42,920 nucleotides of DNA from Solirubrobacterales bacterium (GTDB taxonomy: Bacteria > Actinomycetota > Thermoleophilia > Solirubrobacterales > Solirubrobacteraceae). Each line of letters opens with the position of its first letter. The first letter of the stretch is position 1. The position numbers were made by a program, and so were the translations under genes. Below are positions 1 through 42,920 of this stretch, one piece after another. The notes under the pieces were generated by a model. It saw only the letters and a program-made list of their open reading frames with translations, was not told the origin of the DNA and ran no database searches. The stretch spans positions 1 through 42,920 of the forward strand of contig JAOPZB010000107.1 in assembly GCA_025964355.1 (NCBI GenBank). The letters are read 5' to 3'.

Positions 1-1
1 G

Positions 2-358
2 CTCGGCGTCAACCCGCTGCGCGCGGCGCTCGCCGTGACCGTGCGGGCGGCTCGAGGCGCGATCGTCGCCGCGGCCGAGCTCGCGACCGCGCGGGCGCTC
101 GGCCAGGCGATCATGATCTCGATGGTCTCCGGCTCGCGCTCGTTTGCGCCGAGGCCGACCGACGGCCTGGTCTTCCTGTTCGAGCCGCTGCGCACGCTCG
201 CTTCGGCGATCGTGGACTACCACGAAGGCGTCGGCGCGCCGGCGCTCGGCTCGACGCTGTACGCCTTCGCGCTGCTGCTGCTGTTCTCCGCCTTCGCGCT
301 GTCGATCGCCGGCTACCTGATCAAGTTGCCCCTGCGCCGCTACCAGGTGCGTGCGTGA
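2..358 (+). CDS. pstC: Phosphate ABC transporter permease PstC, C-terminal part (5' truncated by window edge)
   Basis: Frame open from base 2 (LGVNPLRAALAVTVRAARG...GQAIMISMVSGSRS...); membrane permease C-terminus; overlaps pstA start by 4 nt. Confidence 0.8.
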   Translation, partial: LGVNPLRAALAVTVRAARGAIVAAAELATARALGQAIMISMVSGSRSFAPRPTDGLVFLFEPLRTLASAIVDYHEGVGAPALGSTLYAFALLLLFSAFALSIAGYLIKLPLRRYQVRA

Positions 359-1374
359 GCACGGTCGCGCCTTCGCTCGTGCCGGCCGCCGAGCCACCGC
401 CGGGCCCGCCGCCGCGAACCGGTCGAGGGAAGCGCTCCTCACCGTGGAGCTGGCGCTGGCGAGACCGCCTGGTGCTCGCATTCGCGTGGATCGCTGGAGT
501 CGGGCTGTGCCTGGTCGCCGCTGCGATCGTCCTGTACATGGGCTACCGCGGTCTCGAGTACGTGCGGCCCAGCTTGCTCTTTGAGCGACCTGCGATCAGC
601 ACGACCCAGAACGGGTCGGGTGGCTTTCTGGATCCGCTGCTGGGGACCGCGCTGCTGACCGTGATCGGCGTGCTGCTGGCGATCCCACTGGCCGTCGGCA
701 GCGCCCTGTGGATAGCCGAGTACGGGCGTCCCACGTGGCTGGCGCGCGTCGTGGAGTCGAGCATCGAGATCGTTGCCGGCACGCCCGACATCGTGATCGC
801 GTTGTTCGGCCTCGCGATCTTCCAGCTGAACCTGCTCGAGCCGTTCTCGTTCAAGTCATCAGGTGGCGGCGTCTTCGGAAAATCGTTCATCGCGGCCGGC
901 GCGATGATGTCGCTGATCGCACTGCCCCCGCTGTTCACCGCCACCAGGGACGGCCTGGAGGCGGTGCCGGCGCACATGCGCGAGGCCGCGTTCGCGCTTG
1001 GCAAGACGCGCATCGCGACGATCCGCCGGGTGCTGTTGCCGAGCGTTCGCTCGAACATCGCCACCGGCGTCACGCTCGGAGTGAGCCGCATCATCGGCGA
1101 CACGGCGATCGTGGTGCTGCTGCTCGGCGAAACTCTGCGGCTTGATCCGCAGGGTGCGATCCCGGGCGTGAGCCTGCTGCGGGGCACGGGGTCCACCCTG
1201 ACGAGCTATGTCTACGGAAACTCGCCGGCCGGCGAAGGCGCCGCGCCGCAGAAGGCGTACGCCGCTGCGTTCGTCCTGATGGTCTTCGTGCTCGCCCTGA
1301 ACCTGCTCGTCGACAGGATCGGCCGCTCGCAGGCCGACGCGACTGGCCTGACCGCCGCCGGCGCCATCGTCTGA
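355..1374 (+). CDS. pstA: Phosphate ABC transporter permease PstA
   Basis: 339-aa permease; IAEYGRP, EIVAGTPDIVIALFGLAIF, EAAFALGKTRIATIRRVLLPSVRSNIATGVTLGVSRIIGDTA; followed by pstB. Confidence 0.88.
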   Translation: MSTVAPSLVPAAEPPPGPPPRTGRGKRSSPWSWRWRDRLVLAFAWIAGVGLCLVAAAIVLYMGYRGLEYVRPSLLFERPAISTTQNGSGGFLDPLLGTALLTVIGVLLAIPLAVGSALWIAEYGRPTWLARVVESSIEIVAGTPDIVIALFGLAIFQLNLLEPFSFKSSGGGVFGKSFIAAGAMMSLIALPPLFTATRDGLEAVPAHMREAAFALGKTRIATIRRVLLPSVRSNIATGVTLGVSRIIGDTAIVVLLLGETLRLDPQGAIPGVSLLRGTGSTLTSYVYGNSPAGEGAAPQKAYAAAFVLMVFVLALNLLVDRIGRSQADATGLTAAGAIV

Positions 1375-1400
1375 GTGCTCGAGCAAGCCCATGATCCTTC

Positions 1401-1429
1401 TTCACAAGTACGCTGAAACTCGCTAGTCT
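1401..1429 (+). promoter_or_regulatory. Candidate sigma70-type promoter ahead of pstB (TTCACA-17 bp-TAGTCT)
   Basis: Hexamers and 17-bp spacer read directly in the 106-bp pstA-pstB gap. Confidence 0.4.
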
Positions 1430-1480
1430 CATTGAGCCGATGGAGAAAGTGTGCGACAAGTTCGATGAAGAAGGTGCGCG

Positions 1481-2389
1481 ATGAGCCCCGATGAGTTGCT
1501 GCTCGATCCCCCCTACCTGGACATGACTCCCGCGCAAGAGGTGCCGCCCGTCCGCACGATCGTGCTGGACCGTGCTCCCGTCGCCGTCCTTCCCCAGCAG
1601 GAGCGCGAGGCTCTCCGAGCTTCGTCCTCGACAGGCCCCGAGCGCCTGAGGCTGGAAGACGTGAGCATCGACTATGGCGCCAAGCAGGCCGTCAAGTCGG
1701 TATCGCTCTCCATCCACCAGGGCGAGGTGCTGGCATTGATCGGGCCCTCCGGATGCGGCAAGACGACGCTGCTACGCACGCTGAACCGGCTCACCGAGCT
1801 GACTCCGAGCGCGTCGCGCGCCGGCCGCGTGCTGCTGGACGGCGAGGACATCCACGAGCTTGCCGACACGACGCTGCGCGCACGTGTGGCGATGGTCTTC
1901 CAGCAGCCCAACCCGTTTCCGATGTCGATCTTCGACAACGTCGCGTTCGCACTGCGCGAACAGTCGCGCAAGCGCCCCCGGCGGCGCGAGCTCGAGCCGC
2001 TCGTGGTCGACGCGCTGCGACGCGCCGGCCTCTACGACGAGGTTGCAGACGAACTCGACCGCCCGGCCCTGCGCCTGTCCGGCGGCCAGCAGCAGCGGCT
2101 GTGCATAGCGCGCGCGATCGCGCCGCGGCCGGAGGTGCTGTTGATGGACGAGCCCTGCAGCGCGCTGGATCCGATCTCCACGAGCGTGATCGAGAAGCTG
2201 ATTGGCGAGCTGCGGCGCGACCTCGCGGTCGTCGTCGTAACGCACAACCTCGCCCAGGCGCACCGGGTCGCAGACAGGGTTGCGTTCATGTACCTCGGCG
2301 ACCTGGTCGAGTACGGGAGCACGTCAGAGGTGTTCGACGAACCGCGCGCGACGCGCACGCGCGACTACGTCCGGGGGGCGTTCGGATGA
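1481..2389 (+). CDS. pstB: Phosphate ABC transporter ATP-binding protein PstB
   Basis: Walker A GPSGCGKTTLL, MVFQQPNPFPMSIFDNVAFALR, LSGGQQQRLCIARAIA, LLMDEPCSALDPIST; start codon uncertain (about 45-aa N-terminal extension). Confidence 0.93.
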   Translation: MSPDELLLDPPYLDMTPAQEVPPVRTIVLDRAPVAVLPQQEREALRASSSTGPERLRLEDVSIDYGAKQAVKSVSLSIHQGEVLALIGPSGCGKTTLLRTLNRLTELTPSASRAGRVLLDGEDIHELADTTLRARVAMVFQQPNPFPMSIFDNVAFALREQSRKRPRRRELEPLVVDALRRAGLYDEVADELDRPALRLSGGQQQRLCIARAIAPRPEVLLMDEPCSALDPISTSVIEKLIGELRRDLAVVVVTHNLAQAHRVADRVAFMYLGDLVEYGSTSEVFDEPRATRTRDYVRGAFG

Positions 2390-2425
2390 GCTTCCGATAT
2401 CGGCACGCGGCCGCCTGAGCACACG

Positions 2426-3067
2426 GTGGCGAACGTGACCCTCATGCCTGTCCCCTCCGACCAGACCGGCGCGGCCTGCGCGAACTGCGGGACGGCGTTG
2501 GCTGCCGACCAGCGTTACTGCCTGACCTGCGGTCAGCCCGCGTCGCCCGTGCGCCTGGCGTTCCTGGATGTCCTCGCAGGCGAGCAGCAGGTGTCGGGCG
2601 CGCCAACGCCGCCAATCGCCTACACGCCGCTGCTGGAGCCGTCGGCCGGGCCGGGATGGCTGCGGCGCTACACAGGGCTGTTTGGCGTGATGGCCGTCCT
2701 GCTGGTGGCCATGCTCATCGGGCTGCTCGTCGGCCATTGGGTCACGCAGAGCGGTGCGCCGAGCAGGCAGGTCGTCGAAGTCAAGGGTCTGGGCGCCATC
2801 CCCGCGGCTGTGGCCGCGAGCACGACCCCGTCAAGCTCCTCGGCGCCGAGCACGACGGCCTCGAGCACAGCCGCCAAGTCCAAGGCCAAGGCCGAAGCCG
2901 CAGAAGCGAAGGTCGAAGCGAAAGAAACGCCAGTCGAAAAGGCCCCTCCTCCGAAACCGGTCAAAGTGACGCCGACCAAACTCAAGAAACTGAGCTCCAC
3001 AACCGGCCGCAAGCACCAGGAAGAAATCAACTCGCTCGGGTCCCAGCCGATCGAAACCGGTGGCTAG
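2426..3067 (+). CDS. Zinc-ribbon protein with single TM segment and Ala/Lys/Ser-rich C-terminal region
   Basis: GTG start; CANCGTALAADQRYCLTCGQ zinc ribbon; TM LFGVMAVLLVAMLIGLLVGHWV. Confidence 0.7.
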   Translation: MANVTLMPVPSDQTGAACANCGTALAADQRYCLTCGQPASPVRLAFLDVLAGEQQVSGAPTPPIAYTPLLEPSAGPGWLRRYTGLFGVMAVLLVAMLIGLLVGHWVTQSGAPSRQVVEVKGLGAIPAAVAASTTPSSSSAPSTTASSTAAKSKAKAEAAEAKVEAKETPVEKAPPPKPVKVTPTKLKKLSSTTGRKHQEEINSLGSQPIETGG

Positions 3068-3545
3068 CGGCGGGATCGACGAGATGACGTCCCGCAACGG
3101 CAGCCCCTCTGGATCGGGAGAGCCGGGATCGCGGACCGCTCCGGCGGTCGCGACGCCCGACGCCGCTCCCGCCGTTCAACTGCCGCTGGGTGGATCGATG
3201 GCGGAGCTGCGCGACCGTCGACGGGTGCTCGCCGAGCGCGTCGCAGAACTGACCTGGGATCTCGGCGGCCTCACATACGAGATGGCGATTCGAGACCACT
3301 ACCGCCTCGACGTGCTCGCGCGCAGGGCAGCCGAGCTTCAGGCAGCGGACGCAGAGCTCGCTGAGGTCCAGAGATTGCTGGCCACCGCCGACGCCGGCAT
3401 CAGCGGGCAGTGCCGGTCCTGCGGAGCCGTGCACAGTCGCGGCGCCGGCTACTGCTGGCATTGTGGAGCGCCACTGCTGGAGGAGTCGCGGCCGTCGGCG
3501 CTGGAGGAGTCCCGGCCGTCGGCGCTGAAGGGTCCCGGCCGCTAA
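3060..3545 (+). CDS. Predicted coiled-coil protein with C-terminal zinc ribbon
   Basis: CRSCGAVHSRGAGYCWHCGAPL; overlaps previous CDS by 8 nt; ends in duplicated EESRPSAL. Confidence 0.65.
   Translation: MASGGIDEMTSRNGSPSGSGEPGSRTAPAVATPDAAPAVQLPLGGSMAELRDRRRVLAERVAELTWDLGGLTYEMAIRDHYRLDVLARRAAELQAADAELAEVQRLLATADAGISGQCRSCGAVHSRGAGYCWHCGAPLLEESRPSALEESRPSALKGPGR
3480..3527 (+). repeat. 24-bp in-frame tandem duplication (EESRPSAL x2)
   Basis: gaggagtcgcggccgtcggcgctg / gaggagtcccggccgtcggcgctg, one mismatch. Confidence 0.85.
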
Positions 3546-3626
3546 GGGCCGAACTCGGCGCGTCGCGCGCGCCGAATGGCGGCGACCCGGTGGCGCGACG
3601 GCTGGGGCGACACCTCAGCGCTTAGC

Positions 3627-4622
3627 ATGTCGCCGATGAAGCCCCCGAGGTTTTCGTCTTGGCGCCTCGCGGAAGCGACGCCGATAGCGGGCAGCTGCGT
3701 GCTGGCGGCGGCGCTGGCGCTGTTCCTGGTGCCGGCTCTGGTGCGCGCAACAGACCCCGCCACGAGCTCCCGCGCTTCGCCGAGCGAAGGCGGATGCTCG
3801 ATCTTTCCCGCGAGCAATCCGCTCAATCAGGACGTCTCTCAAGCGCCCGTCGATCCGAACTCGGCCAGCTACATAGCAAGCATCGGACCGACTGCTCACC
3901 TGCATCCGGACTTCGGCAGCGACCCCAGGTACGGCATGCCTTATGCCGTGGTCGGCGCCGGTCAGCCGAAGGTCCGGATCTTGTTCACCGAATTCGGCGC
4001 TCAATCCGATCACGGCGGCTACCCGATTCCGCCCAACGCGCCGCTCGAGGGCGCCGGAGAAGCCGTCGATCGTCATGTGCTGGTCCTCCAGCAGGGCAGC
4101 TGCAAGCTCTACGAGTTGTACAGGGCGCGACGCAGCGGCGGTGGGTGGCGCGCGGGCGCGGGGGCGATCTTCAATCTCCACAGCAACGCCCTGCGCCATC
4201 CGGGCTGGACCTCAGCCGATGCCGCCGGCCTGCCGATCTTCCCGCTGATCGTTCGCTACCCCGAGGTGCGAGCGGGGCAGATCGATCATGCGCTGCGTGT
4301 CACCGTCGATGCCAGCCAGCGCGGCTATATCCGACCCGCGACCCACTTCGCCTCCGGCAGCTCAAATCGCAGCGATCCCCCGATGGGCCTGCGCCTTCGC
4401 CTGAAGGCGAGCTTCTCGCTGAGCGGCTTCCATGGCCAGGCCCTCGTCGTTCTGACCGCCCTAAAGCGCTACGGCCTGATCGTGGCCGACAACGGGTCAC
4501 CCTGGAACATCAGCGGGGCCCCGGACCCGCACTGGAACAATCAAGACCTGGCGCAGCTCAACCGTGTTCCCGGGTCCGCGTTTGAGGCCGTACGGACAGG
4601 CGCGATCCACCGCGGCGGCTGA
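3627..4622 (+). CDS. Secreted conserved hypothetical protein
   Basis: Hydrophobic N-terminal signal (IAGSCVLAAALALFLVPALVRA) then ASNPLNQDVSQAPVDPNSASYIASIGPTAHLHPDFGSDPRYGMPY; start could be 3576 or 3636. Confidence 0.6.
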   Translation: MSPMKPPRFSSWRLAEATPIAGSCVLAAALALFLVPALVRATDPATSSRASPSEGGCSIFPASNPLNQDVSQAPVDPNSASYIASIGPTAHLHPDFGSDPRYGMPYAVVGAGQPKVRILFTEFGAQSDHGGYPIPPNAPLEGAGEAVDRHVLVLQQGSCKLYELYRARRSGGGWRAGAGAIFNLHSNALRHPGWTSADAAGLPIFPLIVRYPEVRAGQIDHALRVTVDASQRGYIRPATHFASGSSNRSDPPMGLRLRLKASFSLSGFHGQALVVLTALKRYGLIVADNGSPWNISGAPDPHWNNQDLAQLNRVPGSAFEAVRTGAIHRGG

Positions 4623-4634
4623 GGCGCCGCAATT

Positions 4635-4670
4635 GACGGCCCGGCTACGCCTGACGGCCCGACTACGCCT
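4635..4670 (-). repeat. 18-bp tandem duplication spanning tatA stop codon
   Basis: gacggcccggctacgcct / gacggcccgactacgcct; places a second in-frame TAG 18 nt downstream of the tatA stop. Confidence 0.85.
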
Positions 4671-4968
4671 GGCGCGTCGGCTCGACCGGAGCCTGCGCGG
4701 GGGGCGCGGGGGCCGGCTCCGCGGAGGGCACGGCAGGAGCTTGGGCAGCCGCAGGCGGCGCGACCGCCGGCGGCGCGGCCTGCTGGGTCGTCTGGGGGAG
4801 CGCGGTCTGTTGCTGGCCGGCGTCCGGCCTGTCGCCGCTGATCGAGTCCTTGAACTCACGCATCCCGGAGCCCAGCGAGCGGCCGATTTCCGGTAGCCGT
4901 TTCGCTCCGAACACGAGCAGCAGGATCACGACCAGGAAAGCGATGTGCAGTGGGTTGTCGAGTCCCAT
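4663..4968 (-). CDS. tatA: Twin-arginine translocase subunit TatA/TatE
   Basis: MGLDNPLHIAFLVVILLLVFGAKRLPEIGRSLGSGMREFKDSI; Pro/Ala-rich tail. Confidence 0.88.
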   Translation of the reverse strand: MGLDNPLHIAFLVVILLLVFGAKRLPEIGRSLGSGMREFKDSISGDRPDAGQQQTALPQTTQQAAPPAVAPPAAAQAPAVPSAEPAPAPPAQAPVEPTRQA

Positions 4969-5021
4969 CGACTTTCAAGTCTAGGCCATCCGACGAGCTG
5001 CGCGCGATTTGGCCAATCCGA

Positions 5022-5393
5022 TCACGTCGGACCCGCGTCCCGCAGCGCCCGGCGCACGAGTTGCGCTGCGACGAGGACCATGAGGGCGGCGAAGGCGTCG
5101 CGCAGGAACGCTCCGGACAGCGAGTTGGCCAGGGCCACGCCGCCGGCGGCGCCCAGGAGGGAGAGGGCGCCCAGAAGCAGCGCGTCGTCGCGGCGCACGT
5201 TGCCGTAGCGGTCCTGCCGGTAGGTACCGACGATCGCGACCGGAACGATCGCCAGCAGCGAGGTCGCCTCGGCTTCGTGCTGTCCCAATCCGAGGAACAG
5301 GACGAGCCCTGGCACGAACAGCACGCCGCCGCCCACGCCGAGCAGCCCGGCGACGATTCCCGCGGCGAGCCCGATGGCGATCGCGCCCGTCAC
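5022..5393 (-). CDS. Half-length TauE/SafE-type membrane transporter (second ORF of pair)
   Basis: AIGLAAGIVAGLLGVGGGVLFVPGLVLFLGLGQHEAEATSLLAIVPVAIVGTYRQDRYGNV. Confidence 0.75.
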   Translation of the reverse strand: MTGAIAIGLAAGIVAGLLGVGGGVLFVPGLVLFLGLGQHEAEATSLLAIVPVAIVGTYRQDRYGNVRRDDALLLGALSLLGAAGGVALANSLSGAFLRDAFAALMVLVAAQLVRRALRDAGPT

Positions 5394-5770
5394 CGCACGA
5401 TCAACTCGATGGCGCTGGCCACCAGGACGGCGGCGAACATGAGCGCGATCGACCGCGCTTTCAGGCGCTGCTGCAGCCAGGTGCCGATCAGCACGCCGAT
5501 CACCGCCGGAACGCCGACGAGGACTGCGTCGAGCACGCGGACGTTGCCGTAGAGACCCTGTACGGCCGCCGCGAATGCCGCGATGAAGACGATCGCCGCG
5601 AGCGACGTGGCGGTCGCCACGCGCTCGTCATAGCCGAGCCACAGCATCAGGAGCGGCACGATCACGCTTCCGCCCCCGACGCCGAACAGTCCACTGAAGA
5701 GGCCCGCCATCGTGCCGATCGCCATCAGCTTCAGGGCGCGATTGGAGGAGTAGTCAGCGACCGATTGCAC
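5390..5770 (-). CDS. Half-length TauE/SafE-type membrane transporter (first ORF of pair)
   Basis: MAIGTMAGLFSGLFGVGGGSVIVPLLMLWLGYDERVATATSLAAIVFIAAFAA; overlaps downstream partner by 4 nt; start approximate (GTG 5770 or ATG 5725). Confidence 0.72.
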   Translation of the reverse strand: MQSVADYSSNRALKLMAIGTMAGLFSGLFGVGGGSVIVPLLMLWLGYDERVATATSLAAIVFIAAFAAAVQGLYGNVRVLDAVLVGVPAVIGVLIGTWLQQRLKARSIALMFAAVLVASAIELIVR

Positions 5771-5790
5771 GAGCGGGCGGGTCAGCGACC

Positions 5791-6612
5791 ATGCGCGCCA
5801 TACTAGACACCGTGTCCCCCGCTGCGATGCTCGTGGAGGCGCTCGAGCCGATCCGCTCCGACCCTCCCCATTCCGCGGTGCTGCTCGACATCGACGGCAC
5901 CCTCGCCCCGATCGTGCGTCATGCCACAGACGCGCACGTGCCCGAGGCGACACGCTCGCTGCTAATCGAGATATCGCGGCGATACGGCGTCGTCGGCTGC
6001 GTCAGCGGACGACGTGCCAGCACGGCACGGCAGATCGTCGCGATCGGCACGATCGCCTACATCGGCAACCACGGCGGAGAGCTGCTGCGCCCGCGTGCGA
6101 CCACGCCCGAGGTTGACCCCGCGGTCGCCGAGTGGACCGCCCGCGTGCGCGACTTCGCGGCACACGTCTACACCAGCGAGCTGCAGCGGATCCGCGTGCG
6201 CAGCGAGGACAAGGACGCGATTGCGGCGTTCCACTGGCGCGGCGCGCCGGACGAGCAGGCGGCCGCGAAGGCGGTCGAGGAGATCGCCCGGCAAGCACAG
6301 GAGCAGGGCTTCGTCGTGCACTGGGGCCGCAAGGTGCTCGAGGTGCGCCCACCCGTCGCTCTGGACAAGGGGCTCGGCATTGCCGCGCTGCTGCGGGGAT
6401 CTCCGGTGACAGCGGCCGTCTACGTCGGCGACGACACGACCGACCTCGACGCCTTTCGCGGGCTGCGCTCCCTCAAGCAGGCCGGGACGCTCGACCATGC
6501 AGTCTGCGTGGCCGTGAGCTCCGATGAAGCGCCTCCCGAGTTGGCGCAGGAGGCCGATGTGACCGTCGACGGAACCGACGGCGTGCGGGGACTGCTGGAG
6601 GCCCTGCTGTAG
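5791..6612 (+). CDS. otsB: HAD-family trehalose-6-phosphate phosphatase-like protein
   Basis: VLLDIDGTLAPIV, GCVSGRRASTARQIVAIGTIAYIGNHGGELLRP, KVLEVRPPVALDKGLG, YVGDDTTDLDAFRGL. Confidence 0.82.
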   Translation: MRAILDTVSPAAMLVEALEPIRSDPPHSAVLLDIDGTLAPIVRHATDAHVPEATRSLLIEISRRYGVVGCVSGRRASTARQIVAIGTIAYIGNHGGELLRPRATTPEVDPAVAEWTARVRDFAAHVYTSELQRIRVRSEDKDAIAAFHWRGAPDEQAAAKAVEEIARQAQEQGFVVHWGRKVLEVRPPVALDKGLGIAALLRGSPVTAAVYVGDDTTDLDAFRGLRSLKQAGTLDHAVCVAVSSDEAPPELAQEADVTVDGTDGVRGLLEALL

Positions 6613-6616
6613 CACC

Positions 6617-7147
6617 GTGCGCTTCGTCGACTTTCTCAGGACGACAGTGCTCCTCAGCGCCGGCGCGGCCACAGCTCTCGCTGCCGTAGCCGTGCTCGCG
6701 TCCAGCACCAGCTCGGAAAAATCGCTGATCCTGTTCTCTGTCGGCTGGTGGGTCGTGGCCGCCGCGATCGGGTTGCGCATCGGGCGCCGGGCGCAGACGA
6801 ATCCCCCGATCGCCCGCCTGCTCTCCAGCGCGAAGACGAGCACGACGCTCCCGGAGCACCATCCGAGCGCCATCCTGGTCAACCGTCTGTGGCCGCTGCT
6901 GCTGTTCACGCTGCTGTCCGGCGGGCTGGCCTTTCTCGCTCCCCAGATCCCGGGCATCGCGGCCGGCTTCGCGATCATCTGGGCGCTCGCCTGGCGCCGT
7001 CAGGATGCGGCGGTGGCGGCGATCGAGGAGCGCGACGGCGCCTCGTTCTACGTGCGCCGCACCTCTCCCGTGCGGCCGATGGAGCTCGTACGGACGCCAG
7101 GCTTCAAGTCCTCGCGCGCCGAACGTGTCAACGGCGCCGTAACCTGA
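6617..7147 (+). CDS. Hypothetical membrane protein
   Basis: GTG start; several hydrophobic segments; co-directional between otsB-like gene and glycosyltransferase. Confidence 0.55.
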   Translation: MRFVDFLRTTVLLSAGAATALAAVAVLASSTSSEKSLILFSVGWWVVAAAIGLRIGRRAQTNPPIARLLSSAKTSTTLPEHHPSAILVNRLWPLLLFTLLSGGLAFLAPQIPGIAAGFAIIWALAWRRQDAAVAAIEERDGASFYVRRTSPVRPMELVRTPGFKSSRAERVNGAVT

Positions 7148-7148
7148 C

Positions 7149-8180
7149 GTGCGCGTGGCACGCGCGGTAGACGTGCTGATCGTCTCGCTCGGCTCGACCG
7201 CCGGCCTACGGGCCGCCGACGCGGAGCTGGAGGCCTCCCTGCGGCGTGCCGGAGCGACGGTCGAGCTCGCCCGGGCGTCGGTACCCGCCGAGAGGCGCAC
7301 CCTGATGCTGACCGACCTCGCCTGGGCGCGTGCGGCGCGCACGGCGTCCGGCCCACACGTCGCGACGCGAGACGGCGGCGGTCCCCGCGCGGTGATCTAC
7401 TCCAGCACGACCGCCGCGCTGCTGTGGCGGCGGCCCGGAGCGATTCGCTTCGACGCGCCGTCTGCCGGAAACCGGCCGGGTCGCCACGGACTCTGGCAAC
7501 GCCCGCTCGAGCGCCGTCGCCTGCGCCAGGCGTCGCTGCTGTTGCCATGGAGCGCCGGCGGGCGGGAGGAGTCGCAACTCGCAGAGCTCGACGAGACGCT
7601 GGTGCTCCCCGTCCCGGTGGAGGGTTCGGGGCCACCCGCCTTGGTCCGTGACATCGCCGCGATCACCTATGCGGCCAATCCTTCGAAGAAGGGGCTCGAT
7701 CGCGTCCTGTCTGCGTGGCGGCGGATACGCCAACGGCGCGACGGAAACGGGGAGGAACTGCTCGTCGCCGGCATCGGCATCGACGAGCTGGCTCGCTCCG
7801 GTGTCGAGATCGCCGCAGATGAGAATGTGCGGCTCACCGGTCCGCTGACCAGCACCGAGTACAGGGCGCTCGTGCGTCGCGCGCGCGTCTTCATATGCGC
7901 GCCGCGCAGAGAGGACTACGGGATCGCCCAGCTGGAGGCTCTCGCCGACGGCTGCCAGCTGGTGACGACCCCCTCGCCCGGTCCCTATGTAGCGCTGCCG
8001 ATCGCGCGTGCGCTTGACCCACGCCTCGTCAGCGACGATCTCGCCTCCGCACTCGGCGTGGCGCTCGACTCACCGTTGGGCGACTACTCCGCCCGCGCGG
8101 CGCGCGCCCTGCAGCCGTTCAGCCGCCAGGCCGCCGACAGGGTCGTCGCCGAGGAGCTACTGCCTCGCCTGCTGCGCTAG
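7149..8180 (+). CDS. Group 1-type glycosyltransferase
   Basis: ITYAANPSKKGLDRVLSAWRRIRQ, VRLTGPLTSTEYRALVRRARVFICAPRREDYGIAQLEALADG. Confidence 0.7.
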   Translation: MRVARAVDVLIVSLGSTAGLRAADAELEASLRRAGATVELARASVPAERRTLMLTDLAWARAARTASGPHVATRDGGGPRAVIYSSTTAALLWRRPGAIRFDAPSAGNRPGRHGLWQRPLERRRLRQASLLLPWSAGGREESQLAELDETLVLPVPVEGSGPPALVRDIAAITYAANPSKKGLDRVLSAWRRIRQRRDGNGEELLVAGIGIDELARSGVEIAADENVRLTGPLTSTEYRALVRRARVFICAPRREDYGIAQLEALADGCQLVTTPSPGPYVALPIARALDPRLVSDDLASALGVALDSPLGDYSARAARALQPFSRQAADRVVAEELLPRLLR

Positions 8181-9995
8181 CTGCGCGTCCACACGCCGGG
8201 CACGCTTTCGGAGCGCCAGCATCTCCTCAAGCGGCCGCGTGTTGGCGACGTCCTCCTTTGTGAGCCAGCCACGGCGGGCGGTGGCTATGCCCCAGCGCAT
8301 GTTCTGCAGGGTCGCCGTGCGGTGGGCGTCGGAGTCGATCACGATCAGAACGCCTGCGCGCGCAGCGGCGCGAGCGTGCACGTCGGAGAGGTCGCGACGA
8401 TCGGGGTTGGCGTTGATCTCGAGCATCGTGGCTGTCCGCGCAGCCGCCGCGAAGACGGCCTCCAAGTCGACCGCGTAAGGCGCTCGCCGCTCGATCAGCC
8501 GGCCCGTCGGGTGTCCGATCGCGTCCACGAGGGGATGCTCGATCGCGGCGATCATACGGGCCGTCATGGCCTGCTCGCCGATGCCGAAGGCCGTGTGCAC
8601 GCTGGCGATCACCCAGTCGAGCTCGGAGAGCAGCTCGTCGTCGTAGTCGAGCGATCCGTCGGGCAGGATGTTGACCTCGCTGCCAGCCAGAAGCTCGATT
8701 CCCTCGACGCGGCCGTTGGCCTCGCGAACGAGCTCCATCTGGCGTCGCAGCTGGTCGGGCGAGACGTCGTTGCCGAATCCATGGCTGGCCGAATGGTCGG
8801 TGATCGCCAGATACCCGTAGCCGCGCTCGCGCGCCGCCGTCGCCATCTCCTCGATCGTGTTGTGCCCGTCGGAGGCGATCGTGTGGCTATGCAGATCGCC
8901 GCGGATGTCGGCGAGCTCGATCAGCTGCGGCAGCGCGTCGGGCTCCCCGGGCGCGCGTGCGGCCGGTGGTCGGTCACCGTCGCGCCGGCGCCGGGCGGCC
9001 TCCAGCTCGCCGCGGTTCTCGCGCAGCTCCGGCTCGATGTAGGAGAGCCCGAGCAGCTCGTACACCTCCTCCTCCGACGCGAGCTTGTGTGTGATCCCGG
9101 TCGCGTCATCCAGTACTCCGTACTCCGAGACGTGAAGCCCACGGCGAACGGCTGCCTCGCGCAGCGCTGCGTTGTGCTCTCCGGAACCTGTGAAGTGCTG
9201 CAGCAGGTTGCCCAGCTGCTCGGGCTCGCCGATCCTCACGTCCACCGCCATGCCTGAGTGCGTGCGCGCCCGGACGCCCGAACGGCTCGCCGACGTGACG
9301 CTCTCGATCTGCTCCATTCCCGCCAGGTACCGCGCGAGCTCCTCCGGCTGGGTGGTCGTCGCGATCAGGTCGAGGTCCTTGACGCTGTCGGCCTGCCGTC
9401 GGGCCGATCCGGCGAGCCGGACCTGTGTTTCGCCGCCGGCGCTCCGGCTCAGGCCGGCGACGATCGCCTCGCCGATCTCCAGGGCTCTCGGCAGGAGGAT
9501 GCGCGGCGGCGGGCGCCCTTCCGGCCGGGGTGAGGCGTCGTCGAGGGCCGCCAGCACGCTCGCCTCGAACTTCGGGCCGAGACCGCGCACGGTGCGCAGC
9601 CGCTGGCCGAGCGCCGCCTCGCGCAGAGCCTGCGGCGAGTCGATCCCGAGCTCCGAATGCAGCAGCCGTGCCCGCTTGGGACCGAGCCCCGGAAGGTGCG
9701 TGATGGCGATCAGCCCCGGGGGAAACTGCGCGCGCAGCCTCTCCGCCGCCGGTATCGAGCCCGTCTCGAGCAGCGTGACGATCTTGTCCTGGAGTGTCTT
9801 GCCGATTCCCGGAAGCTCCGTCGCGCGTCCCTCGCGCGCGAGCGCGGCCACCGAGACGGAAGCGTTCCGCACGGCTTTGGCCGCGCTGCGATAGGCGAGC
9901 ACGCGATGCACGATGGCGCCGTCGAGCTCGTACAGGTCGCCGAGCTCATCGAACGCGTCGGCGATCTCAGCGTTGGACAGCTGTGGGTTGGCCAC
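8157..9995 (-). CDS. polX: DNA polymerase/3'-5' exonuclease PolX (PolX core + PHP domain)
   Basis: LPGIGKTLQDKIVTLLETG, LPGLGPKRARLLHSELGI, LAGSARRQADSVKDLDLIATT, DLHSHTIASDGHNTIEEMATAARERGYGYLAITDHSASHG, EINANPDRRDLSD. Confidence 0.9.
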   Translation of the reverse strand: MANPQLSNAEIADAFDELGDLYELDGAIVHRVLAYRSAAKAVRNASVSVAALAREGRATELPGIGKTLQDKIVTLLETGSIPAAERLRAQFPPGLIAITHLPGLGPKRARLLHSELGIDSPQALREAALGQRLRTVRGLGPKFEASVLAALDDASPRPEGRPPPRILLPRALEIGEAIVAGLSRSAGGETQVRLAGSARRQADSVKDLDLIATTTQPEELARYLAGMEQIESVTSASRSGVRARTHSGMAVDVRIGEPEQLGNLLQHFTGSGEHNAALREAAVRRGLHVSEYGVLDDATGITHKLASEEEVYELLGLSYIEPELRENRGELEAARRRRDGDRPPAARAPGEPDALPQLIELADIRGDLHSHTIASDGHNTIEEMATAARERGYGYLAITDHSASHGFGNDVSPDQLRRQMELVREANGRVEGIELLAGSEVNILPDGSLDYDDELLSELDWVIASVHTAFGIGEQAMTARMIAAIEHPLVDAIGHPTGRLIERRAPYAVDLEAVFAAAARTATMLEINANPDRRDLSDVHARAAARAGVLIVIDSDAHRTATLQNMRWGIATARRGWLTKEDVANTRPLEEMLALRKRARRVDAQLAQQARQ

Positions 9996-10089
9996 GCAAC
10001 CCAGGGTAGGAGCCCCGCGCCGTCGCCGAGGTCACCCCGAGGTCCTCGACGGGCCCTCAATGGATGCCACGCTCTAGGGTACGCGGCCG

Positions 10090-10809
10090 ATGTCCGGCGA
10101 GCCCTGGCTGATACTCCCCACATACAACGAGGCGGAGAACGTGCAGGCCATCGTCGCGGCCTCGGGGGAGGTGCTCGCTCGCGTCGCGCCCGACGGCTAC
10201 CGCGTGCTCATAGTCGACGACGGCTCGCCGGACGGAACCGGCGCGCTCGCCGACCGCATGGCCGACGCGCACACCTGGGTGGAAGTGCTCCATCGCGCCG
10301 AGAAGAGCGGCATCGGCCCGGCCTACCTCGCCGGCTTCCGCCACGCCCTCGACCGCGGCGCCGGCTACGTGATGGAGATGGACAGCGACTTCTCGCATGA
10401 CCCGGCCGACCTCGCCAGGCTGCTGGAGGCCGTTCGGGACGGGGCGGACCTGGCTCTCGGGTCGCGCTACGTGCCAGGGGGCGGCGTGAGCGACTGGGGC
10501 GTGTTGCGGCGGTTCATCAGCGAGGGCGGCTCGACCTACGCGCGTCTCGTGCTCGGGCTGGGGGTGCGCGATCTGACGGGCGGCTTCAAGTGCTTTCGTC
10601 GCGAGGTGCTCGAGTCGATCCACTTCGACAGCGTCCGCTCTCGCGGCTACGCCTTTCAGGTCGAGCTCACCTACCGGACCGTGCAGGCCGGCTTTGCGGT
10701 GGTGGAGGTGCCGATCGTCTTCCGCGACCGTCAGCACGGCACGAGCAAGATGTCGTGGCGTATCGCGGCCGAGGCTATGTGGCTGGTACCGCGACTTCGC
10801 TTCAGGTAG
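10090..10809 (+). CDS. Polyprenol-monophosphomannose (dolichol-phosphate mannose) synthase-like GT2
   Basis: WLILPTYNEAENVQAIV, VLIVDDGSPDGTGALAD, EMDSDFSHDPADL, LTGGFKCFRREVL, EVPIVFRDRQHGTSKMS. Confidence 0.88.
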   Translation: MSGEPWLILPTYNEAENVQAIVAASGEVLARVAPDGYRVLIVDDGSPDGTGALADRMADAHTWVEVLHRAEKSGIGPAYLAGFRHALDRGAGYVMEMDSDFSHDPADLARLLEAVRDGADLALGSRYVPGGGVSDWGVLRRFISEGGSTYARLVLGLGVRDLTGGFKCFRREVLESIHFDSVRSRGYAFQVELTYRTVQAGFAVVEVPIVFRDRQHGTSKMSWRIAAEAMWLVPRLRFR

Positions 10810-10836
10810 ACGCGCCAAAACGCCGATGCAGACGCG

Positions 10837-11586
10837 ATGGATGCCTCTGCCTACGCGTTCGCCCACGGCGTGCGTCACACGCGCAGCACCCTTCGCGCGT
10901 GGCAGCAGAGGCCCGGCCCGGTGCTGGCCGGATGGTTCGCCGGTGCAGCGGCGGCCGCACTCGGCCTGCTTGCCGCGGTCTGGGTCGTCGGCACGCTCGA
11001 TAACGGCTACCAGCAGGTCATCAGCCTGCGGCCGCCGTTCGCGGTGGGCGACGTCGGCAACGTCCTGATCGTCCTGCGCAGCAACCTCCTCGTGCTCGCG
11101 CTCCACGCGATGGCATGCGTCGCGGGGTTCATCGCCGGCAGCTCACTGCCACTGCAGGCCGAGCACCACCAAGGTGTCTCACGCTGGATCCACCAGCACG
11201 GCGGGCGGATCGCGATCACCTTCGTGGCCCTCGCCACGACCTTCTCGCTGAGTGCCCAGGCCTACCTGATCGGACACGCGCTCGCCGGCGTGTCCGGCTT
11301 CCTGCGCGTCTCGCCGGGACTGCTCCTGCTGGGGGTGCTCCCGCATGCCATTCCGGAGCTGATCGCGCTGTTCCTGCCGCTGGCGGCGTGGATAATCGCA
11401 AGCCGGCGAGGGGAGTGGGACCAGCTGCTGGCCGCGACATTTGTGACGGTGGCGATCGCCATTCCGATCCTCGTCGCCTCAGCGTTCGTCGAGGTCTACG
11501 TCTCCCCGCACCTGTTCGGTGCGCTCACCCACATCCACCCTCCGGTCGTCCGCAGCTCCGAAGGCTGGATCGTGACCGTGCACTGA
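10837..11586 (+). CDS. Stage II sporulation protein M (SpoIIM)-family membrane protein
   Basis: Multi-TM; NLLVLALHAMACVAGFIAGSSLP...GLLLLGVLPHAIPELIALFLPLAAWIIA. Confidence 0.7.
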   Translation: MDASAYAFAHGVRHTRSTLRAWQQRPGPVLAGWFAGAAAAALGLLAAVWVVGTLDNGYQQVISLRPPFAVGDVGNVLIVLRSNLLVLALHAMACVAGFIAGSSLPLQAEHHQGVSRWIHQHGGRIAITFVALATTFSLSAQAYLIGHALAGVSGFLRVSPGLLLLGVLPHAIPELIALFLPLAAWIIASRRGEWDQLLAATFVTVAIAIPILVASAFVEVYVSPHLFGALTHIHPPVVRSSEGWIVTVH

Positions 11587-11597
11587 CGCCCGCGCGG

Positions 11598-11729
11598 TCA
11601 AGGCTTGCGGTCCTCAACCTCTTCGGTCTCGTAGCGATCCTCGGAGCGAAGTAGGAACGCGAGCAGCAGGATGGCTCCGACGACCGCCACGCCGATCACG
11701 ATTCGTCCGCTCACGGCCAATGGGAGCAT
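11598..11729 (-). CDS. 43-aa single-TM small protein (MLPLAVSGRIVIGVAVVGAILLLAFLLRSEDRYETEEVEDRKP)
   Basis: Read from reverse complement; not in the ORF track; hydrophobic N-half and acidic tail. Confidence 0.5.
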   Translation of the reverse strand: MLPLAVSGRIVIGVAVVGAILLLAFLLRSEDRYETEEVEDRKP

Positions 11730-11786
11730 CGATCAAGCGTACTCCGCCGTCGATCGAGCCTCTCCGGATGCCGTCCCTTCACTTTG

Positions 11787-11792
11787 TATAGT
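11787..11792 (+). promoter_or_regulatory. Candidate -10 element (TATAGT) upstream of trxA
   Basis: AT-rich TATAGT 27 bp upstream of the ATG with AAGGAG RBS; no good -35 seen. Confidence 0.3.
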
Positions 11793-11818
11793 GGTATGCA
11801 AGCGACCAAGGAGAACCC

Positions 11819-12154
11819 ATGGCAGGCACCCTGATGCAAGTCACCGACATCAACTTCGACGCCGAGGTCCTCGAGGCAGAGGGCCCCGTGCTGGTGGACT
11901 TCTGGGCGCCGTGGTGCGGTCCCTGCCGGGTCGTCGCTCCGGTCCTTGAGGAGATCGCAGCCGAGCGCAGCGACCTGCGCATCGTCAAGCTCGACATCGA
12001 CGAGAACCCGCAGACGGCCGCTCGGTTTCAGGTTCTGTCGATCCCGACGATGATCCTCTTCAAGGGCGGCGAGCCGATCCAGACGGTGATCGGTGCCTAC
12101 CCGAAGAAGAAGCTCGAGCAGGAGCTCGAGCCGTCGCTCAGCCCCGCCGCCTGA
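11819..12154 (+). CDS. trxA: Thioredoxin
   Basis: VLVDFWAPWCGPCRVVAPVLEEIA, VKLDIDENPQTAARFQVLSIPTMILFKGG. Confidence 0.95.
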   Translation: MAGTLMQVTDINFDAEVLEAEGPVLVDFWAPWCGPCRVVAPVLEEIAAERSDLRIVKLDIDENPQTAARFQVLSIPTMILFKGGEPIQTVIGAYPKKKLEQELEPSLSPAA

Positions 12155-12224
12155 CCAATCGTCAGCGAGGGACTGAGAGAGCCTTCGCAGGGCCGGACAC
12201 GCGCGGGCTCGTTGAGGACGCACG

Positions 12225-12254
12225 CCTCCTCAGCGAGGGCCTCCTCAGCGAGGG
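12225..12254 (-). repeat. 15-bp perfect tandem duplication spanning ileS stop codon
   Basis: cctcctcagcgaggg x2; minus strand reads P R stop G G twice in frame. Confidence 0.9.
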
Positions 12255-15200
12255 TCCTGCCGTGCGGGGCGGAGGCTGATGTTGAGCGCCAACCCATCCA
12301 CCTCGGTCTGCTCGGTGTAGTCAGTCGCGGCGGCTTCGCGCACGGCGTCCACGCCGAGGTGCACCGCGACGGCCAGCGTCTCGCGCGCGATGTAGTCGCG
12401 GTGCTGCGTCGCCGCGTCCAGCAGTGGGGCGGCCCCGTCGAGGGCGAGCTCGATCCGATCCTCGACCTGAAGGCCCGCGGTTTTGCGCGCGCCCTGGATC
12501 GCGTGGACCATCTCCCGGGCGCGACCCTCGTCGCGCAGGTCAGCGTCGATGGCGAGGTCGAGTGCCACGGCGTGGGCGCCCTCACGCTCGACGCTGTAGC
12601 CGTCGGGGGCGCGCATCGTGAGGATCACGTCGTCAGCTGAGAGTGTGTGATCGCGGCCGGCCACCGCTATGCCAAGCGCGCCTCCGTCGCGCACGGCGGC
12701 GGCCACGCGGCCGGGGTCGAGCGCCGCGACCGCGTCCGCGGCCAGCGGCATCTCCTTGCCGAAGATCGGGCCAAGCGTGCGGTAGTTCGGCTTCACCTCA
12801 TAGCTGCCCAGCTCCTCCGCCGCCGCCACGAAGCGCACGCGTCTGACGTTCAGCTCCTCGCGGACGACGTCGGCGAGCCGTTCGATTCCGACGCGCTCGC
12901 GTCCGTCCGCGACCACCACCGCCTCGCTCAGCGGCTGGCGCACCTTGATCTTCGCCTGTCCCCGGGCGCCAAGCCCCAGGCGGACCGTCTCGCGCGCGAG
13001 CGCCATCGCCCGCTCGAGCTCCTCGTCGCGCGGCGCCAGCGCCGCACCTTGCGGGAAGTCGCAGAGATGCACGCTCGCGAGCGAGCCGTCGAGGTTGTCA
13101 TAGATCTCATCGGCGACGAACGGGCAGAACGGCGCGAGCAGCTCGGCCACGGTCACCAGACAGGTGCGCAGCGTCTGAAAGGCCGCACGGTCACCGTCCC
13201 AGAATCGCCTGCGAGAGCGGCGCACGTACCAGTTTGAGAGCTCGTCCACCAACCCGGCGATCGCCCGTCCCGCGCTCGTCGCGTCGTATGCGTCGAGGCG
13301 CTCGGAGACGAGGTCGGCGGTAGCGGCCGTGCGCGACAGCGCCCAGCGGTCGAGATCGTCGGCGGGGCCGCCTCGCTCCTCGTCCGGCGAGCCCCCGTCC
13401 GGGGTCGTGCCGGCCGGCGTCGCCTGGGCCGTAGTCGGGGCCGTCAGCTGCTGCGCGGAGGCGTTGGCGTAGAGGACATAGAAGTAGTACGTGGACCACA
13501 GCTGCTTGAGGAACAGGCGCACGCCCTCGCCGATCGCATCCGCCGAGAAGCGGTAGCCGTCCCATGGCTGTTTTGACGTGAAGAAGTACCAGCGCAGCGC
13601 GTCGGCCCCGTAGGTGTCGAGGACCTGCCATGGCTCGACGGCGTTGCCCTTGGACTTCGACATCTTCTGACCCTCCTCGTCGAGGATCAGGCCCAGGCAG
13701 ACGACGTTGCGGTAGGGGGCGCGCCACGACAGCAGCGTCGCGATCGCCAGCAGCGAGTAGAACCAGCCGCGCGTCTGATCCTGCGCCTCGCAGATGAAGT
13801 CAGCCGGGAAGCGCTGCTCGAAGGTCTCGGTGTGCTCAAACGGATAGTGGTGCTGGGCGAACGGCATCGAACCCGAGTCGAACCACACGTCGATCACCTC
13901 GGGCACGCGCTGCATCTGCTCTCCGCACGGCTCGCCGGTCGCCTGCTCGACGTCGGGGCACGGAAACCCGACGTCGTCCACATATGGACGGTGGTGGTCC
14001 TCGAGGACGGCACCCGACCGCTCGGCGAGCTCGGCGAAGGAGCCGACCACGTGTACATGGCCCTGCGGGCAGCGCCACACGGGCAGCGGCGTTCCCCAAT
14101 ACCGCTCACGCGAGAGGGCCCAGTCGACGTTGTTCTTCAGCCAGTCTCCGAAACGTCCGTGCTTGACGTGCGGCGGGTACCAGTTCACGGTCTCGTTCGC
14201 GTCGAGCAGCTCGTCGCGCAGCCGTGAGGTCGCGATGTACCAGGACGGTTTGGCGTAATACAGCAGCGGGGTTCCGCAGCGCCAGCAGTGCGGGTAGGAG
14301 TGCTCATACTCCTGAACCCTCAGCACCAGTCCGCGCTCGCGCAGGTCTGCGATCAGCTCCTCGGTGAGCGCCGGGTCCTTGACGAAACGGCCCTCGTAGG
14401 AGCGTCCCTCGCGGCCGAGAACGCGGCCGTCGTAGGTGCCGTCGGGGCGGACAGGGTTGTACAGGCTGCCCGCCACCGTCGGGTCGAAGGGCACGTCCGG
14501 TGAGGCGGCGGCCACGCGGTAGTCGTCCTCGCCGAAGGCCGGCGCGAGGTGCACGATTCCCGTTCCGTCCTCGGTCGTGACGAAGTCATCGGAGAGGATG
14601 GGCAGCTCTCCCGGGTCGCGGTCCCGGGCCGCGAAGATCGGCCCCCGGTAGGACTGGTACCGCTCGACCAGCTCGGCGCCCGAGAAGCGCTCGAGGATCT
14701 GTGCCGAGTCCCCGAGCACCGGCTCGACGCGCTCCTCGGCGAGCAGGAAGACCTCGTCCCCGACTTGCACCCTCGCGTAGTCGGCGGTCGGCGACACCGC
14801 CACGGCGACGTTGCCGGGAAGAGTCCACGGAGTGGTCGTCCAGACGAGCAGCCGCTCCTCGCCGACCGCGACCTGCAGCTTGAGGTAGACGCTCGGGTCG
14901 ACCACATCTTCATAGCCGAGCGCAACCTCGTGCGAGGACAGCGTCGTCTCGCAGCGCGGGCAGTAGGGGACGACCTTGTTTCCCTCATACAGCAGCCCGC
15001 GACCCGCGATCTCCGCGAGCGCCCACCAGACCGACTCGATGTAGGGCTCGTCGAGGGTGCGGTATGCATGCTCGAGATCAAGCCAGAAGCCGATCCGCTC
15101 CGTGAGGCGGTTCCACTCCTGCACATATGCGAACACCGATTCCCTGCAGGCCGCGTTGAAGGCCTCGATTCCGATTCTCTGCTCGATCTCCGCCTTCGAC

Positions 15201-15550
15201 GAGATGCCCAGTTGCTGTTCGACCGCTATCTCGACGGGAAGGCCGTGGCAGTCCCAGCCACCCTTACGCTCCACCCGGTAGCCGCGCATCGTCTGAAAGC
15301 GTGGATAGATGTCCTTGAACACGCGCGACAGCACGTGATGGGTGCCCGGCGGCCCGTTGGCGGTAGGAGGTCCCTCGTAGAAGACCCACTGGTCGGCCCC
15401 GTCGCGCATCCGCAGCGACTCGGCGAACACATCGCGCTCGCGCCAGCGCTCGAGCACCTCGAGCTCCAGCGCGGGAAGCTCCTGCCTGGGATCGACCTCG
15501 CGACGCGGCATCAGCGGATGGCTTGGATGGTCGGTCACGAGGCGGCCCAT
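12245..15550 (-). CDS. ileS: Isoleucyl-tRNA synthetase
   Basis: FYEGPPTANGPPGTHHVLSRVFKDIYPRFQTMRGYRVERKGGWDCHGLPVE, EEGQKMSKSKGNAVEPW; start ATG at 15550 chosen over the longer ORF. Confidence 0.95.
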   Translation of the reverse strand: MGRLVTDHPSHPLMPRREVDPRQELPALELEVLERWRERDVFAESLRMRDGADQWVFYEGPPTANGPPGTHHVLSRVFKDIYPRFQTMRGYRVERKGGWDCHGLPVEIAVEQQLGISSKAEIEQRIGIEAFNAACRESVFAYVQEWNRLTERIGFWLDLEHAYRTLDEPYIESVWWALAEIAGRGLLYEGNKVVPYCPRCETTLSSHEVALGYEDVVDPSVYLKLQVAVGEERLLVWTTTPWTLPGNVAVAVSPTADYARVQVGDEVFLLAEERVEPVLGDSAQILERFSGAELVERYQSYRGPIFAARDRDPGELPILSDDFVTTEDGTGIVHLAPAFGEDDYRVAAASPDVPFDPTVAGSLYNPVRPDGTYDGRVLGREGRSYEGRFVKDPALTEELIADLRERGLVLRVQEYEHSYPHCWRCGTPLLYYAKPSWYIATSRLRDELLDANETVNWYPPHVKHGRFGDWLKNNVDWALSRERYWGTPLPVWRCPQGHVHVVGSFAELAERSGAVLEDHHRPYVDDVGFPCPDVEQATGEPCGEQMQRVPEVIDVWFDSGSMPFAQHHYPFEHTETFEQRFPADFICEAQDQTRGWFYSLLAIATLLSWRAPYRNVVCLGLILDEEGQKMSKSKGNAVEPWQVLDTYGADALRWYFFTSKQPWDGYRFSADAIGEGVRLFLKQLWSTYYFYVLYANASAQQLTAPTTAQATPAGTTPDGGSPDEERGGPADDLDRWALSRTAATADLVSERLDAYDATSAGRAIAGLVDELSNWYVRRSRRRFWDGDRAAFQTLRTCLVTVAELLAPFCPFVADEIYDNLDGSLASVHLCDFPQGAALAPRDEELERAMALARETVRLGLGARGQAKIKVRQPLSEAVVVADGRERVGIERLADVVREELNVRRVRFVAAAEELGSYEVKPNYRTLGPIFGKEMPLAADAVAALDPGRVAAAVRDGGALGIAVAGRDHTLSADDVILTMRAPDGYSVEREGAHAVALDLAIDADLRDEGRAREMVHAIQGARKTAGLQVEDRIELALDGAAPLLDAATQHRDYIARETLAVAVHLGVDAVREAAATDYTEQTEVDGLALNISLRPARQDPR

Positions 15551-15644
15551 TGTAGGTGGGCCCAGCACGCCCTCGGCCGGCCGGCTCATCGACGTGACCA
15601 CCGGCGTCATGGTGATCGTGAAAGTTTGCCGGTACCCTCGAACG

Positions 15645-16796
15645 GTGAGCGCGCGCAACGACCTCACGCCGCAGGCGCTCAGGAGCCTCGCCGGCAAGCG
15701 AGCAGAGCAGAAGACCGTGCTCAGCCTGTACCTCAACCTGGACCCGGAACGGTTCGCCACCGCGCGACCGCGCGCGTCTGAGATCGACTCCCTGCTCGAT
15801 GGCGCGCATCGCGAGATCGAGGCGGGCAAGCGTCCGCACTCGGAGCTGATGGCGCTGCGCGCGGCGCTCGAGCGTGCGCGCGAGATTCTCACCGACGAAG
15901 ACCAATCCTGGTCCGAGGAAGCCCACGCCGTGGCGATCTTCATCTCGACACCGCTCCAGCTCGAGCAGCTGCTGCGCCTGCCGCACGCGCTGGAGAGCTC
16001 CGCGGTCGTGGCCGATGAGCCGTTCATCGCCCCCCTGACAGAGCTCGCGCCGGCGAGCACCGTCTGCGTGGCGCTCGTCGACGAGCGCCACGCGCGAATT
16101 CTGCAGGGACCGCCCGAGCGACTCCAGCGTGCCGGCAACATCAGCGATTCGGTGCACGGCCGTCACGACCAGGGCGGCTGGTCCCAGGCGCGCTATCAGC
16201 GCTCGCAGCAGGAAGACGTCGAGGCCCATCTGCGTCACGTCGCAGGACGGCTGCACGATCTGCTCAGCGACTCGCCCTATGACCGTCTGCTGATCGCATG
16301 TACCGAGCCGTTGTGGCCGCGGGTCCTGGCGCAGCTGCACCCCGATGTGCGTGCGCGCTTGCACGATGAGCGTCTGAAGCTCGACGTGCCCGACGCCGGC
16401 ATAGAGGAGATCGTCGCCGCCACCGATGCGGTGCTCGAGCGCGAGCATGTGGCGCACGAGGAGCAGGTGCTGGCCGAGCTTCGTGAACATCTCGCGCGCA
16501 ACAGCCGCGCAGCCGCCGGGCCGGAAGCCGTCCTTCTCGCCCTCGTCGAGCGCCGCGTCCAGGCGCTCCTCTACGAGCGCGGGCTGCAGCTGGAAGGGGT
16601 GATCTGCCCGCGCTGCGGCTGGATGGGCATCGAGGCTCAGAGCTGCCCGAACGACGGTGGCGACGTGCAGAGCCGCGAGAACGTGGTCGAGGACGCGGTG
16701 CAGGCCGCGGTCAACCAGGACGCCGAGGTGATTCCGTTACGCGACCGCGACGACCTGCGCTCCTTCCAGGGGATCGCGGCGACCCTGCGCTTCTGA
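15645..16796 (+). CDS. Bacterial archaeo-eukaryotic release-factor (eRF1)-like protein (baeRF-type)
   Basis: KTVLSLYLNLDPERFATARPRASEIDSLLDGA, HDQGGWSQARYQRSQQEDVEAHLRHVA, CPRCGWMGIEAQSCPNDGG; GTG start inferred. Confidence 0.72.
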   Translation: MSARNDLTPQALRSLAGKRAEQKTVLSLYLNLDPERFATARPRASEIDSLLDGAHREIEAGKRPHSELMALRAALERAREILTDEDQSWSEEAHAVAIFISTPLQLEQLLRLPHALESSAVVADEPFIAPLTELAPASTVCVALVDERHARILQGPPERLQRAGNISDSVHGRHDQGGWSQARYQRSQQEDVEAHLRHVAGRLHDLLSDSPYDRLLIACTEPLWPRVLAQLHPDVRARLHDERLKLDVPDAGIEEIVAATDAVLEREHVAHEEQVLAELREHLARNSRAAAGPEAVLLALVERRVQALLYERGLQLEGVICPRCGWMGIEAQSCPNDGGDVQSRENVVEDAVQAAVNQDAEVIPLRDRDDLRSFQGIAATLRF

Positions 16797-16808
16797 GCCA
16801 CGGGCTCT

Positions 16809-17195
16809 TCACACCGCGACGCCCGCCGCGCCCAGCCACGCGCGCACCGGCGCGGGTGGCACGCCGTGGTACTCGGCTCTGGCGGCGAGACGCAGGAGCG
16901 TCGTCGCCTCCGAGTCGATCTCGTCTCGCCTGAACGCGAGATACACCGCTACGGCTCGGGCCATCGCTAGCGACGAGTCCGGCGGGAGCGAGAGGTTCTG
17001 CCAGTCGGGGGCGATCGCTTCGAGCACTTCATCGATCCACAGTTCCACGTCGGCGATCGCCCGGATCGGCGCATCGGCGTCCTCGAAGCGTGCCAGCAGG
17101 TCGCCGAGGCGATCGTCGATCTCGCCTATTTCGCATACCTCGACCGCGCGATGAACGGCCTCGGAGGTCGTGAGCGAGTGCGGCTGAGTGGGCAC
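16809..17195 (-). CDS. Hypothetical protein
   Basis: GTG start; VPTQPHSLTTSEAVHRAVEVCEIGEIDDRLGDLLARFEDAD...; fits between eRF1-like gene and hydrolase. Confidence 0.5.
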   Translation of the reverse strand: MPTQPHSLTTSEAVHRAVEVCEIGEIDDRLGDLLARFEDADAPIRAIADVELWIDEVLEAIAPDWQNLSLPPDSSLAMARAVAVYLAFRRDEIDSEATTLLRLAARAEYHGVPPAPVRAWLGAAGVAV

Positions 17196-17246
17196 GTGCG
17201 ATCTCTTCCCGCGTGGCAACCGTTGAAAACGCGGGCCGACCATACG

Positions 17247-18095
17247 ATGAGAGCAGTGAGGCTGCGTCTCTACCACCATCCCGACGGTGCACGGGTCGCC
17301 TACCGCGAGCTGGGCACCGGCCCGCCCCTTGCGCTGCTGCACTCGGCGATGCTCTCGCACAAGGAGTGGGAGCCTGCGGTGGAGCAGCTCGCCGACCGCT
17401 TCCGCGTCGTGCTCCCGGACCTGCCGCTGCACGGAGACTCCGAGGACCGGACGGGTCACCCGTACACGATCGACTGGTTCGCCGAGGTGCTCGGCGGGTT
17501 CGCGGCCGAGGTGCTCGGGCCTAGGCCGCTGATGGCCGGACACGACGCCGGCGCGGAGATCCTCATGCACGCCGTTCTCACCGGCCGCCTTCGACCGAAG
17601 CGGCTCGTGCTGATGCCCAACCGGCTGCATGCGCCGGCGCCGCGTCCGGTCCTGCGCGCGGCCTGGCGCACGACTGCCCGGGCAGCGGTGGTGCCCGGGC
17701 TGGATCGCCTGCTCAGCTACGGGACGCGGGCTGTGTTCACGCCCCAGCGCGCCCGGTTGCTGTCGGTGCGCTCAAACCCGGCGGCGGGCGATCTAGTGCG
17801 ACACGCGTTCGCAGACGTCCCCGGCAACTCCAGCCTGGCGCGCTCCTGGGCGAAGTGCGCGCGCGCCTGGCCCCGGGGCGCACAGCGCCACCTGCTCGAG
17901 CTGTATCCGAGGCTGGACATGCCGGTGCTGCTGCTGTGGGCCGACCGCGATCCGCTGTACCCGCTGGCGGCCGCCGAGGAGGCCCTGGCGCTTCTGCCGC
18001 ACGGTCAGCTGCGCGTGCTCGAAAGCACCGGCTTTTTGATGGCCTACGACGACCCCGTCGGTCTTGCGCGCGAGCTCGCCGCGTTCTGCGGATAG
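17247..18095 (+). CDS. Alpha/beta-fold hydrolase
   Basis: GARVAYRELGTGPPLALLHSAMLSHKEWEPAVEQLADRFRVVLPDLPLHGDSED, MAGHDAGAEILMHAVL, PVLLLWADRDPLYPLAAAE. Confidence 0.82.
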   Translation: MRAVRLRLYHHPDGARVAYRELGTGPPLALLHSAMLSHKEWEPAVEQLADRFRVVLPDLPLHGDSEDRTGHPYTIDWFAEVLGGFAAEVLGPRPLMAGHDAGAEILMHAVLTGRLRPKRLVLMPNRLHAPAPRPVLRAAWRTTARAAVVPGLDRLLSYGTRAVFTPQRARLLSVRSNPAAGDLVRHAFADVPGNSSLARSWAKCARAWPRGAQRHLLELYPRLDMPVLLLWADRDPLYPLAAAEEALALLPHGQLRVLESTGFLMAYDDPVGLARELAAFCG

Positions 18096-18192
18096 GGTTC
18101 CCCTCCCAGAGCCTGGCGGCGGGGCCCGAGGAGCGCGGCGCCAGGTGTTCGACATGATCCTCGTCGTGGGATCCTCGCCCTAAGGAGACGAA

Positions 18193-19518
18193 ATGCCAAG
18201 CGACCAACGACTATGGGGCGGGGAGACCGCCAAGGCCGTCGAGAACTTCCCGATCTCGGGCGAGACGGTGCCGGTCTCTGTGATCCACTGGCTCGCGCGT
18301 ATCAAGGGCGCGGCGGCGGCGGTCAACGGACAGCTCGGGCTGCTCGGCAAGCGCAGCGCCGCGCGCATCGAGAAGGCCGCCGCCGAGATCGCGGCCGGCA
18401 AGCACGACCGCCAGTTCCCGATCGACGTCTTCCAGACCGGGTCCGGAACCTCGACGAACATGAACGCCAACGAGGTGATCGCGCGACTCGCCGGCGAGGG
18501 CGTTCACGCCAATGACCACGTCAACATGGGCCAATCCTCGAACGACGTGTTTCCATCGGCCGTCCATCTGGCTGCCCTGGACGTCGCCCAGAACGACCTG
18601 CTCCCCGCGCTCAAACAGCTCGAGCGCTCCTTCACCAGGAAGTCGCGCAGCTTCCAGAACGTGGTCAAGGCGGGACGCACGCACCTGATGGATGCCGTGC
18701 CAGTCACGCTCGGCCAGGAGTTCGGCGGCTACGCCGCCCAGATGGCGCTCGGCCAGGAGCGTGTCCGTGCCGCGCTCGAGCACGTCGGGCAGATCCCGCT
18801 CGGCGGAACCGCCACCGGGACCGGGCTGAACACCCACCCGAAGTTCGCAGAGAAGGTGCGGGCGCGCCTGAGGCGGGAGTCCGGGCTGGGGCAGATCGCG
18901 GCACCGCGCGACCCGTTCGAGGCACAGGCGAATCGCGATGCGCTCGTCGAGCTGTCTGGCGCGCTGAAGGTCGTCGCCGTGTCGCTGACGAAGATCGCAA
19001 ACGACATCGCGCTCATGGCCTCCGGTCCCCGTGCAGGAATCGGCGAGATCCTCCTCCCGGAGCTTCAGAAGGGCTCCTCGATCATGCCCGGCAAGGTCAA
19101 CCCAGTGATCCCGGAGGTGGTGCTGCAGGTCGCCGCGCAGGTGATCGGCAACGACACCGCGATCACCGTGGGGGGACTTCAGGGACAGTTCGAGCTCAAC
19201 GTCCGGATTCCGCTGATCGCCCGCAACCTGCTCCAGTCCCTTTCGCTGCTGTCGGCCGCCGCACGCGTGTTCGCAGAGAAGTGCGTCGACGGCATACGGG
19301 TCAACAGGGCGGGCACCGACGCCTCCGCCGGCGCGACCCTGGCCGTCGCCACCGCGCTCAACGGCGCGATCGGCTACGACAAGGCGACGGTGATCGTCCA
19401 GAAGGCCACGGAGTCCGGACGGCCGCTGCGCGAGGTCGCTCTCGCCGAGGGGGTCGACGCCAAGACCTACGACGAGACGATCGACCTGCGGCGCATCGCG
19501 CGCGGGAATCGTGACTGA
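18193..19518 (+). CDS. fumC: Class II fumarate hydratase
   Basis: RLWGGETAKAVENFPISGE, GSGTSTNMNANEVIA, NDHVNMGQSSNDVFPSAVH, GSSIMPGKVNPVIPE; AAGGAG RBS. Confidence 0.95.
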   Translation: MPSDQRLWGGETAKAVENFPISGETVPVSVIHWLARIKGAAAAVNGQLGLLGKRSAARIEKAAAEIAAGKHDRQFPIDVFQTGSGTSTNMNANEVIARLAGEGVHANDHVNMGQSSNDVFPSAVHLAALDVAQNDLLPALKQLERSFTRKSRSFQNVVKAGRTHLMDAVPVTLGQEFGGYAAQMALGQERVRAALEHVGQIPLGGTATGTGLNTHPKFAEKVRARLRRESGLGQIAAPRDPFEAQANRDALVELSGALKVVAVSLTKIANDIALMASGPRAGIGEILLPELQKGSSIMPGKVNPVIPEVVLQVAAQVIGNDTAITVGGLQGQFELNVRIPLIARNLLQSLSLLSAAARVFAEKCVDGIRVNRAGTDASAGATLAVATALNGAIGYDKATVIVQKATESGRPLREVALAEGVDAKTYDETIDLRRIARGNRD

Positions 19519-19559
19519 GTTCTGATGAAACGCGCCCGTGGCGGGCAAACTTCAAAGGG

Positions 19560-20603
19560 ATGACCCGTCGCCTGACGATTCCCATGACCGCGCTGTCGCT
19601 CGTCGCCGTGGGGCTGGCTGCGTGCGGCGCGTCAGCCCGGAGCACGAGCGTCTCGAGCGATCGATCGGCGAGCGCCGCTCCCACGACGGTCACGACCGCG
19701 GCCGCCGGAGGCCCAGGCTCCCAGCCATGCGGGGCGGCTGCGGCCGAGACGCTCGCCCGGAGCGCCGGGACCGTCGCGACCCGGATCTACGCCGGCGAGC
19801 TGTCCGGCTCGGAGACGCGCAGCGACCAGCGCCAGGTCGAACAGTTCGGCCCGCTGCTCTCGGCGCTCTCGAACGGCGAACGGGCGGCAGTGAGCTCCGC
19901 GGTCTCGAGCCTCGTGTTCTCACACACCCACGTGGTTCGCCTGCGCGTGACCCAGGGCGCAAGGGTGGTGGCCGATATCGGTGGCCCCTACATCCTCGCG
20001 CCGGTCGGTGGGACCCTGCGCCTGCACGGCAAGACGGTCGGTCACTATGTCCTCTCCGTCCAGGACGATCTCGGCTACGTAAAGCTCGTCTCGCGCTTCA
20101 TCGGCGCACCGCTCGTGATGCGTGCGGGGACCCGCCCTGTGCCCGTGGAAGGCCTGCTCACGCCAGGCCCGGCGAAGATCCCCGGCCATGGGCCCGTCAG
20201 CTACGGGCACACGTCCTACGAGGCGTTCTCCTTCGACGCTGCCTCCTTCCCGAGTGGTCACCTGCGGATCTCGCTGCTGCTGCCGCTGTCCCCGTCGCTG
20301 TCGGCGAGATCCTGCGCCCAGATCAGGACCGCCGAGCTCGGCCGCGTGGCGCAGCGCATCTCGCGCCGCTTCAGGCTCTCGCCGTCGAGCTTCGCCACCT
20401 ACATCAAACTGACCAGGACGCTCACCGACGGTCTGATCTACATCCGCTCGGCGTCTCGTCAGCTGGCCGGGAGCACCACTCCAGGACCGGCCCGCCTGCC
20501 CGCCGCAGGAACGGCGAGCTATCGCGGCGTGCGCTACGGCGTGTCGTCGTTCGGCGCGTCGACAAGCGTCGGGCCCGTGCGGGTGTATGCGCTGATTCGA
20601 TGA
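19560..20603 (+). CDS. Putative lipoprotein with extracellular sensor-like domain
   Basis: Lipobox MTALSLVAVGLAACGAS; RLRVTQGARVVADIGGPYILAPVGGTLRLHGKTVGHYVLSVQDDLGYVKLVSRF. Confidence 0.6.
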   Translation: MTRRLTIPMTALSLVAVGLAACGASARSTSVSSDRSASAAPTTVTTAAAGGPGSQPCGAAAAETLARSAGTVATRIYAGELSGSETRSDQRQVEQFGPLLSALSNGERAAVSSAVSSLVFSHTHVVRLRVTQGARVVADIGGPYILAPVGGTLRLHGKTVGHYVLSVQDDLGYVKLVSRFIGAPLVMRAGTRPVPVEGLLTPGPAKIPGHGPVSYGHTSYEAFSFDAASFPSGHLRISLLLPLSPSLSARSCAQIRTAELGRVAQRISRRFRLSPSSFATYIKLTRTLTDGLIYIRSASRQLAGSTTPGPARLPAAGTASYRGVRYGVSSFGASTSVGPVRVYALIR

Positions 20604-20629
20604 GCGGATGAGTGGACGCGATGCGCTCG

Positions 20630-20659
20630 GCAAACGGACGTCTGGCGACCTCCGTTTGC
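20630..20659 (+). promoter_or_regulatory. Hairpin in leader of nickel-permease gene (9-bp perfect stem, 12-nt loop)
   Basis: gcaaacgga-cgtctggcgacc-tccgtttgc. Confidence 0.45.
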
Positions 20660-20763
20660 ACAGGCGGGGGTGCGGGTAAGCGGCCGATGAGGGCGCGGCC
20701 AGCGACGGGCTTCGCCCGCCGGGGTGCCCGAGAGGACGAGCGGAGATGACATGAGCGGGGTCG

Positions 20764-21879
20764 ATGGCTAGGACCGCAGAGAGACCCGGCCGTCGAGCGC
20801 TCGTGCGCGGCTTGGACCGTTCCCAGCGCCGGACGCTCGCGATGATGGCGTTCGTCGTCGTCGCCCTGCACGTCGTCGGCTTCCTCGCGCTGATTGCACT
20901 GGTCGCGCGTTCGCAATACCGCCTCGGCAATACCGGGGCCTTCACGATCGGGATCGGCGTTACGGCCTACACGCTCGGCCTGCGCCACGCCTTCGACAGC
21001 GATCACATCGCCGCGATCGACAACACGACCCGCAAGCTGATGTCCGAGGGCAAGCGTCCGCTGAGCGTGGGGTTCTGGTTCTCCCTGGGCCATTCCACCG
21101 TCGTGTTCGCGCTCGCGTTCCTGCTGGCGATCGGGATCAAGTCCCTGGCCGGCCCGGTAGGCAGCGGAAGCATGCGCAACCTGGGTGGGATCGGAACGTT
21201 GGTGTCCGGGAGCTTCCTCTACGTCATCGCGGCCCTGAACGTCGTCATCCTGCTCGGCATCGTGCAGGTCTTCCGCGACATGCGCCGCGGCTCCTACGAC
21301 GAGCAGGCGCTCGAAGCGCAGCTCGACGGCCGCGGGCTGATGAACCGCTTCTTCGGGGGCGTCACGAGAGCGATCGCCAAGCCGCCGCAGATGTATTTCG
21401 TCGGACTGCTCTTCGGGCTCGGGTTCGACACGGCGTCCGAGGTCGCGCTGCTCGTGCTGGCCGGTGGCGCGGCCGGCGCCGGGTTGCCCTGGTACGCGAT
21501 CCTCTGCCTGCCGGTCCTGTTCGCGGCCGGGATGGCCCTGATGGACACGATCGACGGCTCGTTCATGAACTTCGCCTACGGCTGGGCTTTCTCCAAGCCG
21601 GTGCGCAAGATCTATTACAACCTCACGATCACCGGGCTGTCGGTCGCGGTGGCACTCGTGATCGGCACGATCGAGCTCGGCGGCCTGGCCGCGCAGCGCC
21701 TCGAGCTGTCGGGCTCCTTCTGGTCCTGGCTGGAGACCATCGACGTGAACTCCCTCGGCCTGTTGATCGTCGGGATGTTCGTCGTTACCTGGTCGGTCGC
21801 GCTTGCCGTCTGGCACCTCGGGCACATCGAGGACCGCTGGAGCGCGGACCATAGAAAGGTGACGGCGCTCGGGCGTTAG
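20764..21879 (+). CDS. HoxN/HupN/NixA-family nickel/cobalt permease
   Basis: TLGLRHAFDSDHIAAIDNTTRKLMSEGKRPLSVGFWFSLGHSTVVFALAFLLA, GLLFGLGFDTASEVALLVL, LFAAGMALMDTIDGSFMNFAYGWAFSKPVRKIYYNLTITGLSV. Confidence 0.93.
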   Translation: MARTAERPGRRALVRGLDRSQRRTLAMMAFVVVALHVVGFLALIALVARSQYRLGNTGAFTIGIGVTAYTLGLRHAFDSDHIAAIDNTTRKLMSEGKRPLSVGFWFSLGHSTVVFALAFLLAIGIKSLAGPVGSGSMRNLGGIGTLVSGSFLYVIAALNVVILLGIVQVFRDMRRGSYDEQALEAQLDGRGLMNRFFGGVTRAIAKPPQMYFVGLLFGLGFDTASEVALLVLAGGAAGAGLPWYAILCLPVLFAAGMALMDTIDGSFMNFAYGWAFSKPVRKIYYNLTITGLSVAVALVIGTIELGGLAAQRLELSGSFWSWLETIDVNSLGLLIVGMFVVTWSVALAVWHLGHIEDRWSADHRKVTALGR

Positions 21880-21947
21880 AAGCCGCCGCGTGGAGGGTAG
21901 GTGCCGAGCGTGGGGCAGCGAGGCCCCCCGGCCGGAGAACAGTCGCG

Positions 21948-22226
21948 ATGTGCCTAGCGATTCCAGGGCAGGTGGTGGAGGTGGTAGACGAGCACAACCG
22001 TCTCGCCACGGTCGAAGTCGCGGGAGTGCGACGCACGGTGAACATCGGGCTGCTCGACGTCGGCGATGTGGGCGCGGTCCCCGGTGACTGGGTACTGATC
22101 CATGTCGGCTTCGCGTTGTCGAAGATCGACGAGGAGGAGGCCAGGGCGACGTTGAGGCTACTCGAGCAGATGGGCGCCGAGTACGCGCAGGAGCTCGACG
22201 AGCTGAAGGCCAGCGTGATCGAATGA
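21948..22226 (+). CDS. hypC: Hydrogenase assembly chaperone HypC/HupF
   Basis: MCLAIPGQVVEVVDEHNRLATVEVAGVRRTVNIGLLD; GDWVLIHVGFALSKIDEEEA. Confidence 0.95.
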   Translation: MCLAIPGQVVEVVDEHNRLATVEVAGVRRTVNIGLLDVGDVGAVPGDWVLIHVGFALSKIDEEEARATLRLLEQMGAEYAQELDELKASVIE

Positions 22227-22239
22227 AAGTGCGCAGCGC

Positions 22240-22467
22240 ATGACCGAGCGCCTCGCAGCCCGCGGTTGCATCACGTGCGGCGACGAGGCGCTACCAATGC
22301 GCGTGCTGGAGGTTGACGCTGAGCGGGGGCTCGCGCTGTGCTGCGCCCAGGCGGGCGAGCGCGCCAGCGTGGAGATAGGGCTGGTCGAGCCGGTGACAGC
22401 GGGGGAGCTGCTGCTCGTTCACGCGGGCACCGCGCTCGGTCGCGCCGGCGGGGAGCCAGGGCCATGA
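22240..22467 (+). CDS. HypC-like paralogue with non-N-terminal Cys (GCITCGD)
   Basis: MTERLAARGCITCGDEALPMRVLEVDAERGLALCCAQ...VEPVTAGELLLVHAGTALGR; overlaps hypD by 4 nt. Confidence 0.7.
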   Translation: MTERLAARGCITCGDEALPMRVLEVDAERGLALCCAQAGERASVEIGLVEPVTAGELLLVHAGTALGRAGGEPGP

Positions 22468-23579
22468 AGTTCGTCGACGAGTTCAGAGACGCTGAGCTCG
22501 GCCGCGTGGTTGCCGGAGAGATCGTGGCCGCCGTCGAGCCCGGACGGCACTACAAGGTGATGGAGGTCTGTGGAGGGCATACGCACTCGATCTACAAGTA
22601 CGGCGTCGACGATCTGCTGCCGTCCAACGTCGAGCTGGTCCACGGCCCCGGCTGCCCCGTCTGCGTCATCCCGATGGGGCGCGTCGACGACGGGATCGCA
22701 CTCGCTCATGAGCCGGGCGTGATCTTCACCTGCTTCGGCGACATGCTGCGGGTGCCGGGGTCCAGCCAGACGCTGCTCGACGCGAAGGCGGATGGCGCCG
22801 ATGTCCGCATCGTCTACTCGCCGCTGGACGCACTGCGCATCGCCAAGCAGAACCCCGAACGCGAGGTGGTGTTCTTCGCGATCGGCTTCGAGACGACCGC
22901 GCCGTCCACCGCGCTGACACTGCGCCGGGCGAGGGCCGAGAGCGTCGGCAATTTCTCCGTGATGTGCTCGCACGTGACGATCGTCCCCCCGCTCCGCGCG
23001 CTGCTGGAGTCGCCGGACCTGAGGCTGGACGGGTTCATCGGCCCCGGCCATGTGGCCACGGTCGTCGGAGCCCGACCCTTCCAGTTCCTCCCGGACCAGT
23101 ACGGCAAGCCGGTCGTCATCTCGGGCTTTGAGCCACTCGACATCCTGCAGTCGGTGCTGATGGTGCTGCGCCAGCTGGGCGCGGGCCGCGCGACGGTCGA
23201 GAACCAGTACGCGCGAGTCGTGCCATGGGAGGGAAACCTCCGTGCGCTGGAGATCATGGCCGAGGTCTTCGCCCTGCGGCCGCACTTCGAGTGGCGCGGG
23301 CTCGGCTTCATCTCCCAGAGCGCGCTGCGCATCTCCGACGCATACGCCGAGTGGGACGCCGAGGAGCGCTTCTCGGTGCCGGGGGTCCGCGTCGCCGACC
23401 CGAAGGCCTGTCAGTGCGGTGAGGTGCTCAAGGGCGTCATCAAGCCCTGGGAGTGCAAGGTGTTCGGTACGGCCTGTACGCCCGAGCGTCCGATCGGGAC
23501 GTGCATGGTCTCCCCCGAGGGCGCCTGCGCCGCCTATTACAACTACGGCCGCTTCGCGCGGGAACGCGAGGTCGCATGA
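22464..23579 (+). CDS. hypD: Hydrogenase formation protein HypD
   Basis: VMEVCGGHTHSIYKYGVDDLLPSNVELVHGPGCPVCV, FFAIGFETTAPSTALTL, CQCGEVLKGVIKPWECKVFGTACTPERPIGTCMVSPEGACAAYYNYGR. Confidence 0.96.
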   Translation: MKFVDEFRDAELGRVVAGEIVAAVEPGRHYKVMEVCGGHTHSIYKYGVDDLLPSNVELVHGPGCPVCVIPMGRVDDGIALAHEPGVIFTCFGDMLRVPGSSQTLLDAKADGADVRIVYSPLDALRIAKQNPEREVVFFAIGFETTAPSTALTLRRARAESVGNFSVMCSHVTIVPPLRALLESPDLRLDGFIGPGHVATVVGARPFQFLPDQYGKPVVISGFEPLDILQSVLMVLRQLGAGRATVENQYARVVPWEGNLRALEIMAEVFALRPHFEWRGLGFISQSALRISDAYAEWDAEERFSVPGVRVADPKACQCGEVLKGVIKPWECKVFGTACTPERPIGTCMVSPEGACAAYYNYGRFAREREVA

Positions 23580-24667
23580 CGCCTGAGACGGTGTCCTCCC
23601 GCGAGTCGCGGATCCTCGAGATCATCGAGACTGCGCGGGCCAAGCGCGCCAAGTTCCGCGACTCGCATATCACGATGTCCCACGGCGCAGGCGGCAAGGC
23701 GACCACGTCGTTGATCGAGGGGCTGTTCGCCCCTGCCTTCGAGTCGGCTGCGCTCGACCAGCTCGCGGACGCCGGCGCGGTCAGCGTCGACGGGCTCGAC
23801 CTGGCGCTCACCACCGACTCGTTCGTCGTCAAGCCGCTGCACTTCCCCGGCGGCTCGATCGGCGAGCTGGCCGTCAACGGGACCGTCAACGACCTCGCCA
23901 TGGCGGGGGCCCGGCCACTCGCGCTGACGCTGTCGCTAGTCCTAGAGGAGGGGCTGGCGGCGCAGACGCTCCAGGAGGAGGTGCAAGCGATCGCCCGCGC
24001 CGCGCGCGACGCAGGTGTCCAGATCGTCGCAGGGGACACCAAGGTTGTCGAACGAGGCCACGCCGACGGCATCTACATCTGTACGAGCGGGCTCGGGCTG
24101 CGCGACCCGCGAGCGAGCCTGGCGCCAGACCGGCTGAGGCCGGGAGACCGCATCCTCGTCTCCGGGTCGATTGGCGAGCACGGCACGGCGATCATGCTTG
24201 CGCGCGGCGAGCTGGGACTCGACGCCGACATCGAGTCCGACACGCGTTCGCTGTGGCCGCTCGTGGACTCCCTGCTCGCGCACGCGGGCCCGGCTCTCAG
24301 CTGCCTGCGCGACGCGACGCGGGGCGGCGTCGCCTCGGTGCTCAACGAGCTCGCGCGCGCATCCGGTGTCGCGATGGTCGTCCGCGAGGCCGACGTCCCC
24401 GTTGCGCCGGCGGTCGCCGGCGCCGCCGAGATCCTCGGGATCGATCCCATGTATGTGGCCAACGAGGGCAAGCTCGTGGCGTTCGTCGCTCCCGACCACG
24501 CCGAACAGGCCCTGGCCGCGCTTCGGGCGATGCCCGGGTGTGAGGCCGCCGCCGAGATCGGAGAGGTCAAGAGCGATCCGCCGGGCATGGTTCTCGTCGA
24601 GACCGGCTTCGGCGGACGCCGGGTGATGGACCAGCTCGTGGGCGATCCACTGCCGAGGATCTGCTGA
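23576..24667 (+). CDS. hypE: Hydrogenase expression/formation protein HypE
   Basis: ITMSHGAGGKATTSLIEGLF, LALTTDSFVVKPLHFPGGSIGELAVNGTVNDLAMAGA, DATRGGVASVLNELA, C-terminal PRIC. Confidence 0.96.
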   Translation: MTPETVSSRESRILEIIETARAKRAKFRDSHITMSHGAGGKATTSLIEGLFAPAFESAALDQLADAGAVSVDGLDLALTTDSFVVKPLHFPGGSIGELAVNGTVNDLAMAGARPLALTLSLVLEEGLAAQTLQEEVQAIARAARDAGVQIVAGDTKVVERGHADGIYICTSGLGLRDPRASLAPDRLRPGDRILVSGSIGEHGTAIMLARGELGLDADIESDTRSLWPLVDSLLAHAGPALSCLRDATRGGVASVLNELARASGVAMVVREADVPVAPAVAGAAEILGIDPMYVANEGKLVAFVAPDHAEQALAALRAMPGCEAAAEIGEVKSDPPGMVLVETGFGGRRVMDQLVGDPLPRIC

Positions 24668-25044
24668 TGCACGAGCTGTCGATCGCCGAGGCTATCGTCG
24701 ATGTCGCGAGGCGGCACGCGCGCGGACGGCGCGTCGTCAAGGTGGATGTGCGCGTGGGGCACCTGCGCCAGGTCGTGCCCGCCTCGCTCGAGTTCGCCTT
24801 CGGCCTGGTCTGTCAGGGCACGGCGCTGGACGGCGCAGAGCTCGTCATCTCGCACGTCGCGGCGGTCGGGCGCTGCCGGGATTGCGGGGTGAAGAGCGTG
24901 CTCGAAGACCTTCCGCTGCGCTGCTCATCGTGCGGCGGGCTCGATCTGGAACTGCTCGCGGGCGATGAGCTGCTGGTCGACGCCCTGGAGCTCGAGGAGG
25001 AAGTGGTGACGAACGAAAGGATCGGACATGGCAGCCACGTTTGA
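24667..25044 (+). CDS. hypA: Hydrogenase nickel incorporation protein HypA
   Basis: MHELSIAEAIVDVA; zinc motifs CRDCG...CSSCGG. Confidence 0.93.
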   Translation: MHELSIAEAIVDVARRHARGRRVVKVDVRVGHLRQVVPASLEFAFGLVCQGTALDGAELVISHVAAVGRCRDCGVKSVLEDLPLRCSSCGGLDLELLAGDELLVDALELEEEVVTNERIGHGSHV

Positions 25045-26083
25045 ACCGAAACCGAGTGGAGTCGAGGAGGTCCACATCCTGTGGATCTCCGAGGGCATGA
25101 GCTGCGACGGCGACTCGGTGTCCATCACGGCCGCCGCACAGCCGAGCATCGAGGACGTGCTGCTCGGTGCCATTCCCGGACTTCCCAAGGTCCATCTGCA
25201 TAACAAAGTCCTCTCGCCGACGCTTGGCGGCGAGGAGTTCCTGCTCCCATTCCGCCAGGCGGCGCGCGGCGAGCTGGACGCGCCCTTCGTGCTCGTGATC
25301 GAGGGCTCGATCCCCAACGAGAAGATCAACGGCGACGGGTACTGGACCTCGTTCGGCAACGACGAGGCGACCGGCGAACCGTTGACGCTTGACTACTGGC
25401 TCGACCGGTTGGCTCCCAAGGCGTGGGGCGTCGTCGCGATAGGCACCTGCGCCACCTACGGCGGCATCCATGCGATGGCCGGCAACCCCACCGGGTGCAT
25501 GGGCCTGGCCGACTATCTCGGCTGGGATTTCCGCTCCGCGGCCGGGCTGCCGATCGTGAACGTTCCCGGGTGCCCGGTGCAACCGGAGAACTTCATGGAG
25601 ACGCTCACCTGGCTGCTGTATCAGGCGGCAGGCCTGGCGCCGACGATCCCGCTGGACGAGGCGCTTCGTCCGCAGTGGATATTCGGCAAGACCGTCCACG
25701 AGGGCTGCGACCGCGCCGGCTACTACGAGCAGGGTGACTTCGCCCTGGACTACAACTCGCCCAAGTGCCTCGTGAAGGCTGGCTGCTGGGGCCCTGTCGT
25801 CAACTGCAACGTGCCCAAGCGCGGATGGATGGCCGGGATCGGCGGCTGCCCGAACGTGGGAGGCATCTGCATCGGCTGCACGATGCCCGGCTTCCCCGAC
25901 AGGTTCATGCCGTTCATGGACGCGCCCCCCGGCAGCAGCGTCTCCGCCGGGATCGGCAGCGTTTACGGGCCGGTGATGCGCAAGCTTCGCAGCATCACCA
26001 ACAAGACCATGAACAAGGAGACGAAGTGGCGGCACAACAGAGGAGAGCTGACCACCGGCTACGAGCCCCGCTGGGGTAACTAG
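25028..26083 (+). CDS. hhyS: [NiFe]-hydrogenase small subunit, group 1h/5 actinobacterial type
   Basis: ISEGMSCDGDSVSITAAAQPSIEDVLLGAIPG, GTCATYGGIHAM, NVPGCPVQPENFMETL, CPNVGGICIGCTMPGFPDRF; no Tat signal; overlaps hypA by 17 nt. Confidence 0.92.
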   Translation: MAATFEPKPSGVEEVHILWISEGMSCDGDSVSITAAAQPSIEDVLLGAIPGLPKVHLHNKVLSPTLGGEEFLLPFRQAARGELDAPFVLVIEGSIPNEKINGDGYWTSFGNDEATGEPLTLDYWLDRLAPKAWGVVAIGTCATYGGIHAMAGNPTGCMGLADYLGWDFRSAAGLPIVNVPGCPVQPENFMETLTWLLYQAAGLAPTIPLDEALRPQWIFGKTVHEGCDRAGYYEQGDFALDYNSPKCLVKAGCWGPVVNCNVPKRGWMAGIGGCPNVGGICIGCTMPGFPDRFMPFMDAPPGSSVSAGIGSVYGPVMRKLRSITNKTMNKETKWRHNRGELTTGYEPRWGN

Positions 26084-26102
26084 AGCAGAGAGGAGACTGA
26101 AG

Positions 26103-27893
26103 ATGGCCGTCACGCGCGAGCGCATCAAACCGGAGGCGGGCAAGCTCGTCGACATGTCGTGGGACCCGATCACCCGCATCGTCGGGAACCTCGGGATCTA
26201 CACCAAGATCGACTTCGATAATCGCGAGGTCGTGACCTGCAAGTCCACCTCCTCGATGTTCAGGGGCTACTCCGTCTTCATGAAGGGAAAGGACCCGAGG
26301 GACGCGCATTTCATCACCAGCCGCATCTGCGGAATCTGCGGCGACAACCATGCCGTCTGCTCCTGTTACGCGCAGCAGATGGCATACGGCGTCAAGCCGC
26401 CTCCGCTTGGAGAGTGGATCGTGAACCTCGGCGAGGCGGCCGAGTACATCTTCGACCACATCATCTTCCAGGACAACCTCGTGTTCGTGGACTTCTGCGA
26501 GCAGATGGTGCGCGCGACGAACCCGAGCGTCATGGACAAGGCCGAAAAGACGGAGGCGCCCGGGGCGAACATCCATGGCTACCGCACGATCGGCGACATC
26601 ATGCGCTCCTACAACCCGTTCACCGGGGCGACGTACAAGGAGGCGCTGCACATGAGCCGCATCGGGCGGGAGATGATCTGCCTGATGGAGGGGCGCCACG
26701 TGCATCCCTCGACGATCTATCCAGGGGGGGTGGGCACGGTCGCGACGCCCACGCTGTTCACCGACTACCTCTCGCGACTGCTGCGCTGCTTTGACTTCAT
26801 CAAGTCGGCCGTGGCGATGAACGACGACGTGTTCAACTTCTTCTACGAGGCCCTGCCGGGCTACGAGGAGATCGGGCGCAGACGCATCCTGCTCGGATGC
26901 TGGGGGGCGTGGAACAACCCCGACTTCGTCGACTACGACTACCGCCACATGGACCATTGGGGCAACGAGATGTTCGTGACCCCGGGCGTGGTGGTCGACG
27001 GCGAGCTGGTCACGACGAACCTGGTCGACATCAACCTCGGGATCCGCATCCTGCTCGGCTCCTCCTACTACGAGGACTGGGTCGACGAGGAGACGTTCGT
27101 CTCGCAGGACCCGCTGGGCAATCCTGTCGACAAGCGCCATCCGTGGAACCAGACGACGATTCCCAAGCCCCAGAAACGAGACCTGGAGGGCGGCAACTAC
27201 TCGTGGGTGATGAGCCCGCGCTGGTTCGACAAGCGCACCGGCGACCACCTGGCGCTCGATACCGGTGGCGGCGCGCTGGCGCGGCTGTGGGTCACGGCGC
27301 TCGCCGGCAAGGTCGACACGCCGTTCGTCAAATCGACCGGCTCGAGCGTGCAGATCAACCTGCCGCAGACGCCGAACACGCCCGAACAGACGCTGGAGTG
27401 GAAAGTGCCCCAGTGGTCCAACGCGATCGAGCGTGACCGTGCGCGCATCTACTTCGTCGCCTACTCGGCGGCGATGGCGATGCACTTCCTCGATCGGGCG
27501 ATGACGGAGCTGCGGTCGGGTCACACGAAGGTCTTCGAGGACTTCGAGGTTCCCGACGAGGCCATCGGCTGCGGCTTCCACGAGGCCGTACGGGGCGTGC
27601 TCTCCCACCATATGGTGATCCGCGACGGCAAGATCGCCAACTACCACCCATACCCGCCGACGCCGTGGAACGGCTCCTCGACCGACTCCTACGGCACGCC
27701 GGGACCATACGAGGACGCCGTCTCCGGACAGCCGATCTTCGAGGAGAACCCGCAGGAGAGCTTCCGCGGGATCGACATCATGCGAGCCGTCCGGTCATTC
27801 GACCCGTGCCTGCCCTGCGGCGTGCACATGTACCTCGGCAAAGGCCGGACGCTGCGCCAGGTGCACTCCCCGATGTTCGGCGAGCACGGCTAG
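26103..27893 (+). CDS. hhyL: [NiFe]-hydrogenase large subunit, group 1h/5 actinobacterial type
   Basis: L1 motif RICGICGDNHAVCS; L2 motif DPCLPCGVHMYLGKGRTLRQVHSPMFGEHG; DPITRIVGNLGI. Confidence 0.95.
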   Translation: MAVTRERIKPEAGKLVDMSWDPITRIVGNLGIYTKIDFDNREVVTCKSTSSMFRGYSVFMKGKDPRDAHFITSRICGICGDNHAVCSCYAQQMAYGVKPPPLGEWIVNLGEAAEYIFDHIIFQDNLVFVDFCEQMVRATNPSVMDKAEKTEAPGANIHGYRTIGDIMRSYNPFTGATYKEALHMSRIGREMICLMEGRHVHPSTIYPGGVGTVATPTLFTDYLSRLLRCFDFIKSAVAMNDDVFNFFYEALPGYEEIGRRRILLGCWGAWNNPDFVDYDYRHMDHWGNEMFVTPGVVVDGELVTTNLVDINLGIRILLGSSYYEDWVDEETFVSQDPLGNPVDKRHPWNQTTIPKPQKRDLEGGNYSWVMSPRWFDKRTGDHLALDTGGGALARLWVTALAGKVDTPFVKSTGSSVQINLPQTPNTPEQTLEWKVPQWSNAIERDRARIYFVAYSAAMAMHFLDRAMTELRSGHTKVFEDFEVPDEAIGCGFHEAVRGVLSHHMVIRDGKIANYHPYPPTPWNGSSTDSYGTPGPYEDAVSGQPIFEENPQESFRGIDIMRAVRSFDPCLPCGVHMYLGKGRTLRQVHSPMFGEHG

Positions 27894-27901
27894 GCGCGGC
27901 G

Positions 27902-28786
27902 GTGAGCGAAACGGCACACGACAAGGCCCCCGAGCTGCTCGGCCACGTCGAGGCCCTGCTCGAGCGGATCGACGGGCTGGCAGACCCGTCCGCCCGCGAG
28001 ACCGTCACCGAGGCCGTGCAGGCGCTGCTCGATCTCTACGGCGAGGGCCTCGCCAGGATTGTCGAGGCCGTCTCCGAGCGCGACGACGGCACGATGGCGC
28101 GGGCGCTCGCAGACGACGAGCTGGTGTCGCATCTGCTGCTCGTACACGGATTGCACCCGATCGGAGTCGAGCAGCGGGTGCAGGGCGCCCTCGACGGCGT
28201 CCTGCCATACCTGGAATCGCATGGGGGCGACGTCGAGCTGCTCGGAGTGTCCGATGGCGTCGCGCATCTACGCCTGCAGGGAAGCTGCTCCGGCTGCCCG
28301 TCCTCCTCGATGACCCTCAAGCTCGCCATCGAGGAGGCGATCTTCAAGGCCGCGCCAGACGTCGAGGAGGTTCGCGCCGAGGGCGCTTCGCCGGCCGAGC
28401 CCGGCGAGCCGGGGCTGCTGCAGTTGGAGATGGTCAAGCCGGCGGCGGCACCGTCGGTGTCGCCGGCGGCGTGGGCGATGGCCGGCGGGATGCCGCAGCT
28501 CGCCAACGGCGGAGTGGTGCTCAAGGAGGTCTCGGGCGAGTCGGTGCTGTTCATGCGCCCGAACGGGCGTGTCTACGCATACCGTCCGGTGTGCCCCGGC
28601 TGCGAGCAGTCGCTGGAGCTCGCCACGCTGCGAGCCGGCGAGCTGACGTGCCCCGGCTGCGGCAATCGCTATGACATCCTGCGCGCCGGGCGCTGCCTGG
28701 ATGTCCCGCAGCTGCATCTGCGCCCCGTGCCGCTGCTCGTAGACGACGCCGGCATAGTCAAGGTGGCGCTCGGGGCGGTCGCCTGA
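27902..28786 (+). CDS. Nfu-domain / Rieske-like fusion protein
   Basis: GTG start; LRLQGSCSGCPSSSMTLKLAIEEAI (Nfu CxxC) then VCPGCEQSLELATLRAGELTCPGCGNRYDILRAGRCLDVPQLHLRPVPLLVD. Confidence 0.8.
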   Translation: MSETAHDKAPELLGHVEALLERIDGLADPSARETVTEAVQALLDLYGEGLARIVEAVSERDDGTMARALADDELVSHLLLVHGLHPIGVEQRVQGALDGVLPYLESHGGDVELLGVSDGVAHLRLQGSCSGCPSSSMTLKLAIEEAIFKAAPDVEEVRAEGASPAEPGEPGLLQLEMVKPAAAPSVSPAAWAMAGGMPQLANGGVVLKEVSGESVLFMRPNGRVYAYRPVCPGCEQSLELATLRAGELTCPGCGNRYDILRAGRCLDVPQLHLRPVPLLVDDAGIVKVALGAVA

Positions 28787-28790
28787 GCTC

Positions 28791-29447
28791 ATGGCACCGA
28801 CGGCCGGCACGCTCGCGAACTCCCGCCTGAGGCGACTCGCCCAGCGCCCTGCCGGCGAGGGCATGGCCGCCGCGCCGGACGAGCGCTGCGAGCTGTGCAA
28901 CACCCCGATCACGAGGAGCCACCGCCATCTGCTCGAGCTCTCCTCGCGCGAGCTGCTCTGCACATGCAGGCCCTGCTCGCTGCTGTTCGACCGCGGCGGC
29001 TCGGGTGCAGGCCGCTATAAGCTCGTGCCCGAGCGCCGGCTGCGGCTGGAGAGCTTCTCGATGAGCGATCAGGCCTGGGAGGAGCTCCGCATCCCGGTGG
29101 ACATGGCGTTCTTCTTTCGCAGCAGCGACGCGGAACGCGTGCTCGCCTACTACCCGGGGCCGATGGGCGCGACGGAGTCCCAGCTGGAGCTCCGCTCGTG
29201 GCAGGACCTCGAACGCCGCAACCCGATCCTCGCGGGGCTCGATAGCGACGTCGAGGCGCTGCTCGTCAACCGAGCCCGCGGCGCCGACAGGCAATGGCTC
29301 GTGCCGCTGGACGAGTGCTACGCCCTGGTCGGCGTGATCCGCACCCACTGGCGCGGCCTGACCGGGGGCCGCGAGGTCTGGCAGCAGCTCGAGCGCTTCT
29401 TCGACGAACTCGACAGTCGTGCGCGAAGCGCGACAGAAGGGAGCTGA
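28791..29447 (+). CDS. DUF5947-like hydrogenase-associated protein
   Basis: CELCNTPITRSHRHLLELSSRELLCTCRPCSLLFDRGGSGAGRYKLVPERRL; position in hydrogenase operon. Confidence 0.7.
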   Translation: MAPTAGTLANSRLRRLAQRPAGEGMAAAPDERCELCNTPITRSHRHLLELSSRELLCTCRPCSLLFDRGGSGAGRYKLVPERRLRLESFSMSDQAWEELRIPVDMAFFFRSSDAERVLAYYPGPMGATESQLELRSWQDLERRNPILAGLDSDVEALLVNRARGADRQWLVPLDECYALVGVIRTHWRGLTGGREVWQQLERFFDELDSRARSATEGS

Positions 29448-29449
29448 CG

Positions 29450-29659
29450 ATGGCGAACGTGACGACCGGCCGCCCCTACACGGGCCAAGACAAGCCGACG
29501 CATGTCAAGGGCATCAAAGAGGGCAACGCACCCGGCAACTACGCGAAGATGAAGGGCCACAATCCCGACGGCACCTCCACCGCCGCGCGCTCCACCGGAG
29601 TACACACTGCGGGGGAGGAACCGATCGACCCGAGCATGCCCAACCTCTCACCGGCGTAG
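29450..29659 (+). CDS. 69-aa Gly/Thr/Asn-rich hydrogenase-locus small protein
   Basis: MANVTTGRPYTGQDKPTHVKGIKEGNAPGNYAKMKGHNPDGTSTAARSTGVHTAGEEPIDPSMPNLSPA; tight spacing on both sides. Confidence 0.7.
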   Translation: MANVTTGRPYTGQDKPTHVKGIKEGNAPGNYAKMKGHNPDGTSTAARSTGVHTAGEEPIDPSMPNLSPA

Positions 29660-29666
29660 CGCAGGC

Positions 29667-30338
29667 ATGCCCGCCGTCCCACAGCCGATCGGCGCGCCTG
29701 CGGGCGCGGCGCCGCAGCTGTCCTTCGCGGTGCAGGACGCCGGCGCCGAGCGCTACTCGGCCACCCCGACCCTCAACTTCGCTCTGCAGATCCAGCGCGC
29801 AGGCGGCGGGCCGGTGCGTTCGATCCTGCTCGACACCCAGATCCAGATCGCCGCGCGACGCCGCTCCTATGGCGAGGCCGAGCAGGCGTGGCTGGTGGAG
29901 CTGTTCGGCACGCCCGAGCGTTGGAGCACCACGCTGCGGACCCTGCCATGGACCCGCACGACGCTCGTCGTGCCGCCCTTCACCGACACGACCGAGGTGA
30001 CCATCCCGGTGCCCTGCTCATACGACCTCGAGGCCAACGCCGACAACTATCTCTCCGGTCTGCAGAGCGGAGAGGTGCCGCTCGAGTTCCTGTTCTCGGG
30101 CTCGGTCTTCTACGCGGGCGAGGGGGGAATGCTGCAGACGGCCCGCATCTCTTGGGACTCCGAAGCGGAGTACCGCCTGCCCGTGAGCGTCTGGCGGGAG
30201 GCGATGGACCGACACTTCCCCGGCGCCGCCTGGCTTCGCCTGGGGCGCCCCGCCTACGAGCGGCTTCGCGCCTACAAAGCGGAGCACGGGCTGAGAACCC
30301 TGGAGGACGCGGTCGTTCATCTGGTGGGGGAGGGATAG
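29667..30338 (+). CDS. DUF6084-like hydrogenase-associated protein
   Basis: PQLSFAVQDAGAERYSATPTLNFALQIQRAGGGPVRSILLDTQIQIAARRRSYGEAEQAWLVELFG. Confidence 0.65.
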   Translation: MPAVPQPIGAPAGAAPQLSFAVQDAGAERYSATPTLNFALQIQRAGGGPVRSILLDTQIQIAARRRSYGEAEQAWLVELFGTPERWSTTLRTLPWTRTTLVVPPFTDTTEVTIPVPCSYDLEANADNYLSGLQSGEVPLEFLFSGSVFYAGEGGMLQTARISWDSEAEYRLPVSVWREAMDRHFPGAAWLRLGRPAYERLRAYKAEHGLRTLEDAVVHLVGEG

Positions 30339-30341
30339 CGC

Positions 30342-31289
30342 ATGGGAGCCGACCCGGTCGGCCGCATCGCCGACGCCGTCCTGTACGAGGGCTACCTGCT
30401 TTGGCCCTACCGCAAGTCTGCGCTCAAGAACCAGCAGCGCTTCACCTTCGGCGGCGTCCATCCGCCCGCGTGGGACGACTCGTCCGTCGTGCAGACCCAG
30501 GTGCTGCTGGAGGGCGGCCGCGACGCGAGGGTGGAGGTCCGCGTGCGCTTCCTCCAGCTGCTGCGCCGGCAGGTGTACTCGGGCTCGTGCGCCGGGTCGG
30601 CGCCCGAGCCCGTCGAGGAGCTCGAGCTGGGAGGGCAGCGCTGGGTCTCATGGGAGGAGGCGACCGAGCGCGAGGTGTCGCCCGGGCCCATCGACGTGCC
30701 CGGCGGAGAGGAGCGCGAGGAGATACCCGGCGGCGCGATCGTGCGTTCGTGGCGCGCGCTGCACGGCAGCGTGGAGCTCTCGCGCGAGCCACTTCGATCA
30801 GACCTGTCGCGCGTCACCGTACGCGTGGAGAACACGAGCGGCTGGTCGGGATCGACGCGCGAGGATGCGCTTCGCCAGACGTTCTGCTCGACCCACGTCG
30901 TCCTCGGGGCCGGTGACGGCGCGTGGGTGTCGCTGACCGATCCGCCGTGTGGCCTGCGGGCCCAGGCGGCGGCGTGCGAGAACATCGGGCTATGGCCGGT
31001 GCTCGTCGGCGAGCCCTCGCAGACGCGGACGATGCTCGCCTCCCCGATCATCCTGCCGGATCACCCTCGGATCGCCCCCGAGAGCCCCGGGGACCTGTTC
31101 GACTCGTCGGAGATCGACCAGATGCTCGTGCTGAACATCCTCGCGATGACCGACGAGGAGCGCCGGGAGATGCGCGACTGCGATCCTCGCGCCCGGGAGA
31201 TCCTCGAGCGCACGGAGGCCCTCGGCCCTGAGGACATGATGCGGCTCAACGGCGCTGTTCGAGAGCTGGGGCTGGCACGCTCGCGATGA
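30342..31289 (+). CDS. Uncharacterised hydrogenase-locus protein (315 aa)
   Basis: MGADPVGRIADAVLYEGYLLWPYRKSALKNQQRFTFGGVHPPAW...DLFDSSEIDQMLVLNILAMTDEERREMRDCDPRAREILERTE; overlaps protease gene by 4 nt. Confidence 0.75.
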   Translation: MGADPVGRIADAVLYEGYLLWPYRKSALKNQQRFTFGGVHPPAWDDSSVVQTQVLLEGGRDARVEVRVRFLQLLRRQVYSGSCAGSAPEPVEELELGGQRWVSWEEATEREVSPGPIDVPGGEEREEIPGGAIVRSWRALHGSVELSREPLRSDLSRVTVRVENTSGWSGSTREDALRQTFCSTHVVLGAGDGAWVSLTDPPCGLRAQAAACENIGLWPVLVGEPSQTRTMLASPIILPDHPRIAPESPGDLFDSSEIDQMLVLNILAMTDEERREMRDCDPRAREILERTEALGPEDMMRLNGAVRELGLARSR

Positions 31290-32146
31290 TCGACGAGAGG
31301 CCGCCATGGGAGGAGCTCGAGCGGCGTGGGCCCGACTTCGTGGAGGTGGGCGGCGTGGCCATCCGCGCTGGAAGCAGGGTGCGACTCGCTCCACGAAACA
31401 CCAGCGGAGACGTCTTCGAGCTTGCGCTCGACGGGCGCACGGCAATCGTGCAGGAGGTCCTCGAGGACTTCGACGGCCGCATCCAGCTCGCCGTCACCGT
31501 ATCGGACGATCCCGGCCAGGACATGGGTGCGCTGAGGCGCCCCGGGCACCGCTTCTTCTTCGACCCGCTGGAGGTCGAGCCGCTGGAGGTGCAGGCCGAC
31601 GCCGCGGGGCAGCCGGCGCGGCGGCGCGTACTGGTGGCAGGGATCGGCAACCTCTTCCTCGGCGACGACGGCTGGGGGGTCGCACTCGCCGCACGCCTGG
31701 CGGCCCGCGCTCTCCCGCCCGGCGTCGAGGTGGTCGACTTCGGGATCCGCGGGATGGACCTCGCCTATGCCATGCAGGACGGCTATGAGGCGGTCGTCAT
31801 GCTCGACGCCACGCCGCGCGGCGAGCGGGCGGGGACGCTGTACGTGATCGAGCCCGAGCTCGACGAGGTCGACGCGACGGTGGACGCCCACGGCATGAAC
31901 CCCGTGAAGGTGCTGGCGCTCGCGCGCACGCTCGGCGCCTCCTCGCTTCCGCGCACGCTGATCGTCGGCTGCGAGCCACAGACGCGGATGAGCGCCGAGG
32001 AGGAGTTCGTCGTCGCCGAGTTGACCGAGCCGGTGCGCGCGTCGCTCGATCCGGCGGTGAGCCTGGTCGAACAGCTGCTGACCGACCTCACGACATCAGA
32101 TGGTGACCCGAGTAGTCCAGTGAAAGGGAAGGAACAACGATCATGA
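31286..32146 (+). CDS. [NiFe]-hydrogenase maturation protease (HycI/HupD-type) with about 110-aa N-terminal extension
   Basis: VLVAGIGNLFLGDDGWGVALAARL, VEVVDFGIRGMDLAYAMQDGYEAVVMLDATPRG, HGMNPVKVLALARTLG. Confidence 0.88.
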   Translation: MIDERPPWEELERRGPDFVEVGGVAIRAGSRVRLAPRNTSGDVFELALDGRTAIVQEVLEDFDGRIQLAVTVSDDPGQDMGALRRPGHRFFFDPLEVEPLEVQADAAGQPARRRVLVAGIGNLFLGDDGWGVALAARLAARALPPGVEVVDFGIRGMDLAYAMQDGYEAVVMLDATPRGERAGTLYVIEPELDEVDATVDAHGMNPVKVLALARTLGASSLPRTLIVGCEPQTRMSAEEEFVVAELTEPVRASLDPAVSLVEQLLTDLTTSDGDPSSPVKGKEQRS

Positions 32147-32271
32147 GCGACATCACTATCAGCCGCTCGGCGCAGATTGGCCTCCTGCTGGCCATCCTCG
32201 CCGCGGTCGCGGCGATCACGGCTGCGCAGCTACCCGAGCTCGAGCGCTACCTCAAAATCCGGTCGATGTAG
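32143..32271 (+). CDS. 42-aa single-TM hydrogenase-locus miniprotein (DUF6893-like)
   Basis: MSDITISRSAQIGLLLAILAAVAAITAAQLPELERYLKIRSM; ATGA overlap with protease stop; 2 nt before hypB; not in ORF track. Confidence 0.75.
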   Translation: MSDITISRSAQIGLLLAILAAVAAITAAQLPELERYLKIRSM

Positions 32272-32273
32272 CC

Positions 32274-32960
32274 ATGCACCGGGTCAAAGTCAGGGTCGTA
32301 GAGGATGCGCTCGACGCCAACAACACGATCGCACGCGCCAACAGGCAGGACTTCGACCGCGCAGGGGTGACCGTGGTGAACCTGATGAGCGCTCCGGGCG
32401 CAGGCAAGACAGCGCTGCTGGAGCGCGTGCTCGCCGACACCGGCGATGTGCGCATAGGCGTGCTCGAGGGCGACGTCGAGGGCTCTCTCGACGCCGAGCG
32501 GCTCGCCTCGCTGCATGTCCCGGTGGTTCAGCTGAACACAGGTGCCGGTTTCGGCGGGGAGTGTCACCTGGACGCGAACATGGTGCGCTCCGCGCTCGGC
32601 TCGCTGCCGCTTGCGGACATCGACATGCTGATCATCGAGAACGTCGGCAATCTGGTGTGTCCGGCTGAGTTCCGTGTGGGCGAGGATGTCCGCGCGATGG
32701 TCTGCTCGGTCGCCGAGGGGGAGGACAAGCCGCTGAAGTACCCCCTCATGTTCCGCGCCTGTGAGCTGGCGATCGTGAACAAGATCGATCTCCTGCCGCA
32801 CACAGACGTGGACCTCGACACGCTGCTCGGCAACCTCCACGCGGTGCATCCCGGAATCGAGCAGCTGCTGACGAGCGCCCGTACCGGCGAGGGGGTGGAC
32901 GCGTTGCGCGACTGGCTGCTGGTACGCGCCAGCCGCAGTGAGGCGCACGCGGTGGCGTGA
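32274..32960 (+). CDS. hypB: Hydrogenase nickel incorporation GTPase HypB
   Basis: VTVVNLMSAPGAGKTALLERVLAD, VGVLEGDVEGSLDAERL-type segment, GGECHLDANMV, MLIIENVGNLVCPAEFRVGE, NKIDLLPH. Confidence 0.95.
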   Translation: MHRVKVRVVEDALDANNTIARANRQDFDRAGVTVVNLMSAPGAGKTALLERVLADTGDVRIGVLEGDVEGSLDAERLASLHVPVVQLNTGAGFGGECHLDANMVRSALGSLPLADIDMLIIENVGNLVCPAEFRVGEDVRAMVCSVAEGEDKPLKYPLMFRACELAIVNKIDLLPHTDVDLDTLLGNLHAVHPGIEQLLTSARTGEGVDALRDWLLVRASRSEAHAVA

Positions 32961-34141
32961 TGCAGGTGCTCGCGCTCGCCGCCGCCGAGCGTCGCCGGAC
33001 GGCCGGCGAGGCGTTCTTCGGCGGCCAGGCCGAGCGCATCTCCCACCTATGCCACCTGATGGCCGAGCGCTTCGCGCGGGGCGGTCGGCTGCTGGCCTTC
33101 GGGGAGGGGCCGGTCGCGCGGTCGGATGCGCGTCACGTCGCGGTGGAGTTCGTTCATCCGGTGATCGTCGGCAAGCGCGCGCTGCCGGCGCTCGCGCTGA
33201 CGCCCGAGGGCGGGCCCCTCCCGGCACAGCTGAAACTGCTGGCGGAGCCCGAGGACATCGCGCTGGCTTTTGGCGAACACCCCGAAATGCTCGCGGCGGT
33301 CAACACGGCGCGGCTGCGCGGCTGCCTGACCATGTCGGGGTCCCACGTGGGGGCGGAGTGGGAGCTCGTACCGGAGGACGATGACCCGTTCGTCGCACAG
33401 GAGCTCGTCGAGACGCTCTATCACGTGCTGTGGGAGCTGGTGCATGTCTTCTTCGAGCATCAGGGGTTGCTGAAGGGGCGCATCCAGCGCACCGTCCACG
33501 ACGCGGGCGCGTCGAGCTTCCTGTATCCGTTCCTCGGACAGCGTGAGGACGGCCTCGAGTCGGTGCTCGCGGACGTGCGGGCATCCGTGCTGGCCAAGGC
33601 CGCCGAGGCCTCCGATCTGCGTACGCAGACGCTGTGCGAGGGGGAGGACGAGCTGCGCTCCACCGCGCGGGCGATGCGCTCGCGCCTGGAGGCCGGTGGC
33701 CGCGTCCTGGCGCTCGGAAACGGCGGGTCGGCGACCGATGCGATGGACGCCGTCGCGGACCTGCGGCTGCCGCCGGCGAGGTGGCCGGCGCGCGCGGCGC
33801 TCGACCTGACCGAGGACCCGGCGATCATCACGGCGATCGCCAACGACGTGGGCGAGGACGCGATCTTCTCGCGCCAGATCATCGCCCAGGGCCGCGAGGA
33901 CGACACGCTGCTCGCGTTCTCGACCAGTGGCGGGTCGCGCAACGTCCTGGCCGCTCTCGCCGAGGCCCGTCAGCGCCGCCTACTGACCGTCGCCCTCGTC
34001 GGCTACGACGGGGGGCGCATCGCCGCCGAGGGACTCGCCGACCACGTGATCATCACCCGATCGGAGCACATTCCGCGGATCCAGGAGGCGCAGGCGAGCG
34101 CCTGGCACGTGCTGCGCGAGCTCCTGGAGACACCTCTGTGA
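32957..34141 (+). CDS. Tandem SIS-domain protein, second domain GmhA-like
   Basis: GGRLLAFGEGPVARSDARHVAVEFVHPVIVGKRA (degenerate SIS) then ALGNGGSATDAMDAVADLR, LLAFSTSGGSRNVLAALAEARQR, RSEHIPRIQEAQASAWHVL. Confidence 0.8.
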   Translation: MMQVLALAAAERRRTAGEAFFGGQAERISHLCHLMAERFARGGRLLAFGEGPVARSDARHVAVEFVHPVIVGKRALPALALTPEGGPLPAQLKLLAEPEDIALAFGEHPEMLAAVNTARLRGCLTMSGSHVGAEWELVPEDDDPFVAQELVETLYHVLWELVHVFFEHQGLLKGRIQRTVHDAGASSFLYPFLGQREDGLESVLADVRASVLAKAAEASDLRTQTLCEGEDELRSTARAMRSRLEAGGRVLALGNGGSATDAMDAVADLRLPPARWPARAALDLTEDPAIITAIANDVGEDAIFSRQIIAQGREDDTLLAFSTSGGSRNVLAALAEARQRRLLTVALVGYDGGRIAAEGLADHVIITRSEHIPRIQEAQASAWHVLRELLETPL

Positions 34142-36447
34142 GCGCCGTATCGCAGTCGCCGGATCGGCCGGGCTGCGTGCGGGCACGTGCACGCGTCGAC
34201 GGGACGGTGCAGGGTGTGGGCTTTCGCCCCTTCGTCTACCGTCTGGCAGGCGAGCTGGCGCTGGCCGGCTGGGTGCGCAACGACGAGCGGGGAGTTGAGC
34301 TCGAGGTAGAGGGAGAGGCGGCGGCGGTGCAGGCGTTCCTCGCCCGGCTGCCGGCCGAGGCCCCTCCGCTCGCCGTCGTCGAGCGCGTCCAGTCGCAGCC
34401 GAGCGAACCGGTCGGCGAGACGTCCTTCGTGATCGTTCCGAGCGCGGCGGCGGGCGAGGCGGATGCGCTCGTCACACCCGACGCCGCAACCTGCGAGGCG
34501 TGCCTGGCCGAGCTGTTCGATCCCGGGGACCGGCGCTTCCGCTACCCGTTCGTCAACTGCACGAACTGCGGGCCGCGCTTCACGATCGTGCGCGGCGTGC
34601 CGTACGACCGGCGGCTGACCACGATGGCGGCGTTTTCGATGTGCGCGCAGTGTGCGTCGGAGTACGAGGATCCGGGTGACCGTCGCTTTCATGCGCAGCC
34701 CAACGCGTGCGCGGTCTGTGGGCCTCGGGCGCGACTCGCCGGCGTCGCCTCCCCAGCTCCCGATCCCATCGCCGGCGCCGCGCGGCTGCTCGCCGAGGGT
34801 GCCGTCCTCGCCGTCAAGGGCCTCGGTGGTTATCACCTGGCGTGCTGCGCCGACAACGAGGCGGCGGTGGCGACGCTGCGGGCGCGTAAGCGCCGCGAGG
34901 AACGCCCCTTCGCGTTGATGGCACGCGACCTCGAGGCGGCGCGGCGGCTGGCGTTCGTGGAAGGGCTGCAATCCACGCTGCTGACGGCCCGGGACCGGCC
35001 GATCGTGCTGGTGCCCAGACGGCCGGGCGCGGCGGTCTGCCCGAGCGTGGCGCCGGCCGCGCCAGAGCTCGGTCTGATGCTGCCCTACACGCCGTTGCAC
35101 CACCTGCTGCTCGCCGACCTCCAGGCTCTCGGAGGCGAGGCGCTCGTCATGACCAGCGGCAACGTGTCCGATGAGCCGATCGCTTACGAGGACGACGACG
35201 CCGTCGCCCGCCTGGCGAAGATCGCAGACGGCTTTCTGACCCACGACCGGCCCATCCACATGCGCACCGACGACTCGGTGCTGCGCACGGTGCTCGTCGG
35301 CGGACGGCGGCGAGCCCTCCCGCTGCGGCGCTCGCGTGGCCAGGTGCCGTCCAGCCTTCGCCTGCCGGTTCGAGCGTCGCGCTCGGTGCTTGCGTGCGGC
35401 GCGGAGCTCAAGAGCACGTTCTGCCTGGCGCGCGGCGAGCGAGCCTGGGTCTCCCATCACATCGGCGACCTGCGTAACTGGGAGACGCTGCGCTCGTTTC
35501 GCGAGGGGGTTGCGCACTTCCAGGGCCTGTTCGCGCTCACGCCTGAGCTCGTCGCGCACGACCTGCATCCGGAATACCTATCGAGCGCCTATGCGCTGGA
35601 GCGCCCGGAGGTCGAGCTGCTCGGCGTGCAGCACCATCATGCCCACCTCGCGGCCGTGCTCGCCGAGCACGGCGAGACGGGGCCGGCGGTGGGCGCGATC
35701 TACGACGGCGCCGGCTACGGGACCGACGGCACGGTTTGGGGTGGCGAGCTCCTGGTCGGCGATCTGCGCCGCTTCGAGCGCGCCGGCCATCTTCGCCCTA
35801 CTGCGCTCGCGGGTGGAGATAGGGCGGTTCACGAGCCGTGGCGAATGGCCTGCTCATGGCTTGCGGAGGCGACCGGGTCGTCGCTTCCTCCGATTCCTGC
35901 GGCCCTCGAGGGCCGCGTCGACCCCCGCCGCTGGAACGCCGTCGCAAAGATCGCCCGCCGTGGAGTCGCGTCGCCGCGCACGACCAGCGTCGGAAGATTG
36001 TGCGACGCGGTCGCCGCGCTGTGCGGACTGCGGCCTGAGGTCAGCTACGAAGGCCAGGCGGCGATCGAGCTGGAGGCAATCGCCGACGCGCGCGAGCGAT
36101 ACGCGTATGCGATGCCCTACGAGGATGGGCAGATCGATCCGCGCCCGGCGATCGTCGGCGTGATGGCCGATCTCGCCGCCGGCGCCCAGCCCGCGACGGT
36201 CGCGGCACGGTTTCACAACGCGCTCGTGACCGCCACCGCGGACGCCTGCCTGGCGATCGCGGCGGACGCCGGCCTGGGCGTCGTCGTCCTGGCAGGCGGC
36301 GTGTTCCAGAACCGACTGCTGCTCGAGGGGGTCGCCGCCGCCGTCCACGACGCCGGCCTGCGGGTGCTCACCGCGGAGCGGTTGCCGCCAAACGACGGGG
36401 CGATCTCCTTCGGGCAAGCGGCGATCGCCGCGGCGGCGCGGCGCTGA
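34138..36447 (+). CDS. hypF: Carbamoyltransferase HypF
   Basis: GTG start; acylphosphatase VDGTVQGVGFRPFVYRLA, zinc fingers CEACLAELFDP..., YrdC-like GGYHLACCADNEAAVATLRARKRREERPFALMA, HHHAHLAAVLAEH. Confidence 0.96.
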   Translation: MSAVSQSPDRPGCVRARARVDGTVQGVGFRPFVYRLAGELALAGWVRNDERGVELEVEGEAAAVQAFLARLPAEAPPLAVVERVQSQPSEPVGETSFVIVPSAAAGEADALVTPDAATCEACLAELFDPGDRRFRYPFVNCTNCGPRFTIVRGVPYDRRLTTMAAFSMCAQCASEYEDPGDRRFHAQPNACAVCGPRARLAGVASPAPDPIAGAARLLAEGAVLAVKGLGGYHLACCADNEAAVATLRARKRREERPFALMARDLEAARRLAFVEGLQSTLLTARDRPIVLVPRRPGAAVCPSVAPAAPELGLMLPYTPLHHLLLADLQALGGEALVMTSGNVSDEPIAYEDDDAVARLAKIADGFLTHDRPIHMRTDDSVLRTVLVGGRRRALPLRRSRGQVPSSLRLPVRASRSVLACGAELKSTFCLARGERAWVSHHIGDLRNWETLRSFREGVAHFQGLFALTPELVAHDLHPEYLSSAYALERPEVELLGVQHHHAHLAAVLAEHGETGPAVGAIYDGAGYGTDGTVWGGELLVGDLRRFERAGHLRPTALAGGDRAVHEPWRMACSWLAEATGSSLPPIPAALEGRVDPRRWNAVAKIARRGVASPRTTSVGRLCDAVAALCGLRPEVSYEGQAAIELEAIADARERYAYAMPYEDGQIDPRPAIVGVMADLAAGAQPATVAARFHNALVTATADACLAIAADAGLGVVVLAGGVFQNRLLLEGVAAAVHDAGLRVLTAERLPPNDGAISFGQAAIAAAARR

Positions 36448-36456
36448 GCGTCAGGT

Positions 36457-38361
36457 CTAGCCTCTGGGCAACGCCCTGAACAGGCGCGAGAGCATGGACA
36501 CGGCGGGCTTGGGTTGCGCGCCGTAGGTGAACAGCCCCTTCTGGTTGAGGCCTTCGATCAGCTTCACGCGCGGGAGGACGCCGTGGATGGAGCCGCCGCG
36601 GAAGGTCGGGTTCAAAGGGTAGTCGCGGAGCACCCAGATGAGCATTCCGCTGAGCTTCGGGTCCGCCTCATAGACTGCTATGTGGGCGGCCAGGAGCCGG
36701 GACTGGTAGCCGTAGCTGCCGGGGCTCCCGGGCGGATTCATGCCGTTGGATTCGGCGCCGAACTCGCTGATCATCAGCACCTTGCCGGCGAACGTCCGCT
36801 CCATGGCGGCAAGTCGCGCGCGCATCTGAGCCCTGAGCTGGGCCGCGCTGTCGCGTGGGTTGTCATACCAGCCGCTGTAATCCGTCTCGGCGACGGCGTC
36901 CGCCTCTGAATACAGAGGACCCGCCCGCTGCGGCGGATGATCGCCCCACACGTCGACAGCCACCAGCCGGGTCGGGTCGTGGGCATGCAACCAACGGGCG
37001 CTCGCCCGCACATACTGCACCTCGGCGCCGTTGCGGCCGTTATTGGCAACCTCGTCCACGAGGTTCCAAGCGAAGATCGACGGGTGCAGCCGGGCGGCGA
37101 GCGCGGCTGTGCGCGCCTGGTCTTCGGCGGCTGCGAGCAAACGTGGCGTGCTCGAGTACCAGTTCCCGGCGCCTTCGACCGGTCCGATCCCCTGCCAAAC
37201 GAGGATTCCGGCGGCGTCGAGCCGTTCGAGCAAGCCAGGGGAGAGCGGATGCTGGGCGCGGGCGGCATTGGCGCCGATCGCCTTCAGCTCTGCCACGAGC
37301 TTGCTCTGATCCGATGCAGTCAGCCCGTCGCCGTGGCCGAGAGCATCCTCCTGGATCGTCGCGCCGTGCAGCAGCAGGCGCCGGCCGTTGAGATAGATCC
37401 GTCCGCCACTCCAGCTGAGCTTGCGCAGGCCCACGCGCGCCGAGTAGCTGCTCTCCTGCCCGATCGAGAGCGTCAACTGATACAGGTTCGGGCTCGCCGG
37501 CGACCAGAGCGCAGGGGACGGGACTTCGACGGCCGTCCTCGCCACGGCGCTCTGGCCATGAGCCAGCGTCACGCCTTCGAACGACAGTGGGATCGTCTGT
37601 TCGCCGCGTACGAGCGTGCCTTCCGGGACGATCGTACGGCTCGGCCCATAGTTGTGAACTTCGACGCTGAGCTTCACGCTCGCCCGCGTCGCGTCGGGCG
37701 CGTTCGGCGCCGGCGACGTTTCGATGGCCGGGCTCGACAGCTCGCTTTCGCCGATCGGCCGAACGTCGACGCCTCCGCTGAGGCCGCCCCAGTTAAACCA
37801 GGTGCGATGAAAGCCCTCGCGCGCCTGCGCCGCGGGGTTGCGCCAGTCGATGCGGACGACGACCGTGTGCGTACCCGCGCCCACGGTCTGACGTGCTTCG
37901 AACGGGAGGTAGGAGCCCCTGTGTGAAGCGGCGGGGCGTCCGTCGATCCAGACATCTGCCCTGAAGTTCGCGGACTCGAAGTGCAAGGCGTAGACGCCGG
38001 CATGCGGGGCCTGGAAGCTCGTGCGATACCAGGCGACCGATCCTTCGTAGTTGCGTATGCCGGCGGCGCCTTTGAAGGAGGTCGCGCCGATCACGTTCGG
38101 GACGCTCACGGTGGCGCCGGTGAAGGTGCCGCGCTGCCAGCCGCGCGAGGAGCCGCGATCGGAAGGATCACCGCGCCGGATCCAGTGTGTCAGCGCGACG
38201 CGTCCGCCCGGGCCTTCGGAGCCGGCGAGCTGCCCGGCCGTCTGCGCGGATGCGGCGGTGACGCGCGGGCTCGTGGAGTGCCCGGCGGCGACTGCGGTCG
38301 TCGCGAGCGCGATGCAGACGGCCGCGAAGGCGAGAGCGTGTTTGCGTGAGGTCGAGAGCAT
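36457..38361 (-). CDS. Secreted glycoside hydrolase family 2 enzyme
   Basis: N-terminal signal; GSVAWYRTSFQAPHAGVYALHFESANFRADVWIDG; NGRRLLLHGATIQED; HPSIFAWNLVDEVAN; KVLMISEFGAES. Confidence 0.85.
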   Translation of the reverse strand: MLSTSRKHALAFAAVCIALATTAVAAGHSTSPRVTAASAQTAGQLAGSEGPGGRVALTHWIRRGDPSDRGSSRGWQRGTFTGATVSVPNVIGATSFKGAAGIRNYEGSVAWYRTSFQAPHAGVYALHFESANFRADVWIDGRPAASHRGSYLPFEARQTVGAGTHTVVVRIDWRNPAAQAREGFHRTWFNWGGLSGGVDVRPIGESELSSPAIETSPAPNAPDATRASVKLSVEVHNYGPSRTIVPEGTLVRGEQTIPLSFEGVTLAHGQSAVARTAVEVPSPALWSPASPNLYQLTLSIGQESSYSARVGLRKLSWSGGRIYLNGRRLLLHGATIQEDALGHGDGLTASDQSKLVAELKAIGANAARAQHPLSPGLLERLDAAGILVWQGIGPVEGAGNWYSSTPRLLAAAEDQARTAALAARLHPSIFAWNLVDEVANNGRNGAEVQYVRASARWLHAHDPTRLVAVDVWGDHPPQRAGPLYSEADAVAETDYSGWYDNPRDSAAQLRAQMRARLAAMERTFAGKVLMISEFGAESNGMNPPGSPGSYGYQSRLLAAHIAVYEADPKLSGMLIWVLRDYPLNPTFRGGSIHGVLPRVKLIEGLNQKGLFTYGAQPKPAVSMLSRLFRALPRG

Positions 38362-38481
38362 GGTCTATGCGATGGTCGCGAGCGAGAAGGTCGTCGAGGG
38401 CGCACGATCTTCGAGAGGCGGCGGCAAGCCGCACATTGTGCCGTGTCGCGCGGTCCATCCTTCAACAACCGCGCGCGGCGT

Positions 38482-40866
38482 TCAGAGCGGAGCAGGCACC
38501 GGCGATCGGGAGGCGCCGAGCAGTCCTTGCAGGAGGATGCCCGCTCCGGCCTTGGACAGCGGTTCGTTGAGGTTGCCGCACTTGGGCGACTGCACGCACG
38601 ACGGGCATCCGCTGGCGCATGGACATCCGGCGATCAGCCGATTTGCGTCCTCGCACAGCTCCTCGAAGCGCGAGAAGGCGGCACGCGAGATGCCTATCCC
38701 TCCCGGATGCCCGTCGTAGAGGAAGATCGTGGGCGCTCCGGTCTGTGGGTGAAAGTTGGTGGACAGCCCGCCGATGTCCCAGCGATCGCACATCGCGATC
38801 AGCGGGAGCACCGCTATCTGAGCGTGCTCGGTGGCGTGCAGCGCTCCGAGCAGCGTCTCCAGTCCGATCGTGTCCGCGAGCTCGCCGGCGTCGAGCTCGA
38901 ACCACAGCGCCTGGGTGGCGAAGCTGGTGGGAGGGAGCTCCAGCGCTAGGAGCTCGACCTGCGCGTGGTCGGACAGGCGCCGGCGCTGGTAGGCAAGCAC
39001 CGTCTCGGTGACGCTCACGTCGCCGAAGGACAGCGTGACCCCGAGCGCCTCCCTGCGGTCGAGGAGGCGGACGATCTCGGTGTCCGTCTCGCGCTTTGGC
39101 TGCGTGTACCAGTCGCCGTCGAACGGCGTCACCAACGCGCGACTGCGATCCAGGTCCAGCTCGCGCACCTCGTAGGAGCGCCCGAGGTGCAGGTAGATCG
39201 CGCCCTCGTGAACCGTCGAATGGGCACGCGCCGCCTCGGTGGATCCGAGCAGCTCACCCGACGACACGTCGACGATCGCGAACGTCTCCGGGGAGGCCGA
39301 GCGCAATGACACCTCGGCGGCGGGGTAGGCGTCCGCTCGCCGCAGGACATAGCTGTCGGCGGCCCACCCGTCGGGTGTCGAGTCGTGATCCTCCCGCGCG
39401 CGGCGGCCGCGGGAGCCCGACGGCCGGCGGCGCAGCTCGCCGGCGCCGAGCAGGACGTCGGCGTGTGCCTGCCAGCGGGGGCCGAGGAACTCGGCGTCGT
39501 CGTGGGAGAGCGGACCCTCGTGGGCGGCGCAGAGGAGGTGAGCGCGGTAGATGAGCTCGCTCTCGTGATCGAGGATCGCCGCCTCCACCGGTCTCTCCAG
39601 GAACTCCTCGGGATGGCGGCAGAAGAATTGGTCGAGCGCATCCTCGCCTGCGACGTAGACGGCCAGGCCGTGTCCACTTCGCCCGGCGGTCGACCGTCCG
39701 GCCCGTCCCCACATCTGGCGCAGCGAGGCGACCGTACCCGGGAAGGTGACCACCACGGCCGCGTCCAGCTGACCGATGTCGATGCCGAGCTCGAGCGCGT
39801 CAGTGGTGATCACCGCGCGGAGCTCGCCGCGCATCAGGCGACTCTCGAGCTCACGACGCTGCTGAGCCGTATAGCCCGCGCGGTAGGGCGCGACGCGGTC
39901 GGCAAGGTCGGGATCGGTATCCCTCAGGTCCTGCTCGACCAGCCGGCTGAGCACCTCGACGCCCTTGCGCGACTTCATGAAGCAGATCGTGCGCGCCCCG
40001 TCGCGGACGAGGCGGGCGAGCAGCTCGGCGGCCTCCGAGAGCGCGGAGCGCCTCGCCCCGATCAGCTCATCGGTCAACGGTGGATTCCACATCGCGATCC
40101 GGCGCTGCGGCGCCGGCGAGCCGTCGTCGTCGATCAGCCGAACGTCGGCGAGCCCGGTCAGGCGCTCGGCCAGCTCGACGGGATTGGCGATCGTGGCTGA
40201 CGTCAGCAGGAAACGAGGCTCGGTGCCGTAGGCGGCAGCGATGCGGCGCAGACGCCTCAGCAGATTCGCCACATGCGATCCGAATACGCCCCGATACACA
40301 TGCGCCTCGTCGATCACGACCACAGCCAGGTTCGCGAACGTGTCCGCCCAGGCGGCGTGATTGGGGAGGATTCCGACATGCAGCATGTCCGGGTTGGTGA
40401 GCACGATGTTGGCGCTCTTGCGGATCGTCGCCCGCGCCTCGCGCGGCGTGTCGCCGTCGTAGATCGCGGGGCGCACGCGCTTGGTCAGGCCGAACGAAGC
40501 GAGCGCGCGGGCCTGGTCCTGTGCGAGCGCCTTCGTCGGGTAGAGGTAGAGCGCGCGTGCTCGCGCGTCGCGGCAGAGGACGTCGAGGGTGGGCAGGTTG
40601 AAGCACATCGACTTCCCCGAGGCGGTGCCCGTCGTGATGATCGTCGGTCCGTCCCACGCGGAACGCAGCGCCTGTGCCTGATGGGAGTAGAGGCGTTCGA
40701 CACCGAGCCGGTTCAGGGCTGCGAGGACGTCAGGGTGCAGCTCCGCGGGGAGATCGACGAGCCTGGCGCGACTGGGCCCCTCGTTGGCCTCGCGCACGAG
40801 GCGCCCGTCCTGCAAGCCGGAGTCTAGAAGCGCGCTCCACGGGTCGATTCTCCGGTCTTGGGCCAC
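38482..40866 (-). CDS. DEAD/DEAH-box helicase with C-terminal 4-Cys DUF1998-type domain (MrfA/YprA-like)
   Basis: TGTASGKSMCFNLP, VVIDEAHVYRGVFGSHVANLLRRL, TSATIANP, MWGRAGRS; C-terminal CPCASGCPSCVQSPKCGN. Confidence 0.88.
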   Translation of the reverse strand: MAQDRRIDPWSALLDSGLQDGRLVREANEGPSRARLVDLPAELHPDVLAALNRLGVERLYSHQAQALRSAWDGPTIITTGTASGKSMCFNLPTLDVLCRDARARALYLYPTKALAQDQARALASFGLTKRVRPAIYDGDTPREARATIRKSANIVLTNPDMLHVGILPNHAAWADTFANLAVVVIDEAHVYRGVFGSHVANLLRRLRRIAAAYGTEPRFLLTSATIANPVELAERLTGLADVRLIDDDGSPAPQRRIAMWNPPLTDELIGARRSALSEAAELLARLVRDGARTICFMKSRKGVEVLSRLVEQDLRDTDPDLADRVAPYRAGYTAQQRRELESRLMRGELRAVITTDALELGIDIGQLDAAVVVTFPGTVASLRQMWGRAGRSTAGRSGHGLAVYVAGEDALDQFFCRHPEEFLERPVEAAILDHESELIYRAHLLCAAHEGPLSHDDAEFLGPRWQAHADVLLGAGELRRRPSGSRGRRAREDHDSTPDGWAADSYVLRRADAYPAAEVSLRSASPETFAIVDVSSGELLGSTEAARAHSTVHEGAIYLHLGRSYEVRELDLDRSRALVTPFDGDWYTQPKRETDTEIVRLLDRREALGVTLSFGDVSVTETVLAYQRRRLSDHAQVELLALELPPTSFATQALWFELDAGELADTIGLETLLGALHATEHAQIAVLPLIAMCDRWDIGGLSTNFHPQTGAPTIFLYDGHPGGIGISRAAFSRFEELCEDANRLIAGCPCASGCPSCVQSPKCGNLNEPLSKAGAGILLQGLLGASRSPVPAPL

Positions 40867-40887
40867 GAGCTTGAGATAGTAGAGGCG

Positions 40888-41766
40888 ATGTCATCGACGC
40901 CTGCCGAGGGCTGGGGCAAAGCCCGCTCGTTCCATCATTCGCTGTTCTCGGCCGATCGGATCGCCGCCGAGCGCACGCAGAGCGTGTCCGTGTGCCTCCC
41001 GGCCCGCGAATGCGCCGGGACCGTCGGGCAGATCGTGGGCGCGCTCGTGCAGCTGCGCGAGATGGGCGCGATCGATGAGATCGTGGTCGTCGACGCGGCC
41101 TCGGCGGATGGCACGGCGGCGGTGGCGGAGCGCGCCGGCGCGGTCGTCTGGCAGGAGGCGGAGCTGATGCCCTCATTCGGGCCGGTGCTCGGCAAGGGCG
41201 ACGCGATGTGGCGCGGGCTTTCGGCGCTCGGCGGCGAGCTGGTCTGCTTCCTGGATGCCGACACGGAGGGCTTCTCAGCGCATTACGTCACCGGCCTGCT
41301 GGGGCCGCTGGTGCGCGAGCCGGGCGTGTCGTTCGTCAAGGGCTTCTACCGCCGTCCGCTGGCCGAGGGGGGCACGGCGTCCGGCGAGGGCGGCGGGCGC
41401 GTCAACCACCTGATGGCACGTCCGGCGCTGGAGCTGTTCTACCCCGAGCTCGCCGGCGTGCGCCAGCCGCTGGCGGGCGAGGTGGCGGCGCGCCGCGAGC
41501 TGCTTGACCAGCTGCCGTTCGCCACCGGCTACGGCGTCGAGATCGCGATGCTGATCGACGCCTGGCGGACGGTCGGGCTGGAGGGGATGGCGCAGGTCGA
41601 CCTCGAGGAGCATCGCAACCGCCATCAGGCCCTGTCGGCCCTGACGCCGATGGCGGCGACGGTGCTCACCACGATCGTCCAGCGGCTGCGCCGTGAAGGT
41701 CGCCTGCACGGCGTCGAGGGCGAGCTCGTCGAACGGCCACCGCTGGAAAGCGTGACGGTGCCGTGA
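40888..41766 (+). CDS. gpgS: Glucosyl-3-phosphoglycerate synthase
   Basis: SVCLPARECAGTVGQIV, EIVVVDAASADGTA, GPVLGKGDAMWRGL, FLDADTEGFSAHYVTGLLGPL, GRVNHLMARPALELFYPELAGVRQPLAGEVAARRE, ATGYGVEIAMLIDA. Confidence 0.88.
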   Translation: MSSTPAEGWGKARSFHHSLFSADRIAAERTQSVSVCLPARECAGTVGQIVGALVQLREMGAIDEIVVVDAASADGTAAVAERAGAVVWQEAELMPSFGPVLGKGDAMWRGLSALGGELVCFLDADTEGFSAHYVTGLLGPLVREPGVSFVKGFYRRPLAEGGTASGEGGGRVNHLMARPALELFYPELAGVRQPLAGEVAARRELLDQLPFATGYGVEIAMLIDAWRTVGLEGMAQVDLEEHRNRHQALSALTPMAATVLTTIVQRLRREGRLHGVEGELVERPPLESVTVP

Positions 41767-42581
41767 CCCGCTGCCTGTACGTCGACCTCGACGGAACCCT
41801 GCTCGGTCGCGGCGCGTCGCTGCTTCACGATGGCGCCGGCGAGGTCTCGATCGAAGGCGTCCGCGCGATCCAGGCATGTCTTCGCGCCGGCGTCGAGGTC
41901 ATCCTGATGTCCGGACGCCGCCGCGCGCAGGTCTTCGAGGACGCGCGGCTGCTCGGCCAGCGCTCCTACATCTTTGAGGCCGGCGCCTGCGTCGTGCTCG
42001 ACGGGGAGGAGCACTGGCTCACGGGGGAGCTGCTGCCGGGCGAGCTGACGATCGCCGAGCAGATCGAGCTCAAAGGCGCCCCGGCGCTGCTGCTCGAGCG
42101 CTATCGAGGGCGGCTGGAGTATCACGAGCCGTGGCACACGGAGCGCGAGGTCTCGCATCTCTTCCGCGGCCTCGTTGACGCGTTTGAGGTCGATCGCCTG
42201 CTGGTCGAGCACGGTCACGATGATCTCCGGCTCGTCGACAACGGCGTCGTGTCGCGGCGCTCCGCGGCGCTCGCCGAGCTGCCGCACGTGCGCGGCTATC
42301 ACCTCGTCCCGGCCGGTGCGTCGAAGGCGGGCGCCGTCGCCTTTCATCGCCGCACGCGCGGCTACCCGCGGGAGGAGACCTTCGCCGTGGGGGACTCCAG
42401 AGAGGATCTGGCCTGCGCCGAGCAGGTCGACGTCTTCTGGCTCGTCGCCAACGCGATCGAGCGCGACCCCTCGATGCGAGAGGCGATCGCCGCCCACGAC
42501 AACGTGCGCGTGAGCTCCGCGGGCCACGGGGCCGGCGTCTACGAGGCCGTCGTCAGCACGCTGATGGCGGCGCGCTCCTAG
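41763..42581 (+). CDS. HAD-family (mannosyl/glucosyl-3-phosphoglycerate phosphatase-like) hydrolase
   Basis: LYVDLDGTLLGRGASLL, ILMSGRRRAQVFEDARLLGQRSYIFEAGACVV, GASKAGAVAFHRRTRGYPREETFAVGDSREDLACA; overlaps gpgS by 4 nt. Confidence 0.78.
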   Translation: MTRCLYVDLDGTLLGRGASLLHDGAGEVSIEGVRAIQACLRAGVEVILMSGRRRAQVFEDARLLGQRSYIFEAGACVVLDGEEHWLTGELLPGELTIAEQIELKGAPALLLERYRGRLEYHEPWHTEREVSHLFRGLVDAFEVDRLLVEHGHDDLRLVDNGVVSRRSAALAELPHVRGYHLVPAGASKAGAVAFHRRTRGYPREETFAVGDSREDLACAEQVDVFWLVANAIERDPSMREAIAAHDNVRVSSAGHGAGVYEAVVSTLMAARS

Positions 42582-42920
42582 GACCGACCCGAAAGCGTGC
42601 GCCACGCACGCCGCCAGAACCCCGGCTGCGGGCGCCTGCGCCAGAGCGCGGGGGGCGGGACGGTCGCGCGTACCAGCGCCACCCACCTGTCGAGCGGCAG
42701 CTCGCCGGATATCAGCCGCCCGAGGGCGCCTGTGACGGGCGCGCCAACCCCGGCCTGCAGTAGCGCACGGGCCAGAAGGGGCACCGACTCCAGCGCCTCG
42801 ACGGCCTGACCGATGCGCGCCGGGATCTCCGCGGCGGGCACGCCGGCGGCGAGCAGCTCCCCGGCGCGGCGATTGCGGCTCTCGCGTGCGAGAGCCGTCG
42901 CGACGAGGTCCCCGGCGCCG
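42578..42920 (-). CDS. gpsA: Glycerol-3-phosphate dehydrogenase [NAD(P)+], C-terminal part (truncated by window edge)
   Basis: Reverse-complement reads GAGDLVATALARESRNRRAGELLAAGVPAAEIPARIGQAVEALESVPLLARALLQAG. Confidence 0.7.
   Translation of the reverse strand, partial: GAGDLVATALARESRNRRAGELLAAGVPAAEIPARIGQAVEALESVPLLARALLQAGVGAPVTGALGRLISGELPLDRWVALVRATVPPPALWRRRPQPGFWRRAWRTLSGRS

What the first reader, a model, noticed from the sequence alone, without database searches (positions are those of the whole stretch)
27902..28786. Nfu domain fused to a Rieske-like domain whose His ligands are replaced by Cys
The Nfu CxxC (SCSGCPSS) is followed by VCPGC-x15-CPGCGNRYDILRAGRCLDVPQLHLRPVPLLVD. 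This matches the Rieske pattern and its trailing strand signature, but CxH...CxxH is replaced by CxxC...CxxC. The site could be a 4-Cys [2Fe-2S], rubredoxin-like or zinc site. Inference: it may carry electrons from HhySL toward the quinone pool, or deliver clusters to the hydrogenase.
Basis: partly seen in the sequence, partly recalled or inferred. Interest (0 to 1): 0.7.

Follow-up and report, generated by a model that had tools for sequence, protein, structure and literature searches.

The report
HhyE hydrogenase helper with rewired Rieske domain
This gene is HhyE, an already described helper protein of the enzyme that lets soil bacteria live on hydrogen from air; one of its domains has a Rieske shape but holds its metal with four cysteines, and several related operons stay intact even where the helper has lost its metal-binding parts.

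Summary
ORF 27902-28786 (294 aa) is a three-part protein: N-terminal helical domain, Nfu domain with CxxC, and a C-terminal Rieske-fold domain whose Cys/His ligands are replaced by C-x2-C-x15-C-x2-C. It lies between hhyL and a DUF5947 gene in a group 1h [NiFe]-hydrogenase operon and is HhyE. That protein, its two C-terminal CxxC motifs, the contrast with Rieske-type HucE, and its need for H2 oxidation were published for M. smegmatis in 2019. New here: (1) the domain is predicted confidently to be a Rieske fold, and its ligand spacing equals that of an engineered Rieske protein that holds a mononuclear Fe(Cys)4, so a mononuclear Fe or Zn site is likelier than [2Fe-2S]; (2) the His-to-Cys switch separates HhyE from HucE on a tree made without the motif columns, and Verrucomicrobiota/Bacteroidota have a further CPxGH variant; (3) the C-terminal domain, often with the Nfu CxxC, was lost several times while hhySL and all HhyS cluster cysteines stayed, including in C. 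necator, whose hydrogenase was purified. An obligatory electron relay through this site is therefore unlikely. A dedicated assembly factor with accessory metal modules fits best. Metal identity and role remain unproven.

The parts
27902..28786 (+). hhyE, 294 aa, GTG start 8 nt after the hhyL stop
   Evidence: operon position matches annotated group 1h operons
27902..28159 (+). N-terminal helical domain (about residues 1-86), no Pfam domain; kept in all family members examined, also the metal-less ones
   Evidence: AF2 helices 5-24, 29-60, 64-71, 73-81; profile hits E 1e-13 to 1e-25 in short homologues
28163..28381 (+). Nfu (NifU C-terminal-like) domain, residues 88-160
   Evidence: PF01106 78.8 bits; fold matches 2z51, 2m5o
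28286..28297 (+). Nfu CxxC (C129, C132)
   Evidence: C132 invariant and C129 nearly invariant in 64 HhyE
28466..28774 (+). Rieske-fold domain, residues 189-291
   Evidence: PF00355 27.5 bits; TM 0.82 to Rieske ferredoxins 5bok/2qpz
28592..28603 (+). first metal knuckle C231-P-G-C234 (place of Rieske CxH)
   Evidence: both Cys invariant in 64 sequences
28649..28660 (+). second metal knuckle C250-P-G-C253 (place of Rieske CxxH)
   Evidence: C250 invariant; C253 replaced in Verrucomicrobiota/Bacteroidota
25028..26083 (+). hhyS, group 1h small subunit
   Evidence: Pfam Oxidored_q6 + NiFe_hyd_SSU_C; about 64-85% identical to counterparts in most other group 1h loci, about 54-57% in the L204-L207 clade
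26103..27893 (+). hhyL, group 1h large subunit
   Evidence: PF00374; best PDB hit HofG 5aa5, 1020 bits; 73% identical to C. necator H16
28791..29447 (+). DUF5947 protein, conserved hhyE neighbour
   Evidence: PF19372 250 bits
29667..30338 (+). DUF6084 protein, conserved operon member
   Evidence: PF19562 270 bits

Best explanation
The gene is hhyE of a high-affinity-type (group 1h) [NiFe]-hydrogenase operon. Shown: three domains; the third is confidently predicted as a Rieske fold with four Cys at the ligand positions. Inferred: the four Cys bind one mononuclear iron or zinc (rubredoxin-like), not a Rieske [2Fe-2S]. Inferred: HhyE is a dedicated assembly factor. Its helical plus Nfu-fold core docks on the HhySL precursor, most likely HhyS; in full-length members the Nfu CxxC carries an Fe-S cluster to HhyS, and the Cys4 domain assists or protects that step in air, much as the rubredoxin-like HoxR does for the C. 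necator membrane-bound hydrogenase. The metal modules are accessory: lineages that lost them keep the core.
For: Rieske fold. Ligand spacing C-x2-C-x15-C-x2-C equals that of the engineered ARF triple mutant (Cys42, Cys45, Cys61, Cys64), which holds a mononuclear Fe(Cys)4 in a Rieske scaffold, while H44C/H64C largely failed to assemble a cluster (PMC2946596). Assembly role: deleting hhyE in M. smegmatis abolishes even NBT in-gel staining, which an artificial acceptor might be expected to rescue if only a relay were missing (PMC6883350); purified Huc, whose operon carries the paralogue HucE, contains only HucL, HucS and HucM and reduces menaquinone directly (PMC10017518); no HhyE or HucE chain was found in the PDB. 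Accessory metals: C. necator PHG066, Methylocystis, Streptomycetaceae and L197 homologues lack both the C-terminal domain and the Nfu CxxC yet are clear homologues (E 1e-22 to 1e-34; shuffles no better than 2.7), with no remnant of the domain nearby and all HhyS cluster cysteines unchanged. On an independent HhyL tree the CxxC label needs 5 changes, at least 4 forced. HoxR parallel: PMC10583674.
Against: HhyE co-localises with HhyL and HhyS on native gels (cited in PMC6883350), which would also fit a subunit. The Huc result is for HucE's enzyme, not Hhy. Where metals were lost another protein may relay or supply clusters, so loss elsewhere does not prove dispensability in this organism. No metal content is known; the CPxGH variant would suit zinc as well. 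Function of the enzymes in most lineages with a metal-less HhyE is assumed from intact operons.
Confidence: 0.55

Rival explanations
1. HhyE is an electron-transfer subunit: electrons leave HhyS, pass through the Cys4 centre (and/or the Nfu cluster) and reach menaquinone.
For: Proposed by Islam et al. 2019: conserved metal motifs, operon position with structural genes, native-gel co-localisation, no cytochrome b (PMC6883350).
Against: NBT staining is lost without HhyE. Huc reduces menaquinone directly without HucE. The Cys4 domain and/or Nfu CxxC is missing in several group 1h lineages with unchanged HhyS cysteines, including C. necator, whose enzyme was purified and assayed with an artificial acceptor.
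Confidence: 0.2
2. The C-terminal site is a structural zinc knuckle pair; the domain only mediates binding to HhySL and the Nfu domain does the chemistry.
For: CPxCG and CPxGH knuckles are typical of zinc sites (own knowledge); the ARF mutant site is described as Fe/Zn (PMC2946596 figure legend); a Cys3His set occurs in Verrucomicrobiota and Bacteroidota.
Against: The domain is a Rieske fold, an Fe-S scaffold by descent, in a protein with a cluster-carrier domain. Nothing here tests the metal.
Confidence: 0.3
3. A four-Cys [2Fe-2S] cluster sits on the Rieske fold.
For: Four thiolates on an Fe-S scaffold; a three-Cys one-His variant of ARF did assemble a low-potential [2Fe-2S].
Against: The same spacing as in HhyE gave a mononuclear site, and the double His-to-Cys mutant largely failed.
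Confidence: 0.15

Closest known systems
HhyE (MSMEG_2718, Mycobacterium smegmatis; Islam et al. 2019, PMC6883350)
   Same: Operon place, Nfu domain with CxxC, two C-terminal CxxC motifs; mycobacterial homologues fall in the same Cys4 clade
   Different: Different lineage (nearest relatives are Solirubrobacterales MAGs); no experimental data here
HucE (group 2a operon Nfu-Rieske protein)
   Same: Same three-part build, full-length homologue
   Different: Keeps the Rieske ligands: all eleven HucE-type proteins on the tree have CxH...CxxH
PHG066 of Cupriavidus necator H16 (actinobacterial-type hydrogenase operon)
   Same: Same operon position, homologous helical and Nfu-fold domains
   Different: 192 aa, no Nfu CxxC, no C-terminal domain
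Engineered ARF H44I/K45C/H64C (Iwasaki; reviewed in PMC2946596)
   Same: Rieske scaffold with C-x2-C-x15-C-x2-C
   Different: Laboratory construct; mononuclear metal shown there, not here
HoxR, rubredoxin-like maturase of the C. necator membrane-bound hydrogenase
   Same: Rubredoxin-like protein encoded with a hydrogenase, acts in aerobic maturation of the small subunit (PMC10583674)
   Different: Rubredoxin, not Rieske fold (own knowledge); not fused to Nfu; no sequence comparison made

Membership tests
HhyE | Encoded directly downstream of group 1h hhyL | tested here: met
   hhyL ends 27893, hhyE starts 27902; HhyL best PDB match HofG, 73% identical to C. necator
HhyE | Nfu domain with CxxC | tested here: met
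HhyE | Two C-terminal CxxC motifs | tested here: met
   C231/C234 and C250/C253
HhyE | Groups with HhyE, not HucE, on a tree | tested here: met
   HhyE branch SH-aLRT 98 without the motif columns
HhyE | Required for H2 oxidation | not testable with these tools
   Shown only for the M. smegmatis orthologue
Rieske [2Fe-2S] proteins | Rieske fold | tested here: met
   Foldseek TM 0.82 to 5bok and 2qpz; PF00355 above cut-off
Rieske [2Fe-2S] proteins | CxH...CxxH ligand set | tested here: not met
   Four Cys instead
Rieske [2Fe-2S] proteins | [2Fe-2S] cluster bound | not testable with these tools
   needs metal and sulfide analysis
Rubredoxin | Cys4 from two CxxC knuckles | tested here: met
Rubredoxin | Rubredoxin fold | tested here: not met
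   No rubredoxin among the 50 best structure matches; Rieske and Nfu folds only
Nfu cluster carriers | NifU C-terminal-like domain with CxxC | tested here: met
   PF01106 78.8 bits; 2z51, 2jnv, 1xhj, 2m5o

The most novel reading that the evidence does not exclude
HhyE is a natural case in which a Rieske [2Fe-2S] domain was converted, with the same ligand spacing that was engineered in the laboratory, into a mononuclear Cys4 site. The ancient, shared function of the family is a metal-independent assembly chaperone (helical plus Nfu fold), with the metal modules being accessory parts that lineages discard repeatedly.
Probability: 0.4. Interest if true: 0.55.

Novelty: new member of a known kind. 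Interest (0 to 1): 0.4.

Why it matters
How atmospheric-H2 hydrogenases connect to respiration, and what HhyE does, are open in the literature. The repeated loss of HhyE's metal sites with unchanged hydrogenase cluster cysteines argues against the favoured relay model and names organisms (C. necator, Methylocystis, Streptomycetaceae) in which the question can be tested. The Rieske-to-Cys4 switch also gives natural sequences for studying how a protein scaffold chooses between a cluster and a single metal.

Tried and rejected
Zinc-ribbon or rubredoxin fold for the C-terminal domain: rejected, Rieske matches only. Fresh fusion or annotation artefact: rejected, the same build occurs across many phyla. 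Short homologues as frameshifts or split genes: no C-terminal remnant in six frames (best stray 9.5 bits); one odd case, L191, looks like an in-frame fusion of HhyE to DUF6084. Compensating change in HhyS cluster ligands: none seen. Structure of the HhySL-HhyE complex: no multimer tool. The Verrucomicrobiota-side phylum search found only its seed genome in 243. The C. necator AH paper (PMC3753944) is not held.

Full report
What is there. The ORF at 27902-28786 is real and exactly placed. It starts 8 nt after hhyL and is followed by DUF5947 and DUF6084 genes, a maturation protease and hypB. HhyL is a group 1h large subunit: its best PDB match is HofG of C. necator (5aa5, 1020 bits) and it is 73% identical to the C. 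necator H16 protein. The same order S-L-E-DUF5947-DUF6084 is seen in annotated M. intracellulare and C. necator plasmids (the small subunit is annotated there as 'HypE').

Identity. The protein is HhyE. Islam et al. 2019 (PMC6883350) described HhyE and HucE, reported an Nfu-type CxxC in both, two C-terminal CxxC motifs in HhyE and a Rieske motif in HucE, and showed that deleting hhyE lowers H2 oxidation 8.4-fold and removes in-gel activity. They proposed electron transfer and left maturation open.

Fold. An AlphaFold2 model with an alignment of 64 sequences has mean pLDDT 88.5, about 96 over the C-terminal domain. Its best PDB matches are Rieske ferredoxins (5bok, 2qpz; TM 0.82 on the target) and, for the middle, Nfu proteins (2z51, 2m5o); no rubredoxin or zinc ribbon is in the top 50. 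Pfam agrees. The N-terminal helical domain has no Pfam name.

Ligands. In 64 HhyE sequences C231, C234 and C250 never vary. C253 is replaced in a Verrucomicrobiota/Bacteroidota group reading CxxC...CPxGH, with one CxC case. Eleven HucE-type proteins keep CxH...CxxH, so the motif CxH(x15-18)CxxC printed for HucE in PMC6883350 does not match what was read here, including a homologue (L162) from a genome in the same family group (f32) as mycobacterial-type HhyE rows. A third hydrogenase-linked set lacks the first His and reads C...CPWHxC. On a tree built without the motif columns each class forms one side of a branch except Cys4, which surrounds the Cys3His group and the truncated rows. The separate HhyL tree splits the Verrucomicrobiota and Bacteroidota rows, so gene exchange or two origins of the CPxGH form remain possible.

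Metal. The review by Iwasaki (PMC2946596) reports that in an archaeal Rieske ferredoxin the His44/His64 to Cys double mutant largely fails to assemble a cluster, whereas H44I/K45C/H64C yields a mononuclear Fe(Cys)4. Its ligand numbering (42, 45, 61, 64) gives C-x2-C-x15-C-x2-C, the same as 231, 234, 250, 253 in the window. This makes a mononuclear site the best guess; Fe or Zn is not decided.

Metal sites are dispensable in relatives. Seen from HhyL, not HhyE, 28 of 348 Actinomycetota genomes carry group 1h. Of these about 20 have Cys4 HhyE, five have a short HhyE, one has a fused form and two could not be read. Four of the five short ones also lack the Nfu CxxC. Plasmid operons add C. necator PHG066 (192 aa), Methylocystis parvus and six streptomycete records, all without the C-terminal domain and without CxxC; some keep CxC. 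These are true homologues (E 1e-22 to 1e-34; shuffles no better than 2.7), no domain remnant lies nearby, and the HhyS cluster cysteines are the same throughout. On the HhyL tree the CxxC label needs 5 changes and the C-terminal label 6. The CxxC is almost never lost while the C-terminal knuckles stay: one case, L052, against 13 with both lost and 7 records (several near-duplicates) with only the C-terminal domain lost. That suggests the two metal modules work together.

Mechanism. NBT cannot rescue delta-hhyE; Huc works without HucE as a subunit and reduces menaquinone itself; a rubredoxin-like protein, HoxR, is a known aerobic maturase of a hydrogenase small subunit; and a metal-less HhyE homologue accompanies a hydrogenase that was purified and assayed (C. 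necator). Together these favour a dedicated assembly factor over an obligatory relay. What is shown is anatomy, homology and loss pattern; role and metal are inference.

Limits. The genome set is species representatives and many loci are MAG fragments; counts of loci include near-duplicates between searches. Trees are 'quick' searches with SH-aLRT only. Activity of most metal-less lineages is assumed.

Noticed in passing
window 28791-29447: DUF5947 protein with its own CxxC and CTCRPC cysteines; MSMEG_2717 of M. smegmatis, next to hhyE (MSMEG_2718), is related to PHG067, once proposed as electron acceptor, and PHG067 is annotated DUF5947. No PDB relative.
   Followed up: partly
window 29450-29659: 69-aa ORF between DUF5947 and DUF6084 genes with no Pfam or NCBIfam match.
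   Followed up: no
window 30342-31289: 315-aa operon ORF without any Pfam or NCBIfam match.
   Followed up: no
window 31286-32146: Hydrogenase maturation protease (HycI) with an N-terminal extension of about 110 aa without a domain match.
   Followed up: no
window 32957-34141: SIS-domain protein whose first 215 aa match no family; SIS proteins recur in group 1h and 2a operons.
   Followed up: no
L022-L024, L134-L139, L169-L172: Third Nfu-Rieske set, many next to a different hydrogenase (38-42% to HhyL), missing the first His ligand and reading CPWHNC/CPWHGC (L137 is an exception with canonical ligands).
   Followed up: partly
L065, L068, L071, L076, L078, L082, L085, L086, L088, L101: Verrucomicrobiota and Bacteroidota HhyE with CPxGH (or CxC) at the second knuckle, a Cys3His variant.
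   Followed up: partly
L191 (G163:C308): HhyE reading frame runs into the DUF6084 protein, with most of the Cys4 domain and DUF5947 missing: an in-frame deletion or an assembly error.
   Followed up: no
L156-L164: HucE homologues keep CxH...CxxH, whereas the 2019 paper prints CxH(x15-18)CxxC for HucE.
   Followed up: yes
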